A stretch of 55,709 nt of DNA, from positions 1 to 55,709 of the IMG/VR virus record IMGVR_UViG_3300034418_012021. One strand, 5' to 3'. The notes under the pieces were generated by a model. The model had not been told where the DNA came from. It saw only the letters and a list, made by a program, of their open reading frames with translations, and did not search any database. The DNA is from a virus. Both the position numbers and the translations under genes were made by a program. The number at the start of each line of letters is the position of its first letter. The stretch's first letter is position 1. This document shows positions 1 through 55,709 of this stretch, one piece after another.

Positions 1-1
1 T

Positions 2-109
2 GTTGTTGTCGATTGGCAAGCAACTTGGGACACCAATCTTCGCTATGATTTCACTGCCTGCAATGACGGTGATACCTATTGCCCCATCCACATTTTCTCC
101 GATAACTGA
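2..109 (+). CDS. C-terminal fragment of an unknown small protein (5' cut by window)
   Basis: An open frame enters from the window edge and stops at TGA. The visible 35 residues include VVVDWQATWDTNLRYDF and end CPIHIFSDN. The stretch is rich in Trp, Asp and Cys and has no stop until the end. Composition and spacing match the small GC-richer genes that follow. A hairpin with a pyrimidine-rich tail lies just after it. The start lies outside the window, and I do not recognise the family. Confidence 0.45.
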   Translation, partial: VVVDWQATWDTNLRYDFTACNDGDTYCPIHIFSDN

Positions 110-121
110 TCACTAAGGGTT

Positions 122-154
122 GCAGAGTTCCCTACATCAACTCTGCCTTTCTTC
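122..154 (+). terminator. Possible intrinsic terminator hairpin
   Basis: A perfect 8-bp stem (GCAGAGTT at 122-129, AACTCTGC at 139-146) with a 9-base loop is followed by the pyrimidine-rich run CTTTCTTC. It sits 12 bases after the preceding stop codon, where a terminator would be expected. The T-run is interrupted by C, so efficiency is uncertain. Confidence 0.45.
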
Positions 155-204
155 TCTGCTCTGGTGACACTTAACGGTGTGAGAGTTCGATTCTCTCAGC
201 AGGG
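154..204 (+). other. tRNA-like mini fold (T-arm plus acceptor-like stem)
   Basis: Bases 181-197 form a textbook tRNA T-arm: 5-bp stem GAGAG/CTCTC around loop TTCGATT. The flanks 154-160 (CTCTGCT) and 198-204 (AGCAGGG) pair over 7 bp with one G-U, like an acceptor stem. A 4-bp stem (167-170 with 177-180) fills the middle. At 51 nt there is no room for D and anticodon arms and no CCA follows, so it is not a normal tRNA. It may be a remnant, a tRNA mimic or chance. Confidence 0.25.
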
Positions 205-238
205 CAAATCCCCAAAACGTTGTTTCTTTCTTTCTCAA

Positions 239-409
239 ATGTTCGATCGTTCGACCTCTATCGGTATGCTTCGCCAAGGTGCTAACGGAACTCAAATCCT
301 TGAAATCCTTGACACTTTGGTTGATGCAATCGTAGAAGAGAACATTAACGATTGCGCTGCACATTATGCGGCAATTTCGTCTCCTACTCTTGAGCAGATT
401 GCATTCTGA
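239..409 (+). CDS. Small unknown protein, 56 aa
   Basis: The product starts MFDRSTSIGMLRQGANGTQ and ends PTLEQIAF. It looks like one short helical domain (GTQILEILDTLVDAIVEENI is amphipathic) and resembles small uncharacterised cyanobacterial or cyanophage proteins, but I cannot name the family. A GTG in the same frame at 164 would add 25 residues reading through the T-arm-like element; I prefer the ATG because those added residues look non-coding. No clear ribosome-binding site precedes it. It belongs to the compact GC-richer cluster at the left edge. Confidence 0.5.
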   Translation: MFDRSTSIGMLRQGANGTQILEILDTLVDAIVEENINDCAAHYAAISSPTLEQIAF

Positions 410-437
410 TTTCTCTGTAACTTTTACCTGAATTCCT

Positions 438-614
438 ATGGCACTCTGGTCGCAAGCAACTGACATCAAAACCCGCCAAACTATCTGGGTGGGGACTAAT
501 GTTTCAAAGGGCAAATCTCAAGCGAATTCCCATACCCGTGGTTGGAAAATCGATGGTTACCCTACTGCTGAACTTGCAGGGTTGCATACAGACTACGTTG
601 GGAAGCAAGGTTAA
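438..614 (+). CDS. Small unknown protein, 58 aa
   Basis: An ATG 28 bases after the previous stop opens a frame starting MALWSQATDIKTRQTIWVG and ending HTDYVGKQG. The Trp, Gly and Tyr content and lack of low-complexity sequence look like a real small folded protein. A longer frame overlaps its end in another register, but that N-terminal part looks like a shadow of this gene. I do not recognise the family. It shares the GC-richer composition of its neighbours. Confidence 0.5.
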   Translation: MALWSQATDIKTRQTIWVGTNVSKGKSQANSHTRGWKIDGYPTAELAGLHTDYVGKQG

Positions 615-635
615 CTCTTTCCCATACATCTCCCA

Positions 636-649
636 TTCGTTGACACTTA
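636..649 (+). repeat. 14-base direct repeat TTCGTTGACACTTA, copy 1
   Basis: It is identical to the element at 1106-1119. The core TGACACTTA also occurs at 165-173, and a looser form (CGACACTCA) lies just before the ATG at 877. It contains TTGACA, the consensus -35 hexamer, but no convincing -10 follows at 16-18 bases. Confidence 0.5.
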
Positions 650-651
650 AG

Positions 652-831
652 ATGATTTCAACTCCTATCTCTCTCAGCAACATTTTCTACGTTGCGCTAG
701 ATCGCACCGCACGCACAGGTGACGAATTCTTCGCCATTTCTGTGGGGCGCTGTTACTTTGGAATCTATCCTGCTGTCAACGGAGTGGACATTTGTTGGGG
801 CATTCTAGACGATAAGGGATGCCTAGATTGA
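652..831 (+). CDS. Small unknown protein, 59 aa
   Basis: The product begins MISTPISLSNIFYVALDRTA and ends GILDDKGCLD, with three Cys in its second half. I chose this ATG because the upstream in-frame extension to 499 overlaps the preceding gene in another frame. The repeat TTCGTTGACACTTA ends 3 bases before the start. No family is recognised. Confidence 0.5.
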   Translation: MISTPISLSNIFYVALDRTARTGDEFFAISVGRCYFGIYPAVNGVDICWGILDDKGCLD

Positions 832-876
832 TCGGGTTCCTTTATACTCTCATTCATTCCTAAACGACACTCACTG

Positions 877-1113
877 ATGACCGACATTTCGACACTTGCT
901 GCTGCATCCTCCACTGACCTTCTCATCGCTGAGATTCAAGGGAAGGTGAAGGTTACTCGTTTGCCGCAACGTAAACCCCGCCGCAGTGAATTGGTGATGA
1001 GTCGTGTAGGCGGTGCTGGCACCCGTTGGAATAACTCTACGGGTGGCAATGGTAGACTCAAAGCAGGGCAACTCCGCCCTGAAGAGATTGCACTTAAGTC
1101 TGCCCTTCGTTGA
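877..1113 (+). CDS. Small basic protein, 78 aa, unknown
   Basis: The product starts MTDISTLAAASSTDLLIAEI, has a basic middle (RLPQRKPRRSE) and then a Gly/Asn-rich stretch (GGAGTRWNNSTGGNGR). The Lys/Arg cluster may bind nucleic acid, but this is inference only. The frame is GC-rich (36 of 60 bases are G or C at 961-1020, against 19 of 60 in gp6 at 4321-4380). Its stop overlaps the second copy of TTCGTTGACACTTA. A long antisense frame covers the same interval but lacks protein-like features. Confidence 0.5.
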   Translation: MTDISTLAAASSTDLLIAEIQGKVKVTRLPQRKPRRSELVMSRVGGAGTRWNNSTGGNGRLKAGQLRPEEIALKSALR

Positions 1114-1119
1114 CACTTA
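1106..1119 (+). repeat. 14-base direct repeat TTCGTTGACACTTA, copy 2
   Basis: This second perfect copy overlaps the stop codon of the 78-aa gene and precedes the strong hairpin at 1128-1158. As in copy 1, an ATG follows within a few bases, but here the frame is only 15 codons. Confidence 0.5.
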
Positions 1120-1359
1120 GCGATGCACGAACGAATGGGGATATTCCTTATTCGTTCGGAGCATTCGTGATAGGCAGTTAGAAAAAAGTTTGCCCCTTAA
1201 GTATAAGGCGGCCCTCGTATATTATTTTCTTAAGGTACCCCTAAGCTATAAAAGTATGCCCCTAAGAGATCTATATCACTCTAAGACTTTTTTCAAAAGA
1301 CCTCGAAGGGTATCAAATAAAATAAAAAAAATCCCGGAAAAATTTTTTGGTATGTAGAG
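1114..1359. other. Intergenic stretch with hairpin and CCCCTAAG repeats
   Basis: The longest gene-free stretch in the window (246 bases). It marks the change from GC-richer to AT-rich sequence. It holds a 13-bp hairpin, then three related repeats around CCCC(T)TAAG at about 1193, 1236 and 1258, two of them followed by TATAA, then A/T-rich runs up to the next gene. It could hold a regulatory region or the scar of a recombination junction; I see no protein-coding frame. Confidence 0.5.
1128..1158 (+). other. Strong 13-bp hairpin
   Basis: Arms 1128-1140 and 1146-1158 pair over 13 bp (two G-U) with loop ATATT. No T-run follows, so it is not a classical terminator. It may be a transcript 3'-end stabiliser or a protein-binding palindrome. 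Confidence 0.5.
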
Positions 1360-1515
1360 ATGAGTAAACGTAAACCGTATTGGAGTTTTTGGAAAGTTAT
1401 TTTTGCGGGGTGGATCATAAGATATCCTGAAAGATTTTTTGATGTATTCCGATTTCCGCTGATGGTCTTATTTGGGGCAGTTGTAGTGATGATATATAAT
1501 GCATTGAAACAATAA
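1360..1515 (+). CDS. Small membrane protein, 51 aa
   Basis: The product begins MSKRKPYWSFWKVIFAGWII and has a hydrophobic segment at residues 33-49 (PLMVLFGAVVVMIYNAL), so a short basic, aromatic N-terminus precedes one likely transmembrane helix near the C-terminus. GTAGAG just upstream is a weak ribosome-binding site. The stop is 9 bases before the next gene, suggesting co-transcription. The function is unknown; a host-membrane role during infection is only inference. Confidence 0.55.
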   Translation: MSKRKPYWSFWKVIFAGWIIRYPERFFDVFRFPLMVLFGAVVVMIYNALKQ

Positions 1516-1524
1516 GAATTCAAT

Positions 1525-1719
1525 ATGTTAGAAAAGGTATATCACATATACGCAAAGGAGAAATGTTTGTATCACTCACTCAAGGAAGAGGAGTTTTACA
1601 AGACTTGGAACACTCTACTTACACTTGTAGATTTGACTTCAAGCGAGTATCAGAAAGAGGATTTAAATTACGAAGAATTAATCGTAAATAAAAAATCAGT
1701 ATCTGAGTCTTCGTTTTGA
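1525..1719 (+). CDS. Conserved small phage protein, 64 aa
   Basis: The product starts MLEKVYHIYAKEKCLYHSLK and continues with an acidic helix-rich half (EEEFYKTWNTL, then KEDLNYEEL). The pattern of HIYAK, C, YHSL, EEEF, TW and YEEL resembles a short uncharacterised protein I associate with T4-like cyanophages; I cannot assign a function. The start gives a normal spacing to the membrane-protein gene upstream. A late-promoter-like sequence lies just downstream, so this may be the last gene of its unit. Confidence 0.65.
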   Translation: MLEKVYHIYAKEKCLYHSLKEEEFYKTWNTLLTLVDLTSSEYQKEDLNYEELIVNKKSVSESSF

Positions 1720-1733
1720 AGGGGTTTACAAAA

Positions 1734-1741
1734 GATAAATA
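1734..1741 (+). promoter_or_regulatory. Late-promoter-like GATAAATA
   Basis: It matches the T4-type late promoter (TATAAATA) at seven of eight positions, 36 bases before the glycosyltransferase start, and is expected to be read by host polymerase with the phage gp55 sigma factor. Confidence 0.45.
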
Positions 1742-1776
1742 ACACGATAAAATTGATCTGAAGGATTTTATTACTC

Positions 1777-2577
1777 ATGGCAAAAGGATTTACAGTTAAA
1801 GCAAAACCTCCCACAGCACAGGAATCTGGGGATTGGGATATTGATGCAATCAAGGCAAGAATGCGAGGTAAGAGCATTGTGTTCTGTCTACCAGGACGTG
1901 GATGTTCTTTTACATTCTTGAAGGCATTTGTTCAACTCTGTTTTGATCTTGTACAAAATGGATGTGGAATTCAAATTTCTCAAGATTATTCATCAATGGT
2001 AAACTTCGCACGTTGTAAGTGTCTTGGTGCAAATGTTCTGAGGGGTCCGAAACAGATTCCCTGGGATGGTAAGTTGCAATATGATTATCAACTATGGATT
2101 GATAGTGATATTGTTTTCAACACTGAGAAGTTTTGGCAACTTTGTGATTTGGCATTCCCTGCTGAAGCAATTGATGAAGAGGGAGTTGTTGATGAATCGA
2201 AGAAGCGTGGTATTGTTGCTGGATGGTATGCTACAGAGGATGGGCGCACGACTTCTGTTGCTCATTGGTTGGAGGAAGATGATTTCCGTAACAATGGTGG
2301 TGTGATGAATCATGAAACCGTTGATAGTATGGGTAAGCGTAAGAAACCATTTACTGTTGATTACACAGGATTTGGTTGGGTATTGATTCAGAAGGGAGTC
2401 TTTGAGAATCTTGAATATCCTTGGTTTGCTCCGAAGATGCAAGTTTTTGAATCTGGTGCAGTACAAGATATGTGTGGAGAGGATGTTTCCTTCTGTCTCG
2501 ATGCAAAAGATCAGGGATATGAGATTTGGTGTGATCCTCGCATTCGCGTTGGGCACGAAAAGACTCGTGTTATCTGA
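1777..2577 (+). CDS. Putative GT-A-type glycosyltransferase, 266 aa
   Basis: A nucleotide-diphospho-sugar transferase-like protein of about the usual single-domain size. An N-terminal strand (SIVFCLPGRGCSFTFLKAF) is followed by a region with LWIDSDIVF, whose D-S-D at residues 109-111 fits the metal/sugar-nucleotide DXD motif. The C-terminal part has GEDVSFCLDAKDQGYEI (near 232) and RVGHE near 259, giving the usual acidic and His positions. A homologous gene is, to my knowledge, common in T4-like cyanophages near the baseplate genes. Its acceptor is unknown: virion protein, DNA base or host glycan are all possible. It has its own late-promoter-like sequence and is followed closely by two tiny genes. 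Confidence 0.75.
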   Translation: MAKGFTVKAKPPTAQESGDWDIDAIKARMRGKSIVFCLPGRGCSFTFLKAFVQLCFDLVQNGCGIQISQDYSSMVNFARCKCLGANVLRGPKQIPWDGKLQYDYQLWIDSDIVFNTEKFWQLCDLAFPAEAIDEEGVVDESKKRGIVAGWYATEDGRTTSVAHWLEEDDFRNNGGVMNHETVDSMGKRKKPFTVDYTGFGWVLIQKGVFENLEYPWFAPKMQVFESGAVQDMCGEDVSFCLDAKDQGYEIWCDPRIRVGHEKTRVI

Positions 2578-2579
2578 TA

Positions 2580-2732
2580 ATGTTTAATATTCTCTACAAG
2601 GGAGAAATAATGTACACAGGGCTTTCGTATGAAGAATGTGCGGAAGTCCTTTCAGAACTCTCATATGAATTTTATGAGGGTAGTGAAATTGATCCGAATG
2701 AACTTAAATTGGAGGAAATTGTAAATGGCTAG
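2580..2732 (+). CDS. Conserved small acidic phage protein, 50 aa
   Basis: The frame starts 2 bases after the glycosyltransferase stop: MFNILYKGEIMYTGLSYEEC, then LSELSYEFYEGSEIDPNEL and a C-terminal KLEEIVNG. The SYEEC...L.ELS..FYEG.EIDPNE pattern resembles a small uncharacterised T4-like cyanophage protein. It is strongly acidic. Its end overlaps the next gene by 8 bases, so the two are probably translationally coupled. Function unknown. Confidence 0.7.
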   Translation: MFNILYKGEIMYTGLSYEECAEVLSELSYEFYEGSEIDPNELKLEEIVNG

Positions 2733-2871
2733 GCGACCTTCTTTTAGCGGTGGAGATCTTATTGAATCAAAACCCAAGAAAACACGGCAGGGTTCTGGTA
2801 AACACACCAAGTATGCCGCAACGTCTCGTAATAAAGCACGTAAGCGTAGTAGAGGGCAAGGGCAGGGTTAA
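2725..2871 (+). CDS. Conserved small basic phage protein, 48 aa
   Basis: The product begins MARRPSFSGGDLIESKPKK and ends in a strongly basic tail (RNKARKRSRGQGQG). I recognise this as a family present in nearly all T4-like marine cyanophages, always uncharacterised. Basic, Gly/Ser-rich and probably disordered, it could bind nucleic acid or a capsid surface, but nothing visible proves this. The 8-base overlap with the acidic upstream gene suggests a co-expressed acidic/basic pair. Confidence 0.8.
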   Translation: MARRPSFSGGDLIESKPKKTRQGSGKHTKYAATSRNKARKRSRGQGQG

Positions 2872-2932
2872 TCCTTATATCCGGTCATCCAAAGTCTCTC
2901 ATATGAGGCAAAAGTAGAAGGGAAAATCCAAA

Positions 2933-3388
2933 ATGAAGGAAATTGAAGAACATATCCAGAATTGGATCCTCAAAATATCAAAATTAAGACCCGAATTGGG
3001 TAATTTTGCGATTTGCCCCTTCTCTTCAACTGCTTCTTATAAGATTGTACTATCAAATATTGACGATATTATGCCTTTAAAGGGGTATGATGTCGTCATT
3101 TTTGTTGTTGAGGACTATCTAGATGCCTCTGCAATCCAATTGTGGTGTGAAATCTACAATAACATCTACAAAGACTACATATTTTTAGAGGATTGTGGTC
3201 GTTATAAAACCTTTATACAAGGTATTCAAACAAATAATGGCAAATATAATTTAATTTTATGCCAATCTAGAGAAAAATTAGAAAAATCGAGAGAAAATCT
3301 ATCAAAAACTGAATATTACGAACATTGGGACAAGGAAATGCTTGAGGAAATTTTGGGTAAGGACCATAAAATACCTCAAAAGGGATAG
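2933..3388 (+). CDS. Conserved hypothetical protein, 151 aa
   Basis: An alpha/beta-looking soluble protein. Residues 1-30 include MKEIEEHIQNWILKISKLRP and ELGNFAICPFSS. Hydrophobic strands follow (YDVVIFVVEDYLD), then an acidic/basic helix at the C-terminus. The NFAICPF segment recalls a short motif in bacterial DUF1415-like proteins, but the match is too short to assign. The purine-rich AGAAGGGAAAA upstream could serve as ribosome-binding site. Function unknown. Confidence 0.7.
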   Translation: MKEIEEHIQNWILKISKLRPELGNFAICPFSSTASYKIVLSNIDDIMPLKGYDVVIFVVEDYLDASAIQLWCEIYNNIYKDYIFLEDCGRYKTFIQGIQTNNGKYNLILCQSREKLEKSRENLSKTEYYEHWDKEMLEEILGKDHKIPQKG

Positions 3389-3435
3389 AAACCCCTTAAA
3401 AAGTTCTGTTTTACCCTCAAAAAAGGAACAAACAG

Positions 3436-3696
3436 ATGGCAATTCAACCAAATCCAGATAGGGACGTAAATTATATGAAAGAAGTTTGGGGAACAACGAG
3501 TCTAATTACTGATTATTGGAGCAAAACTCCTGGAGACTCGAAAAAACAGATGCTCAGGGAGATTAATAACGATGATATTACTCCAAAAAAGCATGATTTT
3601 TCTCTTCAGAATGAAATTCATGAGAAAATTCGCAATGACAATGATTATGATGATTGGTCTTATGGAACTGAACCATTTTATGGTCAAAATCCTTAA
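3436..3696 (+). CDS. Conserved small phage protein, 86 aa
   Basis: A hydrophilic protein: MAIQPNPDRDVNYMKEVWG, then TSLITDYWSKTPG and an acidic C-terminus with DYDDWSYGTEPFYGQNP. It looks helical with a disordered tail. AAAAAAGGAA upstream fits a ribosome-binding site. It sits immediately before gp25 in the position of an uncharacterised small gene of T4-like cyanophages. Function unknown. Confidence 0.65.
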   Translation: MAIQPNPDRDVNYMKEVWGTTSLITDYWSKTPGDSKKQMLREINNDDITPKKHDFSLQNEIHEKIRNDNDYDDWSYGTEPFYGQNP

Positions 3697-3702
3697 TAAA
3701 TA
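3695..3702 (+). promoter_or_regulatory. Late-promoter-like AATAAATA
   Basis: It matches the T4-type late consensus at seven of eight positions, overlaps the previous stop region and lies 25 bases before the gp25 start. It is a likely promoter for the baseplate operon. Confidence 0.5.
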
Positions 3703-3726
3703 ACTTGAGACTATATCTTTTCATAA

Positions 3727-4128
3727 ATGCCTGTAGAGAGAATTAGTAAATCATTTAAGGATATTAGTTTATCTCTTCAGGTCAATCCATTGACTTATGA
3801 TATTTTAGCGATTAAAAATGAAACCGCGATTGCAAGATCGGTTCGTAATCTGGTTTTAACTTTGCCAGGTGAAAGGTTTTTTAATCCAGATGTTGGATCT
3901 GATATTGGTAGATCTTTATTTGAAAATATTGATTCAATTTCTGCAGATGGTATTAAATCCCAAATTGAAAATACAATTAGAAATTATGAACCAAGAGTTT
4001 CATTAATTGATGTTATTGTAAATCCAATTTATGATAATAATGAATTTAACGTTACTATAAAATATAATATTATAGGTATAGATGTTCCACCACAAAAGTT
4101 AGTTTTTGTATTACAGCCAACCCGATAA
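3727..4128 (+). CDS. gp25: Baseplate wedge protein gp25
   Basis: A GPW/gp25-family protein, 133 aa (T4 gp25 is about the same length), a wedge subunit where the sheath attaches to the baseplate. Family hallmarks are visible: the N-terminal DISLSLQVNPLTYDI, the central NETAIARSVRNLVLTLPGER with FNPDVGSDI, and the C-terminal strands IDVIVNPIYDN and FNVTIKYNI. The EPRV motif typical of gp25 proteins is at residues 91-94. The stop codon directly abuts the ATG of gp6, so the two should be translated together. A late-promoter-like site precedes it. Confidence 0.95.
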   Translation: MPVERISKSFKDISLSLQVNPLTYDILAIKNETAIARSVRNLVLTLPGERFFNPDVGSDIGRSLFENIDSISADGIKSQIENTIRNYEPRVSLIDVIVNPIYDNNEFNVTIKYNIIGIDVPPQKLVFVLQPTR

Positions 4129-6042
4129 ATGGCAATAGTAAATTTTACAGACTTAGATTTTGATCAATTAAGGCAATCTATTAAGGATTACCTAGGATCA
4201 AGTTCAGATTTCACGGATTATGATTTTGAAGGATCGAATTTGTCGGTCTTGATAGATATTCTTGCATATAATACGTATATTTCCTCGTATAACGCTAATA
4301 TGATTAGCGGTGAGGTTTTTATTGATAGTGCAACACTAAGAGAAAATATTGTTTCCCTTGCAAGGAATATTGGATATGTTCCAAGATCAAGAACTGCAGC
4401 AAGAGCAAATATATCCTTTTTTGTTGATGTTTCAAATTACGCATCAATTCCAAGAGTTATAACCTTAAATAGGGGTATAGTTTGTACTACGGAATCTGAG
4501 TTTAGTGGAGAAAGTTATACATTTGTTACTACAGAAGATATTTCAGTTCCTGTGGTAAATGGAGTTGCATTTTTTGAAAATATTGAAGTTTATGAAGGAA
4601 CTTTAGTAAGTTCAGAGTTTTTCGTAAATTCTCAGATACCAAACCCACCACAAAGATATATTATTGATAATGTAAATGTTGACATTAGCACTTTATCAGT
4701 TCGTGTATATACTAGTCCTTTATCCAGTCTTTCTACAAAATATTCTTTAGCACAGGATATTATTGATGTTGGATCGGATTCCAAGATTTTCTTTATTCAA
4801 GAAATACAAAATCAGTACTATGAAATAATCTTTGGTGATGGTATTTTTGGTGATAAATTACAAGAATCTAATTTGATTAATGCATCGTATGTGGTTTCGA
4901 ATGGATCATTGGGAAATAATCTTTCACAATTTGCATTTGCTGGTAAGTTAGACTCTAATATTGGAATTATTACTCGCGGAATCTCAAATATTGTAACAAA
5001 CACCAATTCATTTGGTGGATCTGAGATTGAATCTGTACAATCAATTAGAAATTACGCACCAAAATACTACTCTTCTCAAAATAGAGCAGTAACCGCGAAT
5101 GATTTTAAGGCAATTATCCCAAGAATATATCCAGAACTGGAGTCTGTTAATGTTTTTGGTGGTGAAGACTTAAATCCACCAAGATATGGAAAGGTTTTTG
5201 TTGCAGTTAAACCACAGAGTGGTACTTTTATATCTTCAAGTGCTGCTCAAAATTTGAAAAATCTTCTAAGAAAATATACAGTTGCTGGTATTGTAGTTGA
5301 AGTTATTGATTTGAAAAACTTATTCATTGAACTGGATACTACAATTTATTATAATGAAAATTTAACTAATAATGATCAAGTACCAAAAAATAAAGTAATA
5401 TCCAATTTAGAAAAGTACTCAAAATCTCTTGAATCTGATAGTAGTGATATTAGATTTAAGTATAGTAAAGTTTTAAATATTATTGACGAAAGCGATGCTT
5501 CTATTACTTCAAACATTACTAAAGTCTCTTTGAGAAGAGATTTTAGGGCATCTATTAATCAATTTGCAGAATATGAAATTTGCTTTGGTAACGAACTTTT
5601 TGTAAGAAATAGAGATGGGTTTAATATAAAAACATCTGGATTTAGTGTTGCTGGAATTAGTGGAACGGTTTACATTTCTGATAAACCAAATGCAAATTTA
5701 AAAACGGGAAGTTTATTCTTATTCAAAATATCAACAGAATCTGATGAACCTGTCCAGGTTAGACAATCTATTGGAACTGTAGATTATGTGAAAGGGGAAA
5801 TTATATTGAATCCAATTAACATTGTTTCTACGATTATAGATAGTGGAGAATCTATTGTGGAAATTTCTGCCACACCAAAATCAAATGATGTTATTGGTTT
5901 ACAGGATCTTTATTTACAGCTTGATACCAATAAAATAACCGTTACTGCAGTTCGTGACAATATTTCTTCTGGAAATGATATTTCTGGAAGTAATTATATT
6001 ACAACCTCAAGTTATACGAATGGAAAATTAATTAGAGATTAA
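4129..6042 (+). CDS. gp6: Baseplate wedge protein gp6
   Basis: A baseplate J-like/gp6 protein of 637 aa, close to T4 gp6 in size. gp6 forms the ring that joins wedges around the hub. The N-terminus FTDLDFDQLRQSIKDYL, then FEGSNLSVLIDILAYNTYI and the segment on arranging residues (ENIVSLARNIGYVPRS), is characteristic of this family. Later segments include YYEIIFGDGIFGDKL and the J-like core with NRAVTANDFKAIIPRIYP. It starts directly at the gp25 stop and is followed after 5 bases by the giant baseplate gene. Confidence 0.94.
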   Translation: MAIVNFTDLDFDQLRQSIKDYLGSSSDFTDYDFEGSNLSVLIDILAYNTYISSYNANMISGEVFIDSATLRENIVSLARNIGYVPRSRTAARANISFFVDVSNYASIPRVITLNRGIVCTTESEFSGESYTFVTTEDISVPVVNGVAFFENIEVYEGTLVSSEFFVNSQIPNPPQRYIIDNVNVDISTLSVRVYTSPLSSLSTKYSLAQDIIDVGSDSKIFFIQEIQNQYYEIIFGDGIFGDKLQESNLINASYVVSNGSLGNNLSQFAFAGKLDSNIGIITRGISNIVTNTNSFGGSEIESVQSIRNYAPKYYSSQNRAVTANDFKAIIPRIYPELESVNVFGGEDLNPPRYGKVFVAVKPQSGTFISSSAAQNLKNLLRKYTVAGIVVEVIDLKNLFIELDTTIYYNENLTNNDQVPKNKVISNLEKYSKSLESDSSDIRFKYSKVLNIIDESDASITSNITKVSLRRDFRASINQFAEYEICFGNELFVRNRDGFNIKTSGFSVAGISGTVYISDKPNANLKTGSLFLFKISTESDEPVQVRQSIGTVDYVKGEIILNPINIVSTIIDSGESIVEISATPKSNDVIGLQDLYLQLDTNKITVTAVRDNISSGNDISGSNYITTSSYTNGKLIRD

Positions 6043-6047
6043 TAGAA

Positions 6048-9000
6048 ATGCAAAGCACAAGAGTTAAAATTAGTAATGTTGTAAAGAATCAACTCCCAAA
6101 TTTTGTTAGGGAGACTTACCCTTTAGTTGAAAAACTATTCCAAGAATATTACGCTGGATTAGAATATCAGGGTGGTGTACTGGACATACTTCAAAATATT
6201 GATAAGTATGTAAAACTTGACAATATTGCATCTCTAATTGAATATACGGAATTAACTCAAGATATTTCTTTTGCTGATGATAGTATTCGCGTATCTAGTA
6301 CTAGAGGATTTCCTGATAGTTATGGATTGATTCAAATCGATTCTGAGGTTATTTTATACAAGTCAAAAACATATAATACATTTAATGATTGTGTTAGAGG
6401 TTTTAGTGCGATTACCTCATATGAAGATGGTCTAGATTTTCAAAAAACTAATGCAAGCGATCATTTAAATTCTGCATCTGTCAAAAATTTAAATATTTTA
6501 TTCTTAAATGAGTTCTTTAAGAAAATAAAAACTCAATTTGCACCAGGATTTGAGAATAGAAAGTTTTTTTCTAGCGATACTCTAAGCGTAAATAAAAATC
6601 TTTTGATCAAACAGTTAAAAGATTTTTATACTTCTAAAGGAACTGATGCTTCCTATAAAATTTTATTTAAAGCATTATTTGGGGATGATGTTAAAGTCAT
6701 CAAACCAAGAGATTATTTGATTAGACCTTCAGATGCTCAATATAGAATTAATCAGGAATTAGTTATTGAAGCAATTGAAGGAGATCCAAAAGACTTAGTT
6801 AATACTACAATTTTCCAAAATACTCTATCAATTGATGGTGAAGAATTTATATCCTCTGCATATGGAACTGTAAATAAAGTTGAAACAATTACAAGAAAGG
6901 ATAAAACTTACTATACCATAGGTCTTGACTTTGATTTCAATAAAGATATTAATCTTAGAGGATCGGTCTATGGTGAATTTGTTATCGGTCCAAAAACTAT
7001 TATTTTGGAAAGAATTGACATCGGATCTTCGTCAATTACCGTAGATTCTACATATGGATTTCCAGAAACTAATGGAAAGTTGGTTGTATATTATGAAGAT
7101 GGTACAACTCAACAAATCGATTATCAAAGAAAAAATTTGAATCAGTTTTTGGGTTGCTCTGGAATCAATAGAAATATTGATTCTAAAACGGAAATTTACT
7201 TGGATTATGTTTGTGAAGGTGGATTAACGGTTGGTAATGATGAAAATCCAATTAAGTTTAGAATTACTGGAGTTTTATCAGATCCTGTAGTTGATAAAAA
7301 TTCTCGTTATATTGTTCCTGGAAATAGAATAAATTTAAGAACTTTAGGAAAAGATATTAAAGATCCTCAATTTAACTGTTGGAGATTGAATATATCACCA
7401 TCTTATAAAATAAAAAATTTATCATTAATCAATACACTAAACAATATTTTTAGAGTTCAATTAAGTGACAAACATCTTTTCAATTTGGGAGATGGTGCAA
7501 GATTAATATCAACTTCCGGATTGCTTAATGAGTATAAAGCTGTAGTTGAATCCATTGTCGATGATTTTTCTATAAATGTTTCATTGCCATTTAATTTTGA
7601 TTCTACGCAAGAATATAATATTGAAAGAGAAATTTCTAAATTCACTTACAATTATAATTCTGAAGTATTTGATAATAATGATATCTACATTACTGACACT
7701 CAAAATACTTATAGAGATTCTGGTGGAAGTTTATATCTTGCATCACAATCTTTACCAAAATATGGAAAGGAATCATTAATTATTACTGATGATACTGTTG
7801 TTTTGGGTGAAGATTTCTTTATTAGTGAAGAACAAAACCCAAGCAATCCTCAAATTTTAGATAAGGTTTTAAATATTGGAAAAAATGCCTTTGTTACTGG
7901 GGATGCTTTGTATTATCAAAGTGGAGAAGGAGTCAATTCTTTAAATATTGCAAATGGAGTTTACTATGTCAAAGCATTGGGTACATTTAGTAATTCCACA
8001 AAAATAAAACTTTCAAGTAGTAGAAGTAATCTTGATAATAATATTTTTATTGATGTTTCAGTAAATTCTCCAACTTCTAAACTTACTGGAAATCAGAATA
8101 AAATATTTAAGTCTACCAATGAATTAATATTTTTCCAAAATCAAAGTGAAAATTCTAATCAGAATTTTTCTAGAAAAATTTCTCCAAAAAATATTTTCAA
8201 AAAAGTATCTTCTCCAGAAATACCTAAAGAAAAAACTTTAACACCTTCGGGAACTATTGGCGTTTTGGCAAATGGAGTTGAGATTGCTAATTATAAGTCA
8301 AATGATTTTATATATTATGGATCTATACAAAAAATTGATGTAAAGTCTTTGGGTTCTGGATATGATGTAATAAATCCACCAATTTTAAATATTTCTGACA
8401 AATCAGGAACTGGAGCTTCTGTAATATCTCATGTTCAAGGATTTTTGGAAAAAATTGACGTTTTAGGGGGTGGTTTTGATTGGGATGGAATTCCTGAAAT
8501 AAAAATATCAGGAGGAAATGGATTTGGTGCAATAGCAATTCCTGAAATGACAGTTTTTGATCATTTTGTAGAATTTGTTGCAAATACTAATCAAATAGAT
8601 GTTACGACTGCAACTCCAACATCAGGAAATATAACTTTTAGTATAAAACATAAATTTTATGAGGGTGAAAGAATTTTATATGATTACACCGACGCTCCTC
8701 TTGAAGGATTGGAAAGAGAAATTGATTATTTTGTTTCTCCGGAAACAGATTTTACTCTAAAGGTATATAAAAACTTTACAGATTCTATTAATAGAGAAAA
8801 TGCAATTGAGTTTGAATTAGATTCTCTTGCTTCAGGAAAGCACTTTTTGAAAAGTGCTAACAAAAAATCAACTATAGGTTCTATAAAAATTACAAGAACC
8901 GGAGAAAATTATACCAATAAAAAGATCGTATTTTCAAATTCGAATGTAGATTTATATAAAAATTCTATAAAAATTGAAGATCATGGATATAAAACGGGAG

Positions 9001-12000
9001 AGGTTATAGTATATAATTCTAGTGGATCTCCCATATCTGGATTATCAACAAATACAGAATATTATGTAAATGTAATAAATTCTAACGAATTTAATTTGTG
9101 TGGAATTAATACAGTTCCAGGAAATCCGCCAGATTTCAACTTAAAAAGAAGTATTTTTGTAAACTTTGAAAATTTTGGTTCTGGTTCTTATGAAATAAAC
9201 TATAGACCAATAAGAGTTGATATTGTTGGTAATTTTAAGAATAAGTCTTTACCTCTTGATGATATTAAACCAAATATTATTCCCGCATTTAGGGGTTCTA
9301 TTGTATCGACTTGCATCGAAAATTCTGGTTTAAATTATGGTTCTTCTGATATATTAAATTATAACAGACAGCCAAATATTGAGGTTAGAAATGGTTCGGG
9401 CGCTGAGTTGAAAGCAATTATTTCAAATGGACAAATAAAGAGAGTATTGATTGTTAATGGTGGTTCATTTTACAATTCAACTCCTACTATAGAAATACAA
9501 GGTGAGGGGAGTGGGGCAAAACTAGTACCAATTATTTCCAATGGAAGAATTGTTGAAGTAAATGTAATTTCTGAAGGTATAAACTATAAAACCAATGGAA
9601 CACTTTTAAATGTTATTTCTTCAGGTTCTGGCGCTTCTTTTGATGCGGTAATTCAAAAGTGGAATGTCAATTCTGTTGAAAGAGCAATTCTGAAAAAGCA
9701 AATATTGAATAATGATGTATTTTTACTTGATACTAAAAATGAATATGGCGAAAGAATTACTCAAATAACTCATTCATATGCTCCAAGAAGACTAAGAGAA
9801 GACTTACTTGTTTCTAAAAGAATTGGTGGTAATGATTTTTATAAAAAAGATCTTGAGATTGTTGATGGAAGAGAATCTATAACATCAGAATATCACTCTC
9901 CTATTATTGGGTGGGCATATGACGGAAATCCAATTTATGGTCCATTTGGATTTGCAAATCCTTCTGGTGGAGGTTCAATTAAAAAATTAAGTACAGGTTA
10001 TCGAACAATATCTGGTACAAATAGACCAAGTTTGAATGATTTTCCTTTAGGATTTTTTGTTGAGGACTATGTTTTTGTTGGAGATGGTGATCTTGATGAT
10101 TATAATGGAAGATTTTGTGTAACACCAGAGTTTCCAAATGGAATATATGCATATTTTTCATCTTTGGGTGGATATGATGCTCAATTCAGCACAACTTACC
10201 TTAGACCTAGTTTCCCATATTTTATTGGAAATTATTTTAAGTCGAAAGTAATAGACTTTAATTTTGATATAAGTGCAAATCAAAATATAATTTCATTTGA
10301 AGAAAATCAACTTATAAGAAATACAAACCAATACAATTTACTTAGCGATACTTCTACTTATAATTACATTTTTAATCCAATTGAATATGAAAATCAACTG
10401 AATAGTGTTTCTAGAACTCAAAGAGGTATAATTGAAACAGTTGATGTCATATCTGGTGGAGAAAATTATAAGGTAGGAGATATTATAGAATTTGGTGAAG
10501 ATGAAAATGGGAATAAATCTTTTGCCGAGGTTTCTGAAGTAAAGGGTAAGGACGTTACTTCGATTATATTGGATTCATTTGGAATAGAGAATGTTGAATT
10601 TGGGACATCAAATAATAAAAACACTATTATTGGAATATCCTCTTCACCACATGGTTTAAACGATAATGATGTTGTAAATATTATTGGTCTGAATGAACTC
10701 CTTACAAATAAAGAAAAAAACGTAACGTCTATTGTTGATGTTACCTCAAATAGACTTGTATTAAATCAAGAACTTGGAGTGTCTACTCCAAATGAATCTG
10801 AAAAAATAACAGTTGTTGGCAATTTAAAGCCAACAGCAATTAGATCTAATGATGTATATAAGATATTTAATGGAAATGATGTAGAATTTTTCAAAATCTT
10901 AAATGTAGACCCAATAAATTCTCAAATTAGAGTTTTGAGAAGTGGTGTTACAACATCATATCCTTCGGGAACCAGTCTTATTGAAGACCCTAGAGTTATT
11001 AGTGTTTCATCTGTTGATAATAACTCAACAATTACATATTCTGGAGAAAAGGATTATCCCGTAAATAAAGAATTATATTTTAATCCAGAAATTTCTGTTG
11101 GTGTTGGAACTACTACAACAAATGCATTTATTGAAAAAAATTCATCAAACTACCAATGCGGAATTTCTTCTGATAGTTTAGTTGCAAATGATCCAAATTT
11201 TAAAGTTGGTTTGGTGTTTAACAATTTAACAAATGTATCTGCATTTAGAGTTGGAGATTATGTTTCTCTGACAGGATCTACAGATACTACTTTCAATTCA
11301 ATAATTGATAAGATAAAAGTTCTTAATGTTGGTATAAATTCAATTGTTTTAGATTATAATGTATCTTCCCTTACTACTGATCAAATAATTTCAATTGCGG
11401 GTTCTGGTGTTACTTCTTATGTAGATAAATGGATTACTAGAAGCATTCCTTCAAGAAGTATATACTTAAAGGACCACAGAATTAAGACTGGGGATAGGTT
11501 ATTATACAAAAATAATGGTGGATCATCAATTTTAGTAAGTGGTCCCGTTGCTTTAGATGATTTTGATAATCTTTATGCATATGCATTTGATGAAAATCAT
11601 ATTGGAATTTCTACACAATATGTTGGTTTGAGTACAACAGGAGAATATTTAAATCCAGAAACTAATGAGTCGTTATTATATTTTGTATCTTCGGGAACTA
11701 GAGATTATCATAGCTTTAGAACTGATTTGGAAGTTCAAAAAGGTATTTTGACTAGAAATATTGCTAGAGTAAATACTTCATCAGATCCATCACTATTTTA
11801 CAATGAAAATATTTTTGTCAATCTTAAATCGAATGAACAAATAAGTGTAAAAGTAAAATATAATGATGCAAATAGAAGACTAGTATTTAATCCCAAATCT
11901 TATAATAATACCAACCTCGATAAAAATACATTAATTATTAATAATCATGGTTACTTTACAGGACAAAAGATTATTCATAATACATTATCTCCAACAGACC

Positions 12001-15000
12001 TTGAGAATGATAAAATTTATTATGTTGTTGTGGAAAATGAAAATGAATTTAAATTATCACTTACATATGAGGAGTCTATTAGAAGGAATCCAGTAGTTAT
12101 TGATCTTACAACTCCATTATTTGGGGAAATATCCGAAGTTAATCCAAACATAAACCTTTATAGAAATGATACTGTCAATTTTGATTTGACCGATTCTTCA
12201 CTTTCTTTCATAAGCAATCAATCAAGTGTTCCTGCATTTGACTTTGACATTTATGAAGATGAAAATTTCTTGCAAAAGTTTTTAAAGACTAAAGATGATT
12301 CATCTTTTGAAGTAACTAAAACTGGTGTTATAGGAGTTACAAATAATGCAAAAGTAACTTTATCAATAAATGACACCACACCTAAAAAATTATATTATAA
12401 GCTTACACTAGTTAATACTTCATTAAGCGTTCCAATTTCAAAAACTGAATATAGAATTGATGATGATAATATTAAAGAAAATAGCACAATAACTATTTTG
12501 GATAGTGTATATTCTGGTCATAATAAAGTTTCTTTTACAGGAACTTCATTTTTTGATTATTTCTTAAAAAAGAAACCTGAAAAATCTTTTTATTCTGGAA
12601 CAAATGCATCTATTTTATATACTACAGACTCTTATTCAACTCTTGGGGAAATAACAAAAGCTTCTGTTCTTTCTAGAGATAGAAAGTACAGAGTTTTGCC
12701 AGGAATTACTTCTATTACCTCTAAAACAGGTACAGGTGCATTATTATTCCCATCCAGTAATAAGATTGGATCTGTGGCAAAAGTAGATCTTAAGAATATC
12801 GGATTTGATTATAGTGTTGACTATAGTTTACGTCCCACTGGAAATCTTCCTCAATTGATTAATGTTGAGCCTTTAAGTATTTTTGAAAGTATTAAGGTTG
12901 TTTCTACTGGTAAGGATTATACTCTTACTCCAAATCTAGTCGTTATTGATGGGTTGTCTGGAAAGGTCGATACTCAATCTGAGTTAAAATTTGTTCCTGA
13001 AGAAGTTAAGGTTGAAATAATTCAAAATAGTTCTGGATTGTTTAATAAAACTCCTATAATTATTCCAATTAACAATTCCAATGGAATTACTGTAAGTTCT
13101 GTAAGTTACGTTCCTGAAGATAAGATTTTAACATTTACTTTAAATCAAGGGTTTAGTTCAACTGCAGATTTTCCTTTCGATGATGGAGATAGAGTTCTAT
13201 TAGAAAACTTCAAAGTAAATGATGTCAATGTAGATCCAATAACAAATGAAGTAACCTTTAATGAAAATGTTAAGGGAATTAATTCTTCAAATTATAATTA
13301 TGCATTATTCACAGTCAGTAATGTTGCTAAGGGTATTGGTGGAAATGTTTCTAGATTTTCTATTGATATGTCAGAATATCTTGAAGGAGATGAAATTCCT
13401 GGAGAATATAGACCTGTAAATACGTTTGGATATTTTGTTCCAGAAAAATATTTCCCAACTTTTAATATAACTCTTCAGAAAAATAACTTTATTCTTGGAG
13501 AAGAGGTATTTACTTCTAGTGGATTTACTGGAATAGTAGAATATTGGGATAGAGACAATGAATTTGTAAGCGTTCTTTCTGGGGATAAATTTATAACTGG
13601 TGACAGAATTACGGGAAGAACATCAAATTTGAGTGGAATAGTTGGAAAAGTTCAGTTCTATGATGCAGAATATAAGGTTGGGTCTTCTTCCGTGGTATCT
13701 AGAGGATGGGATACCAGAGTTGGATTCTTGAATGATAATACTCAAAGAATACAAGATAGTTTTTACTATCAATATTTCTCATATGACCTGAAATCAAAAA
13801 CTCAGTTTTCTGAATGGCAAGATGCTGTATCAAGTTTAAATCATGCTTCCGGATTTAAAAAGTTTTCAACTTTTGAAGTTGAATCTACACCAGATGAAGT
13901 AAACAGAACTTCAATTTCATATTCCGAATTGAACTCAGTTTCTGATATATTCTCAATTGTTGATATCAATTCATATGTTGATTTTGATATGGTTTCAGAA
14001 AATACATACCTTCTTGATGGTAGAACTGTATCTGACCAAGTGGTATTTAATACAATACCTGTTCAAGACTATGCAGAATCTATTAATAATAGAGTTTTGG
14101 TGATTGAGGATATTAGTAGTCAATTTAATAATGTACCAAGAGATGAGAGATTTGTTGTTGTTGACAAATTCCCAATATTCCAGACTAGATATAGAAAATA
14201 CTTTGCATATGTTAAAGATAAACTATTCTTTAATGAAAGGCAATTTGGTTTAATTTCTTTAATTCATGATGATTTGGAAGGTTATATTGGACAATATGGT
14301 CAAGTAGAAACTTTTGGGGAGTTGGGGACATTTGAATTTAGAATTAGAGGATTCTTTGGAGAAATTACATTCAATCCATTTGACTTTGAATTTAATGATT
14401 TTGATATTGAACTTGTATCTTATAGTTTATTTGATACATTTGTTGGATTGGGGTCAACTTCTCAAGAAACTTATTCTTTAGGTACAGTTGTTACTTTTAC
14501 AAACCAAACTGCATCAATTTCCGCCGGAACCACATCTGCAATTGAAATTGCTAGAGTTGGAACTGAATACAAAGCAAATAAATTGCTGACAACATTAAAT
14601 GATGAAAATGGTGATTATAGAGAATCTGTGGAACTTAATATTGTTAGTGATGGTAATGATGTTTATATAACAGAATATGGAAAATTATTTACAAAAGCAT
14701 TAAATCCTCCAATTGGATATGCGGCATATTCTGCAAGAATTTCTGGAGACGATATTATCGTAGAAGCAACTCCTTCAGTATCTTATGGTGCCACACTAGA
14801 AGTTAATACGGTATCAACCTCCATTGATACTGACTTTGATGCTATTGATACAGATCTTCTAGTTCTTTCAAATACTAGACTTGAAAGTGGAATTGTAAAT
14901 ATTGGAATAACAACAAATACTGCTGAAGTTCATCGTCATAATAGAGTTTATGGTGGAGCATATTATTATGCTGTTGTCACTTCAAATTTTGGAGGATTTA

Positions 15001-18000
15001 ATTCAAAACTCCAAGCTCTTGAAATTGTAACTGTTAATAATGATTCTGATGCATATATTACTGTTTATGGTAGTGTTTTAAATGATCCAACCGTAAATAC
15101 ACTTGGAGATTTTAGTGTTTCCGTTTCCGGTAAAAATTGCATATTATCATTTACACCTGCAGTTGCTGGTGAAAATATTGCTATTAAGTTTTTCTATCAA
15201 GGCGTTAAGACTATTACGGAAAATCCAGAAAATCCTGATGAATTGATTTTAGATTTAAATGAATCACAAATTAATTCATATACCACGGATTATATTGGAA
15301 CTCAGAATGAAATTAAAAGAAAGTTTGATTTATTCTATGATGGATATCCTATTTTAAGAAGAACTTTTAATGCATCAAGTTTTACATCAGTTGATCTTAA
15401 TAATGATAAGTTGATTATTCCAAATCATTACTTCAGTACTGGTGAAGAAGTTACTTATGATACTAATGGTGATGATCCAATTGGAATTGCTTTAACTTCA
15501 GTTCCTGGAATAGGATTGACTGATATACTACCTACAAAACTTTACATTATTAAAGATAATAATTTAAGTGTTAGAGTCGCAGCTTCTGCATCTCAAGCAC
15601 TAAAATCTGTTCCAGATTATCTTGATTTGATTTCATATGGAACAGGAACAACTCATACTTTAACTGGAAAAAGAGGGAATGAAAGATCATTAATTACTAT
15701 TGACAATATGATCCAATCTCCTATAGTTTCAACTTCATTTGAAACTACTTTGGCAGAACCTTTGGGTCTAAAAGATGTTAGGGTAAAAGTTACAAATCCA
15801 GATGTTTTTGTTGGTGGTGACGTATTTAGAGTTGATGATGAAATACTCCGCGTTAAAGTTGTTGGATTTGGTGCAACTAATACATTATTGGTAAATAGAT
15901 TCTGGTTGGGAACATTGCCATCCACTCATGATATTGGTGCTGGATGTACAAAATATTCTGGAGATTATAATATTGTTGATAATACAATTCATTTTTATGA
16001 TGCTCCATATGGTAAAGTTCCCATCACACCAAAAGATCCTAAACCAGATGAGGTTGATTTTGTAGGAATTTCGACAAGTTCATCTTTCTCTGGAAGGATA
16101 TTTAATAAATCAGGTCAAATTAATGGATTGAGTCCAACATATTCCGATAATGTTTTAGTTGATGATATTTCCGAGCAGTTTACTGGTATTAGAAGTGAGT
16201 TTACACTAACATCAACCGATCCAGCTCTCAGCGGAGTTTCTACTTCGAATTTATTTGTTCTCATTAAAAATATTCTACAGATACCTTTTGATGAACAGAG
16301 AAATATAGATGGAGCATTTACTTTAGGTCAAACTCCTGGTGGAGATCCAACAATAATATTCAAACAATCTCAAGAAGTTTCTAATCTTGAAGATATAAAT
16401 TCAACAAATTTACCTTCTGGTGGAATAATAGTCAGTACTGGATCAACATTTGGGCATGGATATCAGACATTGAGGACTCCAGGAGCATCAGTTACTATTG
16501 ATAACACTGGATCAATTTCGAATATAACAATCGGATCAACTGGAAGTGGTTATAGATTGGTTGATGGGAAGGAAATTTTTGTTACTACTTCAACAATTTC
16601 TTCTTCCGGTTCAAATATATTAACTATAAACGAAGAAAGAAGTTTGTTTGATAAACTTCCATATTCATCAAGACCTTTATGCAGTACTGGAATAGGAACT
16701 ATTTGCAATGATTTGGAAATCTCATCATACGATCCTATTACTTCTACTATTACACTATCTGATAATTTGGATGAAGATATTCCTTCAGGTTCTATAGTTT
16801 CTATAAAATTAACTGAATTGACTTCTGAAATTGTAGATATTGGAATTAGAACTGAAAGTACTGTAGATTATGATGTAAACTATATTGGATTTACCACGGT
16901 AATTTCCGGTTCAATTTCAACAAATATAAATTTTGTCAATCCTGGAATATCATTTACTAGTTTTTATGATGTATTTGAAACTTTATCTTCAGAACCATCA
17001 TCTATTGGTTCTACTGTAGTTTATGTAAACACTGTAAGAAATATAAACAATATAAACAATTATATTTCAATAAACAATGATAAAAATGTAAAAATTGTGG
17101 GAATTGGAAATACTTTTATAACTATAGATACTCCATTAACTTCCAATATTTTATCTAATGAAAAGGTAACTATAAGAAGATTTTCTCCTCCAGAAATTGT
17201 ATTTGATTCTCCAATAGGATATTATGAAATTCCGTTAATTTATAGTTCAACTTCACCTTCTATTGGAATAGGAACTGGAGCAAAAATTAATTTGGTTGTT
17301 GGAGAGGAAGGCAGAGTTATTGACTTTAAATTTACAAATAATGGATATGGATATAGACCATTTGAGGTATTGACTGTACCAACTGGAGGACTAACTGGAA
17401 TACCTCTTGATCAGTCAACTGCATTTGAAGAATTCAAATTGTTTATCGATGATGTATATGATACAAAATTCTCTGCTTGGTCTATAGGAGATTTGCAAGT
17501 TATTGATAATTTTGATGATTTATTTGATAATTCTAGAAGAGTTTTCCCAATCAAAATTAATGGTGAGCAAAAATCAATTAGAGCTAAAAAAGGTTCTAAC
17601 ATTGATATTCAAGCAGTATTATTAGTTTTATATAATGACATTTTACAAGTTCCAGGAAAGGGATATACTTTTACTGGTGGAAGTATTATTACTTTCCCCG
17701 AAGCTCCCAAATTTGGAGACACTGTTTCCATAATATTCTATAGAGGAAATGGTGACACTGATGTTGTAGATGTTGATGTATTAGAGTCGGTAAAAATTGG
17801 AGATTCTATATTCATTACTAGTGACGATAAGAAACTCATTCAAAATGAAAGAATTGTTTCAGATGTTGTATCTTCTGATTTTGTAAACACATTAATTTAT
17901 AATGATAGGGGAATAAGTAATGACTTTGAATTACTTAGACCAATAACTATCGCAAAACAAACTGAAGATTTTGTTATTGATAATCAATTTATTGGTAAAG

Positions 18001-19598
18001 ATAGAGTATATTATGAACCAAGTATTTTACCCTCAGCAAATCTTATTAGTGATATTGAATTAAATAGCACTAAATTCTATGTTGATACACTAAAACCATT
18101 TTTTGACAATGCAGCTGAACAAATAGATGAAAATGAAAGAAATGTTATTAAAATTATAGATTCTAGAGAAAAGACTCCAGCAATAGCAGGAACATGTCAA
18201 GTTTCTAATGGTGAAATTATAAGTATTCCCGTTATTGATGGTGGAAGTGGATATGAGAGTGTTCCAAATGTTACTATTCAATATCCATTCTTATCAAATC
18301 CATTACCAAGAACAATTGAATTGGTAAATATTGCAAATATTACAGGAACTATATCTACTGTTGGAGTTTCAACTGCTATTATAGGGGAACAAATTTTAGG
18401 AAGTATTAGTGGAGCATCTGGAATTCTTGCGGGAATAACTACAGATAATGTTATTGAAGTTCTTCCCACTAATTTACATTCATTTGTTATTGGAGAGGAA
18501 GTAAGTTTATTTGAGTCGGGATTTAGTGCGGAAGTTTCTTCGACAGATTCTTTAGAATATGCCACAGCAACTGCAAATATCAGCGCAGGGCAAGTTGATA
18601 GCATTACAGTCACAAATTCTGGAGTTGGGTATACTTATGGTCCAATAAAGAAACTGAGAGTTGTGAAGAATGGTACTGGATATCCTCCGGTAATAAATGA
18701 GGGTAATGGAACTTTTAGTGGCGCAAGACTTAATAGTCAAACTGGAATTGGTTTAAATGCCTCAATTGATGTTAATTTAATTGTTGATCCAATCACTGAA
18801 AATTTAATTATTGACTCTGCAAATATTGATATAGTAAATGCAGGATTTAGATATTCTGTTGGCGATATTGTTTACGTAGATACTTTTGATAATCCTGGAA
18901 TTGGACAAACATTTAGAAACTATCGTTTGAAAACTCCAATAATATATGAGGTCATTGAAATTAATGAACCAAAAGTGTCAATTGATCCACCAACTTCAAT
19001 TACTGAAGTCATAAGAGATGTTCAATTTGCAGGTGATTATGGAGTTGTTGTTGGAATATCTACAGTCGATAGGGTTACAATACCTGGAGAACCACCCGGA
19101 ATTTCATTGGATTTATATATTCCAGAAGATTCGATTCTGAGAGATGAAGTTTATATTGGAGATACTGTTGTTGGTTCTGCAATAACAATAAGTCAACTAC
19201 AAGCAGGAGACTATTTGCGTTTATACAATTCAAGAGTTGGAAATTCTCCAAACTCTTCTTTCAAGAATACTGGATCTATACTATCAAATTCTTCCAATTT
19301 AGATAATGTCTATCAAGTCATAGACTCGCAAATTATTACAGTTAATTCCAATTTTTATGGATCTCTATTATTTGTCAATAGAATTCTTTGTGCAGTTGCT
19401 AATTTGGATTCCGTACCAACTTTACCTGCGAATGATATTTCGATAGATGGTAATATTGCTGAATTTAGTTGGGGAAAAATTGATAATTTGGATAAGAGAG
19501 TATTTCCAAAAGAGTTTAATATTGACCAAACGATAAATCAAAACAATCCAGTTGTTCAAAGATTTAATGCTCTAAAATTTTCAAATTATGATTATTGA
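6048..19598 (+). CDS. Giant baseplate protein (gp7 position), 4516 aa, with YHYH-like domain
   Basis: It lies where T4 has gp7, between gp6 and gp8, and is probably a baseplate periphery protein; T4 gp7 is about a quarter of its length. Residues 1-200 (VKNQLPNFVRETYPLVEKLF and after) look like a conserved assembly domain. The rest is a chain of beta-rich modules: FP...G...ID.E.I.Y units near 76-120, 330-370 and 3250; GSGY units near 765, 1130 and 4190; and a YHYH-like domain at about 1286-1375 (GWAYDGNPIYGPFG). No membrane segment or signal peptide is visible. The frame is uninterrupted over 13.5 kb. It ends just before a perfect late promoter. Identity with gp7 rests on position, not on sequence I can align. 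Confidence 0.8.
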   Translation: MQSTRVKISNVVKNQLPNFVRETYPLVEKLFQEYYAGLEYQGGVLDILQNIDKYVKLDNIASLIEYTELTQDISFADDSIRVSSTRGFPDSYGLIQIDSEVILYKSKTYNTFNDCVRGFSAITSYEDGLDFQKTNASDHLNSASVKNLNILFLNEFFKKIKTQFAPGFENRKFFSSDTLSVNKNLLIKQLKDFYTSKGTDASYKILFKALFGDDVKVIKPRDYLIRPSDAQYRINQELVIEAIEGDPKDLVNTTIFQNTLSIDGEEFISSAYGTVNKVETITRKDKTYYTIGLDFDFNKDINLRGSVYGEFVIGPKTIILERIDIGSSSITVDSTYGFPETNGKLVVYYEDGTTQQIDYQRKNLNQFLGCSGINRNIDSKTEIYLDYVCEGGLTVGNDENPIKFRITGVLSDPVVDKNSRYIVPGNRINLRTLGKDIKDPQFNCWRLNISPSYKIKNLSLINTLNNIFRVQLSDKHLFNLGDGARLISTSGLLNEYKAVVESIVDDFSINVSLPFNFDSTQEYNIEREISKFTYNYNSEVFDNNDIYITDTQNTYRDSGGSLYLASQSLPKYGKESLIITDDTVVLGEDFFISEEQNPSNPQILDKVLNIGKNAFVTGDALYYQSGEGVNSLNIANGVYYVKALGTFSNSTKIKLSSSRSNLDNNIFIDVSVNSPTSKLTGNQNKIFKSTNELIFFQNQSENSNQNFSRKISPKNIFKKVSSPEIPKEKTLTPSGTIGVLANGVEIANYKSNDFIYYGSIQKIDVKSLGSGYDVINPPILNISDKSGTGASVISHVQGFLEKIDVLGGGFDWDGIPEIKISGGNGFGAIAIPEMTVFDHFVEFVANTNQIDVTTATPTSGNITFSIKHKFYEGERILYDYTDAPLEGLEREIDYFVSPETDFTLKVYKNFTDSINRENAIEFELDSLASGKHFLKSANKKSTIGSIKITRTGENYTNKKIVFSNSNVDLYKNSIKIEDHGYKTGEVIVYNSSGSPISGLSTNTEYYVNVINSNEFNLCGINTVPGNPPDFNLKRSIFVNFENFGSGSYEINYRPIRVDIVGNFKNKSLPLDDIKPNIIPAFRGSIVSTCIENSGLNYGSSDILNYNRQPNIEVRNGSGAELKAIISNGQIKRVLIVNGGSFYNSTPTIEIQGEGSGAKLVPIISNGRIVEVNVISEGINYKTNGTLLNVISSGSGASFDAVIQKWNVNSVERAILKKQILNNDVFLLDTKNEYGERITQITHSYAPRRLREDLLVSKRIGGNDFYKKDLEIVDGRESITSEYHSPIIGWAYDGNPIYGPFGFANPSGGGSIKKLSTGYRTISGTNRPSLNDFPLGFFVEDYVFVGDGDLDDYNGRFCVTPEFPNGIYAYFSSLGGYDAQFSTTYLRPSFPYFIGNYFKSKVIDFNFDISANQNIISFEENQLIRNTNQYNLLSDTSTYNYIFNPIEYENQLNSVSRTQRGIIETVDVISGGENYKVGDIIEFGEDENGNKSFAEVSEVKGKDVTSIILDSFGIENVEFGTSNNKNTIIGISSSPHGLNDNDVVNIIGLNELLTNKEKNVTSIVDVTSNRLVLNQELGVSTPNESEKITVVGNLKPTAIRSNDVYKIFNGNDVEFFKILNVDPINSQIRVLRSGVTTSYPSGTSLIEDPRVISVSSVDNNSTITYSGEKDYPVNKELYFNPEISVGVGTTTTNAFIEKNSSNYQCGISSDSLVANDPNFKVGLVFNNLTNVSAFRVGDYVSLTGSTDTTFNSIIDKIKVLNVGINSIVLDYNVSSLTTDQIISIAGSGVTSYVDKWITRSIPSRSIYLKDHRIKTGDRLLYKNNGGSSILVSGPVALDDFDNLYAYAFDENHIGISTQYVGLSTTGEYLNPETNESLLYFVSSGTRDYHSFRTDLEVQKGILTRNIARVNTSSDPSLFYNENIFVNLKSNEQISVKVKYNDANRRLVFNPKSYNNTNLDKNTLIINNHGYFTGQKIIHNTLSPTDLENDKIYYVVVENENEFKLSLTYEESIRRNPVVIDLTTPLFGEISEVNPNINLYRNDTVNFDLTDSSLSFISNQSSVPAFDFDIYEDENFLQKFLKTKDDSSFEVTKTGVIGVTNNAKVTLSINDTTPKKLYYKLTLVNTSLSVPISKTEYRIDDDNIKENSTITILDSVYSGHNKVSFTGTSFFDYFLKKKPEKSFYSGTNASILYTTDSYSTLGEITKASVLSRDRKYRVLPGITSITSKTGTGALLFPSSNKIGSVAKVDLKNIGFDYSVDYSLRPTGNLPQLINVEPLSIFESIKVVSTGKDYTLTPNLVVIDGLSGKVDTQSELKFVPEEVKVEIIQNSSGLFNKTPIIIPINNSNGITVSSVSYVPEDKILTFTLNQGFSSTADFPFDDGDRVLLENFKVNDVNVDPITNEVTFNENVKGINSSNYNYALFTVSNVAKGIGGNVSRFSIDMSEYLEGDEIPGEYRPVNTFGYFVPEKYFPTFNITLQKNNFILGEEVFTSSGFTGIVEYWDRDNEFVSVLSGDKFITGDRITGRTSNLSGIVGKVQFYDAEYKVGSSSVVSRGWDTRVGFLNDNTQRIQDSFYYQYFSYDLKSKTQFSEWQDAVSSLNHASGFKKFSTFEVESTPDEVNRTSISYSELNSVSDIFSIVDINSYVDFDMVSENTYLLDGRTVSDQVVFNTIPVQDYAESINNRVLVIEDISSQFNNVPRDERFVVVDKFPIFQTRYRKYFAYVKDKLFFNERQFGLISLIHDDLEGYIGQYGQVETFGELGTFEFRIRGFFGEITFNPFDFEFNDFDIELVSYSLFDTFVGLGSTSQETYSLGTVVTFTNQTASISAGTTSAIEIARVGTEYKANKLLTTLNDENGDYRESVELNIVSDGNDVYITEYGKLFTKALNPPIGYAAYSARISGDDIIVEATPSVSYGATLEVNTVSTSIDTDFDAIDTDLLVLSNTRLESGIVNIGITTNTAEVHRHNRVYGGAYYYAVVTSNFGGFNSKLQALEIVTVNNDSDAYITVYGSVLNDPTVNTLGDFSVSVSGKNCILSFTPAVAGENIAIKFFYQGVKTITENPENPDELILDLNESQINSYTTDYIGTQNEIKRKFDLFYDGYPILRRTFNASSFTSVDLNNDKLIIPNHYFSTGEEVTYDTNGDDPIGIALTSVPGIGLTDILPTKLYIIKDNNLSVRVAASASQALKSVPDYLDLISYGTGTTHTLTGKRGNERSLITIDNMIQSPIVSTSFETTLAEPLGLKDVRVKVTNPDVFVGGDVFRVDDEILRVKVVGFGATNTLLVNRFWLGTLPSTHDIGAGCTKYSGDYNIVDNTIHFYDAPYGKVPITPKDPKPDEVDFVGISTSSSFSGRIFNKSGQINGLSPTYSDNVLVDDISEQFTGIRSEFTLTSTDPALSGVSTSNLFVLIKNILQIPFDEQRNIDGAFTLGQTPGGDPTIIFKQSQEVSNLEDINSTNLPSGGIIVSTGSTFGHGYQTLRTPGASVTIDNTGSISNITIGSTGSGYRLVDGKEIFVTTSTISSSGSNILTINEERSLFDKLPYSSRPLCSTGIGTICNDLEISSYDPITSTITLSDNLDEDIPSGSIVSIKLTELTSEIVDIGIRTESTVDYDVNYIGFTTVISGSISTNINFVNPGISFTSFYDVFETLSSEPSSIGSTVVYVNTVRNINNINNYISINNDKNVKIVGIGNTFITIDTPLTSNILSNEKVTIRRFSPPEIVFDSPIGYYEIPLIYSSTSPSIGIGTGAKINLVVGEEGRVIDFKFTNNGYGYRPFEVLTVPTGGLTGIPLDQSTAFEEFKLFIDDVYDTKFSAWSIGDLQVIDNFDDLFDNSRRVFPIKINGEQKSIRAKKGSNIDIQAVLLVLYNDILQVPGKGYTFTGGSIITFPEAPKFGDTVSIIFYRGNGDTDVVDVDVLESVKIGDSIFITSDDKKLIQNERIVSDVVSSDFVNTLIYNDRGISNDFELLRPITIAKQTEDFVIDNQFIGKDRVYYEPSILPSANLISDIELNSTKFYVDTLKPFFDNAAEQIDENERNVIKIIDSREKTPAIAGTCQVSNGEIISIPVIDGGSGYESVPNVTIQYPFLSNPLPRTIELVNIANITGTISTVGVSTAIIGEQILGSISGASGILAGITTDNVIEVLPTNLHSFVIGEEVSLFESGFSAEVSSTDSLEYATATANISAGQVDSITVTNSGVGYTYGPIKKLRVVKNGTGYPPVINEGNGTFSGARLNSQTGIGLNASIDVNLIVDPITENLIIDSANIDIVNAGFRYSVGDIVYVDTFDNPGIGQTFRNYRLKTPIIYEVIEINEPKVSIDPPTSITEVIRDVQFAGDYGVVVGISTVDRVTIPGEPPGISLDLYIPEDSILRDEVYIGDTVVGSAITISQLQAGDYLRLYNSRVGNSPNSSFKNTGSILSNSSNLDNVYQVIDSQIITVNSNFYGSLLFVNRILCAVANLDSVPTLPANDISIDGNIAEFSWGKIDNLDKRVFPKEFNIDQTINQNNPVVQRFNALKFSNYDY
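9899..10180 (+). other. YHYH-like domain inside the giant baseplate protein
   Basis: The encoded segment opens IIGWAYDGNPIYGPFGF and continues through DFPLGFFVEDYVF, DLDDYNGRFCVTPEF and GIYAYFSS. This matches the pattern of YHYH domains: D-G-x-P-I-Y-G-P, then D-x-x-N-G-R and P-x-G-x-Y-x-Y. The domain is known from secreted proteins and some phage structural proteins; its role here is unknown. Confidence 0.75.
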
Positions 19599-19618
19599 TT
19601 TTTATCCACAAATCGCTT

Positions 19619-19626
19619 TATAAATA
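19619..19626 (+). promoter_or_regulatory. T4-type late promoter TATAAATA
   Basis: A perfect match to the consensus, in the 46-base gap between the giant baseplate gene and gp8 and 19 bases before the gp8 start. It gives gp8 and the genes after it an independent late start. Confidence 0.7.
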
Positions 19627-19644
19627 ATCAAAAAATGTTAAAAA

Positions 19645-21162
19645 ATGTCGGCAATTATAACTGACCAACTTAGAATATCTAATGCTTTGGGATTTATTGA
19701 TAAAGTAAATTCTGTGGACAATGCATATTATGTTTTTCTAGGTCTTTCAAATTCAACTGAATATTCCAGCACCTGGGAAATTAACCCACCTTTCCCAAGA
19801 GATAATTTTAATGAAGAAAACAAAATTTGGGATACTATGTTTTCTTTGAAAAAAATTTCACCAGGTGATGTTTCTCCCGTTATTAGAAGAGTTAACTGGG
19901 AATCCGGAAGAACCTATGATATGTATCGCCATGATATTAGTATTGATAAGCGTGCAAATCAAACAGATTCCACTACTCTATATTCTTCGGATTATTATGT
20001 AATAACCCAAGATTATAGAGTATACATATGCTTACAAAATGGAACTACTCCAGAATCTCCTAGAGGAAATCCATCTTTAGACGAACCAACATTTACTGAT
20101 TTGGAACCAAGAGCTGCTGGAACTAGCGGTGATGGATATATATGGAAATATCTTTACACTATAAGACCAAGTGAAATTATAAAATTCGATAGCACAAATT
20201 TTATTCCTGTTCCTAGGGATTGGACTACAAACGGAGATTATTCTTCAATAATACAGAATGCTTCAACTAGCGGACAATTAAAAATAGTAAATGTTTTAGA
20301 TAGAGGTACTAACTTAGGAGCACCTGGATTATATCAAAATATTCCAATTAGGGGTGATGGAGATGGAGCTACCGTTACAATCATTATTGGGACTGATAGA
20401 ACTGTAGATAGTGTATTTGTTTCTAATGGTGGTAGTGGTTACACATATGGAACAGTTGATTTATCAAATTCTGGATTATTTTTAACAGATGCTCCAGCAT
20501 TTGATGTAATTATTCCCCCAAAGGGTGGTCATGGATTTGATATTTATAGAGAACTTGGTTCCACCAACGTCCTTTTATATTCTAGAATTGAAAATGATAT
20601 TGGAAATCCAGATTTTATCGTTGGCAATAAAGTTGCTAGAGTTGGAATTGTAAAAAATCCAGAGGCATTTGATTCAACTTCAATTTTAAATATTGAAAAG
20701 GCAAGTTCTGTTTATGCTTTAAAATTGGAACCAAATACTCAAACTATTTCATCAAATGAGACTTTCGTTCAAACAATTGTTGGAGTTGGAACTGCAGTTG
20801 GAAGAGTGGTTTCTTATGATGTGGAAACCAGAGTTCTAAAATATTGGCAAGATAGAACATTTTATGGATATACAACATCCGGAATAACAACAAATGCACC
20901 AAATGGATATGAGCAAATTGAGTTTTCAACAGATAATAATATACAAATTAACTCCGTGACTATTCCAGTGGATAATAATTTTAGTGGTATATCTACTGTA
21001 ATAAATAATGGTACTGTATACCTTGGTCAAAATTTTGAAAATGGATTTGCTAATCCGGAGGTAAAAAAATATACAGGTGACATTATCTACGTTGATAATA
21101 GACCTTCAATTAGTAGATCTTCAAACCAGAAAGAAGATATTAAAGTCGTTTTACAATTCTAA
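19645..21162 (+). CDS. gp8: Baseplate wedge protein gp8
   Basis: A gp8-type wedge subunit of 505 aa, longer than T4 gp8 (334 aa). The N-terminus reads MSAIITDQLRISNALGFIDK, followed by NAYYVFLGLSN and PPFPRDNFNEENKIWDTMF, then the family's VNWESGRTYDMYRHD and DYYVITQDYRVYICLQN. DGYIWKYLYTIRPSEIIKF closes the conserved part. The extra length is C-terminal and includes one GSGY-type beta unit (VSNGGSGYTYG, about residues 258-269), a module shared with other virion proteins here. The next gene starts 6 bases after the stop, so the two are probably co-translated. Confidence 0.92.
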   Translation: MSAIITDQLRISNALGFIDKVNSVDNAYYVFLGLSNSTEYSSTWEINPPFPRDNFNEENKIWDTMFSLKKISPGDVSPVIRRVNWESGRTYDMYRHDISIDKRANQTDSTTLYSSDYYVITQDYRVYICLQNGTTPESPRGNPSLDEPTFTDLEPRAAGTSGDGYIWKYLYTIRPSEIIKFDSTNFIPVPRDWTTNGDYSSIIQNASTSGQLKIVNVLDRGTNLGAPGLYQNIPIRGDGDGATVTIIIGTDRTVDSVFVSNGGSGYTYGTVDLSNSGLFLTDAPAFDVIIPPKGGHGFDIYRELGSTNVLLYSRIENDIGNPDFIVGNKVARVGIVKNPEAFDSTSILNIEKASSVYALKLEPNTQTISSNETFVQTIVGVGTAVGRVVSYDVETRVLKYWQDRTFYGYTTSGITTNAPNGYEQIEFSTDNNIQINSVTIPVDNNFSGISTVINNGTVYLGQNFENGFANPEVKKYTGDIIYVDNRPSISRSSNQKEDIKVVLQF

Positions 21163-21168
21163 TCAATC

Positions 21169-24100
21169 ATGCCACAAGAAACTAATTTGAATGTAACCCC
21201 ATATTTTGATGATTTTGACGACAGGAAAAATTTTTACAAAGTTCTTTTTAAACCAGGGTATCCTATTCAATCAAGGGAATTGACAACACTTCAGTCAATT
21301 CTTCAAAATCAAATTGAAAAATTTGGATCTCATATTTTTAAAGAGGGTTCTCCCGTTCTTGGTGGCAATGTTGTTTATAATAATTACTATGAAGGAATTC
21401 AAGTAGAATCAAATTATCTTGGAATTTCTGTAGATTCTTATTTGGAAAATTTTGTCGGAAAATATCTTATTGGACAAGATTCTCAAGTAAAGGCTAGAGT
21501 AGAATTTATTTTACCTGCAGATGAGTCTCCAACTGCAAATACAATAATTTATGTCTCTTATAGAGATTCTAGTTTAACTGAGAATACTAGAGAGTTTAGT
21601 CCCGGAGAAGTTTTACTTTCCGAAGAAGATGTTCCATTCATATCTGGTGGAGTCACCAGTATTCAATCTGGTCAAGGAGTTTCTAGAGTAACTCCCCAAG
21701 ATTCTTCTATTATTGGATCTTCAGTAACTATTGCTTCTGGAGTTTATTTTATTAGAGGTTATTTTATAAATGTTAATGAAGAAACTATATTATTAGATCC
21801 AATATCAAATAATGTAACTTATAGTGTTGGATTAAAAGTTACCGAAGATATTGTTACTTCAGATGATGATGAATCTTTAGTAGATAATTCTCAAGGATTT
21901 ACAAATTTTGCAGCACCTGGTGCAGATAGACTTTCAATTTCAGTCTCTTTGGCAAAATATTCAATTACAGAAACCCAAGATGAAGGATATATTGAGTTAT
22001 TTAAGGTAGTTGATGGATCACCAGATAAAGTTCAAAGAGATGCTGAATATAACCTATTAGCAAATGAATTTGCTAGAAGAACTTATGATGAATCTGGAGA
22101 TTATTATGTAACTCCATTTAAAGTTGATGTTAAAGAGTCTTTAGATAACCTTAAAGGTAATAAAGGTGTATTTAAGCAGGGACAAATAACATATGGAAAT
22201 AATACTGCAGATGAATCTTTGGGGATTTATAAAGTATCTCCAGGAAAGGCATATATTAGAGGATTTGAGGTAGAAATTCCAAATCCAACATTTATTGATT
22301 TTGCAAAACCAAGAATCACAAAAACTTTACAAAATCAAAGTATTGTATATGAAACTGGAGCAACTTTCACATTAAACAGAGTTAATGGAACCCCTTCTTT
22401 GGGAATTTCGACTGATTATACAGTAACTTTAAGATCTGAAAGATTGGGTTCAGATATAAATGCAGAACCTGGAAAAGAAATTGGTCTTGCTAGAGTTTAT
22501 GATTTTGCTTTAGAGTCTGGTTCTTACAATTCAGTATTTCCATTTTCAAATGAGTGGGATATTACTTTATTTGATGTGCAACCTTACATTGAATTAAATT
22601 TAAATAATCCAATTACTTTAGATGTTCCTACCTTTATTAAAGGTAGTTCTAGTGGTGCTTCGGCATTTTTAAAAGAGTCTGTAGTAAATTCTGGAATTAT
22701 TACTGCGTACAATGTTGAAGGAAAGTTTTTGAGAGGTGAAAAATTAAGTTTTGATGGAATTCAAAATAATAGAATTATCAAATCATTTACAGAATATGAT
22801 ATTAATGATTTCAAATCAATTTATGCATCTCCAGTTGGATCTGGAGTAACTTTTAGTGCAGATTTAGTACAAAGACCAAAATCATTTGCCGGTTCTGTGT
22901 CTATTTCTGATGGATCATCAGGAATTAGCACTGTAACAAGTTCTGATTTTGTATTTTTTGGTAATGTAAAAGAAAATGACATTGTAGCATATTCAACACC
23001 AGGAGATATTGTACCTACTTATGCAAAGGTAAATTCAGTTTCTGAAAAGTCTTTGGTAATCGAATCTGTTACACCAGTTGATGGAGTTTGCGTATCTTCT
23101 CTCCCAACTTCAAATCTAAATGTTTCTGATTTTAGAATTTTAAAATCAGGACTGCAAGATTCTTCGGATAATACATTATATACTGTATTTCCAAAAGATA
23201 AAATTTCTTCTGTTGATTTAGAAGATTCTGAAATTATTATTAGAAAGCAAAGGATAATAAACATTTCAAACAATTCTTCAGGTACTATTATTCTTCCTGC
23301 AAATGAAAGATTCTTGCCATATGATGAAGAAAGATATTCTGTTGTGTACACTGGAGACGGGGCTACAGATCCTCTTACAGAAGATAAGTTTCTATTTACT
23401 CTCGGATCTCAAAGTTTACAAATTAATGGGTTAGAAGTTTCAAGTGGAACTGCAATTTTAACTTATACCATTAAAAAATTAAAAGTAAGTTCTAAGGTTA
23501 AGAAAAGAAATAGAGTAAATTCAATTATAGTTGACAAATCCAAGTATGATTATTCTGGAGTTGGACAAACTACAATTAATGATGGTTTAGAATTTGGTAA
23601 TTATCCTTATGGAACAAGAGTGCAAGATGAGGATATTTGTCTAAACTTCCCAGATGTTACAAAATTATTGGGAGTATTTGAAACATCAAGTGCTACAGAT
23701 GCTCCAACTCTTAAATCAATTACTTTAGATTTGGGAGCACTTTCAACTGCAAATCTAATATTGGGAGAAGAAATTGTTGGTCAAACTAGTAATTGTGTAG
23801 CAATTCTGGTAGAAAGAATTAATTCAAATACTGTAAGTTATATTAGTTTAAATTCTTCAGAATTTACTTCTGGTGAAGGAGTATCTTTCTCAGATTCAAA
23901 TGTAATTTCAACAATTAGTTCTTTGAATAGAGGTAATTGTAAAGATATTACCGACAATTTTACATTTAATAATGGTCAGAAAAGTACTTTCTATGATTAT
24001 GGAAGAATTATCAGAAAAGAAAGATCTAGAGAACCTATCAAAAAATTAAAAATTGTTTTTGAATCAACTTCTATAGATCCAGCAGATGAAGGAAGTTTCT

Positions 24101-27100
24101 TTACTACAAATTCTTATGAACAATTTAATTACTGCAACATTCCGGCATATGATGGTTTAAGAAACTATAATATTTTAGATTTAAGACCAAGAGTAACTCC
24201 TTATACAGTCACTGCTGGAGCAAGGTCTCCATTTGAATCACTATCAAATAATTTTATTAATGTTGACAACCAAAATACTCCAATTTTGGCATCCGATGAA
24301 GATATTATATTAGATTTCTCATATTATCTACCAAGAATTGATAAAATTATTTTATCAAAAGAGGGTCAATTTGAATTAATGATTGGAGATCCTGCAGAAA
24401 ATCCCCAGGCTCCATTAAATCTTTCAGAGTCTCTTGATATTGCTACAATAACTCTTCCTGCTTATTTCTGTACTAATGATGAGGTTAGAATTGATCTTGC
24501 TAAGCACAAGAGATATAGAATGGTCGACATTAAAAAATTGGAAGATAGAATAAAAAATCTTGAGTATTATACAACTCTTTCACTTTTAGAAAAAGAGACT
24601 GCTAGTTTTACTATAAAAGATTCCAATGGTCTCGATAGATTTAAATCTGGATTCTTTGTAGACAATTTTACAACTTTAATTTCACAAAAATCTTCATCTG
24701 TTGCAAAAAATTCAATTGACGTAGAAAATTCTCAATTGAGACCTTCTGTTTATACGACATCAATAGATTTAATTCTTGGACATACAAATTCCAATGGTTC
24801 AATTAATTTCAATGATGAAGATTTTGATTATAAGTCAAATCAATCTATTGTCGGAGAAAATGTTAGAAAATCTGTCGGTTCTGTTGGAAAGGGAATTTTA
24901 ACATTAGATTATTCCGAAACTGAAGAAATAGTTCAACCATATGCAACTAGAGTTGAAAATGTAACTCCATATTTGGTCACTTTCTATGGTGGAGTTGCTT
25001 CTTTAAATCCATCTTCCGATATTTGGTTGGATCCTATTGTTTTAGATCCAATTGATTTAGGTGTTCAACAAGGAGAAACTCAAATTGTTGAAGTTGAATT
25101 GGATGAAATTCCAGATCCAAACTCCGGATGGGCTCCAGTTATATTTGGTGCTTGGGAAACTTCATGGACAACAATATCTGCCCCAAGAGAAGTTTCTAGA
25201 GGTCCAAAATATGAAAAGAATGGAAAGTGGTATCAAGATGTTGTTTACGCTAGAGATAAAGAAGGTTTTAAAACTAGAATTGGTGATACCAACAGAATTA
25301 CATTCTCAGATACTTCAGTATCATATGGAGAAAATATAGTAAGTATTGATATTGCAACATACTGCAGATCTAGAAATATTGAGTTGGTTTCTAAGAAATT
25401 GAAACCTTATACTCAAATGTATACTTTCTTTGATGGTCAAAGAGTTGATGAATTTGTAGTTCCAAAACTTTTGGAAGTTGAAATGATATCTGGTATTTTC
25501 CAAATCGGAGAGACTGTTAGAACTCTCAAAGCACAAGATGCAACTGGAAATGCAAATATTAGATTCCGTCTTTGCCAACCAGATCATAGAGGTGGTAGAT
25601 ATGATTCTCCAACAGAAGTATATTCTTTTAATCCATATACAAGAACTGCAGATGTTCCAACAAGTTATTCTGAGTCATCAACATTTTTAAATATTGATAC
25701 ATTTTTATTGGCTGAAGAGGCAATTGGAGAATCTTTTGGATATGTTTCTTCTGGAATGCTTTTAATTGGTAACACTAGTAATGCTATTGCTAGAGTTCAA
25801 CCTGTAAGATTGGTCACGGATAATGTTGGAACAGTAATTGCATCTTTATATATTCCAGATCCATCTGTTCCAAAGAATCCAAAATTCACTACTGGTGCAA
25901 AGATTGTAAGACTTTCAAGTTCTCAGAGCATTTCCACTGTTCCAGGACTTCTAAACAGTTTGGCTGAAGCAGCATTCTTTTCAAAAGGTACTATTAAGAC
26001 AACTCAAGATTCCTTTGCAACCATTAGAGATACTATAAAAGAAGTTGGAACATTATCGCAAACAATTCCAATTTCAACAACAGATTTTTCACAACCTGTT
26101 TCGGTTGAGGTTCCTGCTCCCCCACCAAAACCACAACCACAACCATATCCAACACCAAAACCAGAACCATCACCATCACCAGAACCAAAACCTGGTCCAA
26201 AACCATCTCCTGGTCCAAAACCTGGTCCAAAACCATCCCCTGGTCCAAAACCATCTCCTGGTCCAAAACCATCCCCTGGTCCGAAACCATCTCCTGGTCC
26301 AAAACCAGCATCAAAGAAAATTGAACAATTTAAATTATATACAGTTCCAGGAACATATACATTTACTGTTCCAAAGGGCGTAACTTCTATTGAAGCTTCT
26401 GGAGTTGGTGCCGGTGGTGGCGGTGGATATGGTAAAGGAAACAAGCCTGGTGGCGGTGGTGGAGGTGGTGGAGTTTGCTCCAAGAAAATTTCGGTAAATC
26501 CTGGAGAAGTTTTAACGATTCAAGTTGGATCTGGAGGAAGAGGTGCATCTTCAGATAATAAGGCAACTAATGGAGAATCAAGTTTTGTCTTAGGTAAAAA
26601 TATAGTTGCTAGAGGTGGTGTTGGTGGATCTAGCACTTCTAAAGGTAAAGGTGGAAGTAATAGTGGTGGTGGTGGAAAAGGTGAAGATGGTAGATATGAT
26701 AGAGATGATGATGATAGAAAAGGTGGATATGGTGGAGGTGCAGGTCGTAGAGGTGGCGGAAACTGCGGTCACCCCAAAGATAAAGATTGTTCTTCGGCAA
26801 CTGGCGGAGTTGGTGGAAATGGTATAGAATTTGCAGGATCTGGTGGAACTAATGGTGAAGTTCCCGATTGTGGAGATAGAGATGGTGGAAGAGGTGGAAC
26901 TTTTGGTGGTGGCGGCGGCGGTGGCGTCAAAAACGGAGCAGGTGCAGATGGTTCTCCTGGCGCATTCTTATTGAAGTGGAAAGAATCTAAAGATACTGCA
27001 TCATCATCACTAATTCCACCTGTAGGATTAGATCCATTAGCACAATCATTTACTATTAGTGCCAAAGAGGGAAGATTCGTAACTGCAATTGATTTATTCT

Positions 27101-29532
27101 TCCAATCTAAAGATGATACTTTACCAATTATTGTAGAGTTGAGACCAATGTCTCTTGGATTACCAACTGGAGAAATTTATCCATTCTCACAAATTGTTGT
27201 ATTCCCCGATGATATTGAAATTTCCGAAGATGCTTCAATTCCAACAAGAGTTCAATTTGATGCTCCAGTTTATCTAAAGGGAGAAACTGAACATGCAGTT
27301 GTTATCAAATCTGATTCTACAAATTACTATGCTTGGATTTCTAGACTAGGTGAAGTTGATATTACTACAGCTTCTTTACCAGAATCTGGAAGAACTATAG
27401 TTGCAAGTCAACCAGATATTAGCACAATTGGATCTCTATTCAAGTCACAAAATGCTTCAACTTGGACTCCAAGTCAATTTGAGGACCTGAAGTTTACATT
27501 ATATTCTGCAGTATTTGAGACTGAAGGAAATGCAAGTTTCTTCAATCCAAATCTCACTAAAAAGAATAAACAGTTCTCAAGATTAAGTAATAATCCTTTA
27601 GAAATTTACTCCAGAAAAATAAAAGTTGATATTTCTGAAACTTTAAATGATGTTGGATTCACTTTTGGCAACACTGTTGTTCAAACAGGAACCAATGCAA
27701 CTGGAAATTATGTAGGTGCTACTGGATCTATCGTAAGTATTTCTATTACTAATAGTGGAATTGGTTATACTCCTGCAAATGGAACATCTTTCACATATTT
27801 TAATGTTCCTTTGGCAAATTCATCATCAGAAGGGAAATTGGCAACAGCGGATATTACTATTGGAAGAGAAGTTTTACCTGATGGATCTTTTAATGATGGA
27901 GTTGCTATTGCTGCAACAATTACATCAACTGGAGTTGGATATCAGAAAGGTGATGTTTTATCCGTTGATCAGTTAGGAAATCAACAATTGGGTAGGAACT
28001 TACTACTAACTGTTGATGATGTTACTGACTTTAATCAAATTATTATTGACAATGTTCAAGGTAATTTCCAAACGGGAATTGGATTTACTTTAACTTATAC
28101 AAATCCATCGGGAATTAATGTCAATATTAATAATGGCACAACTCCTCCAGTCAATATCACCGAAATAACTGAAATTACAGATGGATTGCATATCAAAGTA
28201 AATCATCAAAATCATGGAATGCATTCGGAAGTAAATCTTGTTGAATTGTCAAATATTAAACCTGATATTGACCCAGTTTCTTTATCGGAAAATATCCCAT
28301 CAAGTGACACTACTTTATCAGCAATTACTGTTTCATCAACCTCGATATTCACAACTTTTGAAAATGAGTTAGTAAGTTCAACAAATCCGGGTTATGTGTT
28401 AATTGATAGAGAGATTATTAAGTATACTGGTGTTTCTGGCAACCAATTGACTGGTATTGAACGTAAAATTGATTCTCCAGATGGTTCAATTTTAAGAATA
28501 TCTTCACCACACTTTGTAGGAGATGATGTATATAAGTATGAGTTGAATGGAGTTTCTTTACTTAGAATTAACAAAACTCATACTTTACAAGATACTGTAG
28601 TTTTGGATCCAATTGGACTAGACTATTATACATTGTACATTGATACTGTGAGACCTGATCCTACATTAAAACCATTATATTTTGCAGAAACTAAGTCAAC
28701 TGGAGGATCTACTGTTCTAGCATCAAGCAACATTCAATTTGAAATTATCAAACCAAACGTTGAGACATTTATTCTCCCAAGAACAGGAATATCTGCAGAC
28801 TTGAGAACAGTTTCTGCAACAAGCATTGGTGGTGTTGAACCTTCCTTTGTTGATCAAGGGTATCAGAGAGTTGATTTGAATGTAAACAATAATATGAACA
28901 CAAGTAGATTAATTTGCTCACTAATCAATGAGCAGACCTATTTGCAAGACCAACCTGCAAATAAATCTCTTGAACTAAGAACTTTCTTGACTACAGAAAA
29001 TGATAGAATCAGTCCTGTTATTGATTTGGATAGAGTTGGTGCAATTTTAGTTTCCAATAGAGTCAATAGACCTATTGAAGATTATATAAATGATTCTAGA
29101 ATTTCTACATTGCAAAAAGATCCTATAGCATTTTATTATGCAACAAAACCAATTTCTCTAGAAGTTCCAGCGACTTCGATAAGAACTTATATTGCTGCAT
29201 ATATTAATAGAAATGCTGATATTAGAGCATTTTATGCTTTAATGAAGGATCCAACTGAAACTCCAATTTATTATCCATTCCCAGGATATTCAAACAAATT
29301 AGTATCTGGAGAAATTATTGATATTACCGACAGTGATGGAACTCCAGATAAATTCGTTCCAAATAATGAGTTATTTGGAAATGGAGATACTGAAAATTAT
29401 TTCAAAGATTATGAATTTAGTGTGGATAATTTGGCAGAATTTAGATATTTTAGTATTAAATTGACAGTATCATCCAACATTCAAGTATATCCACCAAAAC
29501 TAAGAGATCTTAGAGTAATTGCATTGGCATAA
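21169..29532 (+). CDS. DUF4815-type baseplate/fibre-connector protein, 2787 aa
   Basis: The N-terminus (MPQETNLNVTPYFDDFDDRK, then YKVLFKPGYPIQSRELTTL) is the hallmark of DUF4815 proteins of T4-like marine phages, which lie between gp8 and gp13 where T4 has gp9-gp12 and wac. A role in linking baseplate to fibres follows from position. Visible parts: a helical segment near 1114-1146 (KKLEDRIKNLEYYTTLSLL); a Pro-rich linker at 1649-1715 built on GPKPSP; a Gly-rich domain at 1717-1939 with acidic and Cys-containing loops; a return to conserved sequence at LDPLAQSFTI; GSGY-like units near 2195 and 2256; and an IDREIIKY module near 2400-2434. The linker and Gly-rich domain look inserted into an otherwise continuous protein. 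Confidence 0.85.
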   Translation: MPQETNLNVTPYFDDFDDRKNFYKVLFKPGYPIQSRELTTLQSILQNQIEKFGSHIFKEGSPVLGGNVVYNNYYEGIQVESNYLGISVDSYLENFVGKYLIGQDSQVKARVEFILPADESPTANTIIYVSYRDSSLTENTREFSPGEVLLSEEDVPFISGGVTSIQSGQGVSRVTPQDSSIIGSSVTIASGVYFIRGYFINVNEETILLDPISNNVTYSVGLKVTEDIVTSDDDESLVDNSQGFTNFAAPGADRLSISVSLAKYSITETQDEGYIELFKVVDGSPDKVQRDAEYNLLANEFARRTYDESGDYYVTPFKVDVKESLDNLKGNKGVFKQGQITYGNNTADESLGIYKVSPGKAYIRGFEVEIPNPTFIDFAKPRITKTLQNQSIVYETGATFTLNRVNGTPSLGISTDYTVTLRSERLGSDINAEPGKEIGLARVYDFALESGSYNSVFPFSNEWDITLFDVQPYIELNLNNPITLDVPTFIKGSSSGASAFLKESVVNSGIITAYNVEGKFLRGEKLSFDGIQNNRIIKSFTEYDINDFKSIYASPVGSGVTFSADLVQRPKSFAGSVSISDGSSGISTVTSSDFVFFGNVKENDIVAYSTPGDIVPTYAKVNSVSEKSLVIESVTPVDGVCVSSLPTSNLNVSDFRILKSGLQDSSDNTLYTVFPKDKISSVDLEDSEIIIRKQRIINISNNSSGTIILPANERFLPYDEERYSVVYTGDGATDPLTEDKFLFTLGSQSLQINGLEVSSGTAILTYTIKKLKVSSKVKKRNRVNSIIVDKSKYDYSGVGQTTINDGLEFGNYPYGTRVQDEDICLNFPDVTKLLGVFETSSATDAPTLKSITLDLGALSTANLILGEEIVGQTSNCVAILVERINSNTVSYISLNSSEFTSGEGVSFSDSNVISTISSLNRGNCKDITDNFTFNNGQKSTFYDYGRIIRKERSREPIKKLKIVFESTSIDPADEGSFFTTNSYEQFNYCNIPAYDGLRNYNILDLRPRVTPYTVTAGARSPFESLSNNFINVDNQNTPILASDEDIILDFSYYLPRIDKIILSKEGQFELMIGDPAENPQAPLNLSESLDIATITLPAYFCTNDEVRIDLAKHKRYRMVDIKKLEDRIKNLEYYTTLSLLEKETASFTIKDSNGLDRFKSGFFVDNFTTLISQKSSSVAKNSIDVENSQLRPSVYTTSIDLILGHTNSNGSINFNDEDFDYKSNQSIVGENVRKSVGSVGKGILTLDYSETEEIVQPYATRVENVTPYLVTFYGGVASLNPSSDIWLDPIVLDPIDLGVQQGETQIVEVELDEIPDPNSGWAPVIFGAWETSWTTISAPREVSRGPKYEKNGKWYQDVVYARDKEGFKTRIGDTNRITFSDTSVSYGENIVSIDIATYCRSRNIELVSKKLKPYTQMYTFFDGQRVDEFVVPKLLEVEMISGIFQIGETVRTLKAQDATGNANIRFRLCQPDHRGGRYDSPTEVYSFNPYTRTADVPTSYSESSTFLNIDTFLLAEEAIGESFGYVSSGMLLIGNTSNAIARVQPVRLVTDNVGTVIASLYIPDPSVPKNPKFTTGAKIVRLSSSQSISTVPGLLNSLAEAAFFSKGTIKTTQDSFATIRDTIKEVGTLSQTIPISTTDFSQPVSVEVPAPPPKPQPQPYPTPKPEPSPSPEPKPGPKPSPGPKPGPKPSPGPKPSPGPKPSPGPKPSPGPKPASKKIEQFKLYTVPGTYTFTVPKGVTSIEASGVGAGGGGGYGKGNKPGGGGGGGGVCSKKISVNPGEVLTIQVGSGGRGASSDNKATNGESSFVLGKNIVARGGVGGSSTSKGKGGSNSGGGGKGEDGRYDRDDDDRKGGYGGGAGRRGGGNCGHPKDKDCSSATGGVGGNGIEFAGSGGTNGEVPDCGDRDGGRGGTFGGGGGGGVKNGAGADGSPGAFLLKWKESKDTASSSLIPPVGLDPLAQSFTISAKEGRFVTAIDLFFQSKDDTLPIIVELRPMSLGLPTGEIYPFSQIVVFPDDIEISEDASIPTRVQFDAPVYLKGETEHAVVIKSDSTNYYAWISRLGEVDITTASLPESGRTIVASQPDISTIGSLFKSQNASTWTPSQFEDLKFTLYSAVFETEGNASFFNPNLTKKNKQFSRLSNNPLEIYSRKIKVDISETLNDVGFTFGNTVVQTGTNATGNYVGATGSIVSISITNSGIGYTPANGTSFTYFNVPLANSSSEGKLATADITIGREVLPDGSFNDGVAIAATITSTGVGYQKGDVLSVDQLGNQQLGRNLLLTVDDVTDFNQIIIDNVQGNFQTGIGFTLTYTNPSGINVNINNGTTPPVNITEITEITDGLHIKVNHQNHGMHSEVNLVELSNIKPDIDPVSLSENIPSSDTTLSAITVSSTSIFTTFENELVSSTNPGYVLIDREIIKYTGVSGNQLTGIERKIDSPDGSILRISSPHFVGDDVYKYELNGVSLLRINKTHTLQDTVVLDPIGLDYYTLYIDTVRPDPTLKPLYFAETKSTGGSTVLASSNIQFEIIKPNVETFILPRTGISADLRTVSATSIGGVEPSFVDQGYQRVDLNVNNNMNTSRLICSLINEQTYLQDQPANKSLELRTFLTTENDRISPVIDLDRVGAILVSNRVNRPIEDYINDSRISTLQKDPIAFYYATKPISLEVPATSIRTYIAAYINRNADIRAFYALMKDPTETPIYYPFPGYSNKLVSGEIIDITDSDGTPDKFVPNNELFGNGDTENYFKDYEFSVDNLAEFRYFSIKLTVSSNIQVYPPKLRDLRVIALA
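26113..26312 (+). repeat. Pro-rich linker with tandem GPKPSP repeats
   Basis: Residues 1649-1715 are dominated by Pro and Lys, starting as PAPPPKPQPQP and settling into tandem GPKPSP units. The DNA repeats an 18-base unit (CCATCTCCTGGTCCAAAA) with single-base differences. It should form a stiff, positively charged polyproline-type rod before the Gly-rich domain. Such arrays vary in copy number by slippage. Confidence 0.8.
26317..26986 (+). other. Gly-rich adhesin-type domain in the DUF4815 protein
   Basis: The encoded domain opens with a beta part (TVPGTYTFTVPKGVTSIEA, then a PGE...QVGSGG strand) and ends in polyglycine loops closing with PGAFLLKWKES. This order (beta part, then glycine loops, then a hydrophobic strand) is normal for Gly-rich tail-fibre adhesin domains. 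Loops carry RDDDDRK and Cys-containing segments (GNCGHPKDKDC, VPDCGDRDGG). Confidence 0.7.
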
Positions 29533-29750
29533 TGAAATACAGTAAAATAAAGGGTCACGAGAATCTAATTCGTGACGAAAAAACCAAATCAATCATTAAT
29601 ACTAATATTAATGAATATGAAAATTATATTAAAATGAGAAATATAAAACAAACTGAGGTGAAAAGAATTGAAAACATTGAAAATGATTTAAATTCCTTAA
29701 AAAATGATATTAATGAAATTAAAAATCTATTAAGGAGTGCTCTAAAATGA
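29532..29750 (+). CDS. Conserved small phage protein, 72 aa, coiled coil
   Basis: The ATG overlaps the previous stop by one base. The product has an N-terminal YSKIKGHENLIRDEKTKSI segment and a C-terminal heptad-like helix (ENIENDLNSLKNDINEIKNL) consistent with a coiled coil. I recognise this layout from small uncharacterised proteins of T4-like cyanophages upstream of gp13. The coiled coil suggests it oligomerises or chaperones a fibre or neck protein (inference). It overlaps the next gene by an ATGA junction. Confidence 0.75.
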   Translation: MKYSKIKGHENLIRDEKTKSIINTNINEYENYIKMRNIKQTEVKRIENIENDLNSLKNDINEIKNLLRSALK

Positions 29751-29917
29751 TTGATTTGGATTTAGTTGAACTTGAAAATTTCAGTAAAATGTTTGAGTAT
29801 GAGAAACTTGCTAGAGATATAGATAGTATAGAAAATATTGAGCAAGCAAAGCATATTGCAAAAGCATTTGTCAAATTATATTTCAAGCAACAAGAAATCG
29901 TATCTAAATTTACCTAG
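29747..29917 (+). CDS. Small phage protein, 56 aa
   Basis: The start overlaps the upstream stop as ATGA, typical of translational coupling. The product MIDLDLVELENFSKMFEYEK continues with LARDIDSIENIEQAKHIAKA and ends YFKQQEIVSKFT. It is helical and acidic in its first half. The pattern (FEYEKLARDID...AKAFVKLYFKQQE) recalls a small uncharacterised T4-like cyanophage family. It sits 6 bases before gp13. Confidence 0.7.
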   Translation: MIDLDLVELENFSKMFEYEKLARDIDSIENIEQAKHIAKAFVKLYFKQQEIVSKFT

Positions 29918-29923
29918 ATTCTA

Positions 29924-30757
29924 ATGGCAAAACCATCCACAAGACAACAATTAATTGATTATTGTCTACGAAAATTGGGTTATCCAGTTTTGGAAATTAA
30001 CATTGCAGATGAACAGATTGATGATCTTGTGGATGATGCCCTTCAGTTTTTCTACGAAAGGCATTTTGATGGAGTCATTCAGAATTATTTGAAGTATCAA
30101 GTAACTCAAGAAGATATTGATAGGGGAAAGGGAAAGGTTGGTATAACTACAACTTCAGTCAATAACACCATTAATGCTGTAACTACTCAGTTTGACTATA
30201 AAGAAAATAGCAATTATCTACCAATACCCACAAACGTAATTGGAGTTAATAAAATTTTCAAATATGAGGGTGAAAATACTATTTCTGGAAATCTTTTTGG
30301 TGTAAAATATCAATTATTTTTAAATGATTTTTATCAGTGGGGATCTTTAGAACTTCTCACATATTCAATGATAAAAACAAAACTTCAAGACATTGAGTTT
30401 TTATTGAATACTGATAAGCAAATTAGATTTAATAAGAGACAAGATAGATTGTATCTTGATATTGATTGGAATTCTATCAATGTTGGTGATTACCTTGTTA
30501 TTGATTGTTATCAAATAATGGATCCAACTAGTTATAGTGAAGTTTGGAATGATTCTTTCCTAAAACCATATTTAACTGCACTTATGAAGAGGCAGTGGGG
30601 ATATAACATTTCCAATAAATTCAGAGGTCTCAAACTTCCAGGAGGAGTTGAGTTAGATGGCAGAACTCTTGTTGAAGATGCTCAGAGAGAAATTGATTCT
30701 TTAATGGACAAGATGTCTTCAACTTATGAACTTCCACCTTTAGATATGATAGGATAA
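29924..30757 (+). CDS. gp13: Neck protein gp13
   Basis: A neck protein of 277 aa (T4 gp13 is 309 aa). gp13 and gp14 form the neck that joins packaged heads to tails. The N-terminus STRQQLIDYCLRKLGYPVLE, then DDLVDDALQFFYERHFDG, is the conserved start of cyanophage gp13. Further matches are TNVIGVNKIFKY and, near the C-terminus, WGYNISNKFRGLKLPGGVEL with LVEDAQREIDSLMDKM. Four bases separate its stop from gp14, and the T4 order gp13-gp14-gp15-gp16 is kept. Confidence 0.92.
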   Translation: MAKPSTRQQLIDYCLRKLGYPVLEINIADEQIDDLVDDALQFFYERHFDGVIQNYLKYQVTQEDIDRGKGKVGITTTSVNNTINAVTTQFDYKENSNYLPIPTNVIGVNKIFKYEGENTISGNLFGVKYQLFLNDFYQWGSLELLTYSMIKTKLQDIEFLLNTDKQIRFNKRQDRLYLDIDWNSINVGDYLVIDCYQIMDPTSYSEVWNDSFLKPYLTALMKRQWGYNISNKFRGLKLPGGVELDGRTLVEDAQREIDSLMDKMSSTYELPPLDMIG

Positions 30758-30761
30758 ACTT

Positions 30762-32174
30762 ATGCTTAATCCATTTCTACTAAACGGTTCTAAAAGTGAG
30801 CAGGGAATGCTCCAAGACTTAATCAATGAGTCTCTTAGAATGTATGGTATTGATGTTTACTATTTGCCAAGGCAATTTGTAAATGAGAAATCAATAATAA
30901 AAGAAGTTGTTGAGTCTGAATTTAATACAGCATTTCCAATTGAAGCATATGTAGAATCATATGATGGTTATTCTGGACAAGGAACAATTCTTTCAAAATT
31001 TGGAATCCAAGAGTTGGATGATTTAACTCTTACAATTTCAAAAGAAAGATATGAAAATTATATTCAAAATTTGATACATAAAATTCCAAATTCAAAATTA
31101 ACATCTAGACCAAAGGAAGGAGATTTGATTTATTTTCCTCTTGGTGATAGATTGTTTGAGATTAAATATGTAGAGCATGAAAAACCATTTTATCAACTTC
31201 AGAAAAATTACGTTTATCAATTGACTTGCGAACTCTTCAGATATGAAGATGAGGTCATTGATACTGATATTGATATTATTGATGATAATGTTCAGGATTA
31301 TGGTTACATTCAAACTTTAAATATGATTGGTGCTGGCGTGACTGCCACTGCAACTACAACAGTAGTTAATGGTGGAGTAAGGTCTGTAACAATAACCAAT
31401 AGAGGATCTGGATATACAAGTGCTCCTATAGTTAAGTTTTCTTCTCCACCATCGGGAGGAATAAGAGCAACAGGTATTGCTGAAATGATTAGTGGAATAG
31501 TTGATTTTTGTGAGTCTAATCCAAATTTACTAAGAGTTCAAAAGATTTTAATTACAAATCCAGGATCTGGATATGTAAGTGCTCCACAAATTAGTTTTGT
31601 TGGTGGAGAAGGATCTGGTGTTGAAGCAACTGCAGTTATCGGTGATGGAATTATTGGTCCAATAACAGTTACAGAACCAGGATCTGGATACCTAACTCAA
31701 CCAACAATTACTTTTACAGGAATATCTACAGTTTCTGCTGCAGCAACAGCAGTATTGTCCAATGGAACAGTAAGTAGTATTCAAATTACCAATGCTGGAC
31801 TTGGTTATAATTCTGCACCAGATATTGAAATCAGTGCTCCAAATACTTCAAGTGGAACAGGTACATTTAAATTTAATGAAATAGTTACTGGAAGCGTTTC
31901 TGGAACAACTGGAAGAGTTAAGTATTGGAATATAACATCAAATATTTTAGAAGTTTCAAATATTACAGGAGACTTTAAAGTTGGTGAAACAATTACTGGT
32001 TCAGAATCTAGTGCATCTTATGTTTTAAGAAAAATAAATACAGACAATCTTCCAGATTCTGAGTCTCTAAATAATTCAAATACTGGCGATAAATTTGCAG
32101 ATAATCTTGAAATTGAAACTGAGGCAGATTTAATTTTAGATTTTAGCGAAAAAAATCCATTTGGAACTCCATAA
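30762..32174 (+). CDS. gp14: Neck protein gp14 with inserted beta-module array
   Basis: The first 188 residues match gp14: LNPFLLNGSKSEQGMLQDL, GIDVYYLPRQ, then PKEGDLIYFPLGDRLFEIKY and YVYQLTCELFRYEDEVIDT. The C-terminal end DLILDFSEKNPFGTP is also typical. Between them, residues about 190-425 form an array of GSGY-type beta units (RGSGYTSAPIVKF, PGSGYVSAPQISF, PGSGYLTQPTITF, AGLGYNSAPDIEI), so the protein is 470 aa against 256 in T4. The array probably sticks out from the neck like a decoration. The frame is continuous, and both flanks are conserved, which argues for insertion rather than fusion. Confidence 0.92.
   Translation: MLNPFLLNGSKSEQGMLQDLINESLRMYGIDVYYLPRQFVNEKSIIKEVVESEFNTAFPIEAYVESYDGYSGQGTILSKFGIQELDDLTLTISKERYENYIQNLIHKIPNSKLTSRPKEGDLIYFPLGDRLFEIKYVEHEKPFYQLQKNYVYQLTCELFRYEDEVIDTDIDIIDDNVQDYGYIQTLNMIGAGVTATATTTVVNGGVRSVTITNRGSGYTSAPIVKFSSPPSGGIRATGIAEMISGIVDFCESNPNLLRVQKILITNPGSGYVSAPQISFVGGEGSGVEATAVIGDGIIGPITVTEPGSGYLTQPTITFTGISTVSAAATAVLSNGTVSSIQITNAGLGYNSAPDIEISAPNTSSGTGTFKFNEIVTGSVSGTTGRVKYWNITSNILEVSNITGDFKVGETITGSESSASYVLRKINTDNLPDSESLNNSNTGDKFADNLEIETEADLILDFSEKNPFGTP
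31330..32035 (+). repeat. GSGY beta-module array inside gp14
   Basis: At least four units of the pattern GxGYxxxPxIxxxG...A.A.......V..I.IT are visible at about residues 210-355, followed by a variant tail with GSVSGTTGRVKYWN. The same pattern occurs in the giant baseplate protein, gp8, the DUF4815-type protein and the 621-residue fibre of this window. Confidence 0.8.
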
Positions 32175-32188
32175 TTTAAGAGGTTAAT

Positions 32189-33208
32189 ATGTTTGAATAT
32201 TACTATAATGAAATATTTCGAAAAACAATTATTGGATTCGGAACTCTTTTTAATGCAATAAACATCAAGCATTTTGATGATTCCGGTAATGTTGATTCTG
32301 TTATTAAAGTCCCTCTTGCATATGGACCGATTCAAAAGTTTCTTGCAAGAATTGAGCAGCAACCAGATTTGAATACTCCAGTTCAAATGACTTTGCCTAG
32401 AATGTCATTTGAATTTGTTGGTCTTTCTTATGACCCAACAAGAAAACTTACAACAACACAGACATTTATATCAAAATCTTCAACAGACTCTACCGATTTG
32501 AAGAAGACATATATGCCTGTTCCTTATACTATGCAATTTGAACTTAGTATTATGACTAAGTTGAACGATGATATGCTTCAAATAATTGAGCAAATTTTAC
32601 CATATTTTCAACCCTCTTATAATTTAACTATAGACTTGGTAAAATCAATTGGAGAAAAAAGAGATATTTCCGTAGTTTTGGATTCCATTAATATGGAAGA
32701 TAATTATGAGGGAGACTATACAACAAGAAGAGCACTCGTTTATACACTAAGATTTAGTGCAAAGACTTATCTATTTGGTCCCACTTCTTCCGCAAACAAA
32801 GATATTATCAAAAAAGCAACTGTCAATCTTGTTTCTGGACATTCAAACTCACTATCAAGAGATCTTACATATACAGTTACACCAGTTGCAACTAAGAGTT
32901 ACAGTGATTTAGTAATCACAACATTAAATTCTGATATGACAGAATCATCTACAGAAATCACTGTGCAGCAAGCTTCAAATGTTCCAGTAGATGCATATAT
33001 TACAATTGATAATGAGACTATGAAAGTCGTTAATAGGATTGATAGAACAGATGTTGTTGGACAAGATACTTTAGTTGTTTCTAGAGGACAATATGGGACA
33101 ACTATCACATCACACGTAAGTGGAACTCCAATTGAATTAATTACTCAAGCAGATAATGCATTAATTCAACCTGGAGATGATTTCGGATTTGATGGAAATC
33201 TATTCTAA
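32189..33208 (+). CDS. gp15: Tail-sheath stabiliser gp15
   Basis: A gp15-type protein, 339 aa (T4 gp15 is 272 aa), which caps the tail tube and sheath and joins the tail to the neck. Conserved segments: MFEYYYNEIFRKTIIGFGTL, VPLAYGPIQKFLARIEQ, TLPRMSFEFVGLSYDPTRK and VPYTMQFELSIMTKLNDD, then LPYFQPSYNLTIDLV and TTRRALVYTLRFSAKTYLFG. The extra C-terminal part (about 245-319) carries an ITIDNETM...VSRGQYGTT...H.SGT module also found in fibre and baseplate proteins here. AAGAGG upstream is a good ribosome-binding site. Confidence 0.93.
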   Translation: MFEYYYNEIFRKTIIGFGTLFNAINIKHFDDSGNVDSVIKVPLAYGPIQKFLARIEQQPDLNTPVQMTLPRMSFEFVGLSYDPTRKLTTTQTFISKSSTDSTDLKKTYMPVPYTMQFELSIMTKLNDDMLQIIEQILPYFQPSYNLTIDLVKSIGEKRDISVVLDSINMEDNYEGDYTTRRALVYTLRFSAKTYLFGPTSSANKDIIKKATVNLVSGHSNSLSRDLTYTVTPVATKSYSDLVITTLNSDMTESSTEITVQQASNVPVDAYITIDNETMKVVNRIDRTDVVGQDTLVVSRGQYGTTITSHVSGTPIELITQADNALIQPGDDFGFDGNLF

Positions 33209-33216
33209 GTAAAGAT

Positions 33217-33666
33217 ATGAAAGATTATGATAAGTTGGATGATGTTTTCAATGTTTCTGGGGACATAGTACCTAAAGAGGTTGATATTGAAATTGAAAAA
33301 TCTGAAATTGAACCAACTCCAATAGTAGAGAATAAAAGATCTACAGATATTCAAAGAGATTATGAATATGCAAGAGGTACAATATACTCCCTTTTAGAAA
33401 AGGGGCAAGAGGCAATAAATGGTGCTTTAGAACTTGCTCAAGAGACCGAATCTGCTAGGGCATATGAAGTTGCTGGACAGATAATCAAAAGTGTTTCAGA
33501 TACAGCAGATAAACTAATGAATCTGCATAAAGACATTAAAGAAGTTGAAACTGATAAGGCGAAAGGTCCAACCAATGTAACAAATAATGCACTGTTCATT
33601 GGATCAACTGCAGAGTTGTCAAAATTATTAAAACAACAATCAAAAGATGCTGAGCAAGATAAATAG
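33217..33666 (+). CDS. gp16: Small terminase subunit gp16
   Basis: A gp16-like small terminase of 149 aa (T4 gp16 is 164 aa), which binds phage DNA and regulates the large terminase during packaging. The diagnostic core is YARGTIYSLLEKGQEAING, then LELAQETESARAYEVAGQ and a helical SVSDTADKLMNLHKDIK, giving the long coiled-coil-like hairpin of the family. It keeps the T4 order after gp15. The large subunit gp17, its usual neighbour, is not found downstream in the window. Confidence 0.87.
   Translation: MKDYDKLDDVFNVSGDIVPKEVDIEIEKSEIEPTPIVENKRSTDIQRDYEYARGTIYSLLEKGQEAINGALELAQETESARAYEVAGQIIKSVSDTADKLMNLHKDIKEVETDKAKGPTNVTNNALFIGSTAELSKLLKQQSKDAEQDK
33658..33665 (+). promoter_or_regulatory. 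Late-promoter-like GATAAATA
   Basis: It overlaps the gp16 stop codon and lies 18 bases before the next ATG, with seven of eight positions matching the T4-type late consensus. Confidence 0.45.
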
Positions 33667-33682
33667 TTAAAAAAGTAAGAAA

Positions 33683-34036
33683 ATGTCTGTTGCTCAAATT
33701 AATACGATAACTATTGAAAGAGGAACTGATTTTGAGGTTACTTTTGATATTTTTGGCGCAGATTTGTCACCAAACAGTTTTACTAATGGATATACCGGAA
33801 TTTTTTCACTGAAAAAATATCCAGGGTCATCTGCAGGGTTTGAAAAGCCAGTAGTTTTTGAACCTGGAACAAATGATATCAAAGTTTCTTTGGCAAAAAC
33901 TGAAACCGCAACATTAAAACCTGGTAGAAATTATTTTCAAGTAAGTATAGTTTCTTCTCCATCAGCAGGTTCTCTTACCAATAGAGTTGTAGAAGGTACA
34001 CTCATAGTTTCTGAGGAAATTACGAACCATGGCTAG
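33683..34036 (+). CDS. Putative small virion protein, 117 aa
   Basis: A beta-rich protein: MSVAQINTITIERGTDFEVT, then FSLKKYPGSSAGFEKPV and KVSLAKTETATLKPGRNYF, ending in an EGTLIVSEEITNHG strand. The opening (I.RGTDF...F.I) is the pattern of short beta-sandwich virion proteins found after gp16 in T4-like cyanophages and of some baseplate attachment domains. It overlaps the next gene by 8 bases. A structural role is inferred from place and fold pattern only. Confidence 0.65.
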   Translation: MSVAQINTITIERGTDFEVTFDIFGADLSPNSFTNGYTGIFSLKKYPGSSAGFEKPVVFEPGTNDIKVSLAKTETATLKPGRNYFQVSIVSSPSAGSLTNRVVEGTLIVSEEITNHG

Positions 34037-34364
34037 TTTTAATGTCAAACTAAAGTCGGCAAGTAAATTTAAAGTAGTTTCAAATATTGGAGGTGTTCAA
34101 GTGCCTGCTAGTTTTTCGGATTTGATAGATTTTGATGATGGAAATAGTGGTAATGGAGTTATTGATCAATATGTTCTGATGTATGATGCTAGCAGTCAAA
34201 AATGGATTGCAAAAAATCCAGATGAAGTTCTCCAATCAGCAGCATTAGAACCTGTACAACCAGGTCTAGTAAATCCAAACCAATTTGGTCCATCTTATGC
34301 TGATGAGTTTGTTGATGAAATTCAGAGAGAATTGGATCCAAATATTGACGGTGGAACTTTTTAA
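34029..34364 (+). CDS. Putative small fibre-linked virion protein, 111 aa
   Basis: The start overlaps the previous gene by 8 bases. It reads MASFNVKLKSASKFKVVSNI, has a DQYVLMYDASSQKWIAKNP segment typical of fibre proteins (a YVLxYd.s...W..k unit, also seen in the larger fibres here), and ends with an acidic helix (YADEFVDEIQRELDPNIDGG). It is probably an accessory or connector of the fibre proteins downstream; the family is not otherwise recognised. Confidence 0.65.
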   Translation: MASFNVKLKSASKFKVVSNIGGVQVPASFSDLIDFDDGNSGNGVIDQYVLMYDASSQKWIAKNPDEVLQSAALEPVQPGLVNPNQFGPSYADEFVDEIQRELDPNIDGGTF

Positions 34365-34378
34365 TTGAGATACATTTT

Positions 34379-34386
34379 ACTAAATA
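34379..34386 (+). promoter_or_regulatory. Late-promoter-like ACTAAATA
   Basis: It sits in the 47-base gap before the 724-residue fibre gene, 26 bases upstream of its ATG. The CTAAATA form is a known variant of cyanophage late promoters. Confidence 0.4.
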
Positions 34387-34411
34387 ATAGTAGTAAAATT
34401 GTATAAAAGAA

Positions 34412-36586
34412 ATGGCATCACCCAAGATTCAATTTAAAAGGGGTGCGGCTGGAATTGCAGGAACAGTTCCAGCGTTACACCCAGGTGAACCAGCGTTTTC
34501 GACAAACAATTTTGATTTTTTTATTGGATTTGATACTTCTGTAACTGGAAACAAGTTTTTCGGATCGCATAGATATTGGACTAGAGAGAATGGAACCAGG
34601 TCAGCTGGTCTTAATTTAGTTGATAACGCAGGAACAAATTATATTCAACTAAAGTCGCCAGATTCTGTTTCTGGTATTGGAACATATATTCTTCCAGATA
34701 CTAGCAGCATTACAGATGGATATTTTCTCAAGGTTGCTGCGGATGGAACTCTTTCTTGGGATACTGCTGGCGGAACAAATGGAACATTTACAAATCCCAC
34801 CCTACAAGGGATTACAACAATAACTTCCAATGGAGGAGATGCTTTCCTTGATGTAAATGTTCTTGCAGATTTTAGTGCAGGTGCAAATTTCACTAATGCT
34901 GGCGTTACTACAATCGCAACTGCCGATATAAATGGTGGTAACATTGATGGAACTATAATCGGTGCGGCTACAAGTGCTGCAGGCACATTTACAAATCTAA
35001 TAGGTGGTGCTACAACACTTACATCTTTGACATTAGATGGTGGCACTGCAATTACATCAGTAGATACAGATTTAAGTTCCGTATCAAGTTCAGATGATAC
35101 TCTTGCTTCTGCTAAGGCAATCAAAACATATGTCGATGAACAGATAACAGCACAAGATCTTGACTTCGCTGGTGACAGCGGAAATGGTGCTGTTGATCTT
35201 GACTCTCAATCACTGACAATTTCTGGTACTGCCAACGAAATAGAAACAACTGGTGCTGGAACCACACTCACAATTGGTCTTCCAAACGCTGTTTCAGTTA
35301 CAACATCATTAACTGTTGGCGCTGCCGTCACAATTAGTTCTTCTGGTGTTAATGCTGGAGTTAATAGTATTACAGCACAAGATCTTTATGGACATCTTGA
35401 TGCTGGTTATTTAGATATTGTTAATTCGGGATTAAGTACTTTAACTGCACTTGCAGATCAAGATGATTTTGTAGTATTTGATCTTGATGGAACAGTTAAT
35501 AAACTAATTTCTGCAGAATATATTCGTAAATATGTTTACGATAATCTTAGCGGAGACATTAGTGTTGATGGATTAACTGGTATAACTACTATTGCAAATG
35601 ACGCAGTTGGACTTGGAACTCAAACAACTGGTCAGTATGCCAAAACCGTTGTTGGTGGTGAGGGTCTGACTGCCACTACAGCAAACTCTGATGATGCTAC
35701 TAACTATACAATTGACGTTAATGTTGGAACTGGTATCACCATTACATCTGATGCAGTTACATTAAAAGGTGCTGCTTCTTTAACAGATAATACTGTTCCA
35801 TTTTGGGATGATACGAACGGTCAATTGTCTGATAGCATTATAAGTACAGCGACTGTTGGAGGAGCTACAACAATTACAATTGGTGGTCACCTCAACGTAA
35901 CTGGAGATTTTAATGGTGTTATTACTGCAGCGTCTCGTGCTGATAGGGTAGATACCACTGGAGATACTACTGATGCAACTTATTACATGCTCTTTGCAGA
36001 TACTTCTGCAGGAGAAGTGGGCGAGACTGTAAGAGTTAGTGCTGCTGCATCACTCAATCCAAGTGGAACTGGCACATTTAGTGTTGGAACAATTCAAGCA
36101 GGATCTATTAAGTCAACGACTGGATCTAATGCAATTACAATCAATACTTCCGGATCTGTTGAAACTGCAGGAGATTTAACTGTTGCTGGAAACTTGATTG
36201 TTAATGGATCAACAACTCAAGTAAATACATCAGAAATTACAGTTGAAGATCGCACCATTGAACTTGGTGTTGTTAATGGAGCACTTCCAACAGATACCAC
36301 TTGGGATCTTGGAATTCTGATGAATTATGGTGATGCTGGAGTTGGAAAAACTTCTGCTGTTATTTGGGAAGCAACTTCTGGAAGATTTAAACTTGCCGCT
36401 GATTTGGATGAGACTGTTGGAATTACTACAAACGCTCCACAGATTAATGTTTCAACATATGCACCAATTGAGATTTCAGAACTTTGGATTAATAATTCCT
36501 GCACGGGTGGGTCATCGCAAGTAATTGCTTGTTCTGGTTCCGAATTGGTTCTTCAAAACATTACAGTTGACGGTGGATCATTCTGA
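34412..36586 (+). CDS. Tail-fibre protein, 724 aa
   Basis: The N-terminus (KIQFKRGAAGIAGTVPALHP then GEPAFSTNNFDFFIG) is the Mtd-N-like attachment domain of many phage fibres. The body is low-complexity beta fibre rich in Thr, Gly, Ala and Asp, with units such as ADINGGNIDGTIIGAATSA, VDLDSQSLTISGTANEIET and DDFVVFDLDGTVNKL. The C-terminal part has NLIVNGSTTQVNTSEITVED, a segment also typical of marine phage fibres and echoed in the 4385-residue fibre (VDGQTTTINSTELIVDD). No signal peptide, enzyme motif or S74 domain is visible. A terminator follows it. Confidence 0.85.
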   Translation: MASPKIQFKRGAAGIAGTVPALHPGEPAFSTNNFDFFIGFDTSVTGNKFFGSHRYWTRENGTRSAGLNLVDNAGTNYIQLKSPDSVSGIGTYILPDTSSITDGYFLKVAADGTLSWDTAGGTNGTFTNPTLQGITTITSNGGDAFLDVNVLADFSAGANFTNAGVTTIATADINGGNIDGTIIGAATSAAGTFTNLIGGATTLTSLTLDGGTAITSVDTDLSSVSSSDDTLASAKAIKTYVDEQITAQDLDFAGDSGNGAVDLDSQSLTISGTANEIETTGAGTTLTIGLPNAVSVTTSLTVGAAVTISSSGVNAGVNSITAQDLYGHLDAGYLDIVNSGLSTLTALADQDDFVVFDLDGTVNKLISAEYIRKYVYDNLSGDISVDGLTGITTIANDAVGLGTQTTGQYAKTVVGGEGLTATTANSDDATNYTIDVNVGTGITITSDAVTLKGAASLTDNTVPFWDDTNGQLSDSIISTATVGGATTITIGGHLNVTGDFNGVITAASRADRVDTTGDTTDATYYMLFADTSAGEVGETVRVSAAASLNPSGTGTFSVGTIQAGSIKSTTGSNAITINTSGSVETAGDLTVAGNLIVNGSTTQVNTSEITVEDRTIELGVVNGALPTDTTWDLGILMNYGDAGVGKTSAVIWEATSGRFKLAADLDETVGITTNAPQINVSTYAPIEISELWINNSCTGGSSQVIACSGSELVLQNITVDGGSF

Positions 36587-36606
36587 TAATTTAATTAAAT
36601 AATTTC

Positions 36607-36614
36607 AATAAATA
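36607..36614 (+). promoter_or_regulatory. Late-promoter-like AATAAATA overlapping a terminator
   Basis: Seven of eight consensus positions match. It overlaps the first four bases of the terminator stem and lies 27 bases before the next ATG, so a transcript begun here would lack part of the stem. Confidence 0.4.
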
Positions 36615-36641
36615 CACTCAGTTTACTGGGTGTATTTTTTT
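36611..36641 (+). terminator. Rho-independent terminator
   Basis: Arms AATACACTCAGT (36611-36622) and ACTGGGTGTATT (36625-36636) pair with a single G-U; the innermost pairs probably open to give a tetraloop. A run of T follows directly and ends at the next ATG. It closes the transcript of the 724-residue fibre. Confidence 0.85.
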
Positions 36642-36833
36642 ATGTCTGAAGAAGATTTAAAAGCAATAGTAGCAAAATATCAACAAAAAGCATTTGACCT
36701 TTTTAATAAGACAATAGTGTTAGAAACTCAGGTAGAGACTCTGACACAGGCAAATACATCTCTACAAAATGAGTTGGAAAAATTAAAAAAAACGAAAAGA
36801 ACAACTAAAACAGGATCTGAAGATTTTCAATAA
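36642..36833 (+). CDS. Small coiled-coil protein, 63 aa
   Basis: The frame starts at the ATG directly after the terminator T-run; an in-frame GTG inside the terminator stem at 36630 is less likely. The product MSEEDLKAIVAKYQQKAFDL is followed by heptad-like sequence (VLETQVETLTQANTSLQNEL) and a basic tail. It resembles a small coiled-coil protein commonly found among fibre genes of T4-like cyanophages. It may aid trimerisation or attachment of fibres (inference). No Shine-Dalgarno sequence is visible. Confidence 0.7.
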   Translation: MSEEDLKAIVAKYQQKAFDLFNKTIVLETQVETLTQANTSLQNELEKLKKTKRTTKTGSEDFQ

Positions 36834-36851
36834 TCTGAATTAGTTTGACAC

Positions 36852-36859
36852 TATAAATA
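36852..36859 (+). promoter_or_regulatory. T4-type late promoter TATAAATA
   Basis: A perfect consensus in the 80-base gap before the 621-residue fibre, 54 bases upstream of its ATG, which also has GAGAGGT as a ribosome-binding site. Confidence 0.7.
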
Positions 36860-36913
36860 ATAGAGATTCTTATATAAGAATCTATACGGTTTCTACCAAC
36901 TATGAGAGGTTGA

Positions 36914-38779
36914 ATGGCAGATCCAAATATTAGAATTAAAAGGTCTTCTGTACCTGGAAAAATACCAACGTTGGGGCAACTACCTCTAGGTGAGCTAGCC
37001 CTCAACACATATGACGCCGACCTCTTAGTTAGAAGAGAAAGAACCGGAATAGGCACTGACATTGTAAGAGTCGGTGCTGGGGCAACAGTATCTAATGTTT
37101 ATTATGTCACAAAAGACGGAAGCGATACAAATACAGGAAAAAAACTCGGAGACGCAAAAGGAACCCTCAAAGGAGCCCTTGCAATCGCAGAAGAAGGATC
37201 CATTATTAGAATTACTGCTGGATCTTATATAGAAGATAATCCTTTAACTATACCAAAAAAAGTTTCTATAATTGGAGATAGTTTAAGAGAAGTAACTATT
37301 ACTCCACAGAATTCCAATCAAGATCTTTTTTATGTAAGAGAAGGTGCTTATGTTTCGGACATGTCTTTTAAAGGATCTGTAGATTCTGGAAAGGCTTGTG
37401 TTAGATTCGACCCTACAGTTGTTGGATTTACTTCACAATCTCCATACATTAGAAATTGTACAAACTTCATTTCCAATAGTATTGGAATGTTAATTGATGG
37501 TTCTGATTGTATCGGCAAATTGAAGAGTATGGTTGTAGACTCTTTTACACAATACAATCAAGGTGGCATTGGAGTCTCGATTACAAATGAAGGTTATGCT
37601 CAATTAGTTTCATTATTTACCATTTGTAATGATATTTCTGTTTACTGCGGTTCTGGTGGTGCTTGTGATTTAACAAACTCCAACTCATCATTTGGAAATT
37701 ATGCTCTTATTGCTGATGGAGTAGGTCCTAAAAAATATACTGGGATTATTACCAGTGCTGCTTCAGCAAATTCCGATACATTTGTTTTGGATTTAAATGT
37801 TCCAACATTTAATGTTACGAATGCACTATACGATAATACAACTGGTCTTACAACGATAACGGTCAATTCCAATCACAACTTTAATGTTGGTATGGGACTG
37901 ACCATTTCTGGTCTTGGATTTACTTGCACATCTGATGGTGGAGTAACTACAGTAACATATCCATCAGGAAACAGTGGATATATTTTTGAAGTGGTTTCTA
38001 TTCCAAGTTCCACATCGTTTGAAGTTTATGTTGGAGCATCAACTCTTCCCCACACATACACATCTGGAGGAACAGTTGCAATAAATGCAGTAAGACCATT
38101 TGATGGGCAAGTGATTTATATTGAAGATTTATACTATACTGTCGATGATATCATTATTACTAATGGTGGTAGTGGATATACTGAAAACGTTTCAATTAGT
38201 ATTGATGGACCTTTAACTTCTTGGGGAGTTCCTGCAACAGCAGTTGCTGAAGTTAAAAATGGTCAAGTTGTTGATGTTGAAATTGTTTCTAATGGTAGAG
38301 GATACACCCATACTCCATCAATTACTATTGCAGATCCTCAAGGAGCAGGAACAACTGCCATTGGAACTGCGGTTTTAATTCCAACATATTATTCTATTAA
38401 AGAATCTACACCAGTTGTTTCTGGCATTTGCACTATTACAGTAACTGAAAACGTTCCATATTCTGTTGGAGTTGGATCTACTGCGGTTTTCTTCAAACAA
38501 AGTAGAGTTCTTGCATCAGGTCATTCAATGGAATATATAGGTACAGGAACTGATATTGATACCGCATTTCCCCAAGCTGGAGGAATTCCAATTCAAGAGC
38601 AGGAAACTGATTCAAGAAATGGAGGACTTGTTGTATATACTTCAACAGATCAAGCAGGTAATTTTAGAATTGGTGATGGTGTTGTAGTTGACCAACAAAC
38701 CGGAACTATTTCTGGGAGATTTTATTCTAAGAGTTTGTTTTCTACATTAACCCCATTCATTCTAGCATTAGGAGAATAA
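36914..38779 (+). CDS. Tail-fibre protein with beta-helix, 621 aa
   Basis: The N-terminus (NIRIKRSSVPGKIPTLGQLP then GELALNTYDADLLVRRE) is a fibre attachment domain related to that of the 724-residue protein. Residues about 63-300 look like a right-handed parallel beta-helix of pectin-lyase type: YYVTKDGSDTNTGKKLGDAK, then RITAGSYIEDNPLTIPKKVS and IIGDSLREVTITP. Two GSGY units follow (TNGGSGYTENVSISI near 415 and NGRGYTHTPSITI near 457). The end, with GNFRIGDGVVVDQQTGTI, is typical of cyanophage virion proteins. Beta-helix fibres often bind or cleave surface glycans; no catalytic residues can be assigned by eye. Confidence 0.85.
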   Translation: MADPNIRIKRSSVPGKIPTLGQLPLGELALNTYDADLLVRRERTGIGTDIVRVGAGATVSNVYYVTKDGSDTNTGKKLGDAKGTLKGALAIAEEGSIIRITAGSYIEDNPLTIPKKVSIIGDSLREVTITPQNSNQDLFYVREGAYVSDMSFKGSVDSGKACVRFDPTVVGFTSQSPYIRNCTNFISNSIGMLIDGSDCIGKLKSMVVDSFTQYNQGGIGVSITNEGYAQLVSLFTICNDISVYCGSGGACDLTNSNSSFGNYALIADGVGPKKYTGIITSAASANSDTFVLDLNVPTFNVTNALYDNTTGLTTITVNSNHNFNVGMGLTISGLGFTCTSDGGVTTVTYPSGNSGYIFEVVSIPSSTSFEVYVGASTLPHTYTSGGTVAINAVRPFDGQVIYIEDLYYTVDDIIITNGGSGYTENVSISIDGPLTSWGVPATAVAEVKNGQVVDVEIVSNGRGYTHTPSITIADPQGAGTTAIGTAVLIPTYYSIKESTPVVSGICTITVTENVPYSVGVGSTAVFFKQSRVLASGHSMEYIGTGTDIDTAFPQAGGIPIQEQETDSRNGGLVVYTSTDQAGNFRIGDGVVVDQQTGTISGRFYSKSLFSTLTPFILALGE

Positions 38780-38780
38780 T

Positions 38781-39110
38781 ATGGCATTAGCACTAAATGT
38801 ATTCCAAACAGTAACTGCTGTAGTTTCTTTAACGGAAACTGAGGTATATTCAGCACCAACTGGATATACTGGTGTTGTTCTTTTGGCACAAATTGCAAAC
38901 ATTGGATCAACATCTGAAGATATTACATTAGTACATAGAAGAAGCACAACTGATACGGAATTATTGAAGGATTTTCCAATTTCCGGAAATGATACTGCAA
39001 ATTTATTAACTGGAAAATTGGTCCTTGAAAGTGGAGATAAATTAGTATTATCTGGCAGTAATGCTTCAAATTTAAAATTTGTTACAAGTATTTTAGAATC
39101 ATTAAATTAA
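38781..39110 (+). CDS. Small virion protein, 109 aa
   Basis: The ATG follows the fibre stop by one base. The protein (MALALNVFQTVTAVVSLTET, then VYSAPTGYTGVVLLAQIANI, ending LVLSGSNASNLKFVTSILES) is beta-rich, with a single-domain beta-sandwich pattern. Related short proteins follow beta-helix fibre genes in T4-like cyanophages. It is probably a fibre or capsid accessory; function is not established. The gap to the next gene is 23 bases with a T-run but no convincing hairpin. Confidence 0.7.
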   Translation: MALALNVFQTVTAVVSLTETEVYSAPTGYTGVVLLAQIANIGSTSEDITLVHRRSTTDTELLKDFPISGNDTANLLTGKLVLESGDKLVLSGSNASNLKFVTSILESLN

Positions 39111-39133
39111 TCAATACATTTTTTTAACTCAAA

Positions 39134-42100
39134 ATGTCAAAGTATCTTAGCAATCGTCAAAAGAATTTAAAAGTCGGCATAAGTTCTTATTCCGAGAACA
39201 AAACAACTGTTGAAGTTGTCGGTAAGGTTGGTATTGGGACTGCAGCAGCAACTGCTGACTTGGACATTAATGGCGATCTAAGATTGCGCGGAAGTTTATA
39301 TGATAGAGATAATCAAGTAGGTTCTCAGGGTCAAGTTTTAGTTTCTACTGGAGCAGGTGCAACTTGGACAAATATTGATGGAATAGAAACTATTGAAAAT
39401 ATTATAAATACTACATTAACTGGTGTTGAAATTGAGGAAGAAGGTGTAGGTATTGGTACTGGTTACCATACCATAAATTTTGTTGGAGCAGGAGTTACTG
39501 CAACTGGTGCTGGAACAACAGCAACTATCACCTTTACTCAGCAAGTAGGAATTCAAGGTACTCAAGGTGTTCAAGGCACTCAAGGTATCCAAGGTACTCA
39601 AGGTATCCAAGGTACTCAAGGAACACAAGGCACTCAGGGTGTTGATGGAATACAAGGTACTCAAGGCGTTCAAGGAACACAAGGTACTCAAGGTCTCCAA
39701 GGTACTCAGGGTGTTGATGGAATACAAGGTACTCAGGGCACTCAGGGGGTTCAGGGCACTCAAGGTGTTCAAGGAACACAGGGTACTCAGGGGGTTCAGG
39801 GCACTCAAGGTACTCAAGGTATTCAAGGGACTCAAGGTACTCAAGGGACTCAAGGTACTCAAGGTATTCAAGGGACTCAAGGAACACAGGGAACTCAAGG
39901 TACTCAAGGTACTCAAGGGACTCAAGGTATTCAAGGTATTCAAGGGACTCAAGGAACACAGGGAACTCAAGGTACTCAAGGTCTCCAAGGTACTCAGGGT
40001 CTTGATGGAATACAAGGTACTCAGGGTGTTCAAGGGACTCAAGGAACACAGGGAACTCAAGGTGTTCAAGGAACACAGGGAACTCAGGGGGTTCAGGGCA
40101 CTCAGGGAGTTCAGGGCACTCAAGGTACTCAGGGCATTCAAGGGACTCAAGGAACACAGGGAACTCAAGGTGTTCAAGGAACACAGGGTACTCAGGGGGT
40201 TCAGGGCACTCAAGGAACTCAAGGTACTCAAGGTGTTCAGGGAACGACTGGTCCTGTAGCTGGATCTGCGGAACAAGTTGTATATAAAGATGGTTCGAAT
40301 AATCCAGCAGGATCGGATAATTTAACCTTTAATGGCAATGATTTATTTGTCGGTAGAGATGTTACTATAGGTAGAGATTTATATGTTGATGGAAGTGTAA
40401 CAATTGGTGGTACTTCTGCAACATTATTCACAGAAACTCTCAGAATCAGTGATGCGGACATTATTCTTGGATATAGAACTGATTCAAATGGAAATGATGC
40501 ATCAACTGATACAACAGCAAATCATGGTGGTGTTGCACTTGCATCAACAGAAGGTACTCCATTAGTCAGTCTTAATGTAGCAGGAATTGAAACTCTTCCT
40601 CCCACATATAAGAAGATTATGTGGTTCAAAGAAGGAACCTTCTCTGGTCTTGGAACTGATGCCTGGTTGACTAACTATGCTCTTGGAATTGGTCTGACTG
40701 ATATGCTTTCCGGAACTGCTTTGGCAGTTGGTGGTGATATTGATATTCATGGTGCACTATATGATACAAACCACCTTAAGGGAGATTCTGGAGATATTCT
40801 AGTTTCGACTGGAACAGGTATATCTTGGACAGACCCATACGCAGCAGGAATACAGGGAACTCAAGGTGTTCAGGGTACTCAAGGTACTCAAGGTACTCAA
40901 GGTGTTCAGGGAACACAAGGAACTCAGGGTACACAAGGAACTCAGGGTACACAAGGTGCCCAAGGAACTCAAGGTACTCAAGGTGTTCAGGGAACACAAG
41001 GTATTCAAGGCACTCAAGGTATTCAAGGTACTCAGGGAACTCAAGGTGTTCAGGGAACTCAAGGTGTTCAGGGAACACAAGGTACTCAAGGTACTACAGG
41101 TGTCCAAGGCACTCAAGGTGTCCAAGGCACTCAAGGTGTCCAAGGAACTCAGGGTGTTCAAGGAACACAAGGTACTCAAGGCACTCAGGGCATTCAAGGA
41201 ACTCAAGGTGTCCAAGGAACTCAAGGTGTTCAGGGAACACAAGGTACTCAAGGCACTCAGGGCATTCAAGGAACTCAAGGTGTCCAAGGAACTCAAGGTG
41301 TTCAGGGAACACAAGGTACTCAGGGCATTCAAGGAACTCAAGGTACTCAAGGTACTCAAGGCACTCAGGGTACACAAGGCATCCAAGGCATCCAAGGCAC
41401 TCAAGGTACTCAAGGAACTCAAGGTACTCAGGGTACACAAGGTACTCAGGGCATTCAAGGTACTCAAGGTACTCAAGGTACTCAGGGTACACAAGGCATC
41501 CAAGGTATCCAAGGTATCCAAGGAACTCAAGGAACTCAGGGCATTCAAGGAACGCAAGGAACTCAAGGAACTCAAGGAACTCAAGGAACTCAAGGAACTC
41601 AGGGCATTCAAGGAACTCAAGGTACTCAAGGTACTCAAGGTACTCAAGGCATCCAAGGTATCCAAGGTACCCAAGGAACTCAAGGTGTCCAAGGAACTCA
41701 AGGTGTTCAGGGAACACAAGGTACTCAGGGCATTCAAGGAACTCAAGGTACTCAAGGTACTCAAGGTACTCAAGGCATCCAAGGTATCCAAGGTACTCAA
41801 GGTACTCAAGGTACTCAAGGCATCCAAGGTATCCAAGGTACCCAAGGAACTCAAGGTGTCCAAGGAACTCAAGGTACTCAAGGAACTCAAGGTACTCAGG
41901 GTACACAAGGCATCCAAGGCATCCAAGGCACTCAAGGTACTCAAGGAACTCAAGGTACTCAGGGTACACAAGGCATCCAAGGCATCCAAGGCACTCAAGG
42001 TGTTCAAGGAAGACAAGGAACTCAGGGTATTCAAGGTACTCAGGGAACTCAAGGTACTCAAGGCACTCAGGGTACAACGGGACCAGTAGCTGGATCAGCA

Positions 42101-45100
42101 AATCAAGTTGTTTACAAAAATAGTTCTAATATTGCAACAGGTTCTACAAATTTAACTTTTGATGGAACTTCTCTATATGCAAATCAGATTAATGGACCAG
42201 CAACCTTTGTAATTGATCCAACAACAATCGGTGACAACTCAGGAACTGTTGTTATAAAAGGTGACCTTCAAGTTGATGGACAAACAACAACAATAAATTC
42301 AACAGAACTTATTGTAGATGACTTAAATATCACTCTAGCTTCTGGTGCAGCAGATTCTTCCGCAGCAGATGGAGGTGGTATTACTCTTGATGGTGCAAAT
42401 GCAAGTTTAACGTATGCATCCACTGGAGATAAGTGGGTATTCAATAAAGCACCTTATTACAATGCTGCTAGGTTACTTACAACTTCCGATGAAGGAAGTG
42501 GAAATGGTTTAGATGCAGACACTGTAGATGGTCTTGAGGCATCATCATTCTTCAGAGCAGATACTTCAAACTCTGTGGATGTAAGATTGTCAATTGGAAA
42601 TGGTAGAGGTGTTAGATTCTTTGACAGTGATAACTATAAAATTTGGATGTCATCAAGTAATGATAGTACTTGGGGAGGAAGACTAGATTCGACTTCCGAT
42701 TTTAATATGTACTTCAGGATGACTGGAGGTACAAACAGAGGATTCGTATTCCAAAATGGAACTTCTGAGTTGTTCCAGATTGAATCGGACGGTCAAGTAA
42801 GAGTTGCTTCTAATAACATTTATGCAGGTAATGCTAATACGGTATGGCACGCTGGTAATGATGGAGCATCATCAGGTTTAGATGCAGACTTGCTTGATGG
42901 ACAAGAAGGTTCTTACTACATCAATACATCGGCAAATTCTCAAACTAAAACTGGAGATTTGACCTTAAGTGGTAATTTAACCCTTTCAGGATCATTTATT
43001 GATTCGACAGTAAGTTCTGGAACTACAGGATACGTTTTACAGTCAACTTTAAGTGGAACTGAGTGGGTTGATCCCACGACTGTTGCTGGACTTCAAGGCA
43101 TCCAAGGCACTCAAGGTATTCAAGGAACTCAGGGAACTCAAGGTACTCAGGGAACTCAAGGTACTCAGGGAACTCAAGGTACTACAGGTGTCCAAGGAAC
43201 ACAAGGTACTCAAGGTCTTCAAGGAACACAAGGTACTACAGGTGTCCAAGGAACTCAAGGTGTTCAGGGAACTCAAGGTACTCAAGGTCTTCAAGGAACT
43301 CAAGGAACTCAAGGCACTCAGGGCATTCAAGGAACTCAAGGTGTCCAAGGAACTCAAGGTGTTCAGGGAACACAAGGTACTCAAGGCACTCAGGGTACAC
43401 AAGGCATCCAAGGCATCCAAGGCATCCAAGGTACCCAAGGAACTCAAGGTGTCCAAGGAACTCAAGGTACTACAGGTGTCCAAGGTACTCAAGGTACTCA
43501 AGGCACTCAGGGCATTCAAGGAACACAAGGTACTACAGGTGTCCAAGGAACTCAAGGTACTCAGGGAACTCAGGGTGTTCAAGGAACACAAGGTACTACA
43601 GGTGTCCAAGGTACTCAAGGTACTCAAGGCACTCAGGGAACTCAGGGTGTTCAAGGAACACAAGGTACTACAGGTGTCCAAGGTACTCAAGGTACTCAAG
43701 GCACTCAGGGCATTCAAGGAACTCAAGGAACTCAGGGAACTCAAGGTGTTCAAGGCAGACAAGGTACTACTGGACCAGTAGCAGGTTCTGCAAATCAGGT
43801 TGTATATAAGGATGCATCAAATAACCCAGCAGGTTCAGCAAACCTTACTTTTGATGGTGGAACACTTACTGCAAGCAATTTAACAGTTACTGGTGCTTCT
43901 ACATTCCAAGGTAATGTAGATCTTGGTGATAATGATAGATTGAGATTTGGTGATAGTCAAGACTTACAGATTTATCATAATGGATCTAATAGTGTTATTC
44001 AGGATACCGGAACTGGTTCTTTAATACTGGGCGGTTCAAATTCTGTAGAAATTAGAAATGGTGCAGTAAATGAAACTGCAGCAAAATTCATTACAGATGG
44101 AGCAGTAGAACTCTACTACGACAACTCCAAGAAATTTGAAACCACTGCTGATGGTATTTTAGTTAATCCAAATGTAGGTCTCGGAACAACAGCAGGAAAT
44201 GCTGATGCAACTCAAGACCTTGCAGTATTCAAAACTACAAATAGCAATTCATCACTACTCAAAATTACCGAAACAAGAGATGTAGATGGAACTAATTGGA
44301 TTTCTGCTTATACCAGAATTCAGAAGACCACTGATGTAACCGACCAGGCATATATCCAGTTCAATGGTGATGGTAATACCTATGGAATGGAATTTGGGAC
44401 AATAGATGATGAAAAGTTTGCAGTATTCAGACGAGATGCAGAAGTAGAACTCTACTATGATAACTCTCTGAAATTTGAAACCACTGACTATGGAATCTAT
44501 GTAACGGGTGCTGGGAATACATCAACAATTGCAGGTGCAGCAAACCTTGTTCTTGATCCAACTGCTGTAGGTGATAATACAGGAACAGTTATCATCAAAG
44601 GCGATCTTCAAGTTGATGGAGATACCACAACAATCAACTCTACAACTTTAACAGTAGACGATAAGAATATTACTCTTGCTTCTGGAGCAGTTAATGCTGC
44701 ATCTGCAGATGGTGCAGGAATTACAGTCGATGGTTCCAATGCAACATTGACTTATGCATCCACTGGAGATAAGTGGGTATTCAATAAAGCACCTTATTAC
44801 AATGCTGCAAGATTACTGACAACTTCAGATGAAGGAAGTGGAAACGGACTTGATGCAGATACTGTAGATGGTCTTGAGGCATCATCATTCTTTAGAGCAG
44901 ATGCTGGAAATACTGTAGATGCAAGAATTGCCGCTGCTAATGGTAGAGGAATTAGATTCTATGATAATGATGGATATAAGATCTATATGTCATCATCGGC
45001 AGATGCAACTTGGGGAGGAAGATTAGATACAACTTCAGACTTTAATATGTACTTCAGAATGACTGGAGGTACAAACAGAGGATTCGTATTCCAAAATGGA

Positions 45101-48100
45101 ACTTCTGAGTTGTTCCAAATTGAATCAACAGGTCAATTAAGAGTTGCATCAAATAACATTTATGCAGGTAATGCTAATATCGTATGGCACGCAGGCAATG
45201 ATGGGGCAAGTAGTGGATTAGATGCAGACTTGCTTGATGGTCAGCAAGGTTCTTATTATATTAATACATCGGCAAATTCTCAAACTAAAACTGGAGATTT
45301 GACCTTAAGTGGCAATTTAACTCTATCTGGATCATTTACCGATTCTGCAGCAAGTTCTGGAACTTCAGGTTATGTTTTAAAATCAACCTCTACAGGAACT
45401 GAATGGGTTGATCCAACAACTGTTGCTGGACTTCAAGGCATCCAAGGCACTCAAGGTATTCAAGGAACTCAAGGAACTCAAGGAACACAAGGTACTCAAG
45501 GTCTTCAAGGAACACAAGGTACTACAGGTGTCCAAGGAACTCAAGGAACACAAGGTACTCAAGGTCTTCAAGGAACACAAGGTACTACAGGTGTCCAAGG
45601 AACTCAAGGAACTCAGGGAACTCAAGGCATTCAAGGCACTCAGGGTACACAGGGCATCCAAGGAACACAGGGTACTCAGGGAACACAAGGTGTTCAAGGA
45701 ACACAAGGTACTACAGGTGTCCAAGGTACTCAAGGTACTCAAGGCACTCAGGGAATTCAAGGTACTCAGGGTATTCAAGGTACTCAGGGCATTCAAGGAA
45801 CACAAGGAACACAAGGAACTACAGGTACTACAGGTGTCCAAGGAACTCAAGGAACACAAGGTACTCAAGGTCTTCAAGGAACACAAGGTACTACAGGTGT
45901 CCAAGGAACTCAAGGAACACAAGGTACTCAAGGTCTTCAAGGAACACAAGGTACTACAGGTGTCCAAGGAACTCAAGGAACTCAGGGAACTCAAGGTCTT
46001 CAAGGAATACAAGGTACTACAGGTGTCCAAGGAACACAAGGTACTCAAGGTACTCAAGGTAGACAAGGTACTACAGGTACTACAGGTACTACAGGTGTCC
46101 AAGGTACTCAGGGAACTCAGGGAACTCAAGGAACTCAAGGTATTCAAGGAAGACAAGGAACTCAAGGTGTCCAAGGAACTCAAGGTACTCAGGGAACTCA
46201 GGGAACTCAAGGTACTACAGGACCAGTAGCTGGATCAGCAAATCAAGTTGTTTACAAAAATAGTTCCAATATTGCAACAGGTTCTGCAAATCTGACCTTT
46301 GATGGAACTTCTTTATATGCAAATCAGATTAATGGACCAGCAACCTTTGTAATTGATCCAACAACAATCGGTGACAACTCAGGAACTGTTGTAGTTAAAG
46401 GTAATTTGCAGATTGATGGTACAACAACAACTGTAAATTCAACCACAGTAACTATTGATGATAAGAATATTACTCTTGCTTCTGGTGCTGCCAATGCTGC
46501 AGCTTCTGATGGTGGTGGTATTACGCTTGATGGTTCTAGTGCTTCTATTACATATGCATCCACTGGAGATAAGTGGGTATTCAATAAAGCACCTTATTAC
46601 AATGCTGCTAGGTTACTTACAACTTCCGATGAAGGTTCTGGAAATGGTATCGATGCGGACACTGTAGATGGTCTTCAGGCATCATCATTCTTCAGAGCAG
46701 ATGCTGGAAACAGTGTAGACGCAAGAATTGCTGCCGCAGACGGACGGGGAATTAGATTCTATGATAATGATGCATATAAGGTCTATATGTCTGCTTCAGG
46801 AAATACAACCTGGGGTGGTAGATTAGATACAACTTCAGACTTTAATATGTACTTCAGAATGACTGGAGGTACAAACAGAGGATTCGTATTCCAAAATGGA
46901 ACTTCGGAACTGTTCCAGATTGAATCTACTGGACAACTAAGAGTTGCATCAAATAACATTTATGCAGGTAATGCTAATATCGTATGGCACGCTGGTAATG
47001 ATGGATCGGGAAGCGGATTGGATGCGGATTTACTAGATGGGCAGCAAGGTTCTTATTATATTAATACATCAGGAACTGCGCAGACAAAGACTGGTAATTT
47101 GACAATTAGTGGAGAAATTATTGCAAATACAGGAAACTTTATTTCGACGGTAGGTATTGGAACAATCATAGATATTATTCCTTATGATACTTTAAATTCT
47201 GGAACACTTTCCTTTGAAGCTTCTGCGGGACAGTTGTTCTCCATTACAAATAATCTCACATCAGGATCTATTTTCTCAGTTAATGATGTTTCTGGACTAC
47301 CAAGCATTGATGTTAATGCTGATGGAACAGTACAATTAGCACCTTTTGGATCTAATGAATATGTTGGAGTTGGAGTAACAAATCCAACACAAAAACTTCA
47401 TGTAAATGGAAACCTAAGAGTTACTGGAGCATATTATGATTCCAATAATGATGCGGGAACATCGGGATACGTTCTCAAGTCAACTGCTACAGGAACTGAC
47501 TGGGTAGATCCAACAACGGTTGCTGGATTGCAGGGTATTCAAGGTACTCAGGGTATTCAAGGAACTCAGGGAACTCAGGGCACTCAGGGAACTCAAGGTA
47601 GACAAGGTACTACAGGTATTCAGGGCACTCAGGGCACTCAGGGAACTCAAGGTAGACAAGGTACTACAGGTACTACAGGTACTCAGGGAACTCAAGGCAC
47701 TCAAGGTATTCAAGGCACTCAGGGAACTCAAGGTAGACAAGGTACTACAGGTACTACAGGTACTCAGGGAACTCAAGGCACTCAAGGTATTCAAGGCACT
47801 CAGGGAACTCAAGGTAGACAAGGTACTACAGGTACTACAGGTACTCAGGGAACTCAAGGTATTCAAGGTAGACAAGGTACTACAGGTACTACAGGTACTC
47901 AGGGAACTCAGGGAACTCAGGGCACTCAAGGTAGACAAGGTACTACGGGTACTACAGGTACTCAGGGCACTCAGGGCACTCAGGGAACTCAAGGTAGACA
48001 AGGTACTACAGGACCAGTAGCAGGTTCAGCAAATCAAGTTGTTTATAAAAATTCATCAAATGTTCCAACAGGTTCTTCCAATTTTACATTTGATGGTGAT

Positions 48101-51100
48101 ACTTTAACGGTAAATGGTGACGTTTCAATTGCATCTACGGTTAGCATTGGTACAAGCATTGATATTATTCCAGATAATAGTACAGGAACACTTTCATTTG
48201 AAGGTTCTGCTGGACAATTATTCTCCATTACAAATAATCTGACTACAGGTTCTATCTTTGCTGTTGGTGATGTTACGGGCATTCCAAGCATTGATGTTGA
48301 TGCTGATGGAACAATTCAATTAGCACCTTACGGTTCAACTGAGTATGTTGGTGTTGGTGAAACAAATCCAACACAAAAACTTCATGTAAATGGAAACCTA
48401 AGAGTTACTGGAGCATATTATGATTCTAATAATGATGCAGGAACATCTGGATATGTTCTTAAATCAACTGCTACAGGAACTGACTGGGTAGATCCAACAA
48501 CGGTTGCTGGATTGCAGGGCACTCAGGGCACTCAGGGAACTCAAGGTAGACAAGGTACTACAGGTACTACAGGTACTACAGGTACTCAGGGAACTCAAGG
48601 TATTCAAGGTAGACAAGGTACTACAGGTACTACAGGTACTCAGGGAACTCAAGGTATTCAAGGTAGACAAGGTACTACAGGTACTACAGGTACTCAGGGA
48701 ACTCAAGGTATCCAAGGTCCTGGAGGATTGACAACAACAAATGCAGATACTTTAGATAATTTAGATTCTACAGCATTCTTTAGAGCAAATACTGGAAATA
48801 CTGTAGATGCTAGATTTGCTTCAGCAGATGGAAGAGGTGTTAGATTCTATGATAATGATGCATATAAGGTCTATATGTCTACTTCAGGAAATACAACCTG
48901 GGGAGGAAGACTAGATTCGACTTCCGATTTTAATATGTACTTCAGGATGACTGGAGGTACAAACAGAGGATTCGTATTCCAAAATGGAACTTCGGAACTG
49001 TTCCAAATTGAATCAACAGGTCAATTAAGAGTTGCATCAAATAATATCTACGCAGGCAATGCTAATACGGTATGGCACGCTGGTAATGATGGATCAGGTT
49101 CAGGACTTGATGCAGACTTACTTGATGGTTATTCAGCAAGTACTACAAGAAATGCCGCAAATACAATTCCAGTTAGAGACGGCAATGGTTATCTTCAGTT
49201 AGGGTGGATAAACACTACTAGCGGCGCAACAACTTCAACTATAAACAAAATTTATGCTTCAAATGATGATTATATAAGGTATGTTACACCTGCCACTCTT
49301 ATCAGTCAGTTGGGTATTTGGACCTCAGGTAACGATGGATCAGGTTCTGGTTTAGATGCTGATTTACTTGATGGCGAAAACTTGGTGGATAATGCTGCAA
49401 CTGCAAATACTGTTGCGGGAAGAAATGCATCCGGTGACATCTATGCAAGATTAATTCGCCAGACATTCGCGGATCAAAGTACAATTAACGGTGGAATAGT
49501 ATTCCGTACTAATAGTAGCAGTGATAACTATCTAAGAGTTTGTAATAGTACTTCTGCTATTCGCGCCTACTTGAATGTTCCAACAAGAACTGGTGGTGAT
49601 GCTAGTGGAACTTGGGGAATTAATATTACTGGTAGTGCTGGAACTTTAGACGGTATTGATAGTTCCCAGTTCTTGAGGTCTGATGCTGATGATACCACTA
49701 CAGGCAATTTAGTAATAAGTGATAAGTATCTGCGAGTAGGTAGACCTGTAAGCGATACTGCTTCTATGGTCAGAACAAATACTGCTCTTGAAGTATCTTC
49801 ATTAGGAGTTGATCAAACAGCGTCTCAAACTAATGTAATGCGTTTACTTAGAGATGGTACAAGTGGTGTAGTTTATGCTGGCGCTGCAGACTTTGATCTT
49901 TACAGACATACTGCAAGTGGTGTTGCACCAAATGTTGGATTGGAAATAAAATTATCTACTTCTGATACATCAACTTATTATAGTGCATTAAAACTTCAAA
50001 GTAATGGAGTTATCCAAACTGGAGGAAACACAATATGGCACGCAGGTAATGATGGTGCTGGATCTGGTTTAGATGCTGACTTACTTGATGGATTACAACC
50101 TTCAGTATCAGCATCAAATAACACAATAGTTCAAAGACATAGTTCTGGATACATTTACGCAAATTATTTCAACACCACTCCAAATGATGTTACATCTGGA
50201 GTAACAAAGGTTTGTGTTGAAACTGGAAATGATGGTTTTATTAGACATGGTACTGCTGCTGCTATTAGAACATTTATTGGAGCAGGTTCTGGTGGTGGTC
50301 TTGATGCTGACTTACTTGATGGTCAACAAGGTTCCTATTATCTTAACTACAATAACTTATCTAACAAACCAACAATTCCAACTAATAACAACCAACTGAC
50401 TAATGGTGCTGGTTATATAACCTCTAGTGGAAGTATTACTGGTAGTGCTGGAACTTTAGACGGTATTGATAGTTCCCAGTTCTTAAGATCTGATGCTAAT
50501 GATACTTTCACTGGAAACCTGACTACTGGTGCAGATAATCACATTACTTTTGGTCCAAATAGTAGTTGGTCATCATATTTACGTGTTGGTGGTAACGGAA
50601 GAACTGCAACTGGTACAGAGATGGCAAGCGTTGTCACTACTGACGGAAACTTACATTTAGACGCTGCTGCTTCTACTAACGCTACATATTTAAATTATTA
50701 CGCAGGTACTCAAGGTGTTGCATTCGGTAGTGGTAATTCGGCTACTGTTGCTTGGATGGGTCCAGATGGGGATCTTTGGAAAGGTAGTTCGGACAATAGT
50801 GGTAGTAAGTATTGGCACGCAGGCAATGATGGAGCAGGTTCTGGTCTTGATGCAGACTTACTCGATGGACTGAGTAGTGGAAGCTTCTTTAGAGCAGATG
50901 CTGGAAACAGTGTAGACGCAAGAATTGCTGCTGCTGACGGTAGAGGCATCAGATTCTGGGATAGTGATAACTATAAAATTTGGATGTCCGCATCAGGAAA
51001 TACGACTTGGGGTGGTAGATTAGATACCACTTCCGATTATAATATGTACTTCAGGATGACTGGAGGTACAAACAGAGGATTCGTATTCCAAAATGGAACT

Positions 51101-52291
51101 TCCGAGTTGTTCCAAATTGAATCGACAGGTCAATTAAGAGTTGCTTCAAATAATATCTACGCAGGTAATGCTAATATTGTATGGCACGCAGGTAATGATG
51201 GATCAGGTTCTGGTCTCGATGCTGACTTACTCGATGGATATAGCACTGCAACTGGAGGAAATGCAAATACTATTGCACTGAGAGATGGCAGTGGTCACTT
51301 GTATATGAACTATGGTTTCGCGGCATACTTTAATATGAGCCATGGAACTGGTACTCGTACTGCCGATACTATTTTCTATTCCTCAACAGACAACTATATC
51401 AGAAAAAATAATGCAACTGGAATGAGATCATCTCTCAATGTTCCAACAAGAACTGGTGGTGATGCTAGTGGAACTTGGGGAATTAATATTACAGGTAATG
51501 CTGCTACTGCTACTAGTGCTACTAGTGCTACTAGTTCCGATTACTTAACAGGTAATGCTTTTGCGACTACAGGATCGCCATCAAATGCTCTGGAGTATCA
51601 GCAATCTGCTAGTATTTCAGATACAAGATTAGCACCCACTACAGATTGGTATAACACAATCAGAATGGGTCATGGAAATCCTTATAATTATTATAGCAAT
51701 ACTATTGCTATGCAAATGACCGGTACTGGTGCTGGTCAAATAAGGACTCAATTAATTTCAAATAATAGTCCACAAGGATGGAGAACTGTCTGGGATTCGT
51801 CGAACGATGGATCAGGTTCTGGATTAGATGCAGATTTACTTGATGGTCTCAATGCTGCAACAACAGGTGCGAATACAATTGTAAGAACTGATGGTTCTGG
51901 AAATATTGCAGCATCTGGTAATGTCACAGCATACTCTTCTGATAGAAGACTGAAAGAAAACTTCAACCATATTGAATCTCCAGTTGAGAAAGTACAAAAA
52001 CTTAATGGTTATACATTTGATTGGAATGAGAAATCAAAAGAACTTGGATTTACTCCAAAGTATGAAAAGAATGATATTGGTTTAATCGCACAAGAAGTTG
52101 AAGATATTCTTCCACAGGCAGTTGCACCAGCACCATTTGATACAAAATCAAATGGAGAATCTAAATCTGGAGAGAACTACTTAACAATTCAATATGAGAG
52201 ACTTGTTCCATTGCTGGTTGAAGCAATTAAAGAACAACAAAATCAAATAAATAAATTGACTCAAGAAATTAATGAGTTGAAATCAAATTAA
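39134..52291 (+). CDS. Giant collagen-like tail fibre with S74 chaperone, 4385 aa
   Basis: A fibre of 4385 aa. Residues 1-138 are a beta-rich head (VGKVGIGTAAATADLDINGD). Six collagen-like Gly-X-Gln blocks follow at 139-373, 572-983, 1319-1547, 2099-2363, 2798-2960 and 3126-3197, each in unbroken triplet phase and almost without Pro. Between blocks are shaft modules, including five copies of a 100-residue unit (GRG.RF...TWGGRLD...WHAGNDG) and many GLDADLLDG knobs. Residues 4269-4385 are an intramolecular chaperone of the S74 type: SSDRRLKENF gives catalytic Ser4269 and Lys4274, followed by IGLIAQEVEDILPQAV and a terminal coiled coil. In this family the trimeric chaperone folds the fibre and then cuts itself off before the Ser. 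It is a likely host-binding fibre. Confidence 0.9.
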   Translation: MSKYLSNRQKNLKVGISSYSENKTTVEVVGKVGIGTAAATADLDINGDLRLRGSLYDRDNQVGSQGQVLVSTGAGATWTNIDGIETIENIINTTLTGVEIEEEGVGIGTGYHTINFVGAGVTATGAGTTATITFTQQVGIQGTQGVQGTQGIQGTQGIQGTQGTQGTQGVDGIQGTQGVQGTQGTQGLQGTQGVDGIQGTQGTQGVQGTQGVQGTQGTQGVQGTQGTQGIQGTQGTQGTQGTQGIQGTQGTQGTQGTQGTQGTQGIQGIQGTQGTQGTQGTQGLQGTQGLDGIQGTQGVQGTQGTQGTQGVQGTQGTQGVQGTQGVQGTQGTQGIQGTQGTQGTQGVQGTQGTQGVQGTQGTQGTQGVQGTTGPVAGSAEQVVYKDGSNNPAGSDNLTFNGNDLFVGRDVTIGRDLYVDGSVTIGGTSATLFTETLRISDADIILGYRTDSNGNDASTDTTANHGGVALASTEGTPLVSLNVAGIETLPPTYKKIMWFKEGTFSGLGTDAWLTNYALGIGLTDMLSGTALAVGGDIDIHGALYDTNHLKGDSGDILVSTGTGISWTDPYAAGIQGTQGVQGTQGTQGTQGVQGTQGTQGTQGTQGTQGAQGTQGTQGVQGTQGIQGTQGIQGTQGTQGVQGTQGVQGTQGTQGTTGVQGTQGVQGTQGVQGTQGVQGTQGTQGTQGIQGTQGVQGTQGVQGTQGTQGTQGIQGTQGVQGTQGVQGTQGTQGIQGTQGTQGTQGTQGTQGIQGIQGTQGTQGTQGTQGTQGTQGIQGTQGTQGTQGTQGIQGIQGIQGTQGTQGIQGTQGTQGTQGTQGTQGTQGIQGTQGTQGTQGTQGIQGIQGTQGTQGVQGTQGVQGTQGTQGIQGTQGTQGTQGTQGIQGIQGTQGTQGTQGIQGIQGTQGTQGVQGTQGTQGTQGTQGTQGIQGIQGTQGTQGTQGTQGTQGIQGIQGTQGVQGRQGTQGIQGTQGTQGTQGTQGTTGPVAGSANQVVYKNSSNIATGSTNLTFDGTSLYANQINGPATFVIDPTTIGDNSGTVVIKGDLQVDGQTTTINSTELIVDDLNITLASGAADSSAADGGGITLDGANASLTYASTGDKWVFNKAPYYNAARLLTTSDEGSGNGLDADTVDGLEASSFFRADTSNSVDVRLSIGNGRGVRFFDSDNYKIWMSSSNDSTWGGRLDSTSDFNMYFRMTGGTNRGFVFQNGTSELFQIESDGQVRVASNNIYAGNANTVWHAGNDGASSGLDADLLDGQEGSYYINTSANSQTKTGDLTLSGNLTLSGSFIDSTVSSGTTGYVLQSTLSGTEWVDPTTVAGLQGIQGTQGIQGTQGTQGTQGTQGTQGTQGTTGVQGTQGTQGLQGTQGTTGVQGTQGVQGTQGTQGLQGTQGTQGTQGIQGTQGVQGTQGVQGTQGTQGTQGTQGIQGIQGIQGTQGTQGVQGTQGTTGVQGTQGTQGTQGIQGTQGTTGVQGTQGTQGTQGVQGTQGTTGVQGTQGTQGTQGTQGVQGTQGTTGVQGTQGTQGTQGIQGTQGTQGTQGVQGRQGTTGPVAGSANQVVYKDASNNPAGSANLTFDGGTLTASNLTVTGASTFQGNVDLGDNDRLRFGDSQDLQIYHNGSNSVIQDTGTGSLILGGSNSVEIRNGAVNETAAKFITDGAVELYYDNSKKFETTADGILVNPNVGLGTTAGNADATQDLAVFKTTNSNSSLLKITETRDVDGTNWISAYTRIQKTTDVTDQAYIQFNGDGNTYGMEFGTIDDEKFAVFRRDAEVELYYDNSLKFETTDYGIYVTGAGNTSTIAGAANLVLDPTAVGDNTGTVIIKGDLQVDGDTTTINSTTLTVDDKNITLASGAVNAASADGAGITVDGSNATLTYASTGDKWVFNKAPYYNAARLLTTSDEGSGNGLDADTVDGLEASSFFRADAGNTVDARIAAANGRGIRFYDNDGYKIYMSSSADATWGGRLDTTSDFNMYFRMTGGTNRGFVFQNGTSELFQIESTGQLRVASNNIYAGNANIVWHAGNDGASSGLDADLLDGQQGSYYINTSANSQTKTGDLTLSGNLTLSGSFTDSAASSGTSGYVLKSTSTGTEWVDPTTVAGLQGIQGTQGIQGTQGTQGTQGTQGLQGTQGTTGVQGTQGTQGTQGLQGTQGTTGVQGTQGTQGTQGIQGTQGTQGIQGTQGTQGTQGVQGTQGTTGVQGTQGTQGTQGIQGTQGIQGTQGIQGTQGTQGTTGTTGVQGTQGTQGTQGLQGTQGTTGVQGTQGTQGTQGLQGTQGTTGVQGTQGTQGTQGLQGIQGTTGVQGTQGTQGTQGRQGTTGTTGTTGVQGTQGTQGTQGTQGIQGRQGTQGVQGTQGTQGTQGTQGTTGPVAGSANQVVYKNSSNIATGSANLTFDGTSLYANQINGPATFVIDPTTIGDNSGTVVVKGNLQIDGTTTTVNSTTVTIDDKNITLASGAANAAASDGGGITLDGSSASITYASTGDKWVFNKAPYYNAARLLTTSDEGSGNGIDADTVDGLQASSFFRADAGNSVDARIAAADGRGIRFYDNDAYKVYMSASGNTTWGGRLDTTSDFNMYFRMTGGTNRGFVFQNGTSELFQIESTGQLRVASNNIYAGNANIVWHAGNDGSGSGLDADLLDGQQGSYYINTSGTAQTKTGNLTISGEIIANTGNFISTVGIGTIIDIIPYDTLNSGTLSFEASAGQLFSITNNLTSGSIFSVNDVSGLPSIDVNADGTVQLAPFGSNEYVGVGVTNPTQKLHVNGNLRVTGAYYDSNNDAGTSGYVLKSTATGTDWVDPTTVAGLQGIQGTQGIQGTQGTQGTQGTQGRQGTTGIQGTQGTQGTQGRQGTTGTTGTQGTQGTQGIQGTQGTQGRQGTTGTTGTQGTQGTQGIQGTQGTQGRQGTTGTTGTQGTQGIQGRQGTTGTTGTQGTQGTQGTQGRQGTTGTTGTQGTQGTQGTQGRQGTTGPVAGSANQVVYKNSSNVPTGSSNFTFDGDTLTVNGDVSIASTVSIGTSIDIIPDNSTGTLSFEGSAGQLFSITNNLTTGSIFAVGDVTGIPSIDVDADGTIQLAPYGSTEYVGVGETNPTQKLHVNGNLRVTGAYYDSNNDAGTSGYVLKSTATGTDWVDPTTVAGLQGTQGTQGTQGRQGTTGTTGTTGTQGTQGIQGRQGTTGTTGTQGTQGIQGRQGTTGTTGTQGTQGIQGPGGLTTTNADTLDNLDSTAFFRANTGNTVDARFASADGRGVRFYDNDAYKVYMSTSGNTTWGGRLDSTSDFNMYFRMTGGTNRGFVFQNGTSELFQIESTGQLRVASNNIYAGNANTVWHAGNDGSGSGLDADLLDGYSASTTRNAANTIPVRDGNGYLQLGWINTTSGATTSTINKIYASNDDYIRYVTPATLISQLGIWTSGNDGSGSGLDADLLDGENLVDNAATANTVAGRNASGDIYARLIRQTFADQSTINGGIVFRTNSSSDNYLRVCNSTSAIRAYLNVPTRTGGDASGTWGINITGSAGTLDGIDSSQFLRSDADDTTTGNLVISDKYLRVGRPVSDTASMVRTNTALEVSSLGVDQTASQTNVMRLLRDGTSGVVYAGAADFDLYRHTASGVAPNVGLEIKLSTSDTSTYYSALKLQSNGVIQTGGNTIWHAGNDGAGSGLDADLLDGLQPSVSASNNTIVQRHSSGYIYANYFNTTPNDVTSGVTKVCVETGNDGFIRHGTAAAIRTFIGAGSGGGLDADLLDGQQGSYYLNYNNLSNKPTIPTNNNQLTNGAGYITSSGSITGSAGTLDGIDSSQFLRSDANDTFTGNLTTGADNHITFGPNSSWSSYLRVGGNGRTATGTEMASVVTTDGNLHLDAAASTNATYLNYYAGTQGVAFGSGNSATVAWMGPDGDLWKGSSDNSGSKYWHAGNDGAGSGLDADLLDGLSSGSFFRADAGNSVDARIAAADGRGIRFWDSDNYKIWMSASGNTTWGGRLDTTSDYNMYFRMTGGTNRGFVFQNGTSELFQIESTGQLRVASNNIYAGNANIVWHAGNDGSGSGLDADLLDGYSTATGGNANTIALRDGSGHLYMNYGFAAYFNMSHGTGTRTADTIFYSSTDNYIRKNNATGMRSSLNVPTRTGGDASGTWGINITGNAATATSATSATSSDYLTGNAFATTGSPSNALEYQQSASISDTRLAPTTDWYNTIRMGHGNPYNYYSNTIAMQMTGTGAGQIRTQLISNNSPQGWRTVWDSSNDGSGSGLDADLLDGLNAATTGANTIVRTDGSGNIAASGNVTAYSSDRRLKENFNHIESPVEKVQKLNGYTFDWNEKSKELGFTPKYEKNDIGLIAQEVEDILPQAVAPAPFDTKSNGESKSGENYLTIQYERLVPLLVEAIKEQQNQINKLTQEINELKSN
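39548..40252 (+). repeat. Collagen-like block 1 (78 triplets)
   Basis: It encodes uninterrupted G-X-Q triplets (GTQ, GVQ, GIQ, GLQ, some GVD/GLD) with no Arg and no internal GTT, ending GTTGPVAGSA. The DNA is a degenerate 9-base repeat around GGTACTCAA, open in every frame. Confidence 0.9.
40847..42082 (+). repeat. Collagen-like block 2 (137 triplets)
   Basis: The longest block, mainly GTQ, GIQ and GVQ with one GAQ, one GRQ and one GTT inside. It again ends GTTGPVAGSA. Confidence 0.9.
42206..42901 (+). repeat. Shaft module long form, copy 1 (696 nt)
   Basis: 232 residues, from FVIDPTTIGDNSG through KWVFNKAPYYNAARLL to GLDADLLDG. It shares exact length and phase with copies at 44546 and 46346. 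Its last 300 nt is the 100-residue unit found five times. Confidence 0.9.
43088..43774 (+). repeat. Collagen-like block 3 (76 triplets)
   Basis: It starts GLQGIQGTQ, has six internal GTTGVQ units and one GRQ, and ends GTTGPVAGSA. Confidence 0.9.
44546..45241 (+). repeat. Shaft module long form, copy 2 (696 nt)
   Basis: The same length as copy 1, shifted by exactly 2340 nt. It contains the 56-nt (44753-44808) and 47-nt (45059-45105) stretches identical to the other copies. Confidence 0.9.
45428..46222 (+). repeat. Collagen-like block 4 (88 triplets)
   Basis: It has the same start as block 3, with frequent GTTGVQ units, short GTTGTTGTT runs and two GRQ triplets. Confidence 0.9.
46346..47041 (+). 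repeat. Shaft module long form, copy 3 (696 nt)
   Basis: The same length, 1800 nt after copy 2. It contains identical stretches at 46553-46608 and 46859-46905. Confidence 0.9.
47525..48013 (+). repeat. Collagen-like block 5 (54 triplets)
   Basis: A higher-order repeat of GRQGTTGTTGTQ plus a few GTQ triplets, with seven GRQ. It is clearly different in texture from blocks 1 and 2. Confidence 0.9.
48509..48724 (+). repeat. Collagen-like block 6 (about 24 triplets)
   Basis: The shortest block, with three GRQGTTGTTG units, ending GIQGPGG instead of the GTTGPVAG terminator used by the other five. Confidence 0.85.
48830..49129 (+). repeat. Shaft 100-residue unit, copy 4
   Basis: Only the last 300 nt of the long module is present here. 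The 47-nt identical stretch is at 48947-48993. Confidence 0.9.
50939..51238 (+). repeat. Shaft 100-residue unit, copy 5
   Basis: Exactly 300 nt, without the upstream part. The 47-nt identical stretch is at 51056-51102. Confidence 0.9.
51938..52291 (+). other. S74 intramolecular chaperone / self-cleavage domain
   Basis: It encodes residues 4269-4385. The Ser-Asp-x-x-Leu-Lys signature (SDRRLK) places the cut just before Ser4269, with Lys4274 as partner. QYERLVPLLVEAIKEQQNQI and the final coiled coil are the usual trimerisation end. Confidence 0.9.
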
Positions 52292-52304
52292 TTTCCTGAT
52301 TTGT

Positions 52305-52312
52305 TATAAATA
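52305..52312 (+). promoter_or_regulatory. T4-type late promoter TATAAATA
   Basis: A perfect consensus in the 43-base gap after the giant fibre, 22 bases before the next ATG. It allows separate late expression of the last fibre genes. Confidence 0.7.
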
Positions 52313-52334
52313 GTAAAAATAATTATTCAAAAAA

Positions 52335-52568
52335 ATGTCTGAAGAACAACAAAATTTGACAACTGCATTTGAAAGGCAAAGACAACTGGTTAATGAGATT
52401 AACCAGTTGAATACTGAAATTAACATCAGAAAAGAAAGTGCTTTGAAACTTCAAGGTATTATTGAATACCTTCAATCAAAGGGAGCTAAACTTCCAGAAC
52501 CAGAAGTTATTCAAACATCAGAAGAAACATCAGAAGAAACATCAGAAAAAGGAACTGAAAATCAATGA
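52335..52568 (+). CDS. Small coiled-coil protein, 77 aa
   Basis: Residues 1-55 form a likely coiled coil (FERQRQLVNEINQLNTEINI, then KESALKLQGIIEYLQSKG), followed by an acidic disordered tail made of TSEE repeats. It resembles small coiled-coil proteins encoded beside fibre genes in T4-like cyanophages and the 63-residue protein upstream in this window. It may be a fibre trimerisation or assembly factor (inference). It overlaps the next gene by an ATGA junction. Confidence 0.7.
   Translation: MSEEQQNLTTAFERQRQLVNEINQLNTEINIRKESALKLQGIIEYLQSKGAKLPEPEVIQTSEETSEETSEKGTENQ
52515..52548 (+). repeat. 12-base tandem repeat ACATCAGAAGAA
   Basis: Two complete copies and a partial third encode the TSEETSEETSEK tail of the coiled-coil protein. 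It is in frame and prone to copy-number change. Confidence 0.7.
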
Positions 52569-52810
52569 GCATTACATATACAGTAGCAGACTATTCACCT
52601 AGTGATTCAACAGTCGAAGTTACTTACACTAACGCGGAAGGTTATACTCATACAAGGACTATCAACATTCCACATTTGGAAGATGGTTCTATAGACGCAG
52701 ATTATCTTCAAGAGATTTTTGAAGGTCAACTCAGAGGAGTTGAGAATAAGGTTGCTGTTGGAGCAATTACTTTTGTTGATCCAAATGTTGGAATTGGAAC
52801 AACTGCCTGA
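52565..52810 (+). CDS. Small unknown virion-associated protein, 81 aa
   Basis: The start overlaps the preceding stop (ATGA). It reads MSITYTVADYSPSDSTVEVT, then HLEDGSIDADYLQEIFEGQL and ends DPNVGIGTTA, echoing the GIGT segments of the fibres. It is beta-rich with one acidic helix. It is probably made together with the fibre genes; I do not recognise a specific function. Confidence 0.65.
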   Translation: MSITYTVADYSPSDSTVEVTYTNAEGYTHTRTINIPHLEDGSIDADYLQEIFEGQLRGVENKVAVGAITFVDPNVGIGTTA

Positions 52811-52826
52811 AGGTAAATAAAAACTT

Positions 52827-55070
52827 ATGACACTACAAGGTTCTGGAGCAATATCTTTATCACAAATAGCAGGCGAGTTCGGTGGAAAGAATCCACTAGA
52901 GCTTGGTGAGTATCGTGGTCAAGATAATGCTCCAACGACTGGTGCCATAAGTTTTTCCAATTTTTATGGGACCGATGGTATTCCTACAAGTGGTCTCCAA
53001 TATCATTATGATGGTCAGATTTCTGAACATAATGATCCTTCAGCAGGAAATGTTCAAGATTTAGGTTCAAGTAACTATACTGGAACCTTGACCAATGGTG
53101 CTGCGTATAACACTGGAAACTTTGGTAAAGTAGTATTTGATGGCGTTGATGACTATGTAAATCTGTCTGGATATAATGGAGTTACTGGCACAACAGCAAG
53201 AACTTCCATTGTATTTTTTAAACTTGATGCATCACCACCATCTGCAGTTCAAAGACTTTTAACTTGGGGAGACCCTACCACTAATGGTCAAAAGTGGGCA
53301 ATGGAAATTACAACAGCAAGACAGATTAGATTAGCTATTGGAGGTGCTTCTAGATTAGCAACAAAACAATTGACCACAACTAATTGGAATATGATTGCTG
53401 CCACCTGTTCTGGTGGTTCTGGTGCGAGTGCACCATCTCCTATTTTTGACTTTCTTATAGCAGGAGACACTGTAGTTAGTGGAACTGGAGTTCCTGGTGG
53501 TACAACAGTTACTGCATTTAATAGTAGTGCAGGTACTATTACATTATCCAATAATCTTACGACTACATTATCCAATACTACTTTAACGTTCACCAACACT
53601 TATTTGCAAGCAAGTGGTGGTGGAGGTGGACAAAATCGTGGATCTGGTGGAAATGGTGGTACTGCTAGTGGTGCGGCAAGAGCAGCTGCATCACAAGGAT
53701 CTGGCGGCCAAGGCGGCACCGGTTCTAATAGGCAGAGTCCATTTTATTCTGGAGGCGGCGGCGGTGCTGGTGGATATACCGGCAATGGTGGTAGAGGTTG
53801 TGACCAAGACGGTAGCCCATCAGGAGCAGCAGGAACTGGTGGTGGTGGCGGCGGTGGCGGCCGAAGCGATGGTGGTGGTGGTGTAGAAGTATCCAATGGT
53901 CAAGGTACTTCGGGAAGTGGTGGAGGAACAACCAATCCTGGTGGTGGAGGTTCTGGTGGTTCTGCAGGATCTGCTGGATCCGGTACTGGAGCTTCTGGTG
54001 GTAATTATGGTGGAGGAGGCGGTGGTGCCTATGGATCCGATAACAATGGTGGATCTGGTAGACCTGGTAGGGCAAGATTTGTTTGGGGTAGCTATTCATA
54101 TCCCTCAAATGCTTCTTCATCTGCGTCAACACAACAAACATTTGCCGGAAGTGGAACATTCACAGTTCCTAGTGGAGTAACATCAGTTTCTGCTGCAATT
54201 GTTGGTGGTGGCGGCGGTGGTGGTGGTTCGGAAGAAAGTGATGAAACCGGCGGCGGCGGTGGCGGCGGTGCTCTTTCATATGGAAGTTGGACTGTTTCTC
54301 CTGGCCAGCAATTCACAGTAACTATTGGTAGTGGCGGCAGCGGTGCCGGTGCTGGTAATGATGGAGGTTCTGGAGGAACTTCAAGTATTACCGGAACTGA
54401 TACAGAAGCAGTATCAGGAACATCAGGAACTAATACACTTACTGCTGCATCCGGTGCTGCTAATGATATTCCCAACATAACCTTATACCATAACGCACAA
54501 AAACTTACAAATTATAGTGATGTTGCTGGAGCTATTGACACATCAACGGGAACAAATGTTGCTATCGGTCGTGCCAATGCTGGAGCAGCAGGAAATGTTG
54601 ATGGAGAGGTTGCCAAAGCATTAATTTATAATAGAGAATTAACTCACGCAGAAGTTGCTCAGATATACAATGCAAAATGCGTGGCACTTGGACTATCTCA
54701 AGAAACAGCATCGACTGAAACTACATCATCTCCTCCAACATATTCCATTACACAGACAGCAACAACAATTTATGAAACATCTGGTGCAGGATCTCCACAA
54801 TCTACAACATTTACAATAACTACAACTAATGTTGCAAATGGAACAACTCTATATTGGACTTGTGGTGGTGGTAATGTTTCATCTGCAGACTTTACTCAAA
54901 ATACAACTTCCGGATCTTTCACTATTAACAACAATACTGGTTCTGTAACTTTAACTGCCAGAAATGATGGAGTTGCCGACGATAAGGAAACATTCACATT
55001 AGAAGTTAGAACTGGAAGTACTTCGGGAACAGTTGTAGCAACCAGTTCAACAATTACAATTAATGAATAA
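52827..55070 (+). CDS. Mosaic adhesin: split LamG domain with Gly-rich insertion, 747 aa
   Basis: Residues 1-50 (GAISLSQIAGEFGGKNPLEL then GAISFSNFYGTD) are a common phage fibre head. A LamG/concanavalin-like fold begins near 58 (LQYHYDG...KVVFDGVDDYVNLSG) and runs to NWNMIAATCSG near 193. It resumes only near 546 with NITLYHNAQKL and VAKALIYNRELTHAEVAQIY. The gap holds a GDTVVSGTGVPGGTTV module, polyglycine loops ending RARFVWGSY, then a beta start (GSGTFTVPSGVTSV). After 635 comes a Calx-beta-like domain (TTIYETSG...DDKETFTLEV). Split fold and glycine loops suggest a receptor-binding tip. Confidence 0.8.
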   Translation: MTLQGSGAISLSQIAGEFGGKNPLELGEYRGQDNAPTTGAISFSNFYGTDGIPTSGLQYHYDGQISEHNDPSAGNVQDLGSSNYTGTLTNGAAYNTGNFGKVVFDGVDDYVNLSGYNGVTGTTARTSIVFFKLDASPPSAVQRLLTWGDPTTNGQKWAMEITTARQIRLAIGGASRLATKQLTTTNWNMIAATCSGGSGASAPSPIFDFLIAGDTVVSGTGVPGGTTVTAFNSSAGTITLSNNLTTTLSNTTLTFTNTYLQASGGGGGQNRGSGGNGGTASGAARAAASQGSGGQGGTGSNRQSPFYSGGGGGAGGYTGNGGRGCDQDGSPSGAAGTGGGGGGGGRSDGGGGVEVSNGQGTSGSGGGTTNPGGGGSGGSAGSAGSGTGASGGNYGGGGGGAYGSDNNGGSGRPGRARFVWGSYSYPSNASSSASTQQTFAGSGTFTVPSGVTSVSAAIVGGGGGGGGSEESDETGGGGGGGALSYGSWTVSPGQQFTVTIGSGGSGAGAGNDGGSGGTSSITGTDTEAVSGTSGTNTLTAASGAANDIPNITLYHNAQKLTNYSDVAGAIDTSTGTNVAIGRANAGAAGNVDGEVAKALIYNRELTHAEVAQIYNAKCVALGLSQETASTETTSSPPTYSITQTATTIYETSGAGSPQSTTFTITTTNVANGTTLYWTCGGGNVSSADFTQNTTSGSFTINNNTGSVTLTARNDGVADDKETFTLEVRTGSTSGTVVATSSTITINE
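53413..54463 (+). other. Insertion within the LamG domain (permuted Gly-rich order)
   Basis: About 350 residues interrupt the strand-loop-strand between AATCSG and IPNITLYHN. Within it the glycine-loop half (closing with RARFVWGS) precedes the beta-start half (TFTVPSG...VTIGSGGSG), the reverse of the order in the Gly-rich domain at 26317-26986. Confidence 0.65.
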
Positions 55071-55072
55071 TA

Positions 55073-55709
55073 ATGGAAAGAACTGTTGGAAGATTATTAT
55101 ATCCCCGTGGTCCTGGAAAGGACTATTTTAGTTATGAGGAAAATAAAAGAAGGCAAAATATATCAGATAGAACAGCACTCAAAAGAGCAGGTTATAAAAG
55201 ACACCCAAAAAGTTTATCCCAAATAAAATTTAAAAAAGGAAACCATACATTTTCAGATTATCATTATACTAGAGTTATAATATATTCAGATTTATCTGAT
55301 TATGTGACAAGAATTTTAAAAGTAAAAACTCCAATACAGGGTGGAGTTACTCCTACTTGGAAAAGATCTCTTCACGCAAAACGAGTAAAAAGAAAAGTTG
55401 GTGGAGATAGAACTGAAAGAAAGGTATATAATTTAACAGTGAGGTCAAAACAAGATATAACTGCTGTTGGTGTTTCTTTAATGGCACTTGGCAGAAGTTT
55501 CCATAGAGAAATTTTCATTGGTTGTCCAGAAACAATGAAAATATACGATGTAAAACCAGGATATTTATTAACATCAAGACCAACTTCACACTCAAGACTA
55601 AAACAATTTGCAAAGTGTGGAGAAAATTATGACTTGAGAATGAGAGATTATAAAATAACATCTAATGGGTGTTGGTTTATTGGAATAATATCAAAAATTC
55701 AAAGAGTAA
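55073..55709 (+). CDS. Unrecognised basic protein, N-terminal 212 aa (3' cut by window)
   Basis: The frame starts 2 bases after the adhesin stop and stays open to the last base; the final TAA of the window is out of frame, so the gene continues. It reads MERTVGRLLYPRGPGKDYF, then a strongly basic stretch (RTALKRAGYKRHPKSLS, KRSLHAKRVKRKVGG), YNLTVRSKQDITAVGVSLM, FIGCPETMKIYDVKPGYLL and a Cys-containing end. The Lys/Arg content sets it apart from its acidic, Thr/Gly-rich fibre neighbours. I do not recognise the family; nucleic-acid binding or binding to a negatively charged glycan are possibilities. Confidence 0.65.
   Translation, partial: MERTVGRLLYPRGPGKDYFSYEENKRRQNISDRTALKRAGYKRHPKSLSQIKFKKGNHTFSDYHYTRVIIYSDLSDYVTRILKVKTPIQGGVTPTWKRSLHAKRVKRKVGGDRTERKVYNLTVRSKQDITAVGVSLMALGRSFHREIFIGCPETMKIYDVKPGYLLTSRPTSHSRLKQFAKCGENYDLRMRDYKITSNGCWFIGIISKIQRV

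Follow-up and report, generated by a model that had tools for sequence, protein, structure and literature searches.

ORF 52827-55070 (+ strand) of the window, by which we mean the whole stretch of DNA analysed, a linear IMG/VR virus record of 55,709 bases, encodes a 747-residue tail protein in which a circularly permuted glycine-rich (Gly-rich) domain appears to be nested within a laminin G-like (LamG) domain. We estimate the probability that this is the actual architecture at about 80%, because the LamG domain is split, its insert has its parts in swapped order, the arrangement is conserved, the fold of the insert could be predicted and tandem relatives exist. As seen from the ORF list and the translation, the whole architecture lies within one ORF; it recurs in the relatives L007, L009, L010, L011 and L023.

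LamG and Gly_rich_2 (PF21722) are both known domains. In searches of the open-access literature we came upon neither a report of the two in nested permuted form nor one of a phage Gly-rich adhesin that is both nested and circularly permuted. It is rare to catch a permuted domain that is also inserted in another one while the tandem arrays that probably preceded it can still be seen. The finding suggests that host-binding tips can also be internal, and it illustrates how annotation misses such domains: Pfam gives zero LamG and half a Gly-rich domain.

The window contains T4-like structural genes, and its gp6 wedge protein is nearest (about 55%) to those of Synechococcus and Prochlorococcus myophages. 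From this context the ORF is taken to encode a modular tail protein, presumably located in the virion, of a T4-like, cyanophage-like virus. Upstream lie a giant collagen-like QGTQG protein (39134-52291) and then two small genes, downstream follows a 212-residue gene, and this gene order is retained in most relatives. The giant protein, of 4385 residues, is tail-fibre-like with long QGTQG collagen-like arrays, and its C-terminal end (SDRRLKENF..) is, by eye, typical of an S74 intramolecular chaperone.

The tail protein begins with a segment (residues 1-50, SGAISLSQIAGEFGG..SGAISFSNFYG, 52827-52976, + strand) that is kept in all relatives and is resembled by the start of an otherwise different Gly-rich protein, L127; it is possibly the part that attaches to the virion. 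The protein ends with a Calx-beta-like domain (residues 637-747, 54735-55067, + strand), as indicated by alignment and by a sub-threshold Calx-beta match (E = 0.01).

A LamG domain split by the insert

The initial annotation had described a LamG fold split before IPNITLYHN by an insert at 53413-54463, and both the split and the coordinates agree with what we find. The LamG domain is interrupted after WNMIAATCSGGS and resumes at IPNITLYHN, the insert comprising residues 196-547 (53412-54467, about 350 residues). The native protein of 747 residues is without any LamG match in Pfam, and so is the first half alone; the second half alone matches PF13385 (Laminin_G_3) at positions 93-151. When residues 51-198 and 548-625 were joined, a search that had already been proposed with the initial annotation, the complete profile was matched (1-151 of 151, E = 2.6e-14, 54.1 bits versus a gathering score of 27.6). 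PF13385 is therefore complete in this protein and yet not on a contiguous chain, the insertion of about 350 residues lying within it.

The first part of the domain, residues 51-197 (52977-53417, + strand), and the second part, residues 548-622 (54468-54692, + strand), were delimited by these matches, by alignment and by a profile that we built from 79 uninterrupted phage LamG domains; this intact-LamG profile matches residues 55-197 (profile positions 3-140) and 514-616 (up to profile position 205). Intact LamG rows or fragments that were added to the alignment were misplaced by MAFFT. Between the strands WNMIAAT and NITLYHN, where the insert interrupts the domain, other phages have a LamG loop of only a few residues. 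Once joined, the domain is as complete as the Laminin_G_3 domains of cyanophage-like structural proteins (S-PM2 p176, S-SKS1, loci L046-L112), which in the LamG loci inspected are uninterrupted, whereas here the domain is split.

A Gly-rich domain in swapped order and its connector

The initial annotation had taken the insert to be a Gly-rich domain, and for most of its length it is; the first 60 or so residues and roughly the last 16-25 look instead like a small beta domain, discussed below. Of the Gly-rich domain, the C-terminal part comes first (residues 263-425, 53613-54101, + strand); it aligns to the end of unpermuted domains. A linker that joins the former C and N termini follows (residues 422-437, SYSYPSNASSSASTQQ, 54090-54137, + strand), and then the N-terminal part (residues 438-531, TFAGSGTFTVPSGVTS..SSITG, 54138-54419, + strand), whose alignment to unpermuted domains covers their residues 1-93. 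In the native protein PF21722 is matched only at profile positions 3-138 of 226 (residues 440-586; 46.1 bits versus a gathering score of 24.3); when the halves are re-ordered, N then C, coverage extends to 3-225 of 226. The window also encodes a DUF4815 protein (26341-26979, + strand), which matches 1-225 of 226 without any re-ordering. The two proteins of the window thus have their Gly-rich parts in opposite order, which had been claimed from the sequence before these searches.

Pairwise comparisons were made with the unpermuted domains L147, L132, L133 and P0002 and judged against composition shuffles. The N half aligns to the start of all these references with z of about 9-17. The C half aligns to the end of L147 and L132 (z 7-12) and weakly to L133 and P0002 (2 of the 4 references, z about 1-8), the latter because glycine richness inflates the background. 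Clean alignments were also obtained with fragments that occur naturally in other viral proteins, for N fragments to residues 439-523 and for C fragments to residues 309-430. Each half is thus homologous to a different stretch of a single reference domain, the two stretches being complementary and their order swapped, as expected of a circular permutation. The cut falls in a single turn, SSI..^..ATGG, as a comparison of unpermuted L248 (SSISRGGTPLLTAGGG) with L023 (SSISRSST..(insert)..NNYLLATGG) indicates. All sequence motifs of Gly_rich_2 are present (the FTVPxGVTS strand, the GGGGGG loops, the SSI hairpin, GGGGxGGYxGNGG and the last strand RIIWG); the difference is that the C part precedes the N part, the old ends are joined and the whole is inserted within another domain.

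The small beta domain, which links LamG and the Gly-rich domain, was absent from the initial annotation. Its later strands (residues 203-262, IFDF..VSGTGVP..TTVTAFNSS..TLTFTN, 53433-53612, + strand), running from VSGTGVPGGTTVTAFNSSAGTITLS to TLTFTN, recur in unrelated viral proteins, and there they are preceded by a further strand; intact counterparts are found in L179, L180, L181 and L183. In the family of the window protein a strand similar to that preceding one, TSGTNTLTAASGAAND, lies where the insert ends (residues 532-547, 54420-54467, + strand), where a strand is also predicted, and it is probably the first strand of the domain. Judged from sequence similarity, the connector is thus probably itself split. 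The intact-LamG profile also aligns the TSGTNTLTAASGAAND stretch, weakly, to the preceding LamG strand, and these residues could accordingly belong to LamG as a duplicated target strand outside the small beta domain. We regard this as unlikely in view of the resemblance of TSGTNTLTAASGAAND to the strand before the intact small beta domain of L181 (SGSNAVTALSND). None of the viral sequences retrieved was found to combine an unpermuted Gly-rich domain with the small beta domain, and therefore the immediate ancestor is missing.

Structure prediction, another check proposed at the outset, gave a usable model of the insert and a poor one of the larger assembly. AF2 modelled the insert alone (34-row alignment) with a pLDDT of 73.7 and a pTM of 0.78, and LamG plus insert together (ten rows) with only 46.7 and 0.40. 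Within the insert the pLDDT was 82-96 for the N part, mostly 80-89 for the small beta domain, 75-88 for the last Gly-rich strand and 47-58 for the distal glycine loops. Long strands were predicted at residues 248-262 and 519-531, where the hairpin linking the small beta and Gly-rich domains is expected. Foldseek matched the model to Gly-rich phage proteins, the best being A0A6J5NTR4 (1.7 Å over 82 columns), and found no match in the PDB at E ≤ 0.001. A weak fold match (E = 0.41) was to BFVD entry A0A6J5T0D4_1, named a concanavalin A-like lectin, which may be another combination of LamG and Gly-rich domain.

That the insert consists of two separate complete Gly-rich domains was rejected: both halves are incomplete, they tile a single domain between them, and they are part of the model with pTM 0.78. 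A related explanation is that the two pieces are truncated remnants of neighbouring domains which do not fold with each other in the chain, being intertwined in a trimer or independently degenerate. The same C-to-N slice does occur inside genuine tandem arrays, there split between different domains, and the fibres of phage Pam3 are trimers (PMC9608196). Yet the two halves jointly cover one domain without large overlap, neither has decayed in any lineage, and it was as a monomer that the insert was modelled by AF2, which makes such remnants improbable.

Relatives and the origin of the permutation

The order first LamG part, small beta domain, C part, N part, second LamG part is identical in six distinct sequence types, namely the window with four near-identical contigs, L007/L008, L009, L010, L011/L012 and L023/L024. 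The identity of the first LamG part ranges in the other types from 88 down to 53%. The same junctions are present in twelve other viral contigs, in frame each time, and the IMG/VR relatives come from several other metagenomes. Repetitive runs of Gly-rich codons, in a virus record taken from a metagenome collection, made it necessary to consider an assembly or amplification artefact joining different molecules. With the same in-frame junctions in twelve other contigs, which have diverged independently, down to about 53% LamG identity, we hold such an artefact to be virtually impossible; the same fusion in five further divergent types excludes chimeric reads and misassembly. At least six distinct virus lineages share the nested permuted arrangement, which has thus genuinely evolved. 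Gly-rich ORFs from two other scans were surveyed with simple motifs, not exhaustively: about 20 other viral ORFs all had the order N then C, and C then N was seen in the family of the window protein only.

Isolated phages gave no match to the whole protein, nor to the low-complexity C and N parts or the small beta domain, a result for which the low-complexity filter is probably partly responsible; LamG matches, to S-SKS1 and S-PM2, were no more than marginal. A scan of bacterial and archaeal genomes with the junction yielded 13 matches, most of which lay in the query's N part. An uninserted close relative was sought by a scan with the second LamG half, which returned only family members.

Two complete Gly-rich domains in tandem are found in L189 (3128-4852), L190 (3128-4852) and L196 (3110-4870). 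The junction between C of their first and N of their second copy (VVRIIWGAGRAYPNTATTDVADGSSGQATYTSAGTF) resembles the fusion in L023 (AARIIWGAGRSYPATSVADSGTNQSVFTTSGTF), the motifs being IIWGAGRAYP..TSAGTF in L189, L190 and L196 and IIWGAGRSYP..TTSGTF in L023; the linker of the window protein is likewise comparable. The tandem proteins thus have the same kind of C-to-N junction as the insert; unlike the insert, their domains are complete, in normal order and not nested in LamG. They are probably related to the precursor from which the insert arose. Because viral tandem proteins show a comparable C-to-N junction, the insert can be understood as a slice shifted by one period (the C part of the first copy and the N part of the second) that would have been captured from a tandem array, and permutation by duplication is the most likely origin. 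The two alternatives offered at first, a natural circular permutation or recombination between domains in tandem, then become one and the same explanation. Excision of a DNA circle with one Gly-rich unit, followed by its Campbell-like integration into the LamG gene, would give the same final order and fit the clean placement of the insert in a loop. It requires a circle, however, whereas tandem proteins occur in nature, and we consider it distinctly improbable. Direct repeats flanking the insert edges, looked for by eye as a footprint, were not found in extended or obvious form.

Putative tip function and possible exchange of the insert

In the reading that we favour, the chain runs from the first LamG part through the later strands of the small beta domain, the Gly-rich C part, the linker of the old termini, the Gly-rich N part and the probable first small beta strand to the second LamG part. 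The central LamG jelly roll then carries, in its loop WNMIAAT/NITLYHN, the small beta domain, which itself carries the permuted Gly_rich_2 domain.

Among the closest known systems is the tail fibre gp24 of the myocyanophage Pam3 (PDB 7YPX, 7YFW), to which the N half has a weak sequence match (E = 0.018). In gp24 the strands of a TNF-like sandwich extend into distal glycine loops, the variable ends of which have been proposed to bind the host (PMC9608196). By analogy with this fibre, the opened turn and the old chain ends would lie together at the base of the sandwich, so that the permutation would leave the glycine loops pointing outward and give a two-strand anchor to LamG. Unlike the insert, gp24 has not been reported to be permuted, is terminal on an alpha-helical shaft and is without LamG and small beta domain. 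The gp38 adhesin of Salmonella phage S16 (PDB 6F45) has been described as similar to gp24 (PMC9608196) and shares with the insert a glycine-rich motif lattice at the fibre tip; it differs in being a separate tip protein that is not nested, and a sequence match between gp38 and the insert was not found. Membership in the tip adhesins of the gp38 and gp24 type was not indicated by a solved fold, no PDB entry matching at E ≤ 0.001. A function of the insert as an adhesin that binds a host receptor appears rather probable to us, and LamG may serve it as the platform that the initial annotation had supposed.

Such a receptor-binding tip could vary in its distal loops and be exchanged between viruses via recombination in the conserved flanks. 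Between the window and L009 the insert has diverged more than its flanks, and this holds for synonymous sites too: the dS is about 0.6-0.76 in the insert and 0.06-0.24 in the flanks. At fourfold sites the same pair shows no differences in the first 80 codons and about 40-60% in the insert (residues 241-440). In the pair L010/L011 it is the second LamG part that differs more than the insert. The sequence divergence suggests that recombination may exchange the insert relative to its flanks, as would befit a swappable tip; this comparison, of few pairs and short segments, is a lead rather than proof.

We would propose, tentatively and at somewhat less than even odds, that phages turn tandem Gly-rich adhesin arrays into permuted, loop-inserted tips on a lectin-like domain via a split connector and then swap the tip as a cassette. 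If true, this would be a general route by which receptor-binding modules are moved into internal loops, and it offers a testable model for the diversification of tips by phages.

The C-terminal part of the protein has been exchanged among the relatives, being Calx-beta-like in the window, L007, L009 and L011 and made up of other domains in L010 and L023. L009 (7873-9117) carries an additional array of some six or seven repeats (VDRIDYSNDTATASPKGPLS..FGYFGGG). In L019 (11581-15498) and L023 (6423-11270) other genes follow, some of which look by eye like genes for glycosyltransferases or sugar-processing enzymes, which suggests that in these two contigs a variable region adjoins the tip gene.
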